Assembly (NCBI RefSeq): GCF_900100705.1
Contig: NZ_FNCH01000016.1
Location: 1 to 64,000 of the forward strand
DNA: 64,000 nucleotides
Source: Pedobacter terrae
Lineage (GTDB): Bacteria; Bacteroidota; Bacteroidia; Sphingobacteriales; Sphingobacteriaceae
Reading direction: 5' to 3'
Part shown: positions 1 through 64,000 of the stretch, piece after piece
Position numbering within the stretch: position 1 is the first letter of the stretch
Layout of the letters: each line of letters starts with the position of its first letter
The notes under the pieces: generated by a model
The model's input: only the letters and a program-made list of their open reading frames with translations
Told to the model about the DNA's origin: nothing
Database searches by the model: none
Program-made: the position numbers and the translations under genes

Positions 1-90
1 GACCTTGGAAATTGATTTTAAAACATAATCTAACCCAATTAGCCTAAAAACAAAGTATTTTCTTCCTTTGTAAATTTTAACCGGACAACA

Positions 91-163
91 GTGAATTTAT
101 TTCAGCATCTTTCTTGCAAATAGACCCTGAAATAAATCCGATAACTATCGGATCAGGGTGACG
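91..163. repeat. Right part of a CGTCA...TGACG dispersed hairpin repeat
   Basis: This stretch reads AGACCCTGAAATAAATCCG followed by a small palindrome (ATAACTATCGGAT) and CAGGGTGACG. Its last 45 bases are nearly identical to the right end of a second copy ending at 62438, and partial copies lie near 5025, 47841 and 47994. The remaining bases from 1 to 180 show no gene. Confidence 0.7.
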
Positions 164-180
164 AACGTGGGGCAAGATTT

Positions 181-999
181 CTAAATGCCAACTTCAAATT
201 CATACCCCAAAAATTCAGGCACATTTAAACTTTCTACAATTTTCCAGTTTTTCTTTTCTGCAATAAATTCGGGAATGGCTAAACCCGATGCTTTGGCCGC
301 GTCAACATAGAAATCCATTTTTGCAGGATGGTTTGGTGAGCAGGCATTGTATGTTTCACCGAATGCTTGGTTTTCCAGGAGCTTTACCGCAACGCCTACA
401 GCATCCTTTTGGTGAATCAGGTTTACCGGAGCCAAACCATTTGGAATATCGGTTTTTCCGGCAAAAAATCTGCCAGGGTTACGGTCAGGACCAATTAAGC
501 CTGCAAAGCGGATCACGGTGTAGTCTTTTGGAAATAGTTCCTTAAATAGTATTTCTGCAGCTAGAACGACCTTTCCCGAATCTGTATCTGGAATGGTTTC
601 GCTGTTTTCATTTACTATTTTGTTTCCATCGGCATAAACACTCGTCGAACTGATCAATACCACATGTTTGGATTTATCTTTCGCTGCGGTCAAGATTGAA
701 TTTATCTTATTTGGATAATCAAGTAGTTCAGTCGAATTGCGCTTTGGCGGGATACAGATAAACAGGGCATCAGCCTCAAAAAAAGTAGCATCTGCCACAA
801 TCGATTCCGCTGTAAAATTCACTAAAAACGGCTGGATGTTCTCAGCCTGTAGGATTTCTAATTTCTCCTTACTTGTGGTGGAACCTTTAACGATATAATT
901 TAATTCGATCAGTTTTTTGGCAAAAGCCAAGCCGAACCAACCGCAGCCTAAAATCGATACAGTTTGAACACTGCTATCCTTTTTAATATCTTCAATCAT
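181..999 (-). CDS. NAD(P)-binding Rossmann protein, YeeZ-like epimerase family
   Basis: This 272-residue protein has an N-terminal dinucleotide-binding motif (ILGCGWFGLAFAKKL, near residue 17) typical of the extended-SDR/YeeZ group. A later ISSTSVY segment contains the serine and tyrosine seen in SDR enzymes. The family resembles NAD-dependent epimerases, but the substrate cannot be read from sequence. It lies on the same strand as the following epimerase-like gene, 45 bases downstream of it, so the two may be co-transcribed. The ATG at 999 is the only sensible start because the glycine motif follows closely. The family assignment is fairly sure; the function is unknown. Confidence 0.75.
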   Translation of the reverse strand: MIEDIKKDSSVQTVSILGCGWFGLAFAKKLIELNYIVKGSTTSKEKLEILQAENIQPFLVNFTAESIVADATFFEADALFICIPPKRNSTELLDYPNKINSILTAAKDKSKHVVLISSTSVYADGNKIVNENSETIPDTDSGKVVLAAEILFKELFPKDYTVIRFAGLIGPDRNPGRFFAGKTDIPNGLAPVNLIHQKDAVGVAVKLLENQAFGETYNACSPNHPAKMDFYVDAAKASGLAIPEFIAEKKNWKIVESLNVPEFLGYEFEVGI

Positions 1000-1044
1000 T
1001 GCGCTAAAGATAGACAGTTAACTTTATAATTGCATCTACTCACG

Positions 1045-1977
1045 TTAATTCTGTTTTTTATACATCGTTTTCGAGAGTTTCAAAATCCCATCATCATAAG
1101 CGGTCGGTTTAAAGTTAAATGCCTTTTCAAATTTGGTAGAATCGAAATGATAATCGTGATCATACTGGTAGTACATTTCGACAGTGCCGGCAACTACTTT
1201 TTTGAATAAACCTACCAGACGTAACATCAGTTTGTTAATGGTTAGGTATTGAGCTTTGGTTTCATAAATCTTGGCGGCCATTTCAATAAAAGCTTTCCCT
1301 TTTAAAGGGGCTGCAGTTGGCAGGTGCCAGATCTGGTTGCCAGAGTCGGGTGTTTGTCCCAGGAGGAGTAAAGCTTTCGCTGCATCTTCAATATAGGTAA
1401 AACTGTGTAGGGTATTTGGGTTTCCGATCCATTGCGCTTTTCCTTTTTTGGCAAACTTATCAAGCACCATCATATCAAAAAAACTGTTCATCGAATCCGC
1501 ACCGTAAAAATCTGCAGCACGGGCAATGGTTACATTTATTTTACCTGCTTTGGCTTCATTCATTAATTGCTCCGCTACTTTTGCCCTTACTTTTCCTTTT
1601 AAACTACATGGATGGTAAGGCGTATCCTCTTTCATTGGGCCATTTACCAGGCCATACATATAAACATTATCGAAAAAGATTAACCTTGCCCCGGTACGTT
1701 TAGTTAAGTTAATTACATTTTGAATAATAACCGGCCACTGTTCCTGCCATATTTTGGCGTCATAAACCAAACCCGCGCACAGGTAGATCACTTTCGAACC
1801 TTCGGCTGCTGCAAAAAGTTCAGCTTCATTTAATAAATCGGCCTTAACCCAGCTTACATTAGGGTTACTTGTGGCTATTGGTTTTCGGCTAACCAACCTA
1901 ATGGTTTCATTAGCCTTAGTTAACTCTGTGGTTAGTGCGTTGGCTATTGGTCCGCCGGCGCCAAGTATAGTGTGCAT
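1045..1977 (-). CDS. NAD-dependent epimerase/dehydratase family protein
   Basis: An extended-SDR protein of about 310 residues. I place the start at 1977, which gives an N-terminus MHTILGAGGPIANAL that opens directly with the nucleotide-binding GxGGxxG-like motif. The open frame continues 31 codons upstream, but that extension has no family character and would overlap a TAACTTTG promoter box at 1999-2006. A FFDNVYMYG segment carries the tyrosine of the catalytic region, and the C-terminal half carries the substrate-binding fold. The substrate is unknown; it is most like sugar-nucleotide epimerase or flavonol-reductase relatives. It sits downstream of the Crp/Fnr gene on the same strand with a 130-base gap. 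Confidence 0.75.
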   Translation of the reverse strand: MHTILGAGGPIANALTTELTKANETIRLVSRKPIATSNPNVSWVKADLLNEAELFAAAEGSKVIYLCAGLVYDAKIWQEQWPVIIQNVINLTKRTGARLIFFDNVYMYGLVNGPMKEDTPYHPCSLKGKVRAKVAEQLMNEAKAGKINVTIARAADFYGADSMNSFFDMMVLDKFAKKGKAQWIGNPNTLHSFTYIEDAAKALLLLGQTPDSGNQIWHLPTAAPLKGKAFIEMAAKIYETKAQYLTINKLMLRLVGLFKKVVAGTVEMYYQYDHDYHFDSTKFEKAFNFKPTAYDDGILKLSKTMYKKQN

Positions 1978-1998
1978 ATCTTTGTTTTTTGATTGATT

Positions 1999-2006
1999 CA
2001 AAGTTA
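1999..2006 (-). promoter_or_regulatory. -7 promoter box TAACTTTG for the epimerase gene
   Basis: The minus strand reads TAACTTTG, matching the Bacteroidota -7 consensus TANNTTTG, 21 bases before the chosen ATG at 1977. No clear TTTG element lies 20 bases upstream, so this is tentative. It supports the shorter start of the gene. Confidence 0.4.
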
Positions 2007-2107
2007 TGCCGCATGCTACAGTGAAAACGTTAACAAAAGATAAGGATTTTAGATTATTCGGCGTTGACAAAATTGATTGTCTGTCTGCTATAAAGTTGTT
2101 GACTCTT

Positions 2108-2707
2108 TTATTGCAAAAGTGTTCGTTTACGGATCCGGGAGAGTGAAACAGGCGTAATGCCTAAAAAGTTGGCAATGAAGTGTTGCGGAATGCGCTGAAA
2201 AATATCTTTTGCCGTTTTTTCGAGCGCAGTATAACGCTCTTCGGGGCTTTGGGTAACAAAGGCAGTAACGCGGTCTTCGTAACAGCAGATGTAATATTCA
2301 GCAATTAAACGACCAAAACGCTCTATTTTTAAAGCCAGTAGCGGATGATTTAGCATTTGCTGAAGATTTTGATGAGAGATCATCACCAACTCTGTTTCTT
2401 CAAGTGCCTGAATGTAATTGGTGTTAGGCGTACGTTTCAGGAAACTTTTATAAGCGCTCATCAACTCATTCTCAAAGCTAAAGTATCCGGTTATTTCCTG
2501 GCCGTCTTTAATATGGTAGTAACGAACGGCGCCACGTGTAATAAAACACATGTAGTGGCACACTTTTCCTTCAACTGCAAAATGTTCTTTTTTGCTTAGG
2601 CTGGAAAAACTAAGGTATGGAGTAAAGATTTTCCATTCTGCATCGTTAAAGGTTACAAATTGGGCAATACCTTTCCTAAATGCTTCAAGTTGAGCTTGTT
2701 TATCCAT
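2108..2707 (-). CDS. Crp/Fnr family transcriptional regulator
   Basis: The 199-residue protein has an N-terminal cyclic-nucleotide-binding-type beta-barrel (about residues 25-120, with GKVCHYMCFITRGAVRYY) and a short C-terminal helix-turn-helix (FIANFLGITPVSLSRIRKR). This layout is the common Bacteroidota Crp/Fnr type. It lacks the four-cysteine iron-sulfur set of true Fnr, so it probably does not sense oxygen through a cluster, and its ligand is unknown. A 10-bp inverted repeat brackets its own -7 promoter box, which suggests autoregulation. The next gene on the same strand, the epimerase, may be a target. Confidence 0.88.
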   Translation of the reverse strand: MDKQAQLEAFRKGIAQFVTFNDAEWKIFTPYLSFSSLSKKEHFAVEGKVCHYMCFITRGAVRYYHIKDGQEITGYFSFENELMSAYKSFLKRTPNTNYIQALEETELVMISHQNLQQMLNHPLLALKIERFGRLIAEYYICCYEDRVTAFVTQSPEERYTALEKTAKDIFQRIPQHFIANFLGITPVSLSRIRKRTLLQ

Positions 2708-2714
2708 ATCGATA

Positions 2715-2743
2715 ATTAATCTGTTTCAAAGATACAGATTAAT
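2715..2743 (-). promoter_or_regulatory. Promoter box TATCTTTG flanked by a 10-bp inverted repeat, likely operator
   Basis: ATTAATCTGT (2715-2724) and ACAGATTAAT (2734-2743) are perfect reverse complements separated by 9 bases. On the minus strand the box TATCTTTG (2734-2727) lies in the spacer and shares one base with the right arm. It is 20 bases before the start codon of the Crp/Fnr gene. A dimeric regulator bound here would cover the polymerase -7 contact. Confidence 0.6.
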
Positions 2744-2752
2744 CAATAATGG

Positions 2753-3334
2753 TTATCCTTTGTCCAGATTATAACAGGCCCTGCAACGCGGCTCGTAACT
2801 TTCCTTTTCGCCTAATAAAACCGTAGCTTCATCGGCAACTGTACGATAACTGTACAAGGCAGGGTTACCACAACAAACACAAACAGCATTTACTTTGGTC
2901 ACATGTTCGGCAATGGCCATTAAAGCAGGCATTGGGCCGAAAGGTTTACCCGTAAAATCCATATCTAAGCCGGCAACAATAACGCGTATGCCTTTAAGGG
3001 CCAGTTTGTTACAGACGTCAGGTAATTCATTATCGAAAAACTGGGCTTCATCTATACCCACTACCTGGGTAGTGGTGCCTAATAATAAAATAGCCGAAGC
3101 GCTATCTACAGGGGTAGAATTTATAGAATTTAAATCGTGAGAAACCACAGCAGTTTCATGGTAGCGCGTATCTGTACGGGGTTTAAAAATTTCGACATTC
3201 AGTTTAGCAATCTGCGCTCTCTTTAGCCTTCTGATGAGTTCTTCCGTTTTACCAGAAAACATAGAGCCACATACTACTTCTATACTTCCTGAAAATTCGC
3301 CCCTTCTCCTAAAATTTTGTTCGCTAAATAACAT
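2753..3334 (-). CDS. tdk: Thymidine kinase (type II)
   Basis: Phosphorylates thymidine to dTMP with ATP in the pyrimidine salvage pathway. The 193-residue length is typical for type II enzymes. The P-loop GSMFSGKT is at residues 23-30, the DEAQFF motif follows near residue 92, and the zinc-binding cysteines appear as CVCCGNPA and CRACYNL in the C-terminal third. The start at 3334 leaves a slightly extended N-terminus before the beta-strand leading into the P-loop, as in other Bacteroidota homologues. It is divergent from the gene at 3457 and shares a 122-base intergenic region with it. Confidence 0.95.
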
Positions 3335-3394
3335 GCCTGCTTTTTTATTTCCCTTAGTCCGCTCTATAAATTTAAACCGAACAAATATGAGAAT

Positions 3395-3417
3395 TATGTG
3401 TTATTTTTGAACACATA
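3395..3417. promoter_or_regulatory. 8-bp inverted repeat overlapping a TATTTTTG box
   Basis: TATGTGTT (3395-3402) and AACACATA (3410-3417) are perfect reverse complements around a 7-base spacer. The plus-strand sequence TATTTTTG (3402-3409), a match to the TANNTTTG -7 box, fills the gap. It lies 40 bases before the gene at 3457 and between divergent genes, so it could be an operator or a hairpin at the transcript start. Confidence 0.4.
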
Positions 3418-3456
3418 GTTACCAACATAAATCGGCTAAAAATTCGTTTTAATTTT

Positions 3457-4686
3457 ATGATGAACCAACAAGATATTTTCAGAAAGATCGGCAGTATTTT
3501 AACAGAATTGAATGAGCAATACCAGTTTTTGGCTCAAAACCCTCAACAATTAAACGAATTGGAACTGGAACTTTTTCTGGCCAATGCCCATTTCCTTTCT
3601 GATCATGTCAACATAGTCAAAAAATTAAATGCCACAATAGAACATAAGCCGGCTGAACCCGCAAACCATACCTTATTGGCCGAACAGAATACCATTATAT
3701 TGCCAGAGGCTGAAAAAAGTTATGGAGAAGATGAGGAGTCTTTCGATCCGCAGGAACTGGAAGAGGTGGTAACGGCCCAGGAAGAGGAAGAACGAGTGGA
3801 TATAAAACCAGAACAAGAAGTGCTTGATGATGAAATGATCGAAGAAGAAAAAGCAGCTTCACTTCTAAATAAGGATTTCTTTAAGCCCGACCAGGATGAC
3901 CATACTTTCGAATTCGTACTGAATACGCATCATGAAAGCGATCAGTTTGATTATGAAGCGAATCCGATAGCCAACGGATCTGTTCAAGAAATTTTTGATC
4001 GCCCTTTAAGCAAAGAAGAGGCAGAAATTTTAGCACGTAAAAAGATCATTCACGAGAAGGAAGATGCTTTAGCTGTGCAGAAAGAACCTTTAGCTGTTGA
4101 AGAAGATGAAATTGGTCCGGAGCCTTTTTTAATTCCACACGAAGAAGAAACGCCCGAAGTAATTGCAAAAGAGGAGCCTGTTTTAGCTAAGGCAGAAGAG
4201 CCTGTTGTAGCCTTAGGGGTAGAGGAACCTAAACCTGCAGCTGCTACCCAACCAATTGAGGCACTGAAAGATGTTAAATTGGACGATCCGATTATTTCGC
4301 CACCTGTAGAAGAAGAGCGTCCCATATTCAGGCCTGAAGCTGTTCCTGTAAAACCTACTCCGCAACCTGAAGTGGTTAAGCCTGCACCAAGTTTAAACGA
4401 CTTATTAGCCAAAACAAACAGTCAAAATAATGAACCTGTTAAAGCACCAATTGCTGATTTAAAACAGGCCATTAATTTAAATGAGAAGTTGCTTTTCATT
4501 AAAGATCTTTTCAATGGCTATAATCTGGCCTATTCAGAAGTAATTGATATCATCAACAAAATGAGCAGTTTTGAAGCCGCAGATAGCTTCCTTCAAAATA
4601 ATTATGCAGCCAAAAATAACTGGGCCAATAAACAGGCTACTGTCGATCAGTTTTATGAGCTGTTAAACAGAAGGTTTAGTAAATAA
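3457..4686 (+). CDS. Acidic low-complexity hypothetical protein
   Basis: I do not recognise a named family. The 409-residue protein has three parts. A helical N-terminal segment (about 1-70) starts MMNQQDIFRKIGSIL. A long glutamate- and proline-rich middle (about 75-320) with repeated EEP and PVVA-like words is probably disordered. A compact C-terminal part (about 325-409) contains LNEKLLFIKDLFNGYNLAY and ends NRRFSK, and looks folded and conserved. It has no signal peptide or membrane segment. The layout suggests a cytoplasmic scaffold or adaptor with a folded tail, but this is inference. Confidence 0.75.
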   Translation: MMNQQDIFRKIGSILTELNEQYQFLAQNPQQLNELELELFLANAHFLSDHVNIVKKLNATIEHKPAEPANHTLLAEQNTIILPEAEKSYGEDEESFDPQELEEVVTAQEEEERVDIKPEQEVLDDEMIEEEKAASLLNKDFFKPDQDDHTFEFVLNTHHESDQFDYEANPIANGSVQEIFDRPLSKEEAEILARKKIIHEKEDALAVQKEPLAVEEDEIGPEPFLIPHEEETPEVIAKEEPVLAKAEEPVVALGVEEPKPAAATQPIEALKDVKLDDPIISPPVEEERPIFRPEAVPVKPTPQPEVVKPAPSLNDLLAKTNSQNNEPVKAPIADLKQAINLNEKLLFIKDLFNGYNLAYSEVIDIINKMSSFEAADSFLQNNYAAKNNWANKQATVDQFYELLNRRFSK

Positions 4687-4870
4687 GGGAAGAGCGGTTA
4701 GCGGCTGGCGTTAAGCGGTTTGGTTAATGATATAACCTCGCGCTGTCCTCAAACCAAAATACTTTTAGTTTTTTGATTAGGAAACGAACGTTCAGTGTTT
4801 CATGGGTGCTGTAGTCCCGCCATCATTTCAATCTTTTTGTGAAAGTTGTTGTATAATATGAATGTTACCG

Positions 4871-4986
4871 CTCCAAAAAGGATTTCCATTTTTGTCGGGT
4901 TTATTAACTGCGGATAGTAGCACAGTATTGCCCACCTAAACCCCTGTCCGTTGCATGCGGACAATAAAGCGAATACGAAGTTAAGC
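4871..4986. repeat. Degenerate direct repeat, copy 1
   Basis: It begins CTCCAAAAAGGATTTCCAT and includes TTGCCCACCTAAACCCCTG, then ends near AATACGAAGTTAAGCG. The second copy starts 396 bases further on. The shared core ATTGCCCACCTAAACCCCTG is identical in both. Confidence 0.6.
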
Positions 4987-5266
4987 GTTTAGCGGATTAG
5001 GTGAATGGTATTACCTGGAGCTATCGTCATACTGAACTTGTTTCAGTATCTGTCATGCTTCGTTTTTTTGTAACAGGATACATAAAGTTTGCATTTGTTT
5101 GCCTTATGAGCACCATTCTTTCAGTATAATCTACCGGAAGAAGATCGTCCTCGTTTTTAACGAGGATGTATAAAGTTGGCATTTGTAATGCCTTATAAGC
5201 TTTCATTATGGATCTTTTTTTAGATTCCGATTAAATTTGGATGAGGTATTCAAGCATGTACTATTA

Positions 5267-5384
5267 CTCCAAAAACGATTTTCATTTCGTCGGGCTCATT
5301 TAATGCGGATATTAGCACTATATTGCCCACCTAAACCCCTGCACGTTGCAGGCTGGAGATAAAACTGAACACGAAGTAAAGCTC
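5267..5384. repeat. Degenerate direct repeat, copy 2
   Basis: Partner of the repeat at 4871-4986. It carries the same ATTGCCCACCTAAACCCCTG core, followed by a GCACGTTGCAGGC stretch and AACACGAAGTAAAGC. The motif GCC(C)ACCTAAACC...AGTAAAGC also occurs in the tandem repeats at 42.8-43.7 kb, so the two may be distant relatives. Confidence 0.55.
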
Positions 5385-5515
5385 TTTAAGCGGGAGCATA
5401 CCATAATTTGATTGTAGGTTTTGCTTTCCAAAAAAATTAATCGATATCTCCTAATTTACAATGTTTAAACTTCGAAATATCTACTTCAGACTAAAGACTG
5501 AGGACTCCAGACTCT

Positions 5516-6781
5516 TTAAATAAATCCCATCCGGTTAGAATCCAGTTTTAAAAATATAAACAACAGGATGGTAAAACTCCATAACGAGGAACCCCCATAG
5601 CTGATAAAGGGTAAGGGAATTCCGATTACGGGAATGATCCCAATGGTCATTCCGATATTAATGAATACGTGAAAAAAGAGGATGCACGCCACACTGTAGC
5701 CGTATACCCTTGAGAAAGTAGATCGCTGCCTTTCTGCCAGATTGATCAACCTGAGCAATAGAAACATATATAAGCCAATTACGATTGAACAGCCCATAAA
5801 ACCCCATTCCTCGCCAATGGTAGAGAAGATAAAGTCAGTACTTTGCGCAGGTACATATCCGTATTTAGTTTGCGTACCCTGTAAAAAACCACGCCCTGTT
5901 GCCTGTCCTGAACCAATGGCAATCTGCGATTGGATGACATTATAACCAGCACCTTTATTATCAGCTTTAAGGCCTAACATCAGCTCGATGCGACTGCGCT
6001 GGTGTGGTGCCAAAACCTTTTCATAAGCGATCTTAACCACAAATAAATAAGCAATAGCAATAATGGTGACCAGGACGGTAGAAATAATGATCTTCTGTTT
6101 CCGTCTATTGTTGTAGATGAAGAGTCCGCCAATAGTGGTTAGGATGAGAACCAGGATGTAAGTTGGTACCAGGAAATCGGCAACAAACAATACAATCATT
6201 CCAAGAAAAATTAACAGAAAATAACCAGATAGGCCCTCCCGGTATAAAGGGAACATAAATGCGAGGAAAACCAATGCAGAACCTGTATCCGGTTGCAGCA
6301 TAATCAATAAAAGCGGTGCCAATACAATTAAACCTGCAATGGCGATGGATTTAAAATCCCTGAATTTGGGGTTAAATGTGCTTACATATCTCGCGAGCAG
6401 CAAAGCAGTACCGAATTTGGCAAACTCTGAAGGCTGTAGCCTAAAGGAACCTATAGGGATCCAAGCCTGGTTTCCACCAACATTTCGCCCCACAAAGAGT
6501 ACTACAACGAGCAAAAATAGAGTAGCACCATAAATAAATGGTGCAAATACGTTAAACAACCTACCATCGAATAATAAAATCGATAGACCCAATATTAAAC
6601 CGGTAATTACATAAATTAACTGTTTGCCATAACTGCTTGCAAAATCGAAACCTGTTGCTTTATCCGGATTGTAGATAGAAGCATAAACATTGATAAAACC
6701 AACAGCGCATAAAGCAATGTAGATTAAAACAGTAATCCAATCTACATTAAAAAAGAAACGGTTTCCCTGTTGTTGAATCAT
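5516..6781 (-). CDS. rodA: Rod shape-determining peptidoglycan glycosyltransferase RodA
   Basis: RodA is the SEDS-family glycan polymerase of the elongasome and pairs with PBP2 in the inner membrane. The 421-residue protein is hydrophobic throughout, with about ten membrane segments. SEDS signatures are visible: LQPSEFAKF, QPDTGSALVF, the essential acidic motif FSTIGEEWGFMG near the large periplasmic loop, and PFISYGGSS near the C-terminus. Its ATG shares one base with the stop codon of mrdA (TAATG), which indicates translational coupling. It is the last gene of the mreB-mreC-mreD-mrdA-rodA operon. Confidence 0.96.
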   Translation of the reverse strand: MIQQQGNRFFFNVDWITVLIYIALCAVGFINVYASIYNPDKATGFDFASSYGKQLIYVITGLILGLSILLFDGRLFNVFAPFIYGATLFLLVVVLFVGRNVGGNQAWIPIGSFRLQPSEFAKFGTALLLARYVSTFNPKFRDFKSIAIAGLIVLAPLLLIMLQPDTGSALVFLAFMFPLYREGLSGYFLLIFLGMIVLFVADFLVPTYILVLILTTIGGLFIYNNRRKQKIIISTVLVTIIAIAYLFVVKIAYEKVLAPHQRSRIELMLGLKADNKGAGYNVIQSQIAIGSGQATGRGFLQGTQTKYGYVPAQSTDFIFSTIGEEWGFMGCSIVIGLYMFLLLRLINLAERQRSTFSRVYGYSVACILFFHVFINIGMTIGIIPVIGIPLPFISYGGSSLWSFTILLFIFLKLDSNRMGFI

Positions 6782-8790
6782 TACTTATTGGTTACAGGTT
6801 TATGGTTTGTACCGGGTTGATTTACTTTTAGCTTGGTAGCAACTGTTTGTTTTAGTACAGCGGATTTTATCTTTAAGCTATCTTTTACTTTTTTAAGCGA
6901 ATCGGCTTTTTTTATTTTTAAGCTGTCTAATTTGGTTGGTTTAATCTTTTTGGTTTTATCAATTAAAGCAGGTAAAAGATTGGTTTCGGCGAATGCTTTT
7001 ACTGTATAGCCATTCGAACGTGGTTTGATGCTATCAGTTAAATATTTTTCGACAATAAAACTTGATATCGGTGCAGCATATGATCCTCCAAAGCCACCAT
7101 TTTCTACAATCACGGCAATAGCAATTTTAGGATTATCCATGGGTGCAAAACCGATAAAAACCGAGTGGTTTTTGCCATGTGGATTTTGTACGGTTCCGGT
7201 TTTTCCACACATTACGATATCGCGTATCTGCGATTCTTTTGCCGTTCCCCAAGGGCTGTTCACCGCATCCCGCATTCCATCAATCACAATAGGGAAATAT
7301 TTTTCGTCTACACCTACATAGTTTTTAACCACATATTCCTTTTTCACTACATTTTTATCACCAATACCTTTAATTAAGTGGGGCTTTAAATAATAACCGC
7401 GGTTGGCAATTGCCGCCATCACATTGGCCATTTGTAATGGGGTAGAGGTAATCTCACCCTGGCCAATGGCCTGCGAAATTACAGTCGTATATCCCCAGCG
7501 TTTGCCATAAATTTTATCGTAATGATCAGCCTGATAAAATATACCCTTTTTTTCGAAAGGCATATCAATACCTAATTTTTGTCCAAAACCCCATTTTGAA
7601 ATCTGCTCATGCCATTTAGTGTAGGTTTGACGCTGGTTTTTCATGCCGTTTTTAGTGATGATGTTCTGAAAAACATGGCAGAAATAGGTGTTGCAGGAAC
7701 GGGCAATGCCGCGTTGCATGTTAATGGTACCATCAACGTGTTCGCATTTTACCTTATGATTTCCAGCCATGTAATAACCCGGACAGAAAAATGTAGTATT
7801 CGGATCAATGGCACCATCTTGCAGGGCAACAAGCGCATCAACAGGTTTAAATGATGAGCCTGGCGAATACTGACCAGCAATTGGTCTTACAATCTGTGGA
7901 CGGTAGGGGTTGGCAATTAAACTCATGTAGTTTTTTCCCCAATCTTTACCCACCAATTGGTTAGGATCGTAACCCGGGCTACTTACAAATGCAAGAATTT
8001 CTCCCGTAGAAGGCTCAATGGCCACAATTGCACCTACTTTATTTTTCATTAATTCTTCGCCCAGGCGTTGAATCCTGATGTCTAAAGAAGAAATTAAACG
8101 GTCTCCCGATACGGCATTGATATCATATTTTCCATTGGCATAACTACCCTGGGCAATGTTTCTGGCATCGTACAACGTATTGATTACGCCTTTTTCTCCT
8201 CTTAAAAAGTCTTCATAAGAACGCTCCAGACCACTTTTTCCAATAAAGTCGCCTGGTTTATAATAACCTTCCGATTTTTCAATATCATCAGGACTTACTT
8301 CCTTAACATAACCAAAAAGCTGACCTGCAATACTATCCGGATAATGCCTGATCGTCCTGTCCTGCGTTCTGAAACCCGGAAAGCGGTACATGATTTCCTG
8401 TAAACGTGCATAACTCTGTACCGAAATCTGCCTTTCAAAAAAAGTAGACTGGTAAGACGATTGTGCCCTTGCTTTTTTTAGTTTTTTACGTACATCTTCA
8501 ACGGTAATTTCTAAAGCATTCGCTAATCCAATGGTATCGAATGGTTTAACTTCATTTGGGGTAACCATTAAATCGTAAACCGGTTCGTTCTGCACAATTA
8601 CCTTCATATTCCGATCCAGGATGGCACCGCGGGCAGGGTATTTATAAATTTTACGGAGTACATTACTTTCCGCAGAGCTAAAGGCTTTATCGCTAATAAT
8701 CTGGATATAGAATAACTTTCCCAATAAAATCAGGGCGACTACTATAAATAATCCTTGAACGATATATTTTCGGTTAAATAACTGGTCCAT
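6781..8790 (-). CDS. mrdA: Penicillin-binding protein 2, elongasome transpeptidase
   Basis: A class B penicillin-binding protein that cross-links new peptidoglycan along the cell side wall together with RodA. The 669 residues contain one N-terminal membrane anchor (about 12-30), a pedestal domain, and a transpeptidase domain. The catalytic motifs are SSFK (in SPGSSFKPVDAL), SCN (in IARSCNTYF) and KTGT (in CGKTGTVQN). The C-terminal tail after about residue 600 is lysine-rich and low in complexity (TKKIKPTKLDSLKIKKADSL). It begins directly after mreD with no gap and overlaps rodA by one base. Confidence 0.96.
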   Translation of the reverse strand: MDQLFNRKYIVQGLFIVVALILLGKLFYIQIISDKAFSSAESNVLRKIYKYPARGAILDRNMKVIVQNEPVYDLMVTPNEVKPFDTIGLANALEITVEDVRKKLKKARAQSSYQSTFFERQISVQSYARLQEIMYRFPGFRTQDRTIRHYPDSIAGQLFGYVKEVSPDDIEKSEGYYKPGDFIGKSGLERSYEDFLRGEKGVINTLYDARNIAQGSYANGKYDINAVSGDRLISSLDIRIQRLGEELMKNKVGAIVAIEPSTGEILAFVSSPGYDPNQLVGKDWGKNYMSLIANPYRPQIVRPIAGQYSPGSSFKPVDALVALQDGAIDPNTTFFCPGYYMAGNHKVKCEHVDGTINMQRGIARSCNTYFCHVFQNIITKNGMKNQRQTYTKWHEQISKWGFGQKLGIDMPFEKKGIFYQADHYDKIYGKRWGYTTVISQAIGQGEITSTPLQMANVMAAIANRGYYLKPHLIKGIGDKNVVKKEYVVKNYVGVDEKYFPIVIDGMRDAVNSPWGTAKESQIRDIVMCGKTGTVQNPHGKNHSVFIGFAPMDNPKIAIAVIVENGGFGGSYAAPISSFIVEKYLTDSIKPRSNGYTVKAFAETNLLPALIDKTKKIKPTKLDSLKIKKADSLKKVKDSLKIKSAVLKQTVATKLKVNQPGTNHKPVTNK

Positions 8791-9306
8791 TTAGCGTGGT
8801 GTTCTTCTATAGAATATAAACTCTACCAAAAAAATAATAAGCAGTGTAAAGATACAACTTAAGCCGCATCTCATTAAAGTATAACCAACTTCGGTTAACC
8901 TGAATGTTTCTAAAAAGAACAGCACCAGGTGGTGCGCCGCAACACAAAGAAAAGTATAAAGTGAAAACCATTGGAAACCCATATAACTTAACGAGGGTTC
9001 GGGATCATCAATGGCGTCGCGGTTTAAACTTATAGATATAAAAGAAATTCTTACAAAAGCCAGCACAACACAAGCTGTGGCATGTACGCCCATGGTATCG
9101 TAAAAAGCATCTAGTGTTAGTCCGGTTGCAAAGGCCAGTAAGTACAATAAAATATTTGGGATGCCAAAGGGAAGCAGAAGTAAAAACAACACGTAAATAA
9201 AAGGTGTGGAAAGGTCGTAAAAACCCATATTCTTGAGCAGAAATATCTGCACAAAAAGTAGTAAAAACCACCTGATCACATTTACAATTATGATTCTACT
9301 ATTCAT
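8791..9306 (-). CDS. mreD: Rod shape-determining protein MreD
   Basis: MreD is a small inner-membrane protein that links MreC and the peptidoglycan machinery. The 171-residue sequence is almost entirely hydrophobic, with about five membrane segments, starting MNSRIIIVNVIRWFLLLF. Family sequence conservation is weak, so the call rests on size, topology and position between mreC and mrdA. The start overlaps the end of mreC by 8 bases, which supports coupled translation. Confidence 0.9.
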   Translation of the reverse strand: MNSRIIIVNVIRWFLLLFVQIFLLKNMGFYDLSTPFIYVLFLLLLPFGIPNILLYLLAFATGLTLDAFYDTMGVHATACVVLAFVRISFISISLNRDAIDDPEPSLSYMGFQWFSLYTFLCVAAHHLVLFFLETFRLTEVGYTLMRCGLSCIFTLLIIFLVEFIFYRRTPR

Positions 9307-10138
9307 TCGGTTTAGCCATGCTTTCTAAAGCTTTTTGCTCATCAGCTTTTTTATCTTTAACTACATATACATATTGCAATGTGCTAAAGTCAGTAAACAA
9401 ATTTAATTCTGCTGATAAAAAATTATCATTCGTGGCCACATTTGCCTTGCTGATTTTTCCAACCAGAACCCCGGCCGGAAAGGATCCATAACCTGAAGTG
9501 ACAACCGTATCGCCAACGTACATTTTAATGTGGTTAGGTACCTCTTTTACAAATGCTTTTTTAATATCAAAATTTCCATCGCCCCAAACCAACGAGCCAA
9601 GTGCGTGGTTTTTTTTCAAGGTTACACTGATCTTTGTGTCTTTATGTAATAACGACTGGATGGTAGCCAGATGTGCAGAAACATCGCGGATAAAACCAAC
9701 TACTCCGCGTTGTGGGGCAATAACAGCCATACCACTTTTAATACCGTCAACAGTACCTTTATTAATGGTCATGATGTTATTGCGCAAAGTAACCGAATTT
9801 TTAACCACTTTGGCTGCCAGATAAGTATATTGTTGATTGGTAACCGTATCTACTACTTTAACATCTTTCGCTGTATCTACAGTAGTTAACCCCAGTAATT
9901 GGCTTTTAAGTTTAGCATTTTCTGCTGCCAGACTATCATTAACCATGCCCAGGTTTAAATACCGCTTAAAAACGTTTAACCTTTCATATGCAGTGCCTAC
10001 AACCTCATTGCTGGAGTTCAAGGTTACACTTCGCTGATAGGAATTGTTTTTAACCGTTAAGTAAATGCCAACCACGAAAAAAATGATAAACAAGAAAAAT
10101 GCGTTATATCTGCTGATGAAGATCCAAAGGTTACGCAT
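9299..10138 (-). CDS. mreC: Rod shape-determining protein MreC
   Basis: MreC is a periplasmic scaffold of the elongasome that contacts PBP2. The 279-residue protein has an N-terminal membrane anchor (about 11-28, FFLFIIFFVVGIYLTV), a coiled-coil dimerisation stretch (about 60-95), and the paired beta-barrel region containing KGTVDGIKSGMAVI and SGYGSFPAGVLVGKI, which are typical of the family. It lies between mreB and mreD. A hairpin-forming word array sits between it and mreB. Confidence 0.95.
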   Translation of the reverse strand: MRNLWIFISRYNAFFLFIIFFVVGIYLTVKNNSYQRSVTLNSSNEVVGTAYERLNVFKRYLNLGMVNDSLAAENAKLKSQLLGLTTVDTAKDVKVVDTVTNQQYTYLAAKVVKNSVTLRNNIMTINKGTVDGIKSGMAVIAPQRGVVGFIRDVSAHLATIQSLLHKDTKISVTLKKNHALGSLVWGDGNFDIKKAFVKEVPNHIKMYVGDTVVTSGYGSFPAGVLVGKISKANVATNDNFLSAELNLFTDFSTLQYVYVVKDKKADEQKALESMAKPNE

Positions 10139-10160
10139 TGCTCATGAGATATGAGATATA

Positions 10161-10213
10161 AGATGTGAGATATGAGTTTGGATAATTAGTCTCAAATCTC
10201 ATATCTCACATCT
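10161..10213. repeat. 16-bp perfect inverted repeat within a GAGATATGAG word array
   Basis: AGATGTGAGATATGAG (10161-10176) pairs perfectly with CTCATATCTCACATCT (10198-10213) across a 21-base loop. The surrounding bases from 10143 to 10218 are built from the same short words (ATGAGATATGAGATAT, TCTCAAATC). It occupies the whole mreB-mreC gap and has no T tract, so it is more likely an RNA-processing or stability hairpin than a terminator. Confidence 0.65.
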
Positions 10214-10223
10214 CAAATCCAGG

Positions 10224-11246
10224 TTATTGCATTAAAAATTTATATCCGCCAATGTTTTTAAGGGCGATGCCAGTTCCACGAACTACTGCGCGAAGTGGAT
10301 CTTCTGCAACGTGAACAGGTAATTTCGTTTTGGCTGCAACACGCTTATCCAAACCTCTTAACAATGCGCCGCCACCGGTTAAGTAAATACCAGTTTGATA
10401 AATATCTGCAGAAAGTTCCGGAGGGGTAATCTCTAAAGCTTTTAAAATCGCTTCTTCAATTTTAGAGATCGACTTATCCAAACAATGTGCAATTTCGGTA
10501 TAGGAAACCGTGATCTGTTTAGGTACGCCGGTCATTAAATCGCGACCTTGAACTGCAAAATCAGCAGGAGCATCTTGTAATTCAGGTAAAGCAGCACCAA
10601 CTTCAATTTTAATTTTTTCAGCAGTACGGTCACCAATCATAATATTGTGTTGACGGCGGATATAATTTACGATATCAGAGTCGAAGTTATCTCCCGCAAC
10701 ACGGATAGACTGGTCGCAAACAATACCTGATAAAGCAATAACTGCAATTTCGGTAGTACCACCACCTATATCGATAATCATGTTACCCATTGGTTCTTCC
10801 ACATCAATCCCGATACCTACAGCGGCAGCCATTGGTTCGTGGATCAGGTAAACTTCTTTTGCCCCGGCAATTTCGGCAGAATCTCGCACGGCACGTTTTT
10901 CTACTTCAGTAATACCAGATGGAATACAGATGACCATACGTAAAGAAGGGAACATCCAGCCTTTACCACCGTTAAGCATCCGGATCATCCCTTTAATCAT
11001 CGCTTCAGCAGCGTTGAAATCGGCAATTACACCATCTTTTAATGGGCGAACGGTTTTAATATTATCGTGGGTTTTACCCTCCATCTGCATGGCTTGGCGG
11101 CCAATGGCAATAACTTTATTTGTAGTACGATCAAAAGCAACAATAGATGGCTCATCTACCACTACTTTGTCGTTATGTATAATCAGGGTATTCGCGGTGC
11201 CTAAATCAATGGCAACTTCTTGCGTAAACCAGTTAAATAATCCCAT
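10224..11246 (-). CDS. mreB: Rod shape-determining actin homologue MreB
   Basis: MreB is the bacterial actin that forms membrane-bound filaments and positions the elongasome. The 340-residue length is normal. Actin-fold signatures are clear: the phosphate-1 loop VAIDLGTANT near the N-terminus, GGGTTEIAV (phosphate 2) in the centre, HEPMAAAVGIG, and the adenosine motif LTGGGALLRGLD near the C-terminus. The start at 11246 lies about 28 bases downstream of a TAGATTTG promoter box. It is the first gene of the elongasome operon. Confidence 0.98.
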   Translation of the reverse strand: MGLFNWFTQEVAIDLGTANTLIIHNDKVVVDEPSIVAFDRTTNKVIAIGRQAMQMEGKTHDNIKTVRPLKDGVIADFNAAEAMIKGMIRMLNGGKGWMFPSLRMVICIPSGITEVEKRAVRDSAEIAGAKEVYLIHEPMAAAVGIGIDVEEPMGNMIIDIGGGTTEIAVIALSGIVCDQSIRVAGDNFDSDIVNYIRRQHNIMIGDRTAEKIKIEVGAALPELQDAPADFAVQGRDLMTGVPKQITVSYTEIAHCLDKSISKIEEAILKALEITPPELSADIYQTGIYLTGGGALLRGLDKRVAAKTKLPVHVAEDPLRAVVRGTGIALKNIGGYKFLMQ

Positions 11247-11273
11247 GTATAAGGTATGTTTTCTTTATTTGAT

Positions 11274-11281
11274 CAAATCTA
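11274..11281 (-). promoter_or_regulatory. -7 promoter box TAGATTTG for the mreB operon
   Basis: The minus strand reads TAGATTTG, a match to TANNTTTG, 27 bases before the mreB ATG. No strong TTTG element is present 20 bases upstream, so the promoter strength is uncertain. Confidence 0.45.
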
Positions 11282-11386
11282 TACTATTCCTAATGTAAAA
11301 ATAGCTTTTTTATTGTTTTAAGTTTTATTTTCTTCAGTTATTAGATTGTTTTTAAGGCAATTAAAATATTTGGAAAATAAAAAGGC

Positions 11387-11459
11387 GAAAGACCAAAGGT
11401 AAAAGTCCAAAGCAGAAAGACTAAAGTGATTTGCAATGTGCTTTAAGCTTTGGTCTTTC
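11387..11459. repeat. Inverted repeat in an AAAGACCAAAG word array
   Basis: GAAAGACCAAAG (11387-11398) pairs perfectly with CTTTGGTCTTTC (11448-11459). The loop and flanks up to 11490 are made of variants of the same words (AGTCCAAAG, AAAGACTAAAG, CTTTAAGCTTTCAGC). It sits between purH and mreB, both on the minus strand, and may separate their transcripts. Confidence 0.6.
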
Positions 11460-11491
11460 AGCTTATCTTCGCTTTAAGCTTTCAGCTTAAA

Positions 11492-13018
11492 CTAGTGTTT
11501 AAAGTGTCTTACCCCGGTGGTTACCATGGCAATACCTTTTTCGTTTGCTTTTGCAACAGAATCGGCATCTTTAATTGATCCACCTGGTTGTAGTACAGCC
11601 GTAATTCCGGCATCGGCAGCAATCTCCACACAGTCTGGGAAAGGGAAGAAAGCATCAGAAGCCATTGCAGCACCTTTAACGCTGAAACCGAAAGAAGCCG
11701 CTTTTTCAATGGCTTGCCTCAAGGCATCAACACGTGAGGTTTGACCAACACCGCTTGCAATTAACACATCATCTTTAACCAAAACAATGGTGTTTGATTT
11801 AGTATGTTTTACAATTTTGTTGGCAAAGAACAAATCTTTTAGTTCTTGTTCGGTAGGTGCTTTATCTGTAACCGTTGTCATTTGCTCAGGACCTTCGATA
11901 ATTAAATCTTTATCCTGCTCAATTACACCGTTTAATAATGTTTTAAATTGTTTTTTGCTCAATTCAACCTCATTGCGCTGTAAAATAACGCGGTTTTTCT
12001 TTTTGCTGAACAGCTCTACTGCTTCTGCCTGATAAGAAGGTGCAATCAACACTTCAAAAAACAGGTTGTTAATTTCTTCTGCCGTTTCAAGGTTAACTTC
12101 TACATTGGTAATTAGTACACCACCAAAAGCCGAAACCGGATCGCAAGCTAATGCATCAATCCATGCTTGTTTAACCGTTGGGCGTGAAGCAATACCACAG
12201 GCATTGGTGTGTTTTAAAATCGCAAAAGTTGGGTCTTCGAATTCGTCGATTAAGGCCACAGCTGCATCTACATCAACTAAATTGTTGTAAGAAAGCTCTT
12301 TGCCGTTAAGTTTGGTGAACATGGCATCTAAATCGCCATAAAATACACCACCTTGGTGAGGATTTTCTCCATAACGTAAGGTTTTAGCCTCCGTTACACT
12401 TTGTTTAAAAACATCAAGTGGCTCTTCAGTATTGAAATAATTGAAAATGGCGGTATCGTAATGAGAAGAAGTATGGAAAGCTTTTTTAGCATAGGCCTTA
12501 CGTTGTGCTAAAGTAGTTTCGCCATTTTGTTCGGCCAATTGGGCTTCTAAAGTAGGGTAGTCGTTTTTTGATGCGATAATGACCACATCATTGAAATTTT
12601 TCGCAGCAGCACGGATCAAGGAAATACCACCGATGTCTATTTTTTCGATAATTTCTTCTGGTGTTCCGCCAGCTTTGACGGTTTCTTCAAATGGATATAA
12701 GTCAACAATAACCAGGTCAATTTCAGGAATTTCGTATTCAGCAATCTGCTCCTGGTCGCCAGCCAATGCCCTACGGTTTAAAATTCCGCCAAATACTTTT
12801 GGATGTAAAGTTTTAACACGTCCGCCTAAAATAGATGGATAACCGGTTAAATCTTCAACCGCCGTAACTGGAAGGTTTAAATCTTTGATGAATTGTTCTG
12901 TTCCACCGGTAGAAAATAACTGTACCCCTTGTGCGGCCAACAATTTTACCAATGGCTCCAAACCATCTTTATAATATACTGAGATTAAAGCGTTTTTGAT
13001 TTTAATGGATTGACTCAT
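11492..13018 (-). CDS. purH: Bifunctional AICAR transformylase/IMP cyclohydrolase PurH
   Basis: Catalyses the last two steps of de novo purine synthesis, AICAR to FAICAR and then to IMP. The protein is 508 residues with the start I choose at 13018, giving MSQSIKIKNALISVYYKDGL. An ATG eight codons upstream would overlap a TACCTTTG promoter box, so it is less likely. The N-terminal MGS-like cyclohydrolase domain contains LFSTGGTEQFI and HPKVFGGIL. The C-terminal transformylase domain includes LRYGENPHQ and the KHTNACG motif. It is followed on the same strand by mreB after a 245-base gap. Confidence 0.97.
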   Translation of the reverse strand: MSQSIKIKNALISVYYKDGLEPLVKLLAAQGVQLFSTGGTEQFIKDLNLPVTAVEDLTGYPSILGGRVKTLHPKVFGGILNRRALAGDQEQIAEYEIPEIDLVIVDLYPFEETVKAGGTPEEIIEKIDIGGISLIRAAAKNFNDVVIIASKNDYPTLEAQLAEQNGETTLAQRKAYAKKAFHTSSHYDTAIFNYFNTEEPLDVFKQSVTEAKTLRYGENPHQGGVFYGDLDAMFTKLNGKELSYNNLVDVDAAVALIDEFEDPTFAILKHTNACGIASRPTVKQAWIDALACDPVSAFGGVLITNVEVNLETAEEINNLFFEVLIAPSYQAEAVELFSKKKNRVILQRNEVELSKKQFKTLLNGVIEQDKDLIIEGPEQMTTVTDKAPTEQELKDLFFANKIVKHTKSNTIVLVKDDVLIASGVGQTSRVDALRQAIEKAASFGFSVKGAAMASDAFFPFPDCVEIAADAGITAVLQPGGSIKDADSVAKANEKGIAMVTTGVRHFKH

Positions 13019-13039
13019 TCTACTGAAAATTTTGAGCCG

Positions 13040-13047
13040 CAAAGGTA
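13040..13047 (-). promoter_or_regulatory. -7 promoter box TACCTTTG for purH
   Basis: The minus strand reads TACCTTTG, matching TANNTTTG, 21 bases before the ATG at 13018. It overlaps the alternative upstream ATG (13042) and therefore argues for the shorter PurH. Confidence 0.5.
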
Positions 13048-13216
13048 GTAAAAGCGTATGGTTTTTTTATTATGTTACGTCTGTAAAAAAACAATAAGGT
13101 TTGGAACAGCTATTTCGCTTTTGTTTGAAGTTATTAAAGCCGTTGCTTTATACCGTAGTTTAGATTCGAATTGGCCATTTGGTGCCTTTCCTTTTAATCT
13201 GATCACAATTTTGTAG

Positions 13217-14521
13217 CTAGCTTTGGTATCCTAATAACTTTCTGATTTGGTATAAAAACCGTTCTATCAATCTTAAATCCTGCGTTACAATTTCTGCGTT
13301 ACCCTTTAATTCTTTATCAAAAGTGAGGGTTTTGTGATACGAAGTGGTTAATCCTTTTGGTAAATTAACATCTACATAGTAGTTTCCCTTTTCATCTGGG
13401 GTGAAAGAAATATTTTGCACACGGCCCTCTAAAATCCCATATTCCTGAAAACGATAATTGTCCAGTTTGATCAGCACCTTTTCGCCCCGTGCTATTTTTC
13501 CTGAGTTGGTTGCTGGAACGAGTAACCTGCCGATAAGCGCCTTTTTGTTATCCGGAAGGATGGTTAATATGGCATCACCCCGTTTTAAAAATTGATTTTC
13601 GCCCCAAAATTGCTGGAAACTGGCTATACCGTCTGTTGATGACAGGATTAAATAATTTTGCTGCCATTGCCTTAACGATTTTTTTAATTGTTCAAACAAC
13701 TGCAAGGTTTGCAAAGCAAAATTACTCTTATCTTTCTCATGATTAATATTTATCCCGCTTCTTGTTTTATTCAGGTTTGCAATGGCCTCCTGGGTTTGCG
13801 ACAGGGAAATTTCTATGTTTTGTATGCTTTGTTCGGCTTGTATAAATTTAATTTTTTCATTTTCAAATTCGGCTGTAGAGATTACTTTTTGATTAACCAG
13901 CTGCACCGTTCGCTGATAATTTTTCTTTATCAGCTCAAATTTGGCCAACTCCAGTTTTTTTTGGTTCTTTAGCGCAAGTTCCCTGCTTCTATTGGCTGTG
14001 ATGTTTTGTTCAGTGGCTTTATTTTCTGGTGCGTAGGGCTTAAGTGATGCAAATAATTTCTCGTCCTGAAATGCCTTTGCGAAATTATTGTAATCGCTCT
14101 GCAGCTCACCCAACTTAAATGTTGATACCTTATTTACTGGAAAAGAAGCGATCTCGGCCGGAGTTGTTGAATCAATGATGTTGATGAGTTGCAAAACATC
14201 CTCGTAATTCGCTGTCGATTGTAATATCATCAAAACCTGGTTTTTATGAACCCGCTGGTGATCTTTTATCAGGATTTTTTCCAGTTTAGAATCTATTCTT
14301 GCTTCTAGCTTTTCTGGTGGGTTTTGTGAGGTTACTACAATGGTAGCCGGTACAAATTCCGGATATTTGATAAAGTAACTCATTAACAAAATCATCATCA
14401 GAATACCCAAAATAACGGCATTGCCCCAGCGGAACATCCAATGTGGGGGATTTGATAATACATCCTGAACAGCTTCAGAACGAAGCTGTATCTCATCTAA
14501 ATTGTCTCTTTTAGTTTCCAA
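13217..14521 (-). CDS. HlyD-family membrane fusion protein of the peptide exporter
   Basis: This is the periplasmic adaptor of an ABC export system. The 434 residues contain one N-terminal membrane segment (about 33-50, AVILGILMMILLMSYFI), a short lipoyl-like half (KLEARIDSKLEKILIKDHQ), a long coiled-coil hairpin (about 160-270), and a C-terminal beta-barrel region (ARGEKVLIKLDNYRFQEYG). Its start overlaps the end of the ABC exporter gene by 11 bases. With the C39-ABC protein it should form the inner-membrane part of the secretion apparatus; no outer-membrane TolC partner is encoded nearby. Confidence 0.88.
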   Translation of the reverse strand: METKRDNLDEIQLRSEAVQDVLSNPPHWMFRWGNAVILGILMMILLMSYFIKYPEFVPATIVVTSQNPPEKLEARIDSKLEKILIKDHQRVHKNQVLMILQSTANYEDVLQLINIIDSTTPAEIASFPVNKVSTFKLGELQSDYNNFAKAFQDEKLFASLKPYAPENKATEQNITANRSRELALKNQKKLELAKFELIKKNYQRTVQLVNQKVISTAEFENEKIKFIQAEQSIQNIEISLSQTQEAIANLNKTRSGININHEKDKSNFALQTLQLFEQLKKSLRQWQQNYLILSSTDGIASFQQFWGENQFLKRGDAILTILPDNKKALIGRLLVPATNSGKIARGEKVLIKLDNYRFQEYGILEGRVQNISFTPDEKGNYYVDVNLPKGLTTSYHKTLTFDKELKGNAEIVTQDLRLIERFLYQIRKLLGYQS

Positions 14522-16703
14522 GTTCGAGCTGATTTTTAATTAACCTATAGTATTCGCCTTTTTTTGCTACCAATTGGTTATGGTTACCTTCCTCAACCAC
14601 AGTTCCTTTATCCAGTACGATAATCTTATCGGCATGTTTCACAGTTGATAACCGATGCGCAATAACAACTGCCGTTTTCCCTTTAAAAAACTGCGCTAAA
14701 TTTTCGATAATGACTTTTTCATTGTTGGCATCTAAGGCACTTGTAGCTTCATCAAAGAAGATATAATCCGGGGTTTTGTAAACTGCACGGGCAATAAACA
14801 ATCTTTGTTTTTGTCCGCCGCTCATACCAATGCCTTCGTTGCCTATTTTAGTATTGTAGCTCAAGGGTAGGTCTTCAATAAAATCTTTAACGTTGGCGAT
14901 TTCCACTGCTTTTCTCAGCTTTTGTTTATCTACAATATCTTCGCCAATAGCAATATTGTTCGCAATGGTATCATTAAATACATAGCTTTCCTGCATCACT
15001 ACGCCGCAATGTTTTCGCCAATGGCTGGGTGATATGCTTTTAAGATCAGTACCGCCAATCTGAACATCACCTTTGTCGGGTTCGTAAAATTTGGTAAGCA
15101 ATTTTAATAAGGTGGTTTTTCCACTGCCGCTGGCACCAACAATTGCAGTGGTTTTTTGATAGGGTATAACGAGGTTCAAATCTTGAAAAACGAAATTGTC
15201 TGAGCCAACATATCTAAATGATACATTGTTTAGCACAATATCTTTTTGTGGAATTTCTGTTATATAATGTTCATTAATACTTTCTTCATCCTTTTTATCA
15301 TGAATTTCACCAAGTCTTTCCAAAGATATTTTGGCATCCTGAGTCTGTTTGATAAAATCTATCAATTGTAACAATGGACTATTTAACTGACCGATAATAT
15401 ACTGCACGGAAAGCATCATCCCTAATGTAAGATTCCCATCAAGCACCAGTTTTGCGGAAAGAAAACTTACTAAAATATCCTTAATCTGGTTGATAAAACC
15501 ACCACCAACAGATTGCCACTGCTCTAAGGATAGTGCCTTTATTCTGATTTTAAATAACTTTACCTGTAAAAATTCCCATCCCCATCTCTTTTGTTTCTCC
15601 GCATTGTGCATTTTTATTTCCTGCATGCCATTAATAAGCTCAATTACCGTGCTTTGCTCTTGCGAAACCTGAGAGAACATTTTATAGTCTAGTTCTTTTC
15701 TTTTTTTGAGGAAGAAGGTAATCCACCCCATGTAAAGTATGGCGCCAATTAAATAAACCGCAAACAGGCGGTAATCATACATGAGCAATACAATGCTAAA
15801 AATGATCAGGTTAACCATAGAGAACAGGGTATTTAACGAAGAGCTTGTCAGCAATTGTTCTATTCTGTGGTGATCATTAATGCGCTGCATAATGTCTCCG
15901 GTCATTCTGGTATCAAAGAAACTAATTGGAAGTTTCATTAATTTGATAAAAAAATCAGAAACGATAGAGATGTTTATTCTGGTAGAAAGATGCAGCAAGA
16001 TCCAGCTCCGAATAATATCAATGCCCATTTTACCAATAAAAAGCATTACCTGTGCCAGTAAAACCAGGTAAATAAAATTAATATCCTGATTTTGTATTCC
16101 TACATCTACCACACTTTGAGTAAGAAACGGGAAAATTAGCGATAGCAAACTCCCGGCGAGTAAGCCAAGGGCAAGCTGAATGACGAGCGATTTGTATTTT
16201 AGTAAATAGCGGGATAGAAAAGCGAAACTCGTTTTTTTTTCTTCCTCATCAAAGTCTTCGTGGTAGAAGGACGGACTGGTTTCAAAAATTAGCGCAATAC
16301 CTTCTTCCGTTTCTTCATTCGCGTTTTCTCCGATCCAATGTTTAACGAACTCTTCTTTTGTATAAGTGATTAAGCCATAACTAGGATCTGAGATGTAGAC
16401 TTTTTCAGCTTTATCAATTTTATAAACTACCACATAGTGGTTTTTATTCCAGTGTATCAGGCAAGGTAAAGGCGCATCTGCAACCAGGGTTTTAAAATCT
16501 ATTTTAACCCCTAATGTTCTGAAACCTAAACTTTCTGCCGCATTGCTAAGCCCCTGCAAGCCACTACCTTCTCGGGTTGTTTCTGTAAGTGATCTTAAAT
16601 GCTGAAGCGGAATACTTTTATTATAGTGTTTAGCTATAATACGCAAGCAGGTAGGACCACAGTCTTTTGCATCTGGTTGTTTATAAAAGGGAAATTTTTT
16701 CAT
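14511..16703 (-). CDS. C39 peptidase-containing ABC transporter (bacteriocin-type exporter)
   Basis: A maturation and export ABC transporter that should cut leader peptides after a double glycine and export the product. The 730 residues fall into a C39 peptidase domain (about 1-130) with catalytic Cys15 in QPDAKDCGPTC and the histidine in NHYVVVY; a six-helix membrane domain (about 165-460); and a nucleotide-binding domain with Walker A GASGSGKT, signature MSGGQKQR and Walker B YIFFDEATSALD. The catalytic cysteine is intact. It starts one base after the SPASM gene ends and is followed by the HlyD gene. The three GG-leader peptides upstream are the obvious substrates. Confidence 0.94.
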   Translation of the reverse strand: MKKFPFYKQPDAKDCGPTCLRIIAKHYNKSIPLQHLRSLTETTREGSGLQGLSNAAESLGFRTLGVKIDFKTLVADAPLPCLIHWNKNHYVVVYKIDKAEKVYISDPSYGLITYTKEEFVKHWIGENANEETEEGIALIFETSPSFYHEDFDEEEKKTSFAFLSRYLLKYKSLVIQLALGLLAGSLLSLIFPFLTQSVVDVGIQNQDINFIYLVLLAQVMLFIGKMGIDIIRSWILLHLSTRINISIVSDFFIKLMKLPISFFDTRMTGDIMQRINDHHRIEQLLTSSSLNTLFSMVNLIIFSIVLLMYDYRLFAVYLIGAILYMGWITFFLKKRKELDYKMFSQVSQEQSTVIELINGMQEIKMHNAEKQKRWGWEFLQVKLFKIRIKALSLEQWQSVGGGFINQIKDILVSFLSAKLVLDGNLTLGMMLSVQYIIGQLNSPLLQLIDFIKQTQDAKISLERLGEIHDKKDEESINEHYITEIPQKDIVLNNVSFRYVGSDNFVFQDLNLVIPYQKTTAIVGASGSGKTTLLKLLTKFYEPDKGDVQIGGTDLKSISPSHWRKHCGVVMQESYVFNDTIANNIAIGEDIVDKQKLRKAVEIANVKDFIEDLPLSYNTKIGNEGIGMSGGQKQRLFIARAVYKTPDYIFFDEATSALDANNEKVIIENLAQFFKGKTAVVIAHRLSTVKHADKIIVLDKGTVVEEGNHNQLVAKKGEYYRLIKNQLELGN

Positions 16704-16704
16704 T

Positions 16705-17787
16705 TTATTCTGTCCAGATTTTATTAAAGGTTTCGGATAATTTATACTTATCTATTATGCAGCCGGATTCAGCAACAGTTATGCCCGATTCTTTTAACGT
16801 AAGATAACTTTCTTCGTTGTTCCATTTGGAGATGTAAGGATTATAAGCGCATTCAACCCGATGAAACCAATATGCTGCTTCCTTTTGAGGTACACGCACA
16901 TCAGTACACATGTATCTAAATTCGCAGTGTTGGCAAACCAGGGTTTCTTGCTTCCTGATATTGCCAAGCTCCAGAAATAGTTTACTATTGATGGTTTGAT
17001 GAAATTCGTCATAACCCATTAAATTAATGTTGCCAAAGCTTTTGATGTTATTAAGTCCGTTTTTAATATTGCCATGCTGGTCAATATATATTTTGCCGTT
17101 GTAGTATGTATGTTTGTTATAAGCCTCCAGGAAAAATTCCTGGTTAACAAATAACTTATCTATGGTTAACAGCTGCTGGTAATCATCAAAATTTTGGGTG
17201 AAAAAATTATAATATATGTTATCTTTCAGTTTGGTCTGGATTCTGTCAAGACCAAAAAAATTAACTGAAAATAGGGCTGTCTGGCTGGCGAATTCCCGCT
17301 TATATTGGTCAAAGCTTTCCGCATCAAACATTTCGATATAAAGGTAGATACTATCAATCTCCAAGTGGGCGAATGCCTTCATTATTTTGATAAGGTTATC
17401 ATCTAGCCGGGGCGAAATGATGCTTAAGTTTTGAAGTTGGGTGTGACCTATCAAATCTATGAAATTAATAGCGCTATTTACATGCACTACAGCATGCGTG
17501 AGCTCGTTAACCTGATGTAACGCTTTTGAGAGTTTCGGAAATCGTTTCTCTTCCTGAGCAGATGCGACCTCAAAAATGATCTCCAGATCTAAAAGAAAAT
17601 TTATAAGTTCGCTGCGCTCAGATGGATCAGAAATCCCGTCAAAATTGAGAAAGCCATCGGCATTTAAAATATGATAATGCGTTTTTGAAATAAAATGATA
17701 GTCTTTGCGCCCCAAATCGTAAACGATAGCCCTGTTAAATCCCATTACCGGAATACACAATTGGTTTCGAAGATATAATTTGCTCAT
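16705..17787 (-). CDS. gwsS: Grasp-with-spasm system SPASM-domain peptide maturase
   Basis: The 360-residue protein ends in a SPASM-like cysteine cluster (CQHCEFRYMC, then C in RVECAYNPY). It lacks any CxxxCxxC radical-SAM motif; the only N-terminal cysteine is Cys11. This matches the family called GwsS, found next to an ATP-grasp maturase in Bacteroidota. It may bind an iron-sulfur cluster or zinc and act as a precursor-binding scaffold rather than a radical enzyme; this is inference. Its ATG overlaps the stop of the 53-residue upstream ORF (ATGA), and the exporter gene follows after one base. Confidence 0.85.
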   Translation of the reverse strand: MSKLYLRNQLCIPVMGFNRAIVYDLGRKDYHFISKTHYHILNADGFLNFDGISDPSERSELINFLLDLEIIFEVASAQEEKRFPKLSKALHQVNELTHAVVHVNSAINFIDLIGHTQLQNLSIISPRLDDNLIKIMKAFAHLEIDSIYLYIEMFDAESFDQYKREFASQTALFSVNFFGLDRIQTKLKDNIYYNFFTQNFDDYQQLLTIDKLFVNQEFFLEAYNKHTYYNGKIYIDQHGNIKNGLNNIKSFGNINLMGYDEFHQTINSKLFLELGNIRKQETLVCQHCEFRYMCTDVRVPQKEAAYWFHRVECAYNPYISKWNNEESYLTLKESGITVAESGCIIDKYKLSETFNKIWTE

Positions 17788-17945
17788 AGAGGCGATTTAA
17801 AGAATAAGTCAAGCTGTAGGCTATTGGTGTGGTAAATTTTAGAAACCCTTGTTTTAACCAAATATGTAGGTCTGGGTTTTTTTACCAGTGATTTGATATG
17901 CAAGGGTGCTTGACCGGTATTTATCAGGTCTTTTATTTTTTTCAT
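17784..17945 (-). CDS. Small 53-residue protein of the peptide cluster, unrecognised
   Basis: Reading the minus strand from the ATG at 17945 gives a 53-residue protein starting MKKIKDLINTGQAPLHIKSL and ending LDLFFKSPL. Its TGA overlaps the ATG of the SPASM gene as ATGA, the classic layout of translational coupling. It is basic, has no cysteine, no double glycine, no signal peptide and no membrane segment, so it does not look like a fourth precursor. The gap to the ATP-grasp gene is 76 bases. I do not recognise the family. An accessory or precursor-recognition role is only a guess from position. Confidence 0.6.
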   Translation of the reverse strand: MKKIKDLINTGQAPLHIKSLVKKPRPTYLVKTRVSKIYHTNSLQLDLFFKSPL

Positions 17946-18021
17946 TGGTTTTTATCAATAGAAGTTAACTTAAGTTGATGTGTTTGATCTGTATCAAATT
18001 CCGGCTAAATGAGATGAAAAA

Positions 18022-18954
18022 TTAAAGTGCCAACGCAATCTCTTTCTCCAGGTTGTAATTACAAGGACTTGATACCATACCAAACTGGCCAACAGGATTT
18101 AAGTCTAAAAAATAATATTTGGCGTCTTCGCTGGCATAAATCACATCAAAAGAAGCACAATTTAGTCCATAGGCATCAAGCATTTTTTTTAGCTTTTGTT
18201 CATACGTTTTTTCGAAAGAGTAAGGTGTAACCCTATTTGGTTTATCCCTGTCATAATTCCTGAAATCTATAGTCGTATTGCTATTGTTCTGAGAGAAGAT
18301 GGCCATGGCATAAAATTTACCATTTAGGTAAAAAGCCCTAATCTCATAAGCTTTTGTAATGGCGCGCTGAAAAAAAGTGGGCACAAATTGCTCTGGGAGT
18401 GCATCAATATCTGCAGGGGTAACCATGGATGTATAGGCCATATGCGAGAAATCTTCTTCATCCTGTAACGAAAATGGCGTACTTATGGGCTTGGAAATAA
18501 TATGCGTTTCTTGCTTAAAAAAATTGGCAACTTCGCTTTTGCAACCTGTAACCAGATATTTCGGTGCTAAAACATCATATTGCTGACAAAGGTCCATTAA
18601 ATATAGTTTGTTGATATCGCTGTTTTTGAATTTGTTTACCGAAGGGATTTTATCCAGCCTGTGATAAAAATATGTAACGAGCGCGGTATGTTCAGTGCGC
18701 AGGTAGTCCTTAATTAAATCGTTCTTAAATTTAGCAAAGAGATCCAATCCACCCCTGCGGTACCACATTTTGGTAATCTGGCTGCCTAAAACTGTTATCC
18801 CGTTCACCACGATTGCAAAATCTACAGCGTTAAGCCATAGCAGTTCCACTAAGGTATCTTCATTGATACGGATAAAGGGCTTATTAAGCTTGATAAGCCA
18901 GCTAATTACAGCACTGGTAGAATAATCGTTGTTAATGGAAAATATTAATATCAC
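18022..18954 (-). CDS. gwsG: Grasp-with-spasm system ATP-grasp peptide maturase
   Basis: An ATP-grasp ligase of 310 residues, probably installing ester or amide crosslinks between side chains of the precursor, as graspetide ligases do. Visible ATP-grasp features are KPISTPFSLQ in the ATP-binding lobe, EIRAFYLNGKFYAMAIFSQ, the arginine-rich DFRNYDRDKPNR segment, and the metal-binding end SFDVIYASED...FLDLNPVGQFG. The N-terminal domain begins MILIFSINNDYSTSAVI. It is separated from the three precursor genes by a strong hairpin. The family call is firm; the exact bond made is not determinable from sequence. Confidence 0.88.
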   Translation of the reverse strand: MILIFSINNDYSTSAVISWLIKLNKPFIRINEDTLVELLWLNAVDFAIVVNGITVLGSQITKMWYRRGGLDLFAKFKNDLIKDYLRTEHTALVTYFYHRLDKIPSVNKFKNSDINKLYLMDLCQQYDVLAPKYLVTGCKSEVANFFKQETHIISKPISTPFSLQDEEDFSHMAYTSMVTPADIDALPEQFVPTFFQRAITKAYEIRAFYLNGKFYAMAIFSQNNSNTTIDFRNYDRDKPNRVTPYSFEKTYEQKLKKMLDAYGLNCASFDVIYASEDAKYYFLDLNPVGQFGMVSSPCNYNLEKEIALAL

Positions 18955-19057
18955 GTTATCTTATTATAATTTTAAAGTCGGCTTCTTATGTCACTTATCT
19001 ACTTTTTATTTTAGCTGGGCAATATGCTGTTTTTCAGAGTTGAAGCTAGGTTTAACA

Positions 19058-19087
19058 AACCACCGAGCCTACAATGGCCCGATGGTT
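19058..19087 (-). terminator. Hairpin between precursor genes and maturase genes, possible attenuator
   Basis: AACCACCGAGCC (19058-19069) and GGCCCGATGGTT (19076-19087) can form a 12-bp stem with two G-U pairs and a 6-base loop in the minus-strand transcript. Only a weak U run follows (TTTGTTAAAC). It could partly stop transcription so that precursors are made in excess over the enzymes, or protect the precursor mRNA end. Confidence 0.6.
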
Positions 19088-19102
19088 GATTGCGCTAATT
19101 AA

Positions 19103-19300
19103 TTAAGTTTGCCATGCAGAATAGCTAGGAGTGCCAACTGTTTGGCCCTGATCGTCGTAGAAAGTTGTTGTTTTATCTGCACAATGATCGCCGTAGGTAT
19201 ATTTAGTACACATAGCTGAAGTTACCATAACGCGGCCACCGTTAACCCGGCAATTGTTTAGCGCTATTTTTTTTTCTAATAATTTTTCGCAGTTTTTCAT
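19103..19300 (-). CDS. Double-glycine RiPP precursor peptide 1
   Basis: The 65-residue peptide has a leader of 22 residues (MKNCEKLLEKKIALNNCRVN then GG at 21-22) that aligns without gaps to the two neighbouring peptides. The predicted core after the double glycine is rich in Thr, Asp, Tyr and Cys (CTKYTYGDHCADKTTTFYDD). Threonine and acidic residues are the usual partners for ATP-grasp ester bonds. It is nine bases downstream of precursor 2 and 148 bases upstream of the ATP-grasp gene. The C39 exporter of the cluster should cleave after Gly22. Confidence 0.85.
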   Translation of the reverse strand: MKNCEKLLEKKIALNNCRVNGGRVMVTSAMCTKYTYGDHCADKTTTFYDDQGQTVGTPSYSAWQT

Positions 19301-19309
19301 GTTTGTGAA

Positions 19310-19516
19310 TTAATTAAATAGTTTTGGACAATTCATGAAAGTGCATTCGTCAACCCGTTGATTTCGGTCATTACGTACTTCTGAATGTACAAACGTACAG
19401 CCATTTTCTGTATGTGTGGAGCTTGTGTTTTTATAGGTCTCACTAGTACGGCCGCCGCTGATTTGACTATTCTTTAGTACGATTTGTTTCTCGAACAATT
19501 TGTTGCTGTTTTTCAT
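19310..19516 (-). CDS. Double-glycine RiPP precursor peptide 2
   Basis: I take the start at 19516 (MKNSNKLFEKQIVLKNSQIS then GG), giving 68 residues, because it aligns exactly with the leaders of the other two precursors. The open frame runs 32 codons further upstream without family similarity. The core holds many Ser/Thr residues (YKNTSSTHTENGCTF) and a later acidic part (SEVRNDRNQRVDE), again a plausible substrate pattern for an ATP-grasp macrocyclase. A 150-base gap separates it from precursor 3. Confidence 0.83.
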   Translation of the reverse strand: MKNSNKLFEKQIVLKNSQISGGRTSETYKNTSSTHTENGCTFVHSEVRNDRNQRVDECTFMNCPKLFN

Positions 19517-19666
19517 ATTTTTCTGATTAAATTTTATACTTCGTTCAACAACTTTAAAAAATGAAACCTCAAATGTAATTGTGAAAGCTTTGGCATATTT
19601 TATTATCCTCACTTAACTCATCAACATTTAAGCGTGAAAATTTCTAAAGGTTAAGATAACACGGTA

Positions 19667-19870
19667 TTATTTGCCTGTAAAAATAGGGTCGTAACCAATT
19701 GGTGTACCAGATCCAGGTTGGTCAAAGCCAATGTCTGTGCAAGTATCAGGGTTTTCTCTTGTTCCTGTTTCTGCTACAGAAGTTTGATTGCTGAATCCAA
19801 GTTTGCCACCATTGATTTGGCAATCTTTTAACTCAATTTTTTTTTCGAATAAGCTTTTTTTTGTTTTCAT
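19667..19870 (-). CDS. Double-glycine RiPP precursor peptide 3
   Basis: With the start at 19870 the peptide has 67 residues: leader MKTKKSLFEKKIELKDCQIN then GG at 21-22, and a core with TSVAETGTRENPDTC followed by glycine- and proline-rich sequence (FDQPGSGTPIGYDP). The start at 19900 would add ten unrelated residues. It is the most upstream gene of the cluster. The core differs strongly from those of precursors 1 and 2 while the leader is conserved, as expected for a leader-guided modification system. Confidence 0.83.
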   Translation of the reverse strand: MKTKKSLFEKKIELKDCQINGGKLGFSNQTSVAETGTRENPDTCTDIGFDQPGSGTPIGYDPIFTGK

Positions 19871-20361
19871 AATGAAAATTTGACTAGTTAAACTCGCCAC
19901 CTTACCCTGGCGTTTGGGCTTTTACTAATTGGCTTTATAACTATTATTTGTACGTCTACAAAAGAATATATTATAGCAGCCTATTTTTTGTAATTCGGAA
20001 AAGCAAGCACGCGTTATTGCCTAACCATATTTAAACTTCCCTAAAAAAGAATACCGTTACAAGGGAGAATTGATATATGGGAAGATTGAGTCTACATTCG
20101 TTAATGTTTTGTATAAAAGCGCTAAACCTTAAAATAGGTAGGTTTCAATTTTAAGTGGATTTTGAATAACTACATATTTGATTCCGTTATTAAAATCTCA
20201 CTTATAAATTATTTGGGTATTAGCGATATGTTTTTACCTGCTTAAAAAAGCAAGATCATATGCTCAGCTATTCTGCTAAAAAGATGCTATGGGATTAATT
20301 TTAGAAAGGCTTGATTTGCTTTAAATGCAAGTGGTGGTTAATCGGATTTAAGGTAGCAAAC
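19871..20361. other. Upstream region of the precursor cluster, no gene seen
   Basis: No coding sequence is convincing here and I found no fourth GG-leader peptide. On the minus strand I see no TANNTTTG box upstream of precursor 3, unlike several housekeeping genes in the window. A CTTTTGTAGACG stretch (about 19956-19967 on the minus strand) could be a -33 element without a partner. Regulation by an alternative sigma factor or an activator is possible. Confidence 0.5.
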
Positions 20362-20386
20362 AAAAAAAGCAACCGTTGCCGGTTGC
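20362..20386 (-). terminator. Terminator of purN
   Basis: In the minus-strand transcript GCAACC and GGTTGC pair around GGCAAC and are followed by TTTTTTTG, a textbook intrinsic terminator. It ends the purN transcript and shows that the peptide cluster has its own promoter. Confidence 0.75.
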
Positions 20387-20447
20387 CTTTATTTATAAGT
20401 TAGAAGTTTCGGTTAAGGTTAATAAAAAACTGCCTTAGCCTCAATTA

Positions 20448-21026
20448 CTATTTAGTGATTTTTTTGACAAGGCTTTCTACCACACGTGGATAATGCTGGT
20501 GTTCAAGCTGCTGGCCCTTAAACTTTACCATTTCCAGGTTATCGTTTTTGTCTATCCTGTAGCGGGCCTGGTAAATGTATTCACCTTCATCATAATTTTC
20601 GTCTACATAATGAATGGTTATTCCCCCTTCTGCTTCGCCTGCAGCCATCACGGCCTGGTGTACATGGTCGCCATACATGCCCTTTCCGCCAAATTTCGGA
20701 AGGATTGCCGGGTGGATATTTACCATTCTGCCTGGGTAAGCGTGAATCAGGTTTTTAGGAATCAGCCAAAGGAAGCCGGCCAGTACAATAAAATCGATTT
20801 CAAGATTTTTAAGCAAATCCACTACCTCATCTGTCTGATAGAACTCATTTCGATCGAAAATATGAGTGGGAATTTCGAAATTATCGGCTCTCTGTAATAC
20901 ATATGCATCGGCATTGTTGGTCAATACCAAAGATATTTCTATCTCATTACTCCGCTTAAAATGCTCCATCAGCTTTTGGGCATTAGAGCCAGAACCTGAT
21001 GCAAAGATGGCTATTCTTTTTTTCAC
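20448..21026 (-). CDS. purN: Phosphoribosylglycinamide formyltransferase PurN
   Basis: Transfers a formyl group from 10-formyl-tetrahydrofolate to GAR in purine synthesis. The 192-residue length fits. It opens with the phosphate-binding IAIFASGSGSNAQKL. The folate-site segment VLAGFLWLIP and the catalytic stretch VNIHPAILPKFGGKG carry the conserved asparagine and histidine, and the aspartate follows in YDEGEYIYQ. It is a single gene with its own terminator at 20362-20386. The other purine gene in the window, purH, lies 7 kb away across the peptide cluster. Confidence 0.96.
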   Translation of the reverse strand: MKKRIAIFASGSGSNAQKLMEHFKRSNEIEISLVLTNNADAYVLQRADNFEIPTHIFDRNEFYQTDEVVDLLKNLEIDFIVLAGFLWLIPKNLIHAYPGRMVNIHPAILPKFGGKGMYGDHVHQAVMAAGEAEGGITIHYVDENYDEGEYIYQARYRIDKNDNLEMVKFKGQQLEHQHYPRVVESLVKKITK

Positions 21027-21186
21027 TCGAAATCGTTTTGCCCAAAAATAGTATTTTTAAGCCTGTTTTCTCTATGGAAAGGAATTTTTATTCAATTATG
21101 TTAAAGTATTATTAATGAATAATTTTAACTTATTTTTACTGTTCGAAAATAGGGTTAAGTTTTAATGAAAAAAAAGTTAAAAGTGT

Positions 21187-21218
21187 TTTGTAATTTAAAA
21201 ACATTAATCCTATATTTG
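21187..21218 (+). promoter_or_regulatory. rpsT promoter, TTTG-N20-TATATTTG
   Basis: TTTG (21187-21190) and TATATTTG (21211-21218) are separated by exactly 20 bases, the canonical spacing for the Bacteroidota primary sigma factor. The rpsT ATG is 49 bases downstream. Confidence 0.85.
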
Positions 21219-21267
21219 CAACCCGAATTATAGGAAACGAATAAGAAAAATAAAAGGCTAAATAGAA

Positions 21268-21522
21268 ATGGCAAATCATAAATCTTCATTAAAAAGAATT
21301 AGAGCAAACGCAACAAAACGTTTACGTAACAGATATCAGGCAAAAACTACCCGTACCTTTATTAAAAGATTACGTGCTGCAGAAGATAAAAAATCTGCGT
21401 CAGATTTATTGCCTAAAGTAATCTCTATGTTAGATCGTTTAGCTAAAAAGAACATCATCCACAAAAATAAAGCGGCAAACAATAAATCAAAATTAACGAA
21501 ATTCGTTAACGGTTTAAAATAA
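21268..21522 (+). CDS. rpsT: 30S ribosomal protein bS20
   Basis: The 84-residue basic protein MANHKSSLKRIRANATKRL has the family's N-terminal signature and alternating basic helices. bS20 binds 16S rRNA at the bottom of the 30S subunit. It stands alone between a canonical promoter (21187-21218) and a strong terminator (21546-21580). No Shine-Dalgarno sequence precedes it. Confidence 0.98.
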   Translation: MANHKSSLKRIRANATKRLRNRYQAKTTRTFIKRLRAAEDKKSASDLLPKVISMLDRLAKKNIIHKNKAANNKSKLTKFVNGLK

Positions 21523-21545
21523 GCCATTTTTTTACGATATTAGGA

Positions 21546-21580
21546 AGGCATCCCAACGATAAGTTAGGATGCCTTTTTTT
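21546..21580 (+). terminator. Terminator of rpsT
   Basis: AGGCATCC (21546-21553) pairs with GGATGCCT (21567-21574), and seven T residues follow (21574-21580). Confidence 0.9.
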
Positions 21581-21590
21581 ATCTTAAAAA

Positions 21591-22289
21591 ATGGAAAATT
21601 ACGAACAGAAGTTAGGCATAAAGTTATGGGCTGAAGAAGATCGCCCGCGTGAAAAACTTTTATTACACGGCAGAAGACATTTAACGGATGCCGAGCTGAT
21701 TGCCATTTTAATTGGCTCGGGCAACAAAAATGAAACTGCTGTAGATTTAAGCAAAAGGATTTTATCTTTTTACGATAATAATTTAACAAAACTTGGAAAG
21801 GCTTCTATTCTGGAACTTTCGAGGTTTAAAGGGATCGGAGAGGCCAAAGCATTAACCATTATTGCTGCTTTAGAGCTCGGCTTACGGCGAAAGGAAACTA
21901 CAGAAGAGGTGATTACGCATGTAAATACTTCTAAAGATGTGCATAAATATTTACATCAAACCTTTGCTAATCTCAATCACGAAGAATTCTGGATATTACT
22001 GCTAAACAGGTCTAACCGGGTAATAGGGAAATTTTTGATCAGTAAAGGCGGGCAGGCAGGTACGGTAGCCGATCCGAAAATTATTTTTAAAACGGCTTTA
22101 GAAAACAATGCGGCAAATATTGTATTGGCGCATAATCACCCTTCCGGAACTTTAAAGCCTAGCGAGAGTGACGATAAATTGACCCGGGATATGGTGGCTT
22201 CAGGTAATTTGCTCAGTCTTTATGTTGTTGATCATGTGATTTTTGCCAACAACCGCTATTATAGTTACAGAGATGAAGATTTAATTTAA
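21591..22289 (+). CDS. radC: RadC/YeeS-type JAMM-domain protein
   Basis: The 232-residue protein has the RadC layout: an N-terminal UPF0758 helical region with a helix-hairpin-helix (ELSRFKGIGEAKALTI) and a C-terminal MPN/JAMM domain with the metal motif HNHPSGTLKPSESD. Despite the name, a role in DNA repair is not established for the family; a metallo-hydrolase activity is plausible. It begins 11 bases after the rpsT terminator T tract. Confidence 0.93.
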   Translation: MENYEQKLGIKLWAEEDRPREKLLLHGRRHLTDAELIAILIGSGNKNETAVDLSKRILSFYDNNLTKLGKASILELSRFKGIGEAKALTIIAALELGLRRKETTEEVITHVNTSKDVHKYLHQTFANLNHEEFWILLLNRSNRVIGKFLISKGGQAGTVADPKIIFKTALENNAANIVLAHNHPSGTLKPSESDDKLTRDMVASGNLLSLYVVDHVIFANNRYYSYRDEDLI

Positions 22290-22393
22290 AAGATATTCGG
22301 ATGTTAAAGTACAATTAGCATTAAATTAGTATAATAGCGGCTTAAGTTGGTGTTGCTGTCCAACACGTATTAATTAATAGTGAAATTATATTT

Positions 22394-23230
22394 ATGAGTA
22401 CTTTAAAAATCATCCCTATTTTTCTTTTGTTAACCATTGCAGCTTTCGCTCAGAAAAAGGCTGTTCCCATTAATCTCATCACCTATAACATCCGCTTGAA
22501 TGTAGCATCAGATGGAGTTAATGCCTGGCCAAACCGAAAAGACAATGTAAAAGCTTTGGTTAAATTTCACGATGCCGATATTCTTTGCGTGCAGGAAGCC
22601 TTGCCTGAACAATTTGACGCCTTGCTCGAAAATTCTAATTTTGATGTAGTAGGCGTTGGACGTGATGATGGTAAAAGAAAAGGAGAATTTTCAGCTGTTT
22701 ATTACGATAAAGACCGCTTTACAAAAAAAGATGGCGGTACGTTCTGGTTATCAGAAACGCCTGATGTACCTTCAAAAGGATGGGATGCGGCACTTAACCG
22801 CGTATGTAGCTGGGTAAAGCTTTACGATAAATTAAATAAAAAAGAATTTATTGTTTTTAATACTCATTACGATCATGTTGGGGTAAAAGCGCGAATTGAA
22901 TCAGCTAAATTGTTAAAACAAAAGATACAACAGATTGCGCCTGATTTACCGGTTGTTTTTACCGGTGATTTAAATGTTACGCCAGAAACAGAGGCCATTG
23001 CGACCATCAAATCTTTTTTGATTGATGCGAAAGATATTTCTATAGAACCTCCATACGGGCCAACTGGTACTTTTAATGGTTTTCACTTCGACAGCGACCT
23101 GAAAGATCGGATTGATTATATTTTTGTAAACAAAGGTTTTAAAGTGCAAAAGTTTGCCATATTAACTGATAGTAAAGATAAAAGGTATTATTCTGATCAT
23201 TTACCTGTTTTTTGCCGGTTATTCTTTTAG
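22394..23230 (+). CDS. Secreted endonuclease/exonuclease/phosphatase-family hydrolase
   Basis: A 278-residue protein with a signal peptide (IIPIFLLLTIAAFAQ, cut after about residue 19) and a complete EEP fold. The metal and catalytic motifs are visible: NIRLN, the glutamate in VQEALPEQ, FNTHYDHVG, TGDLNVTPET, DRIDYIFVNKG and the final SDHLPV. EEP members cleave phosphodiesters of DNA, inositol phosphates or sphingomyelin; the substrate here cannot be told. It is exported to the periplasm or outside. The Lgt-like gene follows after three bases, so it probably belongs to the same operon. Confidence 0.85.
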   Translation: MSTLKIIPIFLLLTIAAFAQKKAVPINLITYNIRLNVASDGVNAWPNRKDNVKALVKFHDADILCVQEALPEQFDALLENSNFDVVGVGRDDGKRKGEFSAVYYDKDRFTKKDGGTFWLSETPDVPSKGWDAALNRVCSWVKLYDKLNKKEFIVFNTHYDHVGVKARIESAKLLKQKIQQIAPDLPVVFTGDLNVTPETEAIATIKSFLIDAKDISIEPPYGPTGTFNGFHFDSDLKDRIDYIFVNKGFKVQKFAILTDSKDKRYYSDHLPVFCRLFF

Positions 23231-23233
23231 TCA

Positions 23234-23998
23234 ATGCTGTTAAAATCCGAATCGCCATTTCCTTTTCAATTCGAACTTTTTGGTGACCAATACCATTATC
23301 ATTATATTTTCGAAACCCTGGCATTTTTAACCGGTGTAAGGTTATACTACTATTATAAGAGGGGAATTGAAGATCCGATATCCGACGAAAACAGGCTGTG
23401 GATTATGTTGGGTGCGATGTTGGGCGCGCTGATTGGCTCTCGAGTGGTAGCAGTACTGGAAACTCCGGAAGTAATCAATCACCTGACGTTTTCAATTTTA
23501 TATCAAAGTAAAACCATTGTTGGCGGTTTGCTTGGTGGCTTGTTCGGGGTAGAATTGATTAAAAAGATAATAGGCGTAAATATTGCCTCCGGAGATGTTT
23601 ATGTCGTGCCGATTTTGGTTGCGTTAATTATAGGCCGCGTCGGCTGCTTCTCCATGGGAATCGATGAACCTACTTATGGCATCCCAACCCGATTTTTTAT
23701 GGGAATGGATCTAGGTGACGGTATACTCAGGCACCCTATTATGCTCTATGAAATGATTTACCTGGTACTTTTAATCTTTCTTTTTAACAGCCTGAAACAT
23801 CAGGAAATGATTAATGGCGACCGCTTTAAATTATTTATGGTGCTTTATTTCTTATTTAGGTTTTTGATAGAGTTTATAAAGCCTTATCATTCATTATTTT
23901 TAAATTTAAGCAGCATTCATTGGTCTGCATTGTTTATTTTTATTTATTATTATAAATTCATTATCAGAATTTCTACACAGATTTTACCTGGAAAGTAA
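23234..23998 (+). CDS. Divergent Lgt-like (prolipoprotein diacylglyceryl transferase family) membrane protein
   Basis: The 254-residue protein has about seven membrane segments and clear Lgt traces: GGLLGGLFG at 97-105, GRVGCFSMG at 134-142 and RHPIMLYE at 166-173. It deviates where Lgt is strict. The residue aligned with the essential histidine of the HGG motif is Val96, and the asparagine of GRxGNF is Cys138. The arginine of that motif (Arg135) is kept. It may therefore handle a phospholipid in another reaction rather than modify lipoproteins. It is five bases upstream of the radical SAM gene and three bases after the EEP gene. Confidence 0.75.
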   Translation: MLLKSESPFPFQFELFGDQYHYHYIFETLAFLTGVRLYYYYKRGIEDPISDENRLWIMLGAMLGALIGSRVVAVLETPEVINHLTFSILYQSKTIVGGLLGGLFGVELIKKIIGVNIASGDVYVVPILVALIIGRVGCFSMGIDEPTYGIPTRFFMGMDLGDGILRHPIMLYEMIYLVLLIFLFNSLKHQEMINGDRFKLFMVLYFLFRFLIEFIKPYHSLFLNLSSIHWSALFIFIYYYKFIIRISTQILPGK

Positions 23999-24003
23999 AC
24001 ATT

Positions 24004-25398
24004 ATGGCCAATACCAGAGATTATATATACTACGATTACACCAAAAGTCTTTGTCCCGAATGTTTGCAGCTTTGCGATGCGAAGATTGTTTTTCAGGATG
24101 CGAAGGTATTTATGCTGAAAAATTGCAGAACGCATGGCGATAGCAAAGTCATGATTGCAGACGATGTAGAATACTATAAACAGATCCGTAATTACAATAA
24201 ACAATCTGAAATGCCACTTAAGTTTAATACCAAAGTGCATTACGGTTGTCCTTACGATTGTGGCTTGTGTACCGATCACGAACAACATTCATGTTTAACG
24301 GTAATAGAGGTTACCGATCGTTGCAACCTGGCCTGTCCAACCTGTTATGCTATGTCATCGCCTAATTATGGCAGACATAGAACGTTGACCGAAATAGAGC
24401 GCATGATGGATGTTGTAGTGGCCAACGAAGGTGAGCCTGATGTGGTTCAGCTCTCTGGCGGGGAACCGACGGTACATCCTGAATTTTTTAAAATTCTAGA
24501 CCTTGCCAAAACCAAACCCATTAAACATTTAATGGTAAACACCAATGGCATCAGGATTGCAAAGGATATTAATTTTGTAGAGAAACTGGCGAGTTATATG
24601 CCAGATTTTGAAATTTATCTCCAGTTTGATAGTTTCAGTCCCGAAGTATTAACAAAGTTAAGGGGTGAAGACCTTACCGAAGTAAGAAAAAAAGCTATCG
24701 ATCATTTAAATCAGTTTAACGTATCTACTACTTTGGTGGTCACCTTGCAAAACGGGTTGAATGATCATGAAATTGGCGATATTTTAGATTATGCGCTTAA
24801 GCAGAAATGTGTTCGTGGCGTTACTTTTCAGCCTACCCAGGTTGCTGGAAGAAATGATGATTATAACGATCAGCAGGGAAGAATTACCTTAACCGAGGTG
24901 CGCAGAAAGATTTATGAACAATACCCAACTTTTACACCACAAGATTTAATTCCTGTGCCATGTAATCCCGATGCATTGTGTATGGCCTATGCTTTAAAAA
25001 TTGGTGATGAGGTCATCCCGATGACACACTTGATCAATCCCGAAGATTTGCTCAATAACTCAAAAAATACCATTGTTTTCGAACACGATGAAAAATTGAA
25101 AGAGCACATGCTCAACTTGTTTAGCACAGGTGTTTCGGTAGATTGTGCAGAAGATACTTTTGGCGAATTGATGTGCTGCCTGCCAAGAGTAAAATCTGAT
25201 AGTTTGAGTTACGATAATTTATTTCGGATCATTATCATGAATTTTATGGATCCGCTGGATTTTGATGTGCGGGCCGTTAAAAAATCATGTGTACACATTG
25301 TAAGCGATAAATATAAAATGGTTCCTTTCGAAACCATGAATATTTTTTACCGCGACAATAAAATAGATCTGATCAGGGAAAAATTAAATATGAACTAA
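24004..25398 (+). CDS. Multi-cluster radical SAM protein, MJ0619/tetraether synthase-like
   Basis: The 464-residue enzyme has the core radical-SAM motif Cys107-Cys111-Cys114 (CNLACPTC). Two further cysteine groups precede it: Cys17, Cys20, Cys24 and Cys41 (a possible rubredoxin-like site) and Cys82, Cys86, Cys89 and Cys97 (CPYDCGLC...C). More cysteines lie near the C-terminus (VPCNPDALC, LMCCLPRV). This arrangement resembles the archaeal family that includes MJ0619 and the tetraether lipid synthase Tes, which couple lipid tails or act on pterins. A role in alkylating or joining lipid chains is inferred from that likeness and from the Lgt-like neighbour. Confidence 0.72.
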   Translation: MANTRDYIYYDYTKSLCPECLQLCDAKIVFQDAKVFMLKNCRTHGDSKVMIADDVEYYKQIRNYNKQSEMPLKFNTKVHYGCPYDCGLCTDHEQHSCLTVIEVTDRCNLACPTCYAMSSPNYGRHRTLTEIERMMDVVVANEGEPDVVQLSGGEPTVHPEFFKILDLAKTKPIKHLMVNTNGIRIAKDINFVEKLASYMPDFEIYLQFDSFSPEVLTKLRGEDLTEVRKKAIDHLNQFNVSTTLVVTLQNGLNDHEIGDILDYALKQKCVRGVTFQPTQVAGRNDDYNDQQGRITLTEVRRKIYEQYPTFTPQDLIPVPCNPDALCMAYALKIGDEVIPMTHLINPEDLLNNSKNTIVFEHDEKLKEHMLNLFSTGVSVDCAEDTFGELMCCLPRVKSDSLSYDNLFRIIIMNFMDPLDFDVRAVKKSCVHIVSDKYKMVPFETMNIFYRDNKIDLIREKLNMN

Positions 25399-25399
25399 T

Positions 25400-25588
25400 A
25401 TGGTATTCGGCTTAGTTGTGATTTATGTTCTTACTGCAATTGTACTTTTTGTGGTCGGAATTATTCAGATTATTATTAAATCATCCAGGAACGAACCGGT
25501 GAAGCCAGGACTAAAATTGCTTATTATATCGGTAATTATGGCGGTAATCGGTTTTGGTGCTTGTGCCGTATTGCTTTTCAATAGTTAA
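25400..25588 (+). CDS. Small two-helix membrane protein, copy 1
   Basis: A 62-residue protein with two membrane segments (about 3-24 and 42-60) joined by a basic loop KSSRNEPVKPGLK. It starts one base after the stop of the radical SAM gene and therefore belongs to the same operon. It is a clear paralogue of the next gene: IGFGACAVLLF here corresponds to IGAGACAVILS there. I do not recognise a named family. It may be a membrane partner of the enzymes upstream. Confidence 0.78.
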   Translation: MVFGLVVIYVLTAIVLFVVGIIQIIIKSSRNEPVKPGLKLLIISVIMAVIGFGACAVLLFNS

Positions 25589-25604
25589 TTTAAAAATAAA
25601 AAGT

Positions 25605-25799
25605 ATGGGGATTTTTATCGTATATTGGATAATTGTTGTCTTATTGTTTTTCATTGGCATCATTCAGATAATCGTAAAGGCGACTAAAGATCAGCCTGTT
25701 AAACCCGGGCTTAAGTTGGTTATTGCTTCAGTTATTATGCTGGTAATTGGGGCAGGAGCATGTGCGGTAATTCTTTCCAATTTAAATATTGGCCATTAG
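25605..25799 (+). CDS. Small two-helix membrane protein, copy 2
   Basis: I choose the start at 25605, giving 64 residues from MGIFIVYWIIVVLLFF, because it aligns with the first copy; the open frame reaches back to 25554 inside that gene. Two membrane segments flank a basic loop (KATKDQPVKPGLK) matching copy 1, and the second helix carries VIGAGACAVIL. The gap to copy 1 is 16 bases. The tandem duplication suggests a hetero-oligomer or recent duplication under selection. Confidence 0.76.
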   Translation: MGIFIVYWIIVVLLFFIGIIQIIVKATKDQPVKPGLKLVIASVIMLVIGAGACAVILSNLNIGH

Positions 25800-25841
25800 T
25801 TAATTATTGGTTTGTTTGAACCATTTTTTAGGTTTTATTAC

Positions 25842-26012
25842 GTCTCATATCTCACACCTTATATCCGACTTCTCATATTTACAGTCTCAAATCTCAATAA
25901 TTAACTTCCTCCTTTGCCCTTTAAATAATATCTTTGCATTTTATAATTCTTGAACCAGGATTTTAGCGCTCGTGAGTCTCAAATCTAAGGTCTCGAATCT
26001 CAAATTTCAATA
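25842..26012. repeat. TCTCAAATCTCA word array upstream of pheT, with a possible -7 box
   Basis: The region repeats variants of TCTCATATCTCAC, TCTCAAATCTCA and GGTCTCGAATCTCA in two blocks (25842-25898 and 25973-26010). The same words occur in the mreB-mreC gap. Between the blocks, TATCTTTG (25929-25936) matches the -7 consensus, but the nearest TTTG (25913-25916) is only 12 bases upstream, so promoter function is uncertain. Confidence 0.5.
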
Positions 26013-26013
26013 A

Positions 26014-28413
26014 ATGAAAATATCATATAACTGGTTAAAACAATTCGTACAAATTGATAAAACACCTCAGGAGCTTTCTTTAATTCTTACCAACGTTGGT
26101 TTAGAGGTAGAAAGTGTAGAAAAAGTGCAGCCTGTTGTGGGCGGATTAGAGGGCTTGGTTATCGGCGAAGTATTAACCTGTGTTCAACATCCCAATGCCG
26201 ATCGTTTGCGCATTACTACGGTAAATGTTGGCGGTAAAGAAAACCTTCAGATTGTTTGCGGTGCGCCAAATGTAGGTTCTGGTCAAAAAGTTGTAGTGGC
26301 TACTGTCGGTACTACGGTATATCCTTTAGAGGGAGAACCTTTTAAGATAAAAGAATCAAAAATCAGGGGCGAACTTTCACAGGGGATGATCTGTGCCGAA
26401 GATGAAATTGGTTTAGGCAAATCGCATGATGGGATTATGATTCTTGCTGAAGATACCGAAGTTGGGATCCGTGCAAAAGATCACTTCAAAATGGAAGATG
26501 ATTTTGTTTTCGAAATTGGGTTAACCCCGAACCGTGCCGATGCAGCTTCGCATTTAGGTGTAGCTAGAGATTTAGCTGCTTATTTCAGGAGTGAATACGA
26601 AATGCCTGATATTTCTGCATTCAAAACGGATAATGAAAATTTGGTTATCCCGGTTGAAGTTGAAGATTTGGAAGCTTGCCCGCGTTATAGCAGCGTTACC
26701 ATCTCGGGCGTTACCGTAAAAGAATCGCCTGAATGGTTAAAAGATAAATTGAAGGTAATCGGTTTACGTCCGATCAATAACGTTGTTGATATTACCAATT
26801 ATGTGCTTCATGGTTTAGGTCAACCTTTACATGCGTTCGACGCCAATAAAATTACCGGTGGAAAAGTAATCGTGAAAAAAGTTGCCGAGGGAACACCGTT
26901 TATAACCCTTGATGATGTGGAGCGTAAGTTAAGAGCGGATGATTTAATGATCTGCAATGCTGAAGCACCAATGTGTATAGCGGGGGTTTTCGGTGGGAAA
27001 TCTTCGGGTGTTGATACCAATACGCAAAATGTTTTCCTGGAAAGTGCTTATTTCAATTCTGTTTCTGTTCGTAAAACTTCGAAAAGACATGGTTTAAAAA
27101 CCGATGCCTCTTTCCGTTACGAGCGTGGTACCGATCCGGAGATTACGGTAACGGCATTAAAATATGCGGCCTTGTTGATCAAAGAACTGGCTGGTGGCGA
27201 AATTTCTTCTCCAGTTGCTGATATTTATCCAAACCACATCAAGCCGTTTGAGTTTGAAGTAAGTTATACCAATATCAATAAATTAATCGGCGCAAATATT
27301 CCTTCTGCAGAAATTAAACACATTATTACCGCTTTAGGCATCTCGGCAACCAATACTTCTGATGATACTTTAGCTTTAAGGGTACCGTCATTTAAAGTGG
27401 ATGTAACCCGCGAATGCGATATTACAGAAGAGGTATTGCGCATTTACGGTTATAACAATATCGAAATCCCTTCGAAGGTAAATGCCTCGCTTTCTTACAG
27501 CATTAAGCCTGAAAAAGAAAATACACATAACGTAATTGCAGATATGCTTGCCGCTAACGGTTATGCCGAAATTATGTGCAATTCGTTAACCAAATCGGCT
27601 TATTCGAAAAATTTAGACGAAGCCGTATTTATTTTAAATCCGTTAAGCAGTGATTTAAATGTAATGCGCCAGAATTTATTGATGCCGGCTTTAGAAAGTG
27701 TAGCTTACAACCAGAACCGTAAAAATGCGGATGTGAAGTTTTACGAATTTGGTAAAACCTATCATTTAATTAACGAGAAGTATGTGGAGCGCCCAAGGTT
27801 ATTGTTGTTAATTTCTGGTGCTAAACAAAGTGAGCAATGGAACCACAATGCCAAACCGGCAACTTTTTATAATTTAAAATCAGCAGTTGATGCCATTATA
27901 TCCCGCTTAGGTATTACAAGTTATCAATCTGAAGCGTTGAACGACGAAAACTTTGCTTATGGCATTAAATATTTTCGTGGAGACAAAACTTTGGTAAGTT
28001 TCGGTGCTGTTTCAAAAGCCGACCGTAAAGTGGCTGATGTAAATGCTGAAGTATTTTATGCCGATTTTGATTGGGCTGTTTTGCTGGATATTGTGAGGAA
28101 AAATAAAATCGTACACAAAGATGTTGCTAAATATCCGCAGGTACGTCGCGATCTTTCCTTATTGATTGATCAGCATGTAACTTTCGATACGTTGAAAGGA
28201 ATTGCTTTTAAAACTGATAAAAAACTGATCAAAGAAGTTGGTGTGTTCGATGTATACGTTGGTGATAAATTGCCTGAGGGGAAAAAATCTTATGCATTGA
28301 ATTTTATTTTGCAGGACGAGGAACAAACCTTGACCGATAAGCAGATTGAGCATACCATGCAGAAATTAATCGCGAATTTAACGGCACAAGCTGGCGCAGA
28401 AATTAGGAAATAA
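26014..28413 (+). CDS. pheT: Phenylalanine-tRNA ligase beta subunit
   Basis: The 799-residue beta chain of the alpha2-beta2 synthetase. It shows the N-terminal tRNA-binding domain (about 40-150, including HPNADRLRITTVNVG), the B3/B4 editing domain (about 210-390), the B5 domain, a catalytic-like core, and the C-terminal FDX-ACB domain (about 700-799, KYPQVRRDLSLLID). The alpha subunit pheS is not adjacent. The ATG at 26014 begins MKISYNWLKQF, the family's standard N-terminus. Confidence 0.97.
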   Translation: MKISYNWLKQFVQIDKTPQELSLILTNVGLEVESVEKVQPVVGGLEGLVIGEVLTCVQHPNADRLRITTVNVGGKENLQIVCGAPNVGSGQKVVVATVGTTVYPLEGEPFKIKESKIRGELSQGMICAEDEIGLGKSHDGIMILAEDTEVGIRAKDHFKMEDDFVFEIGLTPNRADAASHLGVARDLAAYFRSEYEMPDISAFKTDNENLVIPVEVEDLEACPRYSSVTISGVTVKESPEWLKDKLKVIGLRPINNVVDITNYVLHGLGQPLHAFDANKITGGKVIVKKVAEGTPFITLDDVERKLRADDLMICNAEAPMCIAGVFGGKSSGVDTNTQNVFLESAYFNSVSVRKTSKRHGLKTDASFRYERGTDPEITVTALKYAALLIKELAGGEISSPVADIYPNHIKPFEFEVSYTNINKLIGANIPSAEIKHIITALGISATNTSDDTLALRVPSFKVDVTRECDITEEVLRIYGYNNIEIPSKVNASLSYSIKPEKENTHNVIADMLAANGYAEIMCNSLTKSAYSKNLDEAVFILNPLSSDLNVMRQNLLMPALESVAYNQNRKNADVKFYEFGKTYHLINEKYVERPRLLLLISGAKQSEQWNHNAKPATFYNLKSAVDAIISRLGITSYQSEALNDENFAYGIKYFRGDKTLVSFGAVSKADRKVADVNAEVFYADFDWAVLLDIVRKNKIVHKDVAKYPQVRRDLSLLIDQHVTFDTLKGIAFKTDKKLIKEVGVFDVYVGDKLPEGKKSYALNFILQDEEQTLTDKQIEHTMQKLIANLTAQAGAEIRK

Positions 28414-28444
28414 AATATAAATTCGTATTTTTAGAAATAAATTC

Positions 28445-28735
28445 ATGGCTTCTGTTGCAGATCAATTAGATAAAGTATTACAAAAAACGGCCCAGGTACT
28501 GGCCTTATGTAATACGCTACAGGAAGAAAATGATTTATTAAAGCTTGAAAATCAATCGTTAAAGGTAGCACTCGATACGGCGAAAGGTAAGAATGTAGAA
28601 CTTGATGAAAAATTAAGGGTTACAAAATTGGCCAAGAGTATAGAGGGGGCAAGTGAAAAATCGCTTGACATTAAACAAAAAATTAACGATTTTGTGCGGG
28701 AGATTGATAAGAGTATTGCATTATTAAAAAAATAG
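28445..28735 (+). CDS. Small coiled-coil protein upstream of zapA
   Basis: The 96-residue protein is predicted almost wholly helical, with heptad leucines through ALCNTLQEENDLLKLENQSL and onwards, and ends FVREIDKSIALLKK. No catalytic motif or signal is present. It lies 32 bases before zapA and 31 bases after pheT, so all three may be one operon. A ZapB-like partner of the cell-division protein ZapA is plausible from its coiled-coil nature and position, but sequence identity to ZapB is not evident. Confidence 0.8.
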   Translation: MASVADQLDKVLQKTAQVLALCNTLQEENDLLKLENQSLKVALDTAKGKNVELDEKLRVTKLAKSIEGASEKSLDIKQKINDFVREIDKSIALLKK

Positions 28736-28767
28736 TGATGCAGGGAAATCAGAAACTAAGCTAACAA

Positions 28768-29058
28768 ATGGGAGAAATCTCGATTAAAATAACCATTTCC
28801 GACCGTATTTATCCACTAAAGGTAAATATGGAAGAGGAAGAAATTGTGAGACGGGCAGCGAAAATGATCAACGAGCGCATAAAGGATTATCAGGATAATT
28901 ATGCGGTTAGAGATAAGCAAGATCTTCTTTCTATGGCTGTATTGCACTATGCAACGGCTGTATTAAGAACAGAAAATAAAGTACAAAACCAGGATACTGC
29001 TGTTGCCGATAAAGTTGAAGAATTGGATGTTTTACTCAGTAATTTCTTTTCAAAATAA
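28768..29058 (+). CDS. zapA: Cell division protein ZapA
   Basis: The 96-residue protein matches the ZapA fold: an N-terminal beta-hairpin (ISIKITISDRIYPLKVNMEE), then ERIKDYQDNYAVRDKQDLLSM and a C-terminal helix for dimerisation. ZapA bundles FtsZ filaments at the division site. A 263-base non-coding region with RNA-like structure follows it before rny. Confidence 0.9.
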   Translation: MGEISIKITISDRIYPLKVNMEEEEIVRRAAKMINERIKDYQDNYAVRDKQDLLSMAVLHYATAVLRTENKVQNQDTAVADKVEELDVLLSNFFSK

Positions 29059-29074
29059 GGTTCGTTCTTTCGGC

Positions 29075-29290
29075 ATTCGTAACGTTGGATTATTTCAGCG
29101 TTTAGGCAATGCCCATATTTAGCATAAAAACATAGCCGTAGCTAGTTTTTGAGTTTCAAATTTTATAAAACTTAACACTTCAATATCTATAGGGTTAAGA
29201 GGGCGTATTTCATCTGCTTTGGCACCTGAAAATGGCTTAAACCCTAATTATGCTTAGTTGAGGTTTAAAATGTATGAGACTTTAAAAATT
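29075..29290 (+). ncRNA. Candidate structured RNA between zapA and rny, possibly 6S RNA
   Basis: The 263-base gap has no reading frame but supports long-range pairing. AGCATAA (29121-29127) pairs with TTATGCT (29248-29254), and inside it AGGGTTAAG (29191-29199) pairs with CTTAAACCCT (29236-29245) with one bulge. In Escherichia coli the 6S RNA gene ssrS follows zapA directly, so position is suggestive. The boundaries are estimates; I cannot confirm the 6S consensus bubble by eye. A leader of rny is the alternative. Confidence 0.4.
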
Positions 29291-29321
29291 AGTTGCGGTT
29301 TTTTTTTACATAAAAAACAAA

Positions 29322-30893
29322 ATGGAAATAGTTGAAATATTAGGATATGTATTTGCCGTAATAGCGGGTATAGCTATTGGAGTAGTAATAGGAAGATTTC
29401 TCCTGCGTAACTTGCTTAAGCAGCAGGAAATTGCTGCACAGAACAAAGTGAAAAAGATTTTAAAAGATGCAGAAAACAATGCAGAGATTTTAAAAAAGAA
29501 TAAACTTTTAGAAGCAAAAGAGAAATTTTTACAGTTAAAAGCCGAGCACGAACAAGAAGTTAGTTCCAGAAACAATACCATTAACCAGCGCGAAAATACC
29601 ATGAAGCAGAAAGAGCAATCGGTAAATCAGCGTATGGAAAATTTTAATAAAAAAGAACAGGAACTCGATAAGCAAAAAAGTAACCTCGAAAAACAAACTG
29701 AGCTTGCTATTAAAAAGCAAGAAGAGGTAGAAGTGCTTAAAAATCAGCATTTAAAACAATTGGAAACCATTGCTGGCCTTTCTGCTGAAGAAGCTAAAGA
29801 ACAATTGGTAGAAAATTTGAAACAGGAAGCCCGTACACAGGCTATGATGCAGGTGAAGGATATTGTAGATGAAGCCAAATTAACGGCTAGCAAAGAAGCT
29901 AAAAAAGTAGTGATCCAAACCATTCAGCGTACTGCTACAGAGGCTGCAATCGAAAACTCTGTATCTATTTTTCATATCGAAAGCGACGAAATTAAAGGTC
30001 GCGTTATTGGTAGAGAAGGTAGAAATATCCGCGCTTTAGAGGCTGCAACCGGTATTGAGATTATTGTAGATGATACACCGGAAGCCATTATTTTGTCAGG
30101 TTTCGACCCGGTAAGAAGAGAAATTGCCCGTTTGGCTTTACACCGTTTGGTAACAGACGGTCGGATCCACCCGGCACGTATTGAAGAAATTGTAGCCAAA
30201 ACCAAAAAACAGATCGAAGATGAGATCGTAGAAATTGGAGAGCGTACGGTAATCGATTTAGGTATTCATGGCCTGCACCCTGAGTTAATTCGTATGGTTG
30301 GCCGTATGCGTTATCGTTCCTCATATGGTCAAAACCTATTACATCACTCTCGTGAGGTAGCTAATTTCTGTGCTACTATGGCTGCAGAATTAGGCTTAAA
30401 TGCTAAATTGGCTAAACGTGCAGGTTTATTACACGATATTGGTAAAGTGCCTGATGATAATCCAGAATTGCCACACGCTATTTTAGGTATGCAGCTGGCT
30501 GAAAAATACAAAGAACATCCAGAAATTTGCAATGCCATTGGTGCCCACCACGATGAAATTGAGATGACCTCAATGATTTCTCCAATTGTACAGGCTTGTG
30601 ATGCCATTTCTGGCGCCCGCCCGGGTGCACGTCGTGAGGTGGTGGAAAGTTATATTAAACGTTTGAAAGATTTAGAAGAACTGGCTTTATCTTACCCAGG
30701 CGTAGAAAAAACTTTTGCCATTCAGGCCGGTAGAGAATTACGCGTAATCGTAGAAAGTGAGCGTATTACCGATGCACAGGCAGAACTTTTAGCTGCTGAT
30801 ATTTCTACCCGCATCCAAACGGAAATGACCTATCCGGGGCAGATTAAGGTTACCGTAATCAGGGAAACCCGTTCTGTTGCATTTGCGAAATAA
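29322..30893 (+). CDS. rny: Ribonuclease Y
   Basis: A membrane-anchored endoribonuclease that starts mRNA decay. The 523 residues show an N-terminal membrane helix (about 4-26, [18 protein letters not shown]), a long charged coiled coil (about 30-200), a KH RNA-binding domain ([21 protein letters not shown]) and an HD domain with LLHDIGK and the later GAHHDEIEM. The length is typical. It is followed by two hairpins, one of which is a strong terminator. Confidence 0.97.
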
Positions 30894-30901
30894 TACTTTT
30901 A

Positions 30902-30934
30902 AGACCTGATAGGTTTCAAAAACCTATCAGGTCT
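30902..30934. repeat. Perfect 15-bp hairpin ACCTGATAGGTTT
   Basis: AGACCTGATAGGTTT (30902-30916) pairs perfectly with AAACCTATCAGGTCT (30920-30934) with a 3-base loop. It is not followed by a T tract. Perfect short palindromes of this type look like a small dispersed repeat or a 3' mRNA stabiliser of rny rather than the terminator, which lies just after it. Confidence 0.7.
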
Positions 30935-30942
30935 ATTATATA

Positions 30943-30970
30943 AAGCGATGGATATTCCATCGCTTTTTTT
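30943..30970 (+). terminator. Terminator of rny
   Basis: AAGCGATGGA (30943-30952) pairs with TCCATCGCTT (30956-30965), and a run of T residues (30964-30970) follows. The next gene begins 12 bases downstream. Confidence 0.88.
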
Positions 30971-30981
30971 ATTTTTACATA

Positions 30982-31497
30982 ATGAGCAAGCAAACCATTA
31001 AAATTGAACCAAAGAGACCCGTTGATGTACTTTTTGACAAGTACGCAGAAAGTCACCAAAACCCAACCAATAAACTGGTACACTGGATCTGTGTTCCGTT
31101 AATTGTATTTAGCTTATTGGGTTTAGTGTGGCAAATTCCTTTTCCGCATCTCGGTTTTCTAGGTAATTATAATGGTTTTTTTAACTGGGCTTCGTTTCTG
31201 TTGGCCTTTAGCTTGTATTATTATTTCACTTTATCGCCGGTTTTATTCTTCATGATGATCTGGGTGGTGGGACTAATGAGTTACATCATTGTTAAAATTG
31301 AACAGGTAGTAGGTTTAGGCAGCGGAACCGCTTACGCCATTTATGCCGCAATATTTGTAGCCGCCTGGGTGGGGCAGTTTATCGGACACAAAATAGAAGG
31401 GAAAAAACCTTCTTTTTTAGATGATGTTAAATTCTTGTTAATTGGCCCGATCTGGTTATTGCACTTCATTTGCAAGAAAGTGGGTATTCGTTACTGA
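30982..31497 (+). CDS. Mpo1-like (DUF962) membrane protein
   Basis: The 171-residue protein has the DUF962/Mpo1 signature ESHQNPTNKLVHWICVPL with the spaced histidines and asparagine, followed by about four membrane helices and a second HKIEGKKPS segment near the C-terminus. The yeast founder Mpo1 is an iron dioxygenase acting on 2-hydroxy fatty acids from sphingolipid breakdown. Sphingobacteria make sphingolipids, so a related lipid role is plausible but unproven. It stands alone after the rny terminator. Confidence 0.87.
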   Translation: MSKQTIKIEPKRPVDVLFDKYAESHQNPTNKLVHWICVPLIVFSLLGLVWQIPFPHLGFLGNYNGFFNWASFLLAFSLYYYFTLSPVLFFMMIWVVGLMSYIIVKIEQVVGLGSGTAYAIYAAIFVAAWVGQFIGHKIEGKKPSFLDDVKFLLIGPIWLLHFICKKVGIRY

Positions 31498-31573
31498 TCA
31501 AAAATGCTTGTTAATATTTAGTTAACTTTAAAGTAAAGCAATCTTAATTAACATCTAACTTACAGTTAACACT

Positions 31574-34417
31574 GTGGTAATAATTTTGCCCTTATCAAAT
31601 AAAGGCAAATTGGAATTACTAAACTCTTTTAAAAGAGCGGCACTTACTGTGTTCGCTTTAACGATCAGCATACTTTCGTATGCACAGACCGGAAAAATTT
31701 CTGGAACGGTTACCGATAAAAAAACGGGAGAAACCTTAATTGGGGTAACGGTTAAGATTAAAGGTACAACTAAGGGTATGGCTACTGATGTGGATGGCAA
31801 ATACACTATATCAGGCTTAACATCACAAAAATATACTTTAGTATATCAATATGTTGGTTATACAACCAAAGAAATCAGTGATATCGACGTCTCGGATAGC
31901 AAAATTACTACACTAAATGTGATACTTGAGGAAGCCAACTCTCAGAATTTATCTGAGGTTGTTATTCAAGGCTCTTTCAAAAAAGAAAGTATTAATGCTT
32001 TGTATGCTCAACAAAAAAACAGCATTAGTATTTCAAGTGGTATTTCTGCGGAAATTATTCAAAAATCTCCTGATAGAAACACTTCTGAAGTATTAAAAAG
32101 GGTAAGTGGCGCCAGTATTCAAAATAATAAATTTGTAGTTATCAGAGGGCTTGCAGACAGGTATAATACTTCTATGCTTAACAACTCTTTATTGCCCTCA
32201 ACTGAGCCAGATAAAAAAGCTTTCTCTTTTGATATTATACCTGCAAATTTAATTGATAACTTAATAGTATATAAAACGGCATCTCCTGATTTACCAGGTG
32301 ATTTTGCTGGTGGTATTATACAAGTAATTACTAAGGATGTTCCAGATCAGAGCTATTTAAATTTTTCCACTAGCTGGGGTTATAATACACAATCTACTTT
32401 TAAGGATTTTACTTCTAATGAGAGAAGTGGTAGTGAATATCTTGGACTTATTGATCAGGGAAGAAAATTTCCTTCGTCTTTTCCGAAATCTTTTCAAACG
32501 TATAATCCACTTCCTGCACAGGATAAGGTAAATTTCTCTAAACTTTTACCAAATGCTTATGCTGAAAACAGCTATAAAGCACTTCCTTCTCAAAATCACC
32601 AGATTACTTGGGGTAACCGGAAAGATTTCGAGAATGGCGGATCTCTAGGAAGTGTTCTTTCATTGTCATATAGAAATTCACAAAATATTAATCCAGTTCA
32701 AAGAAATGATTATCAGAATAATTTCAAGGATATTTACTATGATTATAATGATACACAGAATGTTTTCAATACAAGTATTGGGGTATTGGCAAACATTACT
32801 TACAAAAAAGGTAAGAATAAATTTGGTTTTAAAAACCTGCTAAATAATGTTTTAGAAGATATATATACACAGAGAAGTGGATTCAATACCAATATTGACG
32901 CTAATCTGCGTTTTAACAACTCTGATCAAACCCGCAAAACAATATATAATACACAGCTGGAAGGCGAACATCAGTTTGGCAAAGCTGACCAAAAAATTAA
33001 CTGGAACTTAAGTTATTCTAATATTAACAGAGATCAGCCTGATTTAAGGTCTATTTATTATCGCCAGGTTGGGGGAAGTACTTCAAATGTTTACTCGCTT
33101 GTTGATCGTAACAGCCGTCGATTTTTTGCAGAAATGAAAGAGGATAATTTTTCAGCATTAGCTAATTATTCTTTGCCGTTCTCATCGTTTAGCAAAAAAA
33201 GCATCTTTAAAACCGGGTTTTTGTGTATGTACAAAACCAGAGATTTTAAGGCCAGAATCTTTAATTATCTATACAATACTTCAGGATCTGCAAGTTATGA
33301 TGAGCAAATACTGAGCCAGCCAAAGGATATCATTTTTAATCCTTCGAACATGGCAACTTCAGGTGGTTTCTATTTAAATGACTTTACAAGTAATACCGAT
33401 TCTTATCAGGCACAAACACTCTTAAACGCTGGTTACTTAATGCTTGATAATCATTTTGGTGAAAATTCGAGGTTAACTTGGGGAGCCAGGGTCGAACATT
33501 ATCACCAGAATATCGATTATATTGATTTAAGTGGAACTGCAAGAAGTTTTGATCAGACCTTTTTTGATGTATTGCCTTCGGTGAATTATACTTATTCAAT
33601 CAATGAAAAAAGTAATTTCAGGGTTTCAGGATCAAGAACTGTTTCGCGTCCAGAATTAAGGGAACTTGCTCCTTTTACATTTTACGATTTCGTAAGCCAG
33701 ACGTCTACTTTAGGTAACCCAATGTTGAAAAGGGGAACGATCAATAATGCTGATTTACGCTATGAACTATATCCTAAAGCAGGAGAAGCAATCACTTTCT
33801 CTCTATTCTATAAAGATTTTAATAATGCAATAGAGCAAACTTTAGATGAAGGTGGAACTCCTGAACGTCGTCAGGTTAATTATTTAAATATAGGTAAAGC
33901 TTATTCATTCGGCGCAGAGGTAGATATTAGAAAGAGATTTGATTTTATCAGTGAGACAGGATTTTTCAATGACCTTACTTTCTTTGCCAACCTGAGCTAT
34001 ATTAAATCAGAAGTTAAACTAAATACCATTGGGTTGAATGCCAGGCCATTACAAGGTCAGTCGCCATACTTAATTAACGCAGGTTTACAATATGCTAATG
34101 AACCGACTGGTCTTACTTTTACGGGACTTTACAACAGAGTAGGACAGCGAATTGCATTCGTTGGAAATACCTTAATCCCTAATATCTGGGAAAATTCAAG
34201 AGATGTAGTAGATTTCCAGGTTAGTAAAAAGCTATTGAAGAATAAAGCAGAGTTGAAACTTAATGCCGGAGATATCTTTAATCAAAAAAGCATCTTTTAC
34301 TTAAATATGGATGATAAAACCAATTTTGACAGTAAGGTAGATAAACAATATGTAACATCAAAATTCGGAACCAATTTCACCATTAGTTTTAGCTACAACT
34401 TATCATTTGCTAAATAA
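31574..34417 (+). CDS. TonB-dependent outer-membrane receptor
   Basis: The 947-residue protein has a signal peptide (about 17-37, ending SILSYAQ), a CarboxypepD_reg-like beta-sandwich (about 40-125, GKISGTVTDKKTGETLIGV), a plug domain (about 150-260, RVSGASIQNNKFVVIRGL) and a long beta-barrel ending FTISFSYNLSFAK, with the terminal aromatic or aliphatic pattern of porins. No start is decisive: GTG at 31574 and TTG at 31610 both precede the signal peptide in frame, and the latter fits it better. The beta-helix lipoprotein gene follows by 68 bases and is probably its partner. The ligand is unknown. Confidence 0.92.
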   Translation: MVIILPLSNKGKLELLNSFKRAALTVFALTISILSYAQTGKISGTVTDKKTGETLIGVTVKIKGTTKGMATDVDGKYTISGLTSQKYTLVYQYVGYTTKEISDIDVSDSKITTLNVILEEANSQNLSEVVIQGSFKKESINALYAQQKNSISISSGISAEIIQKSPDRNTSEVLKRVSGASIQNNKFVVIRGLADRYNTSMLNNSLLPSTEPDKKAFSFDIIPANLIDNLIVYKTASPDLPGDFAGGIIQVITKDVPDQSYLNFSTSWGYNTQSTFKDFTSNERSGSEYLGLIDQGRKFPSSFPKSFQTYNPLPAQDKVNFSKLLPNAYAENSYKALPSQNHQITWGNRKDFENGGSLGSVLSLSYRNSQNINPVQRNDYQNNFKDIYYDYNDTQNVFNTSIGVLANITYKKGKNKFGFKNLLNNVLEDIYTQRSGFNTNIDANLRFNNSDQTRKTIYNTQLEGEHQFGKADQKINWNLSYSNINRDQPDLRSIYYRQVGGSTSNVYSLVDRNSRRFFAEMKEDNFSALANYSLPFSSFSKKSIFKTGFLCMYKTRDFKARIFNYLYNTSGSASYDEQILSQPKDIIFNPSNMATSGGFYLNDFTSNTDSYQAQTLLNAGYLMLDNHFGENSRLTWGARVEHYHQNIDYIDLSGTARSFDQTFFDVLPSVNYTYSINEKSNFRVSGSRTVSRPELRELAPFTFYDFVSQTSTLGNPMLKRGTINNADLRYELYPKAGEAITFSLFYKDFNNAIEQTLDEGGTPERRQVNYLNIGKAYSFGAEVDIRKRFDFISETGFFNDLTFFANLSYIKSEVKLNTIGLNARPLQGQSPYLINAGLQYANEPTGLTFTGLYNRVGQRIAFVGNTLIPNIWENSRDVVDFQVSKKLLKNKAELKLNAGDIFNQKSIFYLNMDDKTNFDSKVDKQYVTSKFGTNFTISFSYNLSFAK

Positions 34418-34485
34418 CAATCAAATTATAATATAAAAACAGCAGTCTAGTAACACGGGTAACCTAATTTTAAAAAACAATTAAT

Positions 34486-35844
34486 ATGAAAATGAAAATC
34501 TCATTGGTAGCGCTTGCAATGGCTACAGTTTGTTTTACAGCTTGTAAAAAGAACAACGAAGAAACAGGAGCTACAGGGAATGTAGAAATCACAAACGGCG
34601 GAACTATTTCTGGAACCTATAAAGCTGGTCAGAATGTAGTTGTTCGTAAAGGAACAGTAACACTTTCGGGCTATACCTACTTTGAAGAAGGTGCAACATT
34701 GACAATCGAACCAGGAACCATTATTAAATCGAGTGTTGCTAATAAAGGAGCTTTAATTATTGAAAGAGGAGCTAAAATTATGGCAGAAGGAACAGCTAAT
34801 GCTCCAATTGTATTTACATCAGGAAAAGCTGCTGCTGAAAGAGCTCCCGGAGATTGGGGTGGAATTATTGTACTAGGTAGAGCAACCGTTAATGCAAACA
34901 ATCCAACTATAGAAGGTGGTGTTGGTAAACAGTATGGTGGAACGGTTGATAATGATAACTCAGGAATCATCAAGTATGTACGTATCGAATTTGCTGGTAT
35001 TGCTGCTGAACCAAACTCTGAAATTAATGGTTTAACATTAGGCGGTGTTGGTTCAGGTACAACGCTTGATCATATTATGGTTGCTTATGGTAACGATGAT
35101 GCCTTTGAGTTTTTTGGTGGGACAGTAAATGCGAAGTACTTAATTGCATATGCTACTGCTGATGATGATTTCGATTTTGATAATGGATATAAAGGTAAAA
35201 TTCAATTTGCAATGTCTTTAAGAGATCCGAATTTTGTTGATGGTGGTGATGCTGGTAACGGTATTGAATGCGATAATAACGCAACAGGTTCAGATGCCAC
35301 CCCAAGAACAAAACCTAACCTTTCAAATTTCACAATTTTAGGCCCAAATGGAGCTGCTAATACTGCTGCTAACCATAACTTTGCCAACAGATGGAGAAGA
35401 AATACTGCATTTGTGTTAAATAACTCAATTATGTTAGGTCACCCTAAAGGTGGTTTATCATTAGAGTCGAATGGTACTTATAACGCGTTCATCGATGGTA
35501 CTTCTCAATTTAATAACAATATTATTTTTGCTCTTACAGCCCCTTTCAAATTAGGTAGTGATGTTACTGTAACTGGCGCTTCTGCTGCCGCTATTGAGGC
35601 AAAAGCTTTAGCTTCTGGAACAGTGAGTATAGCTTCTTCAGCTGCTGCTGGCTTAACAGATGCATTCAATTTAGCTGCTCCTAACTTGTTGCCAGCTACT
35701 GGTTCTATCGCATTAACTGGTGCTGTTTTTGCAGGTGATCAAAATGATTCATTCTTTGAAAAAGTGACATATAAAGGTGCTTTCGGAACTACCAACTGGA
35801 CTACTGGTTGGGCTAGCTGGACACCTAAGACAAATGTGTACTAG
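34486..35844 (+). CDS. Surface lipoprotein with beta-helix-like repeats, partner of the TonB receptor
   Basis: The 452-residue protein carries a lipoprotein signal with Cys20 in VCFTACKKN. The body is rich in Gly, Ala, Asn and Thr with beta-helix-like spacing (EGATLTIEPGTIIKSS, GGTVNAKYLIAYATADDD). It ends with a tryptophan-rich motif KGAFGTTNWTTGW. It is placed directly behind the TonB receptor, which suggests a substrate-capturing pair at the outer membrane. The C-terminal motif recurs in the gene fragment at 37251-37457, evidence of an earlier duplicate. The substrate is unknown. Confidence 0.85.
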   Translation: MKMKISLVALAMATVCFTACKKNNEETGATGNVEITNGGTISGTYKAGQNVVVRKGTVTLSGYTYFEEGATLTIEPGTIIKSSVANKGALIIERGAKIMAEGTANAPIVFTSGKAAAERAPGDWGGIIVLGRATVNANNPTIEGGVGKQYGGTVDNDNSGIIKYVRIEFAGIAAEPNSEINGLTLGGVGSGTTLDHIMVAYGNDDAFEFFGGTVNAKYLIAYATADDDFDFDNGYKGKIQFAMSLRDPNFVDGGDAGNGIECDNNATGSDATPRTKPNLSNFTILGPNGAANTAANHNFANRWRRNTAFVLNNSIMLGHPKGGLSLESNGTYNAFIDGTSQFNNNIIFALTAPFKLGSDVTVTGASAAAIEAKALASGTVSIASSAAAGLTDAFNLAAPNLLPATGSIALTGAVFAGDQNDSFFEKVTYKGAFGTTNWTTGWASWTPKTNVY

Positions 35845-35872
35845 TAGTATTTAAATAATTAGTTGTATTTAG

Positions 35873-35901
35873 AAAGCCAGATAGAGATATCTGGCTTTTT
35901 T
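35873..35901 (+). terminator. Terminator of the receptor-lipoprotein operon
   Basis: AAAGCCAGAT (35873-35882) pairs with ATCTGGCTTT (35889-35898) and is followed by TTTA. Confidence 0.85.
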
Positions 35902-36004
35902 ATTAGAAACTTTAAGTATTTTAAAAATTATATTTTAATAATATTAAGTCTATAACTTGATTGATAGTTAATTTGCAATTAATATTGGTAGAGTATTTTT
36001 AATT

Positions 36005-37222
36005 ATGAAAATACTAAATGAAAATGCTCTTAAAATCGTAATAGTTATGATTATTGGGCTTATTACAGTAACAAGCTGTAGAAAAGAAAACTTATCAATA
36101 AAAAAGGAACCTATTGTTAATACAGATGAACAACTTTATAATTTAATAATTAGTAGTGGTGTTAAATCAGAAAACATAAAGGATGTTGGGGAGTACTATC
36201 TAGTAGAGGGAGATATGTTGTTTAAGAAAAACAAATCTGATTTGCAAAGGGTTAGTCAATATTTGAAAGGGGGTGCTGATTTTTCTAGAAATTTAAAACA
36301 AACAATCCAGATGAATTCGCCGGGAGGTACACCTAATAAAATATCTCAATGGCGTACTAATAGTATAATTTCATCTCAAAATGTTGAAAATATAAAAGTT
36401 TACTACGATTCATATCCTAATCCGAATGGTGTTCCGTGGAGTTCTGCTTGGAAAGCAGCTACTGAAAACTGGCAGAATATCCCTAATTGTAAAATAAATT
36501 TTTATAATGATTTTAATAATAAATGGACCAATCAATATACAAATAATGCAATAACAATTATTGAGGGGGTTCCGTTAGACCCTAGTTCTTATGCTTATGC
36601 AGAGTTCCCAAATTCAGATAATGCAGGCTATAGTATACACATAAATACTAGTATTAATTTGTCCGAAGGTCAGAAAATATTTATATTGAGTCATGAATTA
36701 GGACATTGTTTAGGTTTTAGACATACAAATTGGCAATCAGACTGGAGAGAATATAATGCTCCACAAGGTGCTATCCAAATAGCAGGAACACCCACAACTG
36801 ATCCAGCTTCTATCATGAATAATGGCGCAAGTTTTCAAACTGTTCCAAATTGGAGTTCATTTTCTTCTTATGATATTATTGCGGCTCAAACGCTTTATCC
36901 TTATGGTATATATGATAATTGGATAAATGACGTTAGTCCATTTGCTGGTTATGGTGATTCTGATTTACACCCGGAAATCACATGGAATAGTAATTTAGTC
37001 TCGTCGTCAACTGTTTCAATTGAAATTTATCAATATGGGATAAGTAAAGGCATTATAGCTTCAAATATTCCGAATAATGGTTCTTTTACTGGTAGTGATA
37101 ATTATAGGTATAAATTACAACAGTCTAATCATGATTATTTCTATGTTCAGTTAAAAATAATTTCTGATAGTAATCCTTCGATAAGTGATATGACGAAAGC
37201 ATTTAATTTTTTCTGGGATTAA
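36005..37222 (+). CDS. M57-like zinc metalloprotease lipoprotein
   Basis: A 405-residue secreted lipoprotein with a signal ending TVTSC (Cys about 25). The zinc motif HELGHCLGFRH near residue 230 is a full HExxHxxGxxH metzincin site, and SIMNNG about 40 residues later serves as the Met-turn. This matches the M57 (dual-action HEIGH) peptidases common in Bacteroidota. A C-terminal beta-domain (about 310-405) follows. The gene is markedly AT-rich compared with its neighbours and lies between a complete lipoprotein gene and the C-terminal scrap of its paralogue, which points to insertion or transfer. Its substrate is unknown. Confidence 0.88.
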   Translation: MKILNENALKIVIVMIIGLITVTSCRKENLSIKKEPIVNTDEQLYNLIISSGVKSENIKDVGEYYLVEGDMLFKKNKSDLQRVSQYLKGGADFSRNLKQTIQMNSPGGTPNKISQWRTNSIISSQNVENIKVYYDSYPNPNGVPWSSAWKAATENWQNIPNCKINFYNDFNNKWTNQYTNNAITIIEGVPLDPSSYAYAEFPNSDNAGYSIHINTSINLSEGQKIFILSHELGHCLGFRHTNWQSDWREYNAPQGAIQIAGTPTTDPASIMNNGASFQTVPNWSSFSSYDIIAAQTLYPYGIYDNWINDVSPFAGYGDSDLHPEITWNSNLVSSSTVSIEIYQYGISKGIIASNIPNNGSFTGSDNYRYKLQQSNHDYFYVQLKIISDSNPSISDMTKAFNFFWD

Positions 37223-37250
37223 TTAATTTTAATTATTCTTAACAAATTAA

Positions 37251-37457
37251 AAATGGCAGGATTTAGGAATTGATGAAACTATTTTTGATCTAGGTGCTAC
37301 TCCTAAATTCACATTAAATACGGGGTCAATTTTATTGGCGGGCGCTAGTTTTACAGGCTTAACCGGTTTTGATGTAGTGGCCTATCGTGGTGCATTTGGT
37401 ACTTCAGACTGGACATCAGGCTGGGCTAACTTTACGCCTCAAACGAACGTATACTAA
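37251..37457 (+). pseudogene. C-terminal remnant of a second beta-helix lipoprotein
   Basis: In frame from 37251 this reads through to a TAA at 37455-37457 and encodes the end of a paralogue of the lipoprotein at 34486: FDVVAYRGAFGTSDWTSGW corresponds to FEKVTYKGAFGTTNWTTGW. About 68 codons survive. An in-frame TAA at 37248-37250 lies directly upstream, and no start or signal peptide remains. The missing 5' part is where the AT-rich metalloprotease gene now sits. Confidence 0.85.
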
Positions 37458-37480
37458 AATATCAAATAAAGATTAGAAGA

Positions 37481-37516
37481 AAGCCTTCTCATAACGTTAT
37501 GAGAAGGCTTCCTTTT
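37481..37516. terminator. Bidirectional terminator, 30-bp perfect palindrome
   Basis: AAGCCTTCTCATAAC (37481-37495) and GTTATGAGAAGGCTT (37496-37510) form a perfect palindrome followed by CCTTTTTT on the plus strand. It separates the convergent remnant at 37251 and the minus-strand gene ending at 37517. Confidence 0.85.
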
Positions 37517-37825
37517 TTAAATATTTTCTTTTTCAACCTCAACTTTAGCTTTTTTTACAGCAATAGGCTTAATCGTTTTTGCTTTTGGGGCAGCAACTAG
37601 TACTTCTTCCTCCTTAATATATGGCGTAATAGAATCATCTTGAGTAGCGAAAACAACTTTTTTAACCAGTTGCTTTGCGAATTTCTCGATTACTTTTTCC
37701 GTTTTTTTTGATTTGCCGTATTGATTAACCAATTCGTTAAATGCAAGAGCTAATTTCGATTCTAATTCTTTACGTAGCTTTTTATTTGCCGAATGACTTT
37801 TCGACTTGGATTTATTCTTTTTCAT
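37517..37825 (-). CDS. Basic hypothetical protein, lysine-rich
   Basis: The 102-residue protein starts MKKNKSKSKSHSANKKLRKE and has a helical middle (about 20-70, KLALAFNELVNQYGKSKKTE) between lysine-rich ends. A low-complexity KAKTIKPIAVKKAKVE stretch ends it. It resembles histone-like or nucleoid-associated small proteins of Bacteroidota in composition only. I do not recognise the family. It is a single gene with no close neighbour on its strand. Confidence 0.7.
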   Translation of the reverse strand: MKKNKSKSKSHSANKKLRKELESKLALAFNELVNQYGKSKKTEKVIEKFAKQLVKKVVFATQDDSITPYIKEEEVLVAAPKAKTIKPIAVKKAKVEVEKENI

Positions 37826-38094
37826 CTAACTTATGGGTTTCCACAAAGATAAAAAAACAGAAAGTTAAGTTAATATTATGATTATGTTAACGGAAAGTCA
37901 CTTCGTTAACATTAAAATTTCCTGTGGTTTAAGAGATCGGATAAATTTTACCAATAAAATCGTTACTAATCTATAGTGACAAGCGTTATGTTTATGATTG
38001 CTGTGCTTTAACTGCTAGGCAGATCATAGGATGAAAAGAAGTTTGATGACGGGGCATCAGCACAGAACTGCTCTGCAAATATAATTCTTAACAC

Positions 38095-38370
38095 TTAAAA
38101 ATTAACGCCTGGTGCCACATCACCACCTAAATCCATGGTGTTTTGAAATGCTTCCAGGTAGCCCAACAAATGGCGTTCGGCATTGGCATAAGAAGTAAAT
38201 GTGGAAGCCGGTACATTGGCTTCCTGTTCACTGGAATTTTTAAAGTACGAGTTCACTTGAAAACTGAAATTTTTATCATCATTAATCGGCGACAAGATCC
38301 TGGCCTTTACCGGATGACCATGAATTTCGACAAAGAATTCTTTAATAACGGTATATATGATAGCGGCCAT
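38095..38370 (-). CDS. Hypothetical protein, 91 residues
   Basis: The protein starts MAAIIYTVIKEFFVEIHGHP and shows alternating beta-strands (FFVEIHGHPVKARIL, FSFQVNSYFK) followed by a helix (SYANAERHLLGYLEAFQNT). There is no signal peptide. It looks like a small compact domain that is soluble and cytoplasmic. I do not recognise a family. The minus-strand upstream region has no TANNTTTG box that I can find. Confidence 0.68.
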   Translation of the reverse strand: MAAIIYTVIKEFFVEIHGHPVKARILSPINDDKNFSFQVNSYFKNSSEQEANVPASTFTSYANAERHLLGYLEAFQNTMDLGGDVAPGVNF

Positions 38371-38487
38371 TTGTTTATTATGCTTAGTGCATAAAAGTAC
38401 GTCAAATAAGGTATTAATATACTTGTTATCGATAAGATAATATTGTTTTAATTCTTGGTTAACTTTAATTTAACATGAAGAGGTTTT

Positions 38488-39696
38488 TTATTTATTACCA
38501 GGTTCATAAGCATATACCACCTGATATTTAAGGTTTTTAAGGTTGGTGGCTATCTGGCCTATTTTTAAGTTTTGTGCCTGTGGTGTGGGTTCGCAGTAAG
38601 AATATTTCTTGCCTTTATAAGTAACTGCTTCACCAATTGGCTTGTCGAACTGTACGGCAATGGTTAAATGTTTAGGGTATAACAAAGCAATCATCGGCAG
38701 GTTATATATTTCCTTTACCAGGTAAAAAAATAATGCAGCCCGGTCATCACAATCGCTATATGTACTCAGTAATGTTTGTTCTGGAGAGAAACGTTTTTCT
38801 TGACCAAAGTTTTCACCATCATCTTCGTATAGGAACCCATAACGGGTAAATCTCATCAGGTAGTCAACACCTGTTTTCTGATCCATATGTTTAAGATTTT
38901 CTTTCAGTGTGGGAATAAGAGAACCATAGGTTTCTCTGCTTAGCGGAATATTAAAATAGCTCTCAAAATCTACTATCGGGTAGTTTTTGAAAATGGTTTG
39001 TACATCCTGATTTACTTTTAGTTTGAAATGATGTATTTTCTGACGGTAGCTAAACTCAATGTCTCTTTCCTGATAACTTTCGGGCTTAAAATCGGGCATC
39101 CTGGTTACCTTATAAGAGAAAGGATTTTTAGCCTCCGGAATTGAAATTTTAACAGGCTTGTAAGCATCGGCTTGTTTAAATAGTTTGCCATAATCATGGT
39201 AATTTAAGCACATGAACTTTTGCCCTTCAATCATAAAAAATGGAATATCGCTAATGTCCTCTTCATTTCTCACATAAAAGATGACCTGATCATTGCCTAC
39301 TGCTAATCTTGCATCGTAGCCGCATTTACTCAATAAAAACCATTTGTATAAAGTATAGCCAAAATAGTTATCTGCTTTTGGACTAATCTGTTCGGCTGTT
39401 TTACGGATCAGTTGGTAATAAATCCAATCGTTTAAATTGTATTTTTTCTGGTATTTTTCTAAAGATGAAATAACCGATGCGTATCGGGCAGAAGAGATTT
39501 GATGGTAAAAGTTTGAAACAGCTGAAGTTGTTGCCGTTTGAGGTATGGGAAAAACCACTGAAGAATCGACACTAAAATTAAAGGTCCCATCATAAAACTC
39601 GAAAGCATATTGCTGTCCCTTTAAGTTGATGGTATTCATCATCAGGCCAGTGAACACAATAGTCCTCAAAATGTAGATGTAAACTCTTCTTTTCAA
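38488..39696 (-). CDS. Transglutaminase-like secreted protein
   Basis: A 402-residue protein with a probable N-terminal signal or anchor (about 7-25, YILRTIVFTGLMMN). The C-terminal half contains a cysteine-protease-like core: Cys in TYSDCDDRAALFFYLV and His in LYPKHLTIAVQF. This resembles the Cys-His pair of bacterial transglutaminase-like domains. The N-terminal half holds a beta-rich domain. Partners and substrate are unknown. It stands alone on the minus strand. The domain call rests on the Cys and His spacing and should be checked with a profile search. Confidence 0.65.
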   Translation of the reverse strand: MKRRVYIYILRTIVFTGLMMNTINLKGQQYAFEFYDGTFNFSVDSSVVFPIPQTATTSAVSNFYHQISSARYASVISSLEKYQKKYNLNDWIYYQLIRKTAEQISPKADNYFGYTLYKWFLLSKCGYDARLAVGNDQVIFYVRNEEDISDIPFFMIEGQKFMCLNYHDYGKLFKQADAYKPVKISIPEAKNPFSYKVTRMPDFKPESYQERDIEFSYRQKIHHFKLKVNQDVQTIFKNYPIVDFESYFNIPLSRETYGSLIPTLKENLKHMDQKTGVDYLMRFTRYGFLYEDDGENFGQEKRFSPEQTLLSTYSDCDDRAALFFYLVKEIYNLPMIALLYPKHLTIAVQFDKPIGEAVTYKGKKYSYCEPTPQAQNLKIGQIATNLKNLKYQVVYAYEPGNK

Positions 39697-39982
39697 ACCA
39701 CATGATATTTGGTTATATTAAATTTACTTATTATTAATATAAAAGCAACAATTTCTTTATGTGAATAATATTGCTGCTACTTAACATGTTGTTAACACGA
39801 ATTCTGTATACGGCTCTACTGGAGTTTTTTTGCATTAGAAATTACGGGTGTCAGCAATTCTGCCCTATATATTAATAAATTCTATAAATAACATTTCATT
39901 AATACCAATTTAACATGGTCAGCCTACTTTTGTGGCATAAATATTTGGTTAGTATTTATAAAGTTTAGGTTAGTTGATAATA
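39697..39982. other. Intergenic region, nothing specific seen
   Basis: This AT-rich stretch between the transglutaminase-like gene and the terminator at 39983 contains a TTAACATGTTGTTAAC half-palindrome (about 39782-39797) and no gene. Confidence 0.4.
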
Positions 39983-40010
39983 AAAAACCCAGATGGATGT
40001 CTGGGTTTTT
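39983..40010 (-). terminator. Bidirectional terminator after the acyltransferase gene
   Basis: AAAAACCCAGA (39983-39993) pairs with TCTGGGTTTTT (40000-40010) across a 6-base loop, with T tracts on both strands. Confidence 0.85.
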
Positions 40011-40023
40011 TTATTGCTATAAA

Positions 40024-41775
40024 TTATAGGTTCTTGCCTAGTTTTTCCAAAATTTCTGGTGGAATACTATGTGTATCAACCACTAAGAAACCGTCTAAAC
40101 AATCAGAAAACTTAGGATCGATATTGAACGAGATGATTTTTGCATTCAGGTTCATGTACTGCCTTAACAATACCGGAATCTTAATATGCGTGTTTTCAAT
40201 GTCTCCTATAATGCTATCCAGATCTTTAAAAGATTCGCTGCTGTCAACCAGGGTATCGGTAGAGATAGGCAGTAAATCGGCTTTAAATTTGTTTCTTGGC
40301 TTTACATATTTGGCCATCTCGTAATCGAAGTGGTTTTTGGTAATGTAATCAACAATTAAAGCCTTGCTAAATTTCGAAAAATTATTGCTGATACTTACCG
40401 GGCCGAACATATAACGGTACTGTGGGTTATCGATCAGATATTTTAAAATGCCTTTCCACAATAAGAACAGGGGCAGTGGCTTGCCCTGGTATTCTTTTCT
40501 GATCCAGGATCTGCCCAATTCGATGCCCTGTCTTAACATCGGGTAGAACTGATCTTTCATTTTAAAGAGTTCAGAAAGGTAAAAACCACGGCGACCCATG
40601 CTTTCTAAAATCTCATCACCCTTACCAATACGGTAGGCACCTACAATATTTTCTAAATCTTTATCCCATATAAATAAGTGGTTATAGTAGATATCATAAT
40701 TGTCGAGGTCAATTTTTTTATTGGTACCCTCACCAACCTCGCGGAAAGTAATTTCCCGCAGACGGCCAATTTCTCTTAAAATATTCGGGATTTTTAAAGT
40801 TGGGACAATATATACCTCATAATTTTTCTCTGTCCAAACCCTGAAATCTTCCAATAGCGCAACCTCATCTTTAATTAAGAGCCTCGAAGTTTCTTCAATT
40901 ACCTCGGCAGGTTTCTTTTTAATCTTAAATAAGTTTAATGGGTTAAAGAGTTTTTTCTCTATATCTAAACCAATACCAAGTGCATAGGTACGGGCCCTTA
41001 AAAAGTCCATCAGCTTATTGCTGCTGTTCATATGCGAAATTTCAGATACAGCTATTGGCTTACCAATACGGACTTTAATGGTGCGACCATGTTTATTCAA
41101 AAATTCTGAAGGTAGTTTTGCTGTACGCAGGGTAGGGTGTATAAAACTCAAAATATTAAAGAAAACCCCATTATTGCCATGGAAATATATCGGTACAACG
41201 GGTACTTTAGCTTTAGCAATCAGTTTTCCAACCACAGGATGCCACATCCTGTCGGTTACCTGCTGCGCATCTAATTTAAAGGTAGAAACCTCTCCTGCAG
41301 GGAAAATACCAATTGGTGTTCCGTTTCTAAGCAGATCAAAAGTTGTTTTTAACCCACTGATACTGGAAGAATGCTGCACATTTTCGAAAGGATTCACCGC
41401 CACAAAAAACTCATCCAGGTTTGGTATTTTTTTCAAAATAAAGTTAACCATTACCTTGGCATCCGGTCTCACCGTACACAATAGTTTAACCAGGGCCAAA
41501 CCTTCTACACCACCATAAGGGTGATTTGCAATGGCAATAAAAGGGCCTGTTTTCGGAATGCTATTTAAATCATCATTATCAAATTCTATAGAAACGCCAA
41601 TGGTTTCTAATATTTTGTCAACAAATTCTAAGCCTTTAAAATGTTGATTTTGAGCAAATACGTCATTAATGTCGTTCAGTTTCATGATCTCCATCATCAA
41701 ACCTGCTAAACCTGGTACACCTAGCTTATCTATCTTTGTTGCTTTCGCAAACTCAGATGTAGTTATGATCTTCAT
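40024..41775 (-). CDS. Fused lysophospholipid-type acyltransferase and N-acyl amino acid synthase (OlsF/GlsF-like)
   Basis: The 583-residue protein (start taken at 41775, MKIITTSEFAKATKID) joins two enzymes. The N-terminal half (about 60-270) is a PlsC-like acyltransferase with NHPYGGVEG and FPAGEVS motifs. The C-terminal half (about 310-560) is an OlsB-like GNAT domain (LREITFREVGEGTNK, LGRSWIRKEYQGKPLPLF). Such fusions make ornithine or glycine lipids in two acylation steps. The amino acid cannot be read here. The nine residues of the longer open frame look spurious. Confidence 0.85.
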   Translation of the reverse strand: MKIITTSEFAKATKIDKLGVPGLAGLMMEIMKLNDINDVFAQNQHFKGLEFVDKILETIGVSIEFDNDDLNSIPKTGPFIAIANHPYGGVEGLALVKLLCTVRPDAKVMVNFILKKIPNLDEFFVAVNPFENVQHSSSISGLKTTFDLLRNGTPIGIFPAGEVSTFKLDAQQVTDRMWHPVVGKLIAKAKVPVVPIYFHGNNGVFFNILSFIHPTLRTAKLPSEFLNKHGRTIKVRIGKPIAVSEISHMNSSNKLMDFLRARTYALGIGLDIEKKLFNPLNLFKIKKKPAEVIEETSRLLIKDEVALLEDFRVWTEKNYEVYIVPTLKIPNILREIGRLREITFREVGEGTNKKIDLDNYDIYYNHLFIWDKDLENIVGAYRIGKGDEILESMGRRGFYLSELFKMKDQFYPMLRQGIELGRSWIRKEYQGKPLPLFLLWKGILKYLIDNPQYRYMFGPVSISNNFSKFSKALIVDYITKNHFDYEMAKYVKPRNKFKADLLPISTDTLVDSSESFKDLDSIIGDIENTHIKIPVLLRQYMNLNAKIISFNIDPKFSDCLDGFLVVDTHSIPPEILEKLGKNL

Positions 41776-41869
41776 ATAAATTCTTAGATTGTTGATAGAC
41801 AAAACCTATTCGGTTTTGCAATCCCAAAAATAAGATTTATATTTATAATACACATGTCATATCGCATCA

Positions 41870-42769
41870 ATGAGAATTTGGTTCAACAAAAATTTTGGTG
41901 TTAGCAAAAGTGAATTCAACGGGTTACTTTTTCTGGTGGCTATTATTCTTGTCATTAAGGCCGTTCCAGTTATATATGGCTATTATCAGCCGGTTCAGAA
42001 AGATGATCCGAATCTCTTAGCGCAAATTCAGCAGATCAGTATAAAAGATCAGGCATATGATCATGCGGTTCGAGATCGGATTGAAGGTTCCAGCTACAAA
42101 AAAATAGGCAAGCTGTTTAAATTTAATCCCAATACATTAGATAAGAAAGGTTGGGAAACATTAGGCCTATCGGCAAAACAGGCGCAATCAATTGTGAATT
42201 ATACCGCAAAGGGCGGCAGATTCTATAAAGCTGAAGATCTTCAGAAAATGTATACCATTTCGCCAGAAATGTATAAAAAGATGCTGACATATGTTAACAT
42301 ACCCGATCAGCCCCTTAAAATCTCAAAAAATGATGCGCTTTCTGAAAAAAAGGAATATGTTAAGAAAGCTTTGGTAATTGTTGATATCAATACGGCAGAC
42401 TCTACGCAGTTAGATGAGATTAAAGGTATCGGCGGGACTTTTGCGCTTAGGATTATTAAATACCGCGAACGTTTAGGTGGTTTTTACAAAAAAGAACAAC
42501 TTCTTGAAGTTTATGGTTTAGACTCTAATAAGTATGCGGAGATTAAAGACCAGATTAAAATTGGTAATGCCCCTTTAAAAACAATCAATATCAATACCGC
42601 AACTTTTAACGATTTAAGGCGCAATCCATATCTTACTTTTAAACAGATTAATGCCATTATTCAATACCGAAGGCAGCATGGCAGTTATACTGGGGTATCT
42701 GATCTAAAAAAGATTATTCTTCTAAACCAGCAGGTGATCGATAAAATAACACCTTATATTTCTTTTTAA
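41870..42769 (+). CDS. Helix-hairpin-helix DNA-binding-type protein
   Basis: The 299-residue protein has an N-terminal membrane helix (about 15-35, GLLFLVAIILVIKAVPVIYG) and three ComEA-type helix-hairpin-helix units at about 85-140, 165-225 and 235-299. The second reads VDINTADSTQLDEIKGIGG, the third begins ININTATFNDLRRN. The architecture suggests an anchored DNA-binding protein on the periplasmic side, similar in concept to ComEA, though longer. It is divergent from the acyltransferase gene. Confidence 0.85.
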   Translation: MRIWFNKNFGVSKSEFNGLLFLVAIILVIKAVPVIYGYYQPVQKDDPNLLAQIQQISIKDQAYDHAVRDRIEGSSYKKIGKLFKFNPNTLDKKGWETLGLSAKQAQSIVNYTAKGGRFYKAEDLQKMYTISPEMYKKMLTYVNIPDQPLKISKNDALSEKKEYVKKALVIVDINTADSTQLDEIKGIGGTFALRIIKYRERLGGFYKKEQLLEVYGLDSNKYAEIKDQIKIGNAPLKTININTATFNDLRRNPYLTFKQINAIIQYRRQHGSYTGVSDLKKIILLNQQVIDKITPYISF

Positions 42770-42790
42770 AAAGTATTCATTTTTAGTTTT

Positions 42791-43090
42791 GGAAAGCAAA
42801 GCCTGTATTACATAGCAAAGTTTCTCCCTGCTCTTCGCTTTACTCCGTTGCACTCCGTGTTCGCTGCGATCAGGTTTAAGCACACACGATAGTGCTTAGA
42901 CTCCTGGAGAACAATCTTAATTCATATGCTATTTCTGCATTGTGCAACCCCAAATCTGCTTACCGGCCGTGCCACCTAAACCTAATGGAAGCGGGCACGC
43001 AGTAAAGCGTACAGTGGGACTACATTATCCTAAACCCTTCCAAACCTGCTTTCCTAAAAAACGAACCACATTTAAAAATTGCTTTTTTTT
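42791..43090. repeat. Tandem 300-bp repeat, copy 1
   Basis: It begins GGAAAGCAAAGCCTGTATTA. The first 209 bases (42791-42999) match copy 2 with a single mismatch, after which similarity drops sharply. A 64-base core (42817-42880, from AAAGTTTCTCCC to CAGGTTTAAG) is identical in all three copies. CGTGCC and GGCACG (about 42968 and 42994) can pair. No gene is supported. Confidence 0.85.
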
Positions 43091-43383
43091 GGAAAGCAAA
43101 GCCTGTAGTACATAGCAAAGTTTCTCCCTGCTCTTCGCTTTACTCCGTTGCACTCCGTGTTCGCTGCGATCAGGTTTAAGCACACACGATAGTGCTTAGA
43201 CTCCTGGAGAACAATCTTAATTCATATGCTATTTCTGCATTGTGCAACCCCAAATCTGCTTACCGGCCGTGCCACCTAAACCTAATGGAAGCGGGCACGA
43301 TTAATCGGAGAGTGTGATTGCATAATCCTAAATGCTTCCAGATCGGCTTTCTTAAAAAAGTACTTAAATAGTCCTTAGCTTTT
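43091..43383. repeat. Tandem 300-bp repeat, copy 2
   Basis: Starts exactly 300 bases after copy 1 and is identical to it for 208 of 209 bases, then diverges at 43300. The short open frame on the minus strand across this copy is a by-product of the repeat. Confidence 0.85.
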
Positions 43384-43660
43384 GGAAAGCAAAACCTGTG
43401 TAAATAGTAAAGTTTCTCCCTGCTCTTCGCTTTACTCCGTTGCACTCCGTGTTCGCTGCGATCAGGTTTAAGTACGCAGGATAGTGCTGTAAACTCCTAG
43501 ATGATAATCTTAAATGCATATTATTTTCTGCACCCCGCAACCTCAAATCTGATTACTGGCTGCGCCACTTAAACGCAATGGAAGCGGGCACGATTAAAGC
43601 GGACAGTGGGACCGCATCATCCTAAACGCTTCAAACTTGCTTTCCTAAAAACAAACCATA
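43384..43660. repeat. Tandem repeat, copy 3 (diverged)
   Basis: Starts GGAAAGCAAAACCTGTGTAA. It keeps the 64-base core unchanged (43409-43472) but differs from the other copies by scattered substitutions elsewhere. Its last part (GACAGTGGGACCGCAT...CTTTCCTAAAAACAAACC) matches the end of copy 1 better than copy 2 does. Confidence 0.8.
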
Positions 43661-43904
43661 TTAAAGATTTTGAGCTGTTAATGTTTTATCCTTATTCAAT
43701 TGAAACCTATTTTCCAAAATATTCAGTTGAAGTTGTAAAATAAATAACAAAAACTTTCGCTGTTTATTTCGAGGTTTAAAATTAACCGATAAACTAATTG
43801 AACCGAATACCATTTCATTCTGTAACGGCACAAATCTTTAATGGTAACTAACTATCAAATAATTGTTTATAATTGCCCCTAACTAACTATAAATATAATA
43901 TTTA

Positions 43905-45059
43905 ATGAGCGTAAGCTTCGATTTTTCAGAAACAGAAACTCAGCAAAGTGTAAAGGCTATGGTCCGCGATTTTGCAGAGAAAAACATCCGTCCACATTTA
44001 ATGGATTGGGATGAAGCACAGCATTTTCCTGTAGAGTTGTTTAAACAACTCGGGGAATTGGGCTTGATGGGCGTTTTGGTTCCAGAAGAATATGGCGGCT
44101 CAGGTTTAGGCTATCAGGAATATGTTGATGTCATTGTAGAAGTAGCCCGGGTTTGTGGTTCAATCGGTTTATCATTAGCCGCACACAACTCTTTATGTAC
44201 CGGCCATATTCTGGCATTTGCCAACGAAGAACAAAAGCAAAAATGGCTACCTAAACTGGCTACGGCTGAGTGGATCGGTGCCTGGGGATTAACTGAGGCC
44301 AATACCGGCTCGGATGCCCTCAGAATGATGACCACGGCGGTTGAAGATGGCGATGATTACATCATAAACGGTGCAAAAAACTGGATTACCCACGGCAAAA
44401 GCGGCGATATTGCAGTAGTGATGGTAAGAACTGGCGAACAGGGGAGCGCTAAAGGAATTTCAGCCATTGTGGTAGAACGTGGTACGCCGGGTTTTACCGC
44501 TGGAAAAAAAGAAAATAAACTGGGAATGCGGGCATCGGAAACCACAGAGATGATTTTTGATAATTGCCGGGTACCAAAGGCCAATCTGTTGGGCAACGTT
44601 GGCGAAGGTTTTAAACAGGCCATGAAGGTTTTGGATGGCGGAAGGATTTCCATAGCTGCATTGGCTTTAGGAATTGCAAAGGGGGCTTTTGATGCTGCAG
44701 TGGCTTATTCAAAACAACGGCAGCAATTTGGCCAACCCATCTCCAGTTTCCAGGCTATTAGTTTCAAACTTGCAGATATGGCAACAGAGATTGAAGCTGC
44801 GGAACTATTGATCCGCCAGGCCGCTGATTTAAAGAACAGGCATTTACCTATGACAAAAGAATCGGCTATGGCGAAATATTTTGCTTCAGAGGTTTCGGTA
44901 AAGGTAGCTACAGATGCCGTTCAGATATTTGGTGGCTATGGTTATACCAAAGATTTTCCCGTAGAGAAATTTTATCGTGATAGTAAATTATGTACAATAG
45001 GCGAGGGCACATCAGAAATACAAAAGATTGTAATTGCCCGCGAAATATTATCGAGGTAG
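43905..45059 (+). CDS. Acyl-CoA dehydrogenase
   Basis: A flavin enzyme that introduces the first double bond in fatty-acid or branched-chain acyl-CoA breakdown and passes electrons to ETF. The 384-residue length is typical of the short-chain type. Signatures include [12 protein letters not shown] near residue 130, the C-terminal [20 protein letters not shown], and [10 protein letters not shown] with the glutamate position of the catalytic base. The specific acyl chain cannot be assigned. The gene is followed by a terminator (45153-45188). Confidence 0.95.
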
Positions 45060-45152
45060 CGGGTAAAAAGTTTATGGTTAAGGCAAATGTTCGCCCCCTA
45101 AACCTTACACCCTAAGCCTTAAACCTTATTAAAAACCAAATATATTATGAGT

Positions 45153-45188
45153 AATCCGGATGGTTTAACTACCTCCGGATTTTTTTTT
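45153..45188 (+). terminator. Terminator after the acyl-CoA dehydrogenase gene
   Basis: AATCCGGA (45153-45160) pairs with TCCGGATT (45174-45181) and a tract of T follows to 45188. Confidence 0.88.
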
Positions 45189-45314
45189 GCTGAAAATTTT
45201 AAAACCTCCCATTCAGATGTAATGTTTAACTAAAGAATAAAGAAATTAAGAATTTTCAGTTGGCAATTGGCAGTTACCGATGAACAAATGGCTACTAAAC
45301 TAATGAACTATAAA

Positions 45315-45488
45315 ATGGCAAAGTATTCAGAAAAAGCTGGTGAGAAAGTAGAAAAAACCATGCACGAAATGAAAGAAGGTAAGCTTAAAAGCGGATCAGG
45401 TAAAAAAGTGACTTCCAAAAAGCAGGCAATTGCCATCGGATTATCGGAAGCCAAAAAAGCAGGAGCAAAGGTGCCTAAAAAAGGTTAG
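45315..45488 (+). CDS. DUF6496-type small basic protein
   Basis: With the start at 45315 the protein has 57 residues, MAKYSEKAGEKVEKTMHEMK, followed by KSGSGKKVTSKKQAIAIGLS, the DUF6496 signature shared by many bacterial genomes. The open frame extends to a TTG at 45267, but the ATG at 45315 gives the usual family N-terminus. Its role is unknown; the lysine-rich composition suggests nucleic-acid binding. Confidence 0.75.
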   Translation: MAKYSEKAGEKVEKTMHEMKEGKLKSGSGKKVTSKKQAIAIGLSEAKKAGAKVPKKG

Positions 45489-45544
45489 GAGGTGGAAGGT
45501 TTATGGCGTGAGGTTAAAACTAAACGTCAGAATAATAATTTAAC

Positions 45545-45614
45545 CTAAACCCTAAACCCTAAACCCTAAACCCTAAACCCTAAACCCTAAACCCTAAACC
45601 CTAAACCCTAAACC
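45545..45614. repeat. Ten tandem copies of CTAAACC (telomere-like heptamer)
   Basis: The sequence is ten uninterrupted CTAAACC units (45545-45614). The array ends exactly at the stop codon of the minus-strand gene (CTA at 45615-45617). The unit equals the plant telomere heptamer CCCTAAA. A degenerate version of the same words lies at 45100-45130 (CCTAAACCTTACACCC, TTAAACCTTATT). Confidence 0.95.
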
Positions 45615-46001
45615 CTATTGAGGTAAATCTTTCGAAGTTAAAATGCTATCTACTACGTAAACACTAAATCCGCGCCATGGCAAGGCGTGTTTATATTCTT
45701 TGTAATGTAATTCGAAAAATTTGCCGCTATTGGCCATCATTTTTTCAGCAATTTCCTGATTGGCAATAGAAAATTCGAATTCGTTGTTCTGTAGCGTACC
45801 CGTTTGTCGCGATTTTATGCCGCTCTGAATTAATTTGCCTTCATAGGTTTTAAATACATAGCCTTTCTTTACTACATAATTTAATTCACCTGCTTTAACG
45901 CCTTCGCCAAAAACAAAGAAATACCGATAGTAGCAAATGATTACCAGTATAATGACGACTACAATTGCGATAATGGAGCCTACTTTTTTGCCTGTTGTCA
46001 T
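45615..46001 (-). CDS. Membrane-anchored hypothetical protein
   Basis: With the start at 46001 the protein has 128 residues and an N-terminal membrane helix (about 8-30, VGSIIAIVVVIILVIICYYR), followed by a soluble beta-rich domain (GELNYVVKKGYVFKTYEGKL, ALPWRGFSVYVVDSIL). It resembles a conserved Bacteroidota family of unknown function found as a single-pass protein. An upstream in-frame ATG at 46034 adds eleven tyrosine-rich residues and is less likely. Its stop codon abuts the heptamer array. Confidence 0.75.
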   Translation of the reverse strand: MTTGKKVGSIIAIVVVIILVIICYYRYFFVFGEGVKAGELNYVVKKGYVFKTYEGKLIQSGIKSRQTGTLQNNEFEFSIANQEIAEKMMANSGKFFELHYKEYKHALPWRGFSVYVVDSILTSKDLPQ

Positions 46002-46105
46002 AAGTATATTGTATATATAAATGTAGGTAAACAACAGTTTAGTTCAATCAATGATTTAAATAATATTTCTTTTTTTAAAATCTTTCTCATTTTCAATATT
46101 TTGCT

Positions 46106-46113
46106 TACATTTG
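46106..46113 (+). promoter_or_regulatory. -7 promoter box TACATTTG for rpsU
   Basis: TACATTTG matches TANNTTTG and lies 55 bases before the rpsU start. The -33 position holds TTTC (46083-46086) with a 19-base spacing, one mismatch from TTTG. Confidence 0.6.
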
Positions 46114-46149
46114 CAGCCCCGATAACACGGGAAATTTAAAAACCACGAG

Positions 46150-46156
46150 AGGAGGT
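46150..46156 (+). promoter_or_regulatory. Perfect Shine-Dalgarno AGGAGGT of rpsU
   Basis: AGGAGGT lies 11 bases before the rpsU ATG at 46168. Of the genes I examined in this window, only rpsU and hpf have such a sequence. Bacteroidota ribosomes usually hide the anti-Shine-Dalgarno behind bS21, the product of rpsU, so this site is a likely autoregulatory switch. Confidence 0.8.
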
Positions 46157-46167
46157 ATTTCAGCGTT

Positions 46168-46362
46168 ATGATCATTATCAACATTAAAGACGGCGAATCA
46201 TTAGATAAAGCCCTTAAACGTTTCAAGAAAAAGTTTGAAAAAACTGGTGTATTGAGAGAACTACGTAGTCGCCAAGCATACGAGAAAAAATCCGTTGCTC
46301 GTCGTACTGAAATTAAACATGCTGTTTACATTCAGAATATGAATCAAGATACAACTGCATAG
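46168..46362 (+). CDS. rpsU: 30S ribosomal protein bS21
   Basis: The 64-residue basic protein MIIINIKDGESLDKALKRFK continues with the bS21 signature KKFEKTGVLRELRSRQAYE. In Bacteroidota bS21 helps block the anti-Shine-Dalgarno of 16S rRNA. Its own mRNA carries a perfect AGGAGG, so ribosomes without bS21 should translate it preferentially, restoring the protein. A strong terminator follows at 46386. Confidence 0.97.
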   Translation: MIIINIKDGESLDKALKRFKKKFEKTGVLRELRSRQAYEKKSVARRTEIKHAVYIQNMNQDTTA

Positions 46363-46385
46363 TTGTTTAAGATATAAATACGTTA

Positions 46386-46418
46386 AAATCCTTCTGATGT
46401 AAATCAGGAGGATTTTTT
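46386..46418 (+). terminator. Terminator of rpsU
   Basis: AAATCCTTCTGAT (46386-46398) pairs with ATCAGGAGGATTT (46403-46415) with one G-U pair and a GTAA loop, and T residues follow. Confidence 0.9.
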
Positions 46419-46520
46419 GTTTTAAGGGAAATCAAAAACTTATAATAAACAATTCGTTAATGATTTCTTTATATCAAAACTATTTGTAACTTCATATCAA
46501 TGCCCATAAAATGTTATTGA

Positions 46521-47402
46521 ATGTTGCAAAAAAGTTTTATCACCTATTTAACTCACGAGAAGCGCTATTCTCAGCACACCATTATCGCTTATCAAAAGGA
46601 TTTAGATCAATTTGAAGTATTTATTCAGGCATTGGAAATGGATTTTGCCGAAGTTAAACATCAACAACTTCGCGATTACCTGATTGAATTGATGGATGAC
46701 GGACATTCAGAAAATACCATTAATAGAAAAATCTCTGCTTTACGGAGCTTTTACAAATTTTTACACCGGTTAGGAGAAATTGATCAAAACCCTGCGGTTT
46801 TAATTAAAGCGCCAAAAATACCCAAAAGGCTGCCGGTATTTGTAGATGCGCAGAAAATGGATCATTTACTGGATTCGCAGCACTATTTTGATGAAAGTTT
46901 CCCTTCTGTTCGCGATCATTTGGTTATCGAACTGCTTTTTGGGACAGGTATACGTTTAACTGAACTATTGCAATTAAAAGATACCGATATTGATCTTTAT
47001 TCGGGAACGATTAGGGTATTGGGAAAAAGGAACAAAGAAAGAATCGTACCGATAAATAAACAGCTTATCAATCAGATCAATACCTATATCGATTTAAAAA
47101 AGTTGCAAAACTTTAATAACAATTTGCCAATATTAATCGTTACCAATACAGGTGCAGCGGCATATCCGAAATTAATATACCGTATTGTAACCTCATACCT
47201 AAACCATGTATCAACCAATGAAAAGAAAAGCCCCCACGTGTTGCGGCATAGCTATGCCACCAGCCTGTTAAATGCAGGTGCAGATCTAAATGCAATCAAA
47301 GAACTTCTGGGGCATGCCAGTTTAGCAACCACCCAGGTTTATACGCATAATTCGATCGAAAGATTAAAAACAATTTATAAACAAGCCCATCCAAAGGCGT
47401 AA
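46521..47402 (+). CDS. xerC: Tyrosine recombinase, XerC/XerD type
   Basis: A site-specific recombinase of 293 residues that resolves chromosome dimers. It has the N-terminal SAM-like DNA-binding domain (about 1-90, starting LQKSFITYLTHEKRYSQHTI) and the catalytic domain with Arg in GTGIRLTELLQ, the His-x-x-Arg in PHVLRHSYATSLL, and the final His and Tyr in LGHASLATTQVYTH. The size and single-copy position beside hpf and rpsU favour XerC over a mobile-element integrase. hpf follows after 14 bases. Confidence 0.9.
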   Translation: MLQKSFITYLTHEKRYSQHTIIAYQKDLDQFEVFIQALEMDFAEVKHQQLRDYLIELMDDGHSENTINRKISALRSFYKFLHRLGEIDQNPAVLIKAPKIPKRLPVFVDAQKMDHLLDSQHYFDESFPSVRDHLVIELLFGTGIRLTELLQLKDTDIDLYSGTIRVLGKRNKERIVPINKQLINQINTYIDLKKLQNFNNNLPILIVTNTGAAAYPKLIYRIVTSYLNHVSTNEKKSPHVLRHSYATSLLNAGADLNAIKELLGHASLATTQVYTHNSIERLKTIYKQAHPKA

Positions 47403-47406
47403 AAAA

Positions 47407-47412
47407 AGGAGG
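47407..47412 (+). promoter_or_regulatory. Perfect Shine-Dalgarno AGGAGG of hpf
   Basis: AGGAGG ends four bases before the hpf ATG at 47417. It is one of only two strong Shine-Dalgarno sequences I can find ahead of genes here, both next to ribosome-related genes. Confidence 0.8.
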
Positions 47413-47416
47413 AAAA

Positions 47417-47764
47417 ATGAAAATCGGAGTTCAATCAATCCACTTCAATGCAGATAGTAAGTTGTTAGATTTTATACAAAAAAAAGCAAATAAGCTTGAT
47501 CAGTTTTTTGACCAGATCATTAGCGGAGAAGTGTATTTAAAGTTAGAGAACGTAGATGATGAGGCGAATAAAATCAGTGAGATAAAACTCATCGTACCAG
47601 GAGGTACCCTCTTCGCTAAAGAACAATGTAAATCATTTGAAGAAGCCACAGATCTGGCCATCGAATCGTTAAGGAAACAGATTACGAAACATAAAGATAA
47701 AACAAGAGCAAAATTAAGTGAGCATAAGGCAATTTTAAGTGAGATCGAAGCCACTGACTATTAA
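47417..47764 (+). CDS. hpf: Ribosome hibernation-promoting factor HPF/RaiA family
   Basis: The 115-residue protein has the short HPF form: MKIGVQSIHFNADSKLLDFI, then FDQIISGEVYLKLENVDDEA and a basic helix EQCKSFEEATDLAIESLRKQ. It lacks the C-terminal extension of long HPF. HPF binds the 30S decoding region and keeps ribosomes inactive in stress. The Shine-Dalgarno ahead of it suggests control by ribosomes that lack bS21. It may be co-transcribed with xerC and is followed by a terminator. Confidence 0.93.
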   Translation: MKIGVQSIHFNADSKLLDFIQKKANKLDQFFDQIISGEVYLKLENVDDEANKISEIKLIVPGGTLFAKEQCKSFEEATDLAIESLRKQITKHKDKTRAKLSEHKAILSEIEATDY

Positions 47765-47789
47765 TAATCACTCAATCATAAATGTAAAG

Positions 47790-47821
47790 GAGCGGTGCAT
47801 TTTAATGCACCGCTCTTTTTG
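47790..47821 (+). terminator. Terminator of hpf
   Basis: GAGCGGTGCATT (47790-47801) pairs with AATGCACCGCTC (47804-47815), and T residues follow. Confidence 0.88.
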
Positions 47822-47840
47822 TTTAGTTTTTTATGATTTT

Positions 47841-47925
47841 CGTCATGCTGAACTTCCGTCAGGCCGGTCGGACGGGTGCTTCAGCGTCTTTCCTGCTAGA
47901 TAGATTCTGAAATAAATCTGATACC
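47841..47925. repeat. CGTCATGCTGAAC dispersed element, copy with TTCCGTCAGG insert
   Basis: It begins CGTCATGCTGAACTTCCGTC and ends with the GATTCTGAAATAAATCTGAT variant of the family's right half; the closing TGACG is missing. Another copy lies 70 bases downstream. Confidence 0.7.
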
Positions 47926-47993
47926 TAAGTCGTTTATTCGCTAAACATACATGGTTATTTTTGAATGTTTATATTAACGAGATCGTCATGCTG

Positions 47994-48077
47994 ATCCGAT
48001 ACCTATCCAATTTATTTCTTCATCTTTCTTGTTAAACCACCTTGCTATAAAGCCCCTGAAACAAGTTCAGGGTGACG
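47994..48077. repeat. CGTCATGCTGAT...GGTGACG dispersed hairpin element
   Basis: CGTCATGCTGATCC opens and CAAGTTCAGGGTGACG closes this copy, giving inverted terminal CGTCA/TGACG ends. The family resembles a MITE or intergenic repeat. The rest of the gap to the tRNA promoter (48078-48450) is AT-rich and shows no gene. Confidence 0.7.
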
Positions 48078-48454
48078 ACCATTCATGCAATGCGCCTAAT
48101 AACCCAGTTAAAGCATTATTAATCGAATTCAGGTTGATAGCTATCAGATTAGAGTAATGATAATTTAAAGAAACCGGGAGCTATTCGTACAAATTTCTAT
48201 AAACCAATTTTATTTTTCTTTAGCAATTCCATGAAAAAATTGCCCGTCGTACATGAAATTTAACTTTTAATGAATTTAATCTATTTTTTATTTTCTGTTA
48301 ATTATTGGGATTATAGATCGTAATCCCATTTAGAAGGAAAATGGATGCAAAAAAATGAAAAAAATATTCCATTTTAAGAGATTGATTATTAAGCTCCTTG
48401 AGTGATATGAGGCACATTAACCAAAATAACTTCATTATTTTTTTTCAAATTTAT

Positions 48455-48484
48455 TTTGAAGTGAAATATAAGTGTGTATATTTG
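48455..48484 (+). promoter_or_regulatory. Promoter of the tRNA-tuf operon
   Basis: TTTG (48455-48458) and TATATTTG (48477-48484) are 18 bases apart. The first tRNA starts 129 bases downstream, with a leader between. Confidence 0.75.
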
Positions 48485-48612
48485 CATTCCCTTTCGGAAA
48501 CGGCGTTAGGCCGGGAAGAAAAGGTTAGTTCTGTGAAAAGATAAAAGTTTTAAAAAAACACGTTAATAGTATGAAAAATGAAGATTTTTCGTATCATTGC
48601 AGAAAATTTAAA

Positions 48613-48685
<73 letters not shown>

Positions 48686-48724
48686 CTTTTTATTTTAAAG
48701 TGTTAGCATTTTAAAGTAAAAGAT

Positions 48725-48807
48725 GGGGAGATTCCAGAGCGGCCAAATGGGACAGACTGTAACTCTGTTATCGCAAGATTTCGAAGGTTCGAATCCTTCT
48801 CTCCCCA
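48725..48807 (+). tRNA. tRNA-Tyr (anticodon GTA)
   Basis: GGGGAGA pairs with TCTCCCC in the acceptor. The 83-base length with a long variable arm is class II. The anticodon loop CTGTAAC carries GTA, which reads tyrosine codons. Confidence 0.95.
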
Positions 48808-48888
48808 CACTTTAAATGAATGACCAAATGTTTTAATGATAGAACAATTCTCTCATTCTTTCATTCAATCAATCACTGGTTTTTAAAA

Positions 48889-48961
48889 GCGGAAGTAGCT
48901 CAGTTGGTAGAGCGATAGCCTTCCAAGCTATAGGTCGCGAGTTCGAACCTCGTCTTCCGCT
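48889..48961 (+). tRNA. tRNA-Gly (anticodon TCC)
   Basis: GCGGAAG pairs with CTTCCGC. The anticodon loop CTTCCAA carries TCC, reading GGA and GGG glycine codons. Confidence 0.96.
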
Positions 48962-49042
48962 CCAATAGAATTAGAAAGTGGGCAGTTGTTGGTAACAGTT
49001 TTAATGTAATTAAAACGAAAAGCTGGAACTGGAAACTAAAAA

Positions 49043-49114
<72 letters not shown>

Positions 49115-49236
49115 CAGGTATAATAAAGCTTTGTTAAATCTGTTTAATAAGCAGAGTAGGCAAGGTTTTTTGTGTTGAAATAACAATAAATAAAAAAAAT
49201 AATAAAAAGTTAACCTACTAATTAGTTATAAATAAA

Positions 49237-50424
49237 ATGGCAAAAGAAAAATTTGACCGCAGTAAACCGCACTTAAACATCGGTACAATCGGTCACGTCG
49301 ATCACGGTAAAACAACTTTAACAGCAGCTATTACAAAAGTTTTGGCTGATGCTGGTTTAACTGAGGCACGTTCATTCGATTCAATTGACTCTGCTCCAGA
49401 GGAAAAAGAAAGAGGTATTACAATCAATACAGCTCACGTTGAGTATTCAACAGCTAACCGTCACTATGCACACGTTGACTGTCCAGGTCACGCGGATTAC
49501 GTGAAAAACATGGTTACTGGTGCTGCTCAGATGGACGGTGCAATTATCGTTGTTGCTGCTACTGATGGTCCAATGCCACAAACTCGCGAGCACATCCTAT
49601 TAGCTCGTCAGGTTGGTGTACCTTCATTAGTTGTATTCATGAATAAAGTGGATATGGTTGATGATCCTGAATTATTAGAATTAGTAGAAATGGAAGTTCG
49701 TGAATTATTATCATTCTACGAATTCCCAGGTGATGATATTCCTGTAATCCAAGGTTCTGCACTAGGTGGATTAAACGGTGATGCTAAATGGGTTGGTAAA
49801 ATCATGGAATTAATGGATGCTGTAGATAGCTACATTCCAATTCCTCCACGTTTAACTGATCTTCCTTTCTTAATGCCTGTTGAAGACGTATTCTCAATTA
49901 CTGGTCGTGGTACTGTTGCTACTGGTCGTATTGAGCGTGGTGTAATCAACTCTGGAGATCCAGTTGAGATCTTAGGTATGGGTGCTGAGAACTTAAAATC
50001 TACAGTAACTGGTGTTGAGATGTTCCGTAAAATCTTAGATTACGGTGAAGCTGGTGATAACGTAGGTTTATTGTTACGTGGTATTGAGAAAACTGATATC
50101 CGTCGTGGTATGGTAATCTGTAAACCAGGTTCAGTAACTCCTCACACTGATTTCAAAGCTGAGATCTATGTATTATCAAAAGCAGAAGGTGGTCGTCACA
50201 CTCCATTCTTCAACAAATATCGTCCTCAATTCTATTTCCGTACCACAGACGTAACTGGTGAGATCTCACTAGCTGAAGGAACAGAAATGGTAATGCCAGG
50301 TGATAACGTTACAATCACTGTTAAATTAATTAACGCGATTGCAATGGAAAAAGGTCTACGTTTCGCTATCCGTGAAGGTGGTAGAACAGTAGGTGCTGGT
50401 CAGGTAACTGAAATCTTAGCTTAA
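49237..50424 (+). CDS. tuf: Elongation factor Tu
   Basis: The 395-residue GTPase delivers aminoacyl-tRNA to the ribosome. The G motifs are GHVDHGKT at the N-terminus, DCPGHADY in the middle and NKVD later, followed by beta-barrel domains 2 and 3. Codon use is strongly biased, as expected for an abundant protein. It lies between tRNA-Thr (GGT) and tRNA-Trp, and a terminator-like hairpin follows at 50444. No Shine-Dalgarno sequence precedes it. Confidence 0.99.
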
Positions 50425-50443
50425 TTTTTAAGCTACACAATAT

Positions 50444-50475
50444 AAAAAAGAGCTGGTTTAGGCTAGCTCTTTTTT
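50444..50475 (+). terminator. Terminator after tuf
   Basis: AAAAAAGAGCT (50444-50454) and AGCTCTTTTTT (50465-50475) form a hairpin with a T tract. The tRNA-Trp gene starts just after it. Confidence 0.75.
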
Positions 50476-50481
50476 AAATAC

Positions 50482-50552
50482 ACGGGAATAGTTCAACGGT
50501 AGAATAGAGGTCTCCAAAACCTTTGATCAGGGTTCGAATCCTTGTTCCCGTG
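50482..50552 (+). tRNA. tRNA-Trp (anticodon CCA)
   Basis: ACGGGAA pairs with TTCCCGT, and the discriminator base is G. The anticodon loop CTCCAAA carries CCA. Its position between tuf and secE is an insertion relative to the Escherichia coli order. Confidence 0.94.
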
Positions 50553-50579
50553 CTAAACATAGTGATAGCGTGCAAGGAT

Positions 50580-50629
50580 GAGTGAATGATTGAATTGAAA
50601 GCCAGTTTTTCAAACAATATCATTCACTC
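50580..50629. repeat. Inverted repeat in a GAATGA/CATTC word array upstream of secE
   Basis: GAGTGAATGAT (50580-50590) pairs with ATCATTCACTC (50619-50629). The flank to 50650 repeats CATTCATTCATTC. A related word patch lies at 48843-48872. Confidence 0.6.
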
Positions 50630-50658
50630 ATTCTCATTCATTCATTCAATAATTTGAT

Positions 50659-50856
50659 ATGGCTAAAGTAGTTGAGTTTATAAAAGAATCGTACGATGAG
50701 ATGACCAATAAGGTTACCTGGCCTACTTGGGGCGAACTGCAAAGTTCTGCAATCCTTGTATTGATAGCTTCTTTAATTATTGCATTGGTTATTTTTGCAA
50801 TGGATAAAGGATCAACATTTGTGTTAGATACTTTTTATAAATCACTTTCTAATTAA
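50659..50856 (+). CDS. secE: Protein translocase subunit SecE
   Basis: The 65-residue protein has the conserved amphipathic stretch FIKESYDEMTNKVTWPTWGE and one membrane helix (about 30-49, AILVLIASLIIALVIFAM). It is the single-span stabiliser of the SecY channel. nusG follows after 9 bases, as in most bacteria. Confidence 0.95.
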   Translation: MAKVVEFIKESYDEMTNKVTWPTWGELQSSAILVLIASLIIALVIFAMDKGSTFVLDTFYKSLSN

Positions 50857-50865
50857 TATTTACTA

Positions 50866-51405
50866 ATGAGCGATCTAAAGTGGTACGTTGTAAGGGCTGT
50901 TAGCGGTAAGGAAAAGAAAGTAAAACAGTACATTGATGCAGAGATCAGCCGTTTAGGTTTCTCTCATTTGGTTCCACAGGTATTAATTCCTATGGAAAAA
51001 TATTACCAAATGAAAGATGGTAAAAAAATTGCCAAAGAACGTAACTTCTATCCAGGTTATGTTTTAATCGAAGCTACATTAGATGGAGAATTAGAGCATA
51101 TCATTAAAGGAATCAACAGTGTAATCGGTTTCTTAGGTGATAAAGCCGGTAACCCAATCCCAATGCGCCAGGCTGAAGTTAACCGTATTTTAGGTGTGGT
51201 TGATGAAATGAGCGAGCAAGGTGAAACGATGAATGTTCCTTACTATGTTGGCGAAGGCATCAAAGTAATGGACGGACCTTTCAATGGTTTCTCTGGTATT
51301 ATCGAAGAGGTAAACGAAGAGAAGAAAAAACTGAAAGTGATGGTTAAAATCTTCGGTCGTAAAACCCCATTGGAACTTAACTACATGCAGGTAGAAAAAG
51401 AGTAA
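50866..51405 (+). CDS. nusG: Transcription termination/antitermination factor NusG
   Basis: The 179 residues comprise an NGN domain (about 1-115, starting DLKWYVVRAVSGKEKKVKQY and including NFYPGYVLIEA) and a C-terminal KOW domain (about 125-179, VMDGPFNGFSGIIEEVNEEK). NusG binds RNA polymerase and links it to Rho or the ribosome. A terminator follows at 51426. Confidence 0.97.
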   Translation: MSDLKWYVVRAVSGKEKKVKQYIDAEISRLGFSHLVPQVLIPMEKYYQMKDGKKIAKERNFYPGYVLIEATLDGELEHIIKGINSVIGFLGDKAGNPIPMRQAEVNRILGVVDEMSEQGETMNVPYYVGEGIKVMDGPFNGFSGIIEEVNEEKKKLKVMVKIFGRKTPLELNYMQVEKE

Positions 51406-51425
51406 CTGCACTATTAAAATATTAA

Positions 51426-51453
51426 AAAGCTCCGAATATTCGGGGCTTTTTTT
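51426..51453 (+). terminator. Terminator of nusG
   Basis: AAAGCTCCGAA (51426-51436) pairs with TTCGGGGCTTT (51439-51449) with one G-U pair, and seven T residues follow. Confidence 0.82.
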
Positions 51454-51586
51454 ATGACCGTGAATTTGTTGTGATTATGATGTAGTAAGTAATAAATCTT
51501 AACATCTGTTCGTTAAATAAATAGCAGTTTAATTTCGGGGCTTCATCCTACATAAGAAGCAACATAAAATTAATTTTATCAATACT

Positions 51587-51618
51587 ATTGTTTTACTGTA
51601 AGTTAATCCATATCTTTG
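51587..51618 (+). promoter_or_regulatory. rplK operon promoter
   Basis: ATTG (51587-51590) and TATCTTTG (51611-51618) are separated by 20 bases, matching the Bacteroidota primary promoter. The rplK ATG is 92 bases downstream, leaving a leader that could bind a ribosomal protein. Confidence 0.75.
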
Positions 51619-51710
51619 CAGTCCTTTAAGCTTTATAGGAGCGGTAAGGAAATAAATGTTACATGCTTCCAATATTTAACATTGAGTTTTAAATAAACAA
51701 AAAACACAAA

Positions 51711-52154
51711 ATGGCAAAAGAAGTCAGTGCAATGATCAAATTACAGATCAAAGGCGGAGCGGCAAATCCATCGCCACCAGTAGGACCTGCATTAGGTGCT
51801 AAAGGGGTGAACATTATGGAGTTTTGCAAACAGTACAACGCTCGTACCCAAGATAAAGCAGGTAAAGTATTGCCAGTTGTAATTACTGTTTATGCTGATA
51901 AGTCATTCGATTTCATCATCAAAACCCCTCCGGTAGCTATCCAGTTAAAAGATGCTACTAAATTACAGAGTGGTTCTGCTGAGCCTAACCGTAAGAAAGT
52001 TGGGTCGGTGACCTGGGACCAGATTAAAGTTATTGCTGAGGACAAAATGCCTGATTTAAATGCATTTACAATCGAATCAGCAATGAGTATGGTTGCTGGA
52101 ACAGCACGCAGTATGGGAATCACCGTTTCTGGTGACGCACCCTGGAACAATTAA
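51711..52154 (+). CDS. rplK: 50S ribosomal protein uL11
   Basis: The 147-residue protein starts [20 protein letters not shown] and holds the [10 protein letters not shown] motif of the rRNA- and thiostrepton-binding region. uL11 forms the stalk base with L10. It is the first gene of rplKAJL. Confidence 0.98.
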
Positions 52155-52174
52155 TTAAAAAACAGTTTACAACA

Positions 52175-52873
52175 GTGGCGAAATTAACTAAAAATCAAAA
52201 AAAGGCACATGCTAAAATAGAAGCTGGTAAAGCTTATACTTTGAAGGATGCTGCTGCTTTGGTAAAAGAAATCACTACTACTAAATTCGATGCTTCAGTT
52301 GATATTGATGTATCTTTAGGTGTAGATCCGCGTAAAGCCAATCAAATGGTGCGTGGTATTGCTACTTTACCGCACGGAACAGGTAAAACTGTACGTGTTT
52401 TAGCTTTGGTAACTCCTGATAAGGAAGAAGAAGCAAAAGCAGCTGGCGCAGACTTCGTAGGTTTAGACGAGTATGTAGCTAAAATTGAAGGTGGTTGGAC
52501 CGATGTAGACATTATTATCACTACACCAGCTTGTATGGCTAAGGTAGGTAAATTGGGCCGTGTTTTAGGTCCAAGGAACTTAATGCCTAACCCAAAATCT
52601 GGAACAGTAACTAACGAAGTTGGTAAAGCTGTAACAGAGGTTAAAGCAGGTAAAATTGATTTTAAAGTAGACAAAACGGGTATCATACACGCCTCGATAG
52701 GAAAAGTATCATTCCCAGCAGACAAAATTTATGAGAATGCACTTGAGATTATTCAAGTAATTTCTAAATTAAAACCATCTGCTGCAAAAGGAACTTATTT
52801 TAAGAGCATTCACGTGTCTTCTACAATGAGTCCTGGGATTGCAATTGAAACAAAATCAGTAGCGGGGATCTAA
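52175..52873 (+). CDS. rplA: 50S ribosomal protein uL1
   Basis: The 232-residue protein begins at a GTG (52175) and contains [19 protein letters not shown], the uL1 signature. It follows rplK after 20 bases. uL1 binds 23S rRNA at the E-site stalk and in many bacteria represses its own operon mRNA. Confidence 0.98.
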
Positions 52874-52875
52874 TC

Positions 52876-53397
52876 ATGAACAGAGAAGAAAAAAACGAAG
52901 TAGTTTTAGAACTACAAGGACAAATGCAGGAATTTGGCAATTTTTATATTGCTGATACTTCCAGCCTTTCTGTTGAGCAGATCAATAACATCCGTCGCAA
53001 ATGTTTCGAAGGTGATATCGTAATGAAGGTTGCTAAAAACTCTTTAATCCGCAAAGCGATTGAAGGTTTAGACGGCGATGCTTCTGAGATATACGAAGCG
53101 CTTAAAGGTTCATCATCATTATTATTCTCAAAAACAGCTAATGCTCCGGCTAAGTTGATTAAAGCTTTGAGAAAAACATCTGATAAACCGGTGCTTAAAG
53201 CAGCGTTCATAGATTCATCAGTATATGTTGGCGATGACCAGTTGAATAACTTAGTAAGCTTGAAATCAAGAGAAGAGCTTATCGGAGATATCGTTGGATT
53301 ATTACAGTCACCAGCTAAAAATGTTCTATCTGCACTTCAATCAGGCGGTAGCAAAATTGCAGGAATTGTTAAAACTCTTCAGGAAAGAGAAGGTTAA
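52876..53397 (+). CDS. rplJ: 50S ribosomal protein uL10
   Basis: The 173-residue stalk-base protein opens NREEKNEVVLELQGQMQEF and has the C-terminal helix (about 140-173) that anchors L7/L12 dimers. It begins two bases after rplA ends. Binding of L10-L12 to its own mRNA is a common control in bacteria. Confidence 0.96.
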   Translation: MNREEKNEVVLELQGQMQEFGNFYIADTSSLSVEQINNIRRKCFEGDIVMKVAKNSLIRKAIEGLDGDASEIYEALKGSSSLLFSKTANAPAKLIKALRKTSDKPVLKAAFIDSSVYVGDDQLNNLVSLKSREELIGDIVGLLQSPAKNVLSALQSGGSKIAGIVKTLQEREG

Positions 53398-53463
53398 CGA
53401 ACACCTTAAGTTCGCAAATTAAACACAATTATTACACACGTAAATTTTTAAAATCTTAATAAA

Positions 53464-53841
53464 ATGGCAGATTTAAAAGCGTTTGCTGAGCAATTAGTAA
53501 ACTTAACAGTAAAAGAAGTTAATGAATTAGCTCAAATCTTAAAAGATGAGTATGGTATTGAGCCTGCAGCTGCTGCTGTAGTTGCTGGTCCTGCTGCTGG
53601 TGGTGATGCACCTGCTGCTGCTGCAGAAAAAACATCTTTTGATGTAATCTTAAAAGAAGCTGGTGGTCAGAAATTAGCAGTTGTAAAACTTGTTAAAGAT
53701 TTAACTGGTTTAGGTTTGAAAGAAGCTAAAGACTTAGTAGACGGAGCACCAAAAGAATTAAAAGCTGGTGTTGCTAAAGACGAAGCAGAAGCTCTTAAAA
53801 AACAATTAGAAGAAGCTGGAGCAGTAGTTGAGATTAAGTAA
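53464..53841 (+). CDS. rplL: 50S ribosomal protein bL12 (L7/L12)
   Basis: The 125-residue acidic protein shows the N-terminal dimer domain (about 1-35), an alanine-rich hinge (about 36-55) and the C-terminal factor-binding domain ([20 protein letters not shown]). It recruits GTPase factors. A hairpin follows before rpoB. Confidence 0.98.
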
Positions 53842-53872
53842 TCACTTAACTTAGCTAAGCTAAAAATGTATT

Positions 53873-53899
53873 AGACACCGACTGAAAATGTCGGTGTCT
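53873..53899 (+). terminator. Attenuator-like hairpin between rplL and rpoB
   Basis: AGACACCGAC (53873-53882) pairs with GTCGGTGTCT (53890-53899), followed by only a short T run. As in Escherichia coli, it probably lets only part of the transcripts continue into rpoBC. Confidence 0.7.
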
Positions 53900-53998
53900 T
53901 TACCTGTTTATAAACACCTCATTTTGTTTGGTTAATGAGCCTGTTTGAAATTCGAACCAAACAAATAGTTTATTCTTAAACTAAAATCTTTTAGTCCA

Positions 53999-56900
53999 TT
54001 GGCAAAGACAGTCGAACAAAGAGTAAATTTTGCAACAAGTAAGCACATTATAGACTATCCGGATTTTCTGGATGTGCAATTGCAATCATTCAGAGAATTT
54101 TTCCAGATAGATACTACATCAGACGATCGCTCTAGCGAAGGTTTGTTTAAAGTGTTTGCTGAAAACTTTCCAATAACAGATTCAAGAAATATCTTCGTAT
54201 TGGAGTTTCTTGATTATTTTGTTGATCCGCCACGTTATGATATACATGAGTGTATTGAGCGTGGATTAACCTACAATGTTCCATTAAAAGCAAAGCTGAA
54301 GCTTTCTTGTAATGATGTAGAACATGAAGATTTTGAAACCATTATCCAGGATGTGTACTTAGGTACAATCCCGTATATGACACCAAAAGGTACATTTGTT
54401 ATCAACGGTGCAGAACGTGTTATCGTTTCGCAGTTACACCGTTCTCCAGGCGTGTTCTTCGGCCAAAGCCGTCACACTAACGGAACCAAATTGTATTCTG
54501 CACGTGTTATTCCTTTCAAAGGTTCATGGATCGAGTTTGCTACAGACGTTAATAACGTGATGTATGCTTATATCGATCGTAAGAAAAAATTCCCAGTTAC
54601 CACTTTATTACGTGCTATCGGTTACGATTCTGATAAAGATATCTTGGAACTTTTTGATCTTGCTGACGAAGTAAAAGTTAGTAAATCTGGTTTGAAGAAA
54701 TATATCGGTCGTAAACTGGCGGCAAGGGTATTGAAAAAATGGGTTGAAGATTTTGTTGATGAAGATACTGGTGAGGTAGTTTCTATCGACCGTAATGAAG
54801 TGATTCTTGAAAGAGAAACCGTTTTAGAAGACGAACACATTGATATGGTTATCGAAGCTGGCGTAAAAAGCATCATCTTATCAAAAGAAGATGGCGCAAG
54901 TCAGGCTGATTATACCATTATATATAATACATTACAAAAAGATACCTCAAACTCAGAAAAAGAAGCTGTAGAAAACATCTATCGTGCTTTGCGTAACGCA
55001 GAACCACCTGATGAGGAAACAGCCCGTGGTATCATTGACCGTTTATTCTTTTCAGATAAACGTTACGATTTAGGAGATGTTGGTCGTTACCGCATTAACC
55101 GTAAATTAAAAATGAATACCCCTGATGAGGTTAAAGTATTGACAAAAGCAGATATTATTGCAATTGTGAAATACCTGATCAAATTGATCAACTCAAAAGA
55201 AGAGGTGGATGATATCGATCACTTGTCTAACCGTCGTGTACGTACGGTAGGTGAGCAATTGTACGCACAATTTGGCGTTGGTTTAGCCCGTATGGCCAGA
55301 ACCATCCGTGAGCGTATGAACATTCGCGATAATGAGGTGTTTACCCCAACTGATTTGATTAACGCCCGTACGTTATCGTCAGTAATCAACTCTTTTTTTG
55401 GTACCAATCAGTTATCTCAGTTCATGGATCAAACGAATCCATTGGCAGAGATCACACACAAACGCCGTTTATCGGCCCTAGGTCCAGGTGGTTTATCACG
55501 TGAGCGTGCCGGTTTCGAGGTACGTGACGTTCACTATACCCACTATGGTCGTTTATGTACGATTGAAACACCAGAGGGACCAAACATTGGTTTGATTTCA
55601 TCACTTTGCGTGCATGCAAAAATCAATAATTTAGGTTTCATTGAAACACCATACAAACGTGTTGAGGATGGTAAAGTAGTTGTAGATTCAGACGTTATTT
55701 ATTTATCTGCAGAAGATGAAGATGGTAAAACCATTGCTCAGGCCAATGCAGAGTATGATGATAAAGGTAACTTTACTACACCACGTGTTAAAGCGCGTTA
55801 CGAGGGTGACTTCCCGATTATTGAGCCTGAGAAATTAGACTTAATGGACGTTGCGCCTAACCAGATTACTTCAATCGCTGCTTCGTTAATTCCGTTCTTA
55901 GAACATGATGATGCGAACAGGGCTTTGATGGGATCGAACATGCAACGCCAGGCCGTACCATTGTTACGTCCTGAAGCACCAATCGTGGGTACAGGTTTAG
56001 AAGGTCGCGTTGCACGTGACTCCAGAACTTTGATCAACGCAGAAGGTGATGGTGTTGTAGAGTATGTTGATGCTAACGAAATCACCATTAAATATGAGCG
56101 TAACGAAGATGATCGTTTGGTTTCATTTGAAGGTGATAGCAAAACTTACCGTTTAATTAAATTCAAAAAAACCAACCAGAATACTTGTATCAACTTAAAA
56201 CCAATCGTTAAGAAAGGTCAGAAAGTTACTAAAGGACAAGTACTTTGTGAAGGTTATGCAACTGAAAATGGTGAATTGGCATTGGGTAGAAACTTGAAAG
56301 TGGCATTCATGCCTTGGCAAGGTTTCAACTTTGAGGATGCGATTGTAATTAACGAGCGTATTGTTCGTGATGACGTTTTCACTTCATTGCATATTGAAGA
56401 GTTTGAATTAGAAGTACGTGATACTAAACGTGGAGAAGAGGAATTAACACCAGATATCCCGAACGTTTCTGAAGAGGCTACTAAAGACCTTGATGAAAAC
56501 GGTATTATCCGTATCGGTGCTGATGTAAAAGAAGGTGATATTTTAATTGGTAAGATCACTCCTAAAGGAGAATCTGATCCTTCACCGGAAGAGAAATTAC
56601 TACGTGCAATTTTTGGTGATAAAGCAGGTGATGTTAAAGATGCGTCTTTAAAAACTCCTCCTTCAATCCAGGGTGTGGTAATTGATACTAAATTATTCAG
56701 CCGTGCTAAGAAAACTACAAAAGCGGAGGAAAAATCAGCAATTGAGAAATTAGACAAAGGATATAACAATATCACTGAGAAATTAAAAGCAGAATTAGTT
56801 GACAAATTATTCACTATCGTAAATGGAAAAACATCTCAGGGTGTATTTAACATTTACAAAGAATTATTGGTTGCTAAAGGCGCTAAATTTACGCAGAAAA

Positions 56901-57802
56901 TTTTAGCAGAGCTTGATTATAATCACATTAGCCCTAACAAATGGACTACTGATGATGATAAAAACGAGCTGATTAAAATGTTGCTTCACAACTACGGTAT
57001 CCGTGTTAACGAAGAGCTAGGTGCTTACAAACGTGATAAATTCGCGATCAGTGTAGGTGATGAGCTTCCTTCAGGAATCGTACAGATGGCAAAAGTTTAT
57101 GTGGCTAAAAAACGTAAATTAAAAGTAGGTGATAAAATGGCAGGTCGCCATGGTAACAAAGGTATTGTTGCACGTATTGTACGTGATGAAGATATGCCTT
57201 TCTTAGCTGATGGTAGTCCTGTTGATATCGTGTTGAACCCACTGGGTGTACCTTCACGTATGAACCTTGGTCAGATCTACGAAACCGTATTGGCATGGGC
57301 TGGTAAAGAATTGGGCGTTAAATTTGCAACCCCGATTTTTGATGGTGCTACGCACGATGAGGTGGAAGAATGGATCGCTAAAGCAGGAGTTCCTGCTTCA
57401 GGAAAAACCTACTTATACAATGGTTTAACAGGTGAGCGTTTCGATCAGACTACAACTGTAGGTATTATCTACATGTTGAAATTAGGTCACATGGTTGATG
57501 ATAAGATGCACGCCCGTTCAATCGGACCATACTCATTAATTACACAACAACCATTGGGTGGTAAAGCCCAGTTCGGTGGTCAGCGTTTTGGTGAGATGGA
57601 GGTTTGGGCATTGGAGGCATTCGGTGCAGCTAATATTCTTCAGGAGATCTTAACCGTTAAATCGGATGATGTAATCGGAAGAGCCAAAACTTACGAAGCC
57701 ATTGTTAAAGGTGAAAACCTACCAACACCAGGTGTACCAGAATCGTTCAACGTATTGGTACATGAGTTACGCGGATTAGGTTTAGATATTACGTTAGATT
57801 AA
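53999..57802 (+). CDS. rpoB: DNA-directed RNA polymerase subunit beta
   Basis: The 1267-residue subunit starts at TTG (53999) and contains the rifampicin-region segment around [20 protein letters not shown] and the active-site stretch [13 protein letters not shown]. The length is normal for Bacteroidota, which carry a lineage insert. The TTG start gives the usual N-terminus [14 protein letters not shown]. rpoC follows after 93 bases containing a word array. Confidence 0.98.
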
Positions 57803-57895
57803 CTAAGGTAGAGGGTAAAAAGGCAGAAGGTTGAGGGTTTAAATGCCCAGACCTTCCACCTTTCCACCCTCCGCCTTTAACCTTATACAAGAGAT
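57803..57895. repeat. AAGGTAGAGGG/CCCTCCGCCTT word array between rpoB and rpoC
   Basis: The whole gap consists of purine words (AAGGTAGAGGG, AGGCAGAAGG, TTGAGGG) followed by their pyrimidine complements (ACCTTCCACC, CACCCTCCGCC, ACCTTA), so it can fold back: TAAGGT 57804-57809 with ACCTTA 57880-57885, and AAAGGC with GCCTTT. It may act as an RNA processing point. Confidence 0.6.
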
Positions 57896-60800
57896 ATGTC
57901 TTACAAAAAGGATAATAAATTAAAAAGCAATTTCACATCCATCACAATTAGCTTATCGTCTCCGGAAATTATTTTGGAACGTTCAAGCGGTGAGGTGTTG
58001 AAACCAGAAACCATTAACTACCGTACTTACAAACCTGAGCGTGATGGTTTGTTCTGTGAGCGTATTTTTGGTCCGGTAAAAGATTACGAATGTCATTGCG
58101 GTAAGTATAAACGTATCCGTTACAAGGGTATTGTTTGTGATCGTTGTGGTGTTGAAGTAACAGAAAAGAAAGTACGTCGTGAGCGTATGGGACACATCGC
58201 TTTAGTGGTTCCTGTTGCGCACATCTGGTATTTCCGTTCATTACCAAACAAAATCGGTTATTTATTAGGTTTACCTACTAAAAAATTAGATTTAATTATC
58301 TATTACGAGCGTTATGTAGTGATCCAATCGGGCTTAATGGCCGAGGAAGGTATCAACTACATGGACTTCTTAACTGAAGAAGAATATTTAGATATCTTAG
58401 ATAAATTACCTAAAGAAAACCAATACTTGGACGATAAAGATCCTAATAAATTCATCGCCAAAATGGGTGCTGAAGCATTAGAAGATTTATTAAAACGTAT
58501 TGATTTAGATACTTTATCTTATGATTTACGTCACCAGGCCGCTAACGAAACTTCTCAACAACGTAAAAATGAGGCTTTAAAACGTCTTCAAGTTGTTGAA
58601 GCTTTCCGTGGTGCCAATACCCGTATTGAGAATCGTCCTGAATGGATGATTGTTAAGATTGTTCCGGTTATTCCACCAGAATTACGTCCGTTGGTTCCAT
58701 TAGAAGGTGGCCGTTTCGCTACTTCCGATTTAAATGATTTATACCGTCGTGTAATTATCCGTAACAACCGTTTAAAACGTTTGATCGAGATTAAAGCACC
58801 AGAGGTAATTTTACGTAACGAGAAACGTATGTTACAGGAAGCTGTAGATTCGTTATTTGATAACTCACGTAAAGTTAACGCGGTAAAAACTGAAGGTAAC
58901 CGTGCTTTGAAATCACTTTCAGATATCCTGAAAGGTAAACAAGGTCGTTTCCGTCAGAACTTATTGGGTAAACGTGTGGATTATTCAGCCCGTTCGGTAA
59001 TTGTTGTAGGGCCTAGCCTTAAATTACACGAGTGCGGTATTCCGAAAGATATGGCTGCTGAGCTTTACAAACCGTTCATTATCCGTAAGATGATTGAGCG
59101 TGGTGTGGTAAAAACAGTTAAATCTGCTAAGAAAATCGTTGATAGAAAAGATCCGTTAGTTTGGGATATTTTAGAAAATGTATTAAAAGGTCACCCGGTA
59201 TTATTAAACCGTGCACCTACGCTACACAGACTAGGTATCCAGGCTTTCCAGCCAAAATTAATTGAAGGAAAAGCAATCCAGTTACACCCATTAGTTTGTA
59301 CCGCATTCAACGCCGATTTTGATGGTGACCAGATGGCTGTGCACTTACCATTAGGTAACGCAGCAATTTTGGAAGCCCAGGTTTTGATGCTTGCAGCACA
59401 TAATATTTTGAACCCTGCAAACGGTACACCAATTACTGTACCTTCTCAGGATATGGTTTTGGGTCTTTATTATATTACTAAAGGCCGTAGAACTGATGAA
59501 ACCAGAGTGGTTAAAGGACAGGATTCTGCTTTCTATTCTCCGGAAGAAGTTATTATTGCTTATAACGAGAAAGAATTAGACTTGCATGCATTTATCAAAG
59601 TAAGGGTAAATGTTAAGCAAGCCGACGGTTCTATCGTTAATAAATTAACTGAAACCACTGTAGGTAGAGTATTGTTCAACCAAATGGTTCCTGAAGAAGT
59701 TGGTTATATCAATGAATTATTAACCAAAAAATCTTTAAGAGATATTATTGGTGAAGTAGTGAAAATGACTGGTATGGCGCGTGCTTCTCAATTCTTAGAT
59801 GATATCAAAGAATTAGGTTTCAAAATGGCATTCCAGGGAGGTTTATCGTTCAACTTACAAGACGTAAACATTCCGGTAGAAAAACATACTTTATTAGAAC
59901 AGGCTGCAGCGGAAGTTGAAGAGGTAAGAAACAACTATAACATGGGTTTCATTACCAACAACGAACGTTACAACCAGATCATCGATATCTGGACCCGTAT
60001 CAACAACAGGTTAACTACATTTGTTATGACTCAGTTATCATCAGATAACCAAGGGTTTAACTCGGTTTACATGATGCTTGATTCAGGTGCACGTGGATCT
60101 AAAGAGCAGATTCGTCAGCTTTGCGGAATGCGTGGTTTGATGGCAAAACCTCAAAAATCAGGTTCAGGTGGTGATATCATCGAAAACCCGATCTTATCAA
60201 ACTTTAAAGAAGGTTTATCGGTATTAGAGTACTTTATCTCTACTCACGGTGCGCGTAAAGGTTTGGCGGATACGGCGTTAAAAACGGCGGATGCGGGTTA
60301 CTTAACCCGTCGTTTACATGATGTGGCCCAGGATATGATTGTTAATGATAACGATTGTGGTACTTTAAGGGGTATGTATACTACCGCTTTAAAAGATCAG
60401 GAAGATATCGTTGAGCCATTATACGACAGGATTTTAGGCCGTACTTCATTACATGATGTGTACAATCCACTGGATAACACATTATTGGTAGGTGCAGGCG
60501 AAGATATTAACGAAGATGTAGCTAAATTGATCGAAGAATCTCCGTTAGAGGGTATCGAGATCCGTTCAGTATTAACTTGCGAATCTAAACGTGGTGTTTG
60601 TGCATTATGTTATGGCCGTAACTTGGCATCTGGTAAACGCGTTCAAAGAGGTGAGGCAGTTGGTGTAATTGCAGCACAATCCATCGGTGAGCCGGGTACA
60701 CAGTTAACACTTCGTACTTTCCACGTGGGTGGTACTGCATCAAACATTGCTGCAGAGTCGAACATCGTGGCTAAGTTTGATGGTGTTATCGAATTTGAAA

Positions 60801-62182
60801 ATATCCGTACAGTAGATACACAAACCGAAGATGGTACCGTACAGGTTGTATTGGGCCGTTCAGGTGAGTTTAGAATTGTTGAGCCAGGAACCGGACGTGT
60901 TATCGTAACCAACAACATTCCTTACGGTGCATTCTTGTTCGTAAAAGAAGGTGATAAACTTTCAAAAGGCGATAAGATTTGTTCGTGGGATCCGTACAAC
61001 GCGGTTATTCTATCAGAATTTGCCGGTAAAGCACAATTTGATGCCATTATTGAAGGTGTAACCTTCCGTGAAGAATCAGATGAGCAAACTGGTCACCGTG
61101 AAAAAGTAATTATCGATACACGTGATAAAACTAAAAACCCTTCAGTTCAAATTGTTGATAAGAAAGGTGAATTCATTAAAGGCTATAACATTCCAGTAGG
61201 TGCCCACGTTTCAGTTGATGAAGGTGAAGCCATTCAAACTGGTCAGATTATTGCTAAAATTCCTCGTGCAACTGGTAAAACCCGAGATATTACAGGTGGT
61301 TTACCTCGTGTAACAGAATTATTTGAAGCACGTAACCCATCTAACCCAGCTGTAGTAACTGAAATTGATGGTGTGGTAACTTTAGGTGGTGTTAAACGTG
61401 GTAACCGTGAGATCACAATCGAATCTAAAGATGGTGAAGTTAAAAAATACCTTGTTCCATTGTCGAAACATATCCTTGTACAGGATAACGACTTTGTGAA
61501 AGCTGGTATGCCATTATCTGATGGTTCAATTTCTCCTGCGGATATCTTATCAATTAAAGGCCCTGCAGCGGTTCAGGAATACCTAGTAAATGGTATTCAA
61601 GAGGTTTACCGTTTACAAGGTGTGAAAATTAACGATAAACACTTCGAGGTGATTGTTCACCAGATGATGCAGAAAGTTCACATCGAAGATCCGGGGGATA
61701 CTATTTTCTTAGAAAACAATGCTGTTGACCGTTGGGATTTTGCTGACGAGAATGATGCAATGTACGATAAGAAAGTGGTGGAAGATGCAGGTGATTCTAC
61801 AGATTTAAAACCTGGTCAGATTGTTTCATTACGTAGGTTAAGAGATGAAAATTCTCAATTGAAACGTAAAGATTTAAAACAGATTACGGTTAGAGATGCA
61901 AGACCAGCTACTGCAAGTTCTATCTTACAAGGTATTACACGTGCATCATTAGGTACTAAATCGTTCATTTCTGCGGCTTCGTTCCAGGAAACTACGAAAG
62001 TATTAAATGAGGCAGCTATCGCAGGTAAACGCGATAATATGTTAGGCTTGAAAGAAAACGTGATCGTTGGTCACTTAATCCCTTCAGGTACTGGTGTACG
62101 TGGGTACGAGCGTATCATTGTAGGCTCTCAAGAAGAATACGATAAATTATTAGCCTCTAAACAAGAAGAAGTAGAAGCTTAA
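57896..62182 (+). CDS. rpoC: DNA-directed RNA polymerase subunit beta prime
   Basis: The 1428-residue subunit has the zinc-ribbon cysteines near the N-terminus ([15 protein letters not shown]), the catalytic magnesium motif [12 protein letters not shown], a second zinc site late in the chain ([14 protein letters not shown]), and the trigger-loop region [16 protein letters not shown]. It is the last gene of the block and ends with a terminator at 62203. Confidence 0.99.
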
Positions 62183-62202
62183 TTTTATTAATATTTGTTT
62201 TA

Positions 62203-62231
62203 AAACTCCCTCAATATTGAGGGAGTTTTTT
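62203..62231 (+). terminator. Terminator of rpoBC
   Basis: AAACTCCCTCAAT (62203-62215) pairs with ATTGAGGGAGTTT (62216-62228), the central bases forming the loop, and T residues follow. Confidence 0.88.
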
Positions 62232-62311
62232 GTTTGGAATAGATTTTATAACTTTAGTTGTATTAGGATAATTTATGATGACAGATTCTTAGCACTAATA
62301 TCTGACGCGAT

Positions 62312-62438
62312 CGTCCTGCTGAACTTGTTTTACAAGTAGAAATAATATTTTTAGTGGCCTTGTAGCTACTTTGTGGTCAGCATCTTTTCATCAAGTAGAC
62401 CCTGAAATAAATCCGATAGCTATCGGATCAGGGTGACG
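62312..62438. repeat. CGTCCTGCTGAAC...GGTGACG dispersed hairpin element
   Basis: It opens CGTCCTGCTGAACTTG and closes with GATCAGGGTGACG. Its right half (AGACCCTGAAATAAATCCGA then TAGCTATCGGATC) is almost identical to the copy at 91-163, which shows both belong to one family with inverted CGTC/GACG ends. No gene occurs in 62233-62499. Confidence 0.75.
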
Positions 62439-62499
62439 AGGTAGGAAGAACAAAAATAATTGAACTCAGTCAGTAAATAAGAATAAACGTAATAGAGTT

Positions 62500-62644
62500 A
62501 TGCATGAAGTTAATAACAAGAAAGAGATCTTAGCTACCAAAGAAGATATATCCAACATGCAAAAAAATCTATGTAGTAGCGTTAATTCAATTTTTAGCAA
62601 TTATTGGATCAGTAATAGGGATTGTAAATTTTATGATTAAATAG
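62500..62644 (+). pseudogene. Frameshifted small membrane protein gene
   Basis: From the ATG at 62500 the frame reads MHEVNNKKEILATKEDISNM then Q. After an A7 tract (62561-62567) it leaves the frame. Removing one A would continue into IYVVALIQFLAIIGSVIGIV and a stop TAG at 62642-62644, a 47-residue protein with a helix followed by one membrane segment. The ATKEDI plus membrane helix layout is typical of small DUF1640-like proteins. Whether it is dead or phase-variable is open. Confidence 0.55.
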
Positions 62645-62675
62645 GTTATTTAAATAAGTTCTAATATAATATACT

Positions 62676-62706
62676 AAATTCCGCCATTAAGCAGCGGAAT
62701 TTTTTA
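62676..62706 (+). terminator. Terminator downstream of the frameshifted gene
   Basis: AAATTCCGC (62676-62684) pairs with GCGGAATTT (62694-62702), with T residues following. It lies only 14 bases before the DUF3467 start, so that gene's promoter may overlap it (TATTTTTG at 62705-62712). Confidence 0.7.
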
Positions 62707-62719
62707 TTTTTGAAGCATT

Positions 62720-63031
62720 ATGGAAGAACAACAAAACGAAAATCAATTAAATATAGAATTATCAGAAGAAATTGCTGAAGGAATTTTTTCTAACCTGGCT
62801 ATCATTACTCATTCTAATACAGAATTTGTATTGGATTTTATCCGCGTAATGCCGGGTATTCCTAAAGCAAAGGTAAAGTCGAGAATTATTTTAACTCCAG
62901 AGCATGCAAAACGCTTGTTATCAGCATTAGAAGATAACATACAGAAATTTGAAGCTGTAAACGGGCGCATTAAGACTCAGGAGGAACCACCTTTTCCAAT
63001 GGGTTTTGGCGGACCGACTGCACAGGCTTAA
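62720..63031 (+). CDS. DUF3467 protein
   Basis: A 103-residue protein with NLAIITHSNTEFVLDFIRVM and KAKVKSRIILTPEHAKRLLS, the DUF3467 core. A proline- and glycine-rich tail ends it (EEPPFPMGFGGP). Members are widespread in bacteria and archaea with no known function. Its place after rpoC appears conserved in related genomes as far as I recall. Confidence 0.88.
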   Translation: MEEQQNENQLNIELSEEIAEGIFSNLAIITHSNTEFVLDFIRVMPGIPKAKVKSRIILTPEHAKRLLSALEDNIQKFEAVNGRIKTQEEPPFPMGFGGPTAQA

Positions 63032-63057
63032 ACATATAAAATTCTTACACACAAATA

Positions 63058-63089
63058 TTTGCTTACTATGTTAGCATAGTATATATTTG
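63058..63089 (+). promoter_or_regulatory. Promoter of the FadL-family gene with operator-like palindrome
   Basis: TTTG (63058-63061) and TATATTTG (63082-63089) are exactly 20 bases apart. Within the spacer TACTATG (63064-63070) and CATAGTA (63075-63081) form a 7-bp inverted repeat around TTAG. A repressor bound there would block polymerase. The start codon is at 63107. Confidence 0.7.
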
Positions 63090-63106
63090 TATATAACCAT
63101 TTATAA

Positions 63107-64000
63107 ATGAAAAAAATTTTATTGAGCGCATTACTTTCTGCCCCACTTTGGGTTTTGGGGCAGGGTTTCCAGGTTAATTTACAAGGTCAGAAGCAAATTG
63201 GTATGGCTGGTGCGGGTTCTGCACTGGCTTTAGATGAAGCTTCTGTATTTTATAATCCAGGTGCAGTAACTTTCTTAGAGAAAAACTCAGTTTCAGCAGG
63301 AGTAAACCCATTACTATTTAAATCAGCCTTTAAACAAACAGGTTCAAATGTTACGGAGAATGTGAAGGATAAAATTGCTCCTCCTTTCGAATTTTATGCT
63401 GTTTGGGGACCGAAATCAAATAAATGGAAACTTGGTTTAGGTGTTTATACTCCATTTGGTGGTTTAGTTGATTGGGGAAATGACTGGTCTGGCAGATATG
63501 CACTAACCTCATTAAATTTAAAAGCCATTTATTTCCAGCCTACCTTGAGCATAAAAATTACCGATCGTATTGGTATTGGTGCTGGTTTCGTGTATAACCA
63601 TGGGGATGTTAATCTTCAACGGGCTTTACCTGTTAATTTTCCTGACGGCCGCTCTGGCCATGCTACTTTAGAAGGAACCGGAAAAGGTTATGGTTGGAAT
63701 GCAGGTTTATACATTAAAACCTTGAGCAATATTTCATTTGCACTTGTTCACAAATCGAAAGTAATTACAAAATTAGATAATGGTACTGCTGAGTTTGATG
63801 TGCCAAATTCATTGAGGTCATCATTCCCCGCAGGAAACACCTTCAACGCAGAGTTACCTTTACCTTCAACAACAAGCTTAGGTATAGGCATTCCGTTATC
63901 TCAAAGCACTACATTAGCATTTGATGCGAGTTGGGTACAATGGCATATTTATCAGGATTTATCATTTGATTATGCTACCAATACCCCGGCACTGGCTGAT
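63107..64000 (+). CDS. OmpP1/FadL-family outer-membrane transporter, partial
   Basis: The gene runs off the window after 298 codons. It starts MKKILLSALLSAPLWVLGQG, a signal peptide cut near residue 19. The mature N-terminus FQVNLQGQKQIGMAGAGSAL followed by ALDEASVFYNPG is the FadL hatch signature, and the remaining sequence shows beta-barrel strands (GLGVYTPFGGLVDWG, GRYALTSLNLKAIYFQP). FadL proteins take up long-chain fatty acids or other hydrophobic compounds. The promoter at 63058-63089 is canonical and has a palindrome in its spacer. Confidence 0.93.
   Translation, partial: MKKILLSALLSAPLWVLGQGFQVNLQGQKQIGMAGAGSALALDEASVFYNPGAVTFLEKNSVSAGVNPLLFKSAFKQTGSNVTENVKDKIAPPFEFYAVWGPKSNKWKLGLGVYTPFGGLVDWGNDWSGRYALTSLNLKAIYFQPTLSIKITDRIGIGAGFVYNHGDVNLQRALPVNFPDGRSGHATLEGTGKGYGWNAGLYIKTLSNISFALVHKSKVITKLDNGTAEFDVPNSLRSSFPAGNTFNAELPLPSTTSLGIGIPLSQSTTLAFDASWVQWHIYQDLSFDYATNTPALAD

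Follow-up and report, generated by a model that had tools for sequence, protein, structure and literature searches.

Genes for an Lgt-family protein and a Tes/TrsS-like radical SAM protein are conserved beside small, cysteine-tailed membrane proteins in Pedobacter terrae and its relatives

Introduction

Five closely spaced genes in the Pedobacter terrae window (the whole stretch of 64,000 nucleotides that was analysed) raise the question of which of them form a functional unit, and on what substrate two relatives of lipid enzymes encoded side by side might act. The first-pass annotation had proposed a lipid-modifying operon composed of an EEP-family hydrolase, an Lgt-like protein (herein LGTL), a Tes-like radical SAM enzyme (rSAM) and two small membrane proteins. 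Bacterial homologues of Tes are described as numerous and unexplained in both founding papers, PMC8941075 and PMC9433317. The conserved unit has three parts: LGTL, the Tes/TrsS-like rSAM and small membrane proteins, of which a locus carries between one and four.

Materials and Methods

From 135 loci, 116 were retained as non-redundant after removal of 13 with identical rSAM DNA and of L002-L005, L025 and L026, in which the rSAM was not of the cassette type or was a repeat. The rSAM of L022, carrying one internal stop, was excluded from the alignments, and the Lgt-like gene of L020 from alignments A2 and A3; 83 Lgt-like ORFs were extracted by rule, and 41 of them were aligned. The contig scan of genomes covered the best 80 of 290 relatives, with titles of Bacteroidota except for one MAG labelled Limnohabitans. 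Outside Bacteroidota the scope was a plasmid collection, from which 8 of 10 matching records were examined (H7 and H10 were left out).

Results

The ORF coordinates (Table 1) confirm five genes separated by gaps of 3, 5, 1 and 16 bases, as first annotated; the last ORF opens at TTG 25554 as listed, and its ATG is at 25605. In Pfam, the first gene matched Exo_endo_phos (76.2 bits, cut-off 24.5), LGTL the LGT family (71.8 bits, cut-off 24.9), and rSAM both Radical_SAM (95.3 bits, cut-off 29.5) and the HMPTM zinc ribbon (65.2 bits, cut-off 27). No Pfam match above any cut-off was found for small proteins 1 and 2, nor for eight diverged small proteins.

Table 1. Features of the locus in the Pedobacter terrae window
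Feature	Positions	Strand	Basis
EEP-family protein with a hydrophobic stretch at its N-terminus; non-core neighbour, Pedobacter-group loci	22394..23230	+	Pfam; distribution
LGTL, 254 aa, integral membrane protein of the Lgt family; core part 1	23234..23998	+	PF01790; AF2; 5azb; aligned Arg
Tes/TrsS-like radical SAM protein (rSAM), 464 aa; core part 2	24004..25398	+	profiles; MjTes 7tom
Small membrane protein 1, 62 aa, C-terminus VIGFGAC-AVLLFNS; core part 3, candidate substrate	25400..25588	+	
Codons of motif VIGFGAC of small protein 1; Cys55 at 25562-25564	25544..25564	+	
Small membrane protein 2, 64 aa, C-terminus VIGAGAC-AVILSNLNIGH; 58% identity to its paralogue, protein 1	25605..25799	+	
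Codons of motif VIGAGAC of small protein 2; Cys53 at 25761-25763	25743..25763	+	

Among 395 Bacteroidota genomes the rSAM was found in 32, all of which (32/32) also carried LGTL, while LGTL without rSAM occurred in a single genome (G074) and rSAM without LGTL in none; a match in G223 (E 8.6e-23) turned out to be canonical Lgt (GRIGCQLAGDGDYG) and was excluded from the LGTL count. The co-occurrence across Bacteroidota that had been suggested as a check was thus obtained, and the lack of any conserved gene association, which had been named as grounds for rejecting the proposal, was not observed. The rSAM was present in 20 of 59 relatives' genomes, and since an LGTL-type gene lay upstream on the same strand in all 20, the pairing is not due to chance. 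There were further exceptions: in G091, LGTL and rSAM are on different contigs with a motif protein near neither; L119 has rSAM and a motif protein and no LGTL within 6 kb upstream; no motif protein was seen at locus L123; and G004 retains a lone, shortened motif protein without either enzyme. The same set of LGTL, rSAM and motif protein was identified also in three actinomycete records; its occurrence outside Bacteroidota had been missed in the first-pass annotation. Linkage of the three parts is thereby shown in Bacteroidota and in these three records. We found no description of the set in the open-licence literature, a scope that leaves its absence unproven, and the gene set is apparently undescribed.

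The earlier assignment of the EEP gene as an operon member was not supported. Where the rSAM was at least 88% identical (48 loci), the gene lay within 1 kb of it in 41 cases, against none of the 68 other loci, and in 3 of 12 Pedobacter genomes it follows radC in the absence of the cassette. This distribution, with the EEP gene as a neighbour in Pedobacter-group loci only, places it outside the conserved unit, and it was rejected as a functional member on these grounds.

The two small membrane proteins had been noted at first without the terminal Cys motif that they share. This lipobox-like C-terminal motif, roughly I-G-F-G-(T/A/S)-C followed by 1-13 residues, is carried by at least one adjacent small protein in 110 of 116 loci. 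By a rule fitted after the sequences had been inspected, it was found in 157 of 171 small hydrophobic ORFs of the cassettes and in 0 of 292 control ORFs; a rule without motif letters, likewise written after inspection, gave 147/171 against 1/292, and the motif proteins that escape it in L169, L171 and L180 were counted by eye. The Cys is invariant in 91 of 91 representatives, but these were selected on the motif; Gly occupies position -4 in 78 of them and -2 in 68, Phe position -3 in 49, and position -1 is G/A/S in 33 and T in another 33. Net positive charge precedes the last helix in 88/91. The motif pattern has 41 matches in the whole genome, and only in the two cassette genes is it combined with a hydrophobic helix and a short tail within an ORF of at least 40 aa; small proteins 1 and 2 are each other's sole detected relatives in their own genome at E <= 10. 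The small ORFs behave as genes: of 18 comparisons, the 9 with estimable dS gave dN/dS values of 0.08-0.27, and dS was saturated in the other 9. Together with the motif counts against controls, this led to rejection of the view that they are noise. BLAST clustering put 160 of 161 small proteins together, which we attribute to shared hydrophobic composition, and no bearing on independent origins is claimed for it. Motif proteins recur next to much diverged enzymes, in actinomycetes as well, and none was found near four rSAM homologues with a methyltransferase gene in place of LGT.

The last helix is similar to the signal peptide of a lipoprotein, in that 89 of 157 motif proteins have their nearest upstream charge 16 residues ahead of the Cys, and the tails are short and varied. 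On these grounds the small proteins might, once lipidated, be cleaved by signal peptidase II ahead of the Cys, and the short lipopeptides thereby set free (2-14 residues) would act as signals or antagonists. We consider this highly improbable, as T, I, V or M is found at -1 in the motif, residues that would be unusual for signal peptidase II, and no dedicated peptidase or exporter gene was seen in the cassettes inspected.

The Lgt-like identity of the second gene was upheld. Its predicted structure (AF2 pLDDT 92.8) matched E. coli Lgt (5azb) with Z 13.7 over 237 residues, against 6.3 for the next match, and its R135 and R209 align with the catalytic R143 and R239 of Lgt. In Lgt numbering, R143, R239, Y235, E202 and G154 are kept in 42 of 42 aligned LGTL rows (41 distinct) and E243 in 39, and equivalents of R143 and R239 were detected also in four diverged and two mycobacterial homologues. 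His103 of the HGGL motif is absent from LGTL, with V, A, M or L at its position (T in G211), and Glu151 is lacking too; mutants of E. coli Lgt in His103 and in Glu151 are inactive. The housekeeping Lgt of the P. terrae genome, encoded on another contig, itself carries Tyr in place of His103 and an Asp close to position 151. That LGTL is this housekeeping Lgt is ruled out, as the canonical enzyme is separate. LGTL scored 39 bits, below the NCBIfam equivalog cut-off of 334.

Without H103, LGTL could bind lipid without transferring it, and free lipids are the substrates of Tes and Gms. The product of rSAM could then be a modified membrane lipid, bound or presented by LGTL and the small proteins, with the Cys serving for disulfides, metal binding or packing. 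This explanation seems unlikely: the equivalents of R143 and R239 in every LGTL row point to catalysis, and it does not easily account for small proteins that number one to four and vary in sequence while their Cys is constant.

For rSAM, the Tes-like identity was borne out, the structurally nearest protein being archaeal Tes, MJ0619 (MjTes 7tom, Z 41.1 over 408 residues; next family, Z 19.4). The Tes fold and all four metal sites are present in rSAM, as judged by the Tes metal ligands given in PMC9433317: C17, C20, C41, C82, C86, C89, C107, C111 and C114 are invariant in 35 rows and H44 and M412 nearly so. The trio C82/C86/C89 is missing from the rSAM relatives of actinomycetes and G151. Among NCBIfam profiles the best match, nearly full length, was TrsS NF045646 (316.8 bits, cut-off 490), and the Tes equivalog gave 273.7 bits (cut-off 450), so that on the curated cut-offs rSAM is classed neither as Tes nor as TrsS. 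A clade with an unrelated established substrate, the other outcome said at first to speak against the proposal, was not obtained, the nearest relatives being Tes and TrsS, though below both cut-offs. The first-pass proposal is supported in part, in the kinship of the two enzymes and in the conservation of their pairing; the Lgt-like protein might, as it suggests, hold a lipid for rSAM.

Further down among the structural matches (Z 17-19) come the peptide maturases SuiB and SkfB, and an arrangement in which variable small proteins in tandem share one constant C-terminal motif and adjoin a radical SAM gene is reminiscent of precursor-and-maturase gene sets. It may accordingly be asked whether rSAM is chiefly peptide-modifying, introducing a thioether or C-C link inside the Gly-rich Cys motif, while the Lgt-like protein presents the small proteins or acts on the product. 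The Gly-rich nature of the motif would suit such chemistry; nevertheless, we regard it as unlikely, since the lipid enzyme Tes is by far the nearest structure and an LGT-family partner is unexpected beside a peptide maturase.

Discussion

The finding of two relatives of lipid enzymes beside Cys-tailed small proteins suggests a novel route to the modification of membrane proteins, and the chance that the cassette is dedicated to such modification appears to us about even. The small proteins are the best candidates for the substrate, and they are probably substrates or obligate partners of LGTL and rSAM; the conserved membrane-protein neighbours could also be partners rather than enzyme and substrate. 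The last helix would, more likely than not, run from the cytoplasm to the outside, thereby bringing the Cys to the outer face of the membrane, where the Lgt-like enzyme would move diacylglyceryl from phosphatidylglycerol onto it, in the manner of Lgt at a lipobox. More tentatively, rSAM might add a second change by radical chemistry, either to the acyl tails, in the way that Tes works on the tails of lipids, or, slightly more doubtfully, to the peptide instead. It is quite improbable that the cassette forms a protein-tethering system, in which the Lgt-like enzyme would lipidate the terminal Cys and the Tes-like enzyme would join acyl-chain ends, either mutually or with a lipid in the other leaflet, to give covalently paired or membrane-spanning lipoproteins. 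The patchy presence of the cassette points to an accessory function.

For one large group among the bacterial Tes homologues, the cassette supplies a partner enzyme along with a candidate substrate in which a single target residue is predicted, and the open question is thus turned into a mass-spectrometry experiment. If lipidation of the terminal Cys is true, Lgt-type chemistry would not be confined to N-terminal signal peptides but would also take in small membrane proteins at their last helix, for which we know of no description.

The classical lipobox, (L/V/I)(A/S/T/V/I)(G/A/S)C, follows an N-terminal signal peptide; the small proteins differ in that they have no such N-terminal-signal lipobox, their Cys is located 1-13 residues from the C-terminus, and only the 33/91 counted above carry G/A/S at -1. 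In the adjacent candidate acceptors of LGTL the Cys is C-terminal, whereas in the acceptors of Lgt it follows an N-terminal signal peptide; LGTL shares with Lgt the fold and R143, R239, E202, Y235 and G154, but is distinguished from it by the lack of His103 and Glu151 and by the presence of a separate canonical Lgt in the same genome. TrsS, a radical SAM (seleno)protein, is the best profile match to rSAM, yet with a score under its cut-off; we found no described function for it in the literature, its one mention being in a table of PMC13188914. Mss, the bacterial membrane-spanning lipid synthase, reportedly has the catalytic architecture of Tes (PMC13274423), and may be a relative of rSAM. With Tes / GDGT-MAS (MJ0619; 7tol, 7tom), rSAM has in common the fold and, in alignment, the rubredoxin-type C-X2-C-X20-C-X2-H, the N-terminal cluster Cys, the CX3CX2C and the labile Met, but it differs from Tes in its score below the Tes cut-off, in its bacterial host and in its LGT-family and small-protein partners.

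Association of LGTL with rSAM

The five genes at 22394-25799 are spaced by the gaps given in the first-pass annotation, and the EEP, LGT and Radical_SAM identities were borne out by domain searches (host genome, 5.76 Mb in 63 contigs). The Tes/TrsS-like radical SAM protein (rSAM) was found in 20 of 59 relatives' genomes, 19 of 36 from the same genus (the window's own counted) plus one from another family, and every one of the 20 has the gene for the Lgt-family integral membrane protein (LGTL) upstream of it in the same orientation. Of 395 Bacteroidota genomes drawn evenly, 31 carry rSAM (E <= 1e-60) and 34 match the LGTL profile (E <= 1e-20), all 31 being within the 34. Among the three extra genomes, G151 carries a diverged rSAM (E 8.9e-67); G074 carries an Lgt-like gene of the same clade as LGTL (E 8.6e-77), yet no rSAM at E <= 1e-5; and G223 was rejected as an LGTL carrier, its match being an ordinary Lgt. 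Both enzymes are thus present in 32 of the 395 genomes, LGTL alone in 1 and rSAM alone in 0, counts that are inflated by shared ancestry.

Coordinates place the two genes no more than 1.2 kb apart in 30 of the 32 two-enzyme genomes and on separate contigs in G091 and G327. At 108 of 116 non-redundant loci, tblastn located LGTL in the same orientation as rSAM and at most 1.2 kb away; as for the eight exceptions, it lies about 1.1 kb downstream instead in L054 and L055 and on a different contig for L049 and L052, while L113, L121 and L122 start too close to a contig end, and L119 has no LGTL in the 6 kb upstream. Distances within LGTL and within rSAM are correlated (r = 0.928, 51 loci; reached by 0 of 1000 permutations), as expected for genes travelling together. 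A TAA inside the rSAM gene of G017 (L022) and the split rSAM gene of G002 (L024/L025) reflect either decay of the system in some strains or assembly errors.

Coordinates of the cassette, its neighbours and other features
Feature	Record	Position	Strand
EEP gene	window	22394-23230	+
LGTL, 254 aa	window	23234-23998	+
rSAM, 464 aa	window	24004-25398	+
Grasp-with-spasm ATP-grasp peptide maturase adjoining three short ORFs	window	18022-18954; 19103-19900	-
Housekeeping Lgt of host, 398 aa	L005	1423-2619	
Shortened small protein of G004, 44 aa	L215	2213-2347	
Isoprenylcysteine carboxyl methyltransferase-like protein of G211, between rSAM and Lgt-like gene	L170	3785-4378	
Lgt-like gene of G074	L176	5653-6498	-

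Elsewhere in the window, the grasp-with-spasm maturase (TIGR04192, 282 bits against a cut-off of 230) adjoins three short ORFs that begin alike (K-K-I/E-L-x-x-C/S-x-I/V-x-GG) and look like its peptide precursors; an NCBIfam search of the three gave no matching model.

Small membrane proteins with a terminal Cys motif

The short ORFs of the cassette vary in length and N-terminal part, and share alike C-terminal endings, a lipobox-like motif of roughly I-G-F-G-(T/A/S)-C with a tail of 1-13 residues after the Cys, frequently ending in MH, NS or GH. At least one motif-bearing protein was found in 110 of the 116 loci (one in 52, two in 53, three in 4 and four in 1). Of those scored zero, L024 has a motif protein that the chaining rule skipped owing to the split rSAM gene, in L054 and L055 one lies beyond LGTL, L050 is cut short by the end of its contig, and neither L049 nor L123 shows any. 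Under rules all devised post hoc, once the data had been viewed, 157 of 171 unique cassette ORFs bear the motif, against 0 of 292 control ORFs (small, hydrophobic and more than 2.5 kb from the cassette); the corresponding counts are 137 and 0 for a stricter form of the motif, and 147 and 1 for a rule without motif letters. Genome-wide, the pattern gave 41 matches, and the two passing all tests are the two small-protein genes of the cassette.

Positively charged flanks mark the inner side of the membrane (positive-inside rule). In 88 of 91 representatives the residues ahead of the last helix carry a net positive charge, and by this rule the predicted position of the Cys is on the outer side. 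The small proteins would serve as substrates of the cassette enzymes, a role that is likely because they vary and multiply around one constant residue, and travel with a family known for lipid transfer to such a Cys on the same membrane face. rSAM may act on lipid tails, as its resemblance to Tes suggests, or on the peptide, as the motif suggests.

Diverged, lost and plasmid-borne loci

The rSAMs of G176 and G425 are diverged (37-38% identity), as is that of G211, which falls in the same region of the tree; all three genomes retain LGTL about 1.1 kb from rSAM, and directly after LGTL comes a small membrane protein whose sequence includes ...LLFGAC..., ...LIFGSC... or ...LLFGAC.... The order in G151 is LGTL, small protein (...SGGMC...) and rSAM consecutively. 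The methyltransferase-like protein of G211 (81.3 bits, below the cut-off of 160) could methylate a cassette product.

In 12 cassette-less Pedobacter, out of 17 same-genus genomes without an rSAM match, radC and pheT adjoin in 7, EEP follows radC in 3 (pheT also visible in 2 of these), and other neighbours occupy the site in 1. Between radC and pheT of G004 stands a shortened small protein ending IGVGACAAMLSGLGGIH, with the motif kept and without LGTL and rSAM, which resembles a deletion scar. The cassette is an accessory set, lost at least in G004.

Ten records of the plasmid collection carry rSAM, of which 8 were read. A Persicobacter record carries the complete cassette; two mycobacterial plasmids carry an LGT-family gene, two small proteins with -C-TGLNP-type tails and rSAM; and in a Nonomuraea record a 368-aa protein, ending as the mycobacterial small proteins do, is followed by LGTL (72% identity to its mycobacterial counterpart) and then rSAM. 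In three haloarchaeal plasmids and Mycolicibacterium vanbaalenii (L228, L229, L232, L227), a methyltransferase gene follows the Tes-like rSAM, and the stretch read held neither an annotated LGT gene nor a terminal-Cys small protein by the rule without motif letters. These four rSAMs fall together on one side of a branch (support 90/84; unrooted tree, 21 rows), a grouping made unsure by long branches. The role of halobacterial Tes homologues is termed unclear in PMC8941075, and the methyltransferase neighbour offers a lead on it.

Comparison with Lgt and Tes

The predicted LGTL model (pLDDT 92.8) matched E. coli Lgt with Z 13.7 over 237 residues (next row, 6.3). As in Lgt, R143, R239, H196-P..L-Y-E202, Y235 and G154 are conserved in all 42 LGTL rows (41 distinct) and E243 in 39, but H103 and E151 are absent. 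According to Mao et al. 2016 (PMC4728403), R143 and R239 are catalytic pocket residues, and mutants at H103 or E151 are inactive. With the arginines kept but H103 and E151 gone, LGTL is likely, but not assured, to be catalytically active. The host's own housekeeping Lgt is unusually long, differing from E. coli Lgt by an insert of about 100 residues and a Tyr at the His103 position.

The rSAM model (pLDDT 77.6, with weaker stretches at 78-81, 116-121 and 373-398) matched MjTes with Z 41.1 over 408 residues, followed by MoaA at 19.4. Besides the radical SAM motif, C107-X3-C111-X2-C114, it carries C82/C86/C89, a trio absent from the actinomycete and G151 rSAMs. Compared with Tes as described in PMC9433317, this trio is spaced as in its N-terminal cluster, C17-X2-C20-X20-C41-X2-H44 is spaced as in its rubredoxin-type site, and M412 aligns with its labile Met439.
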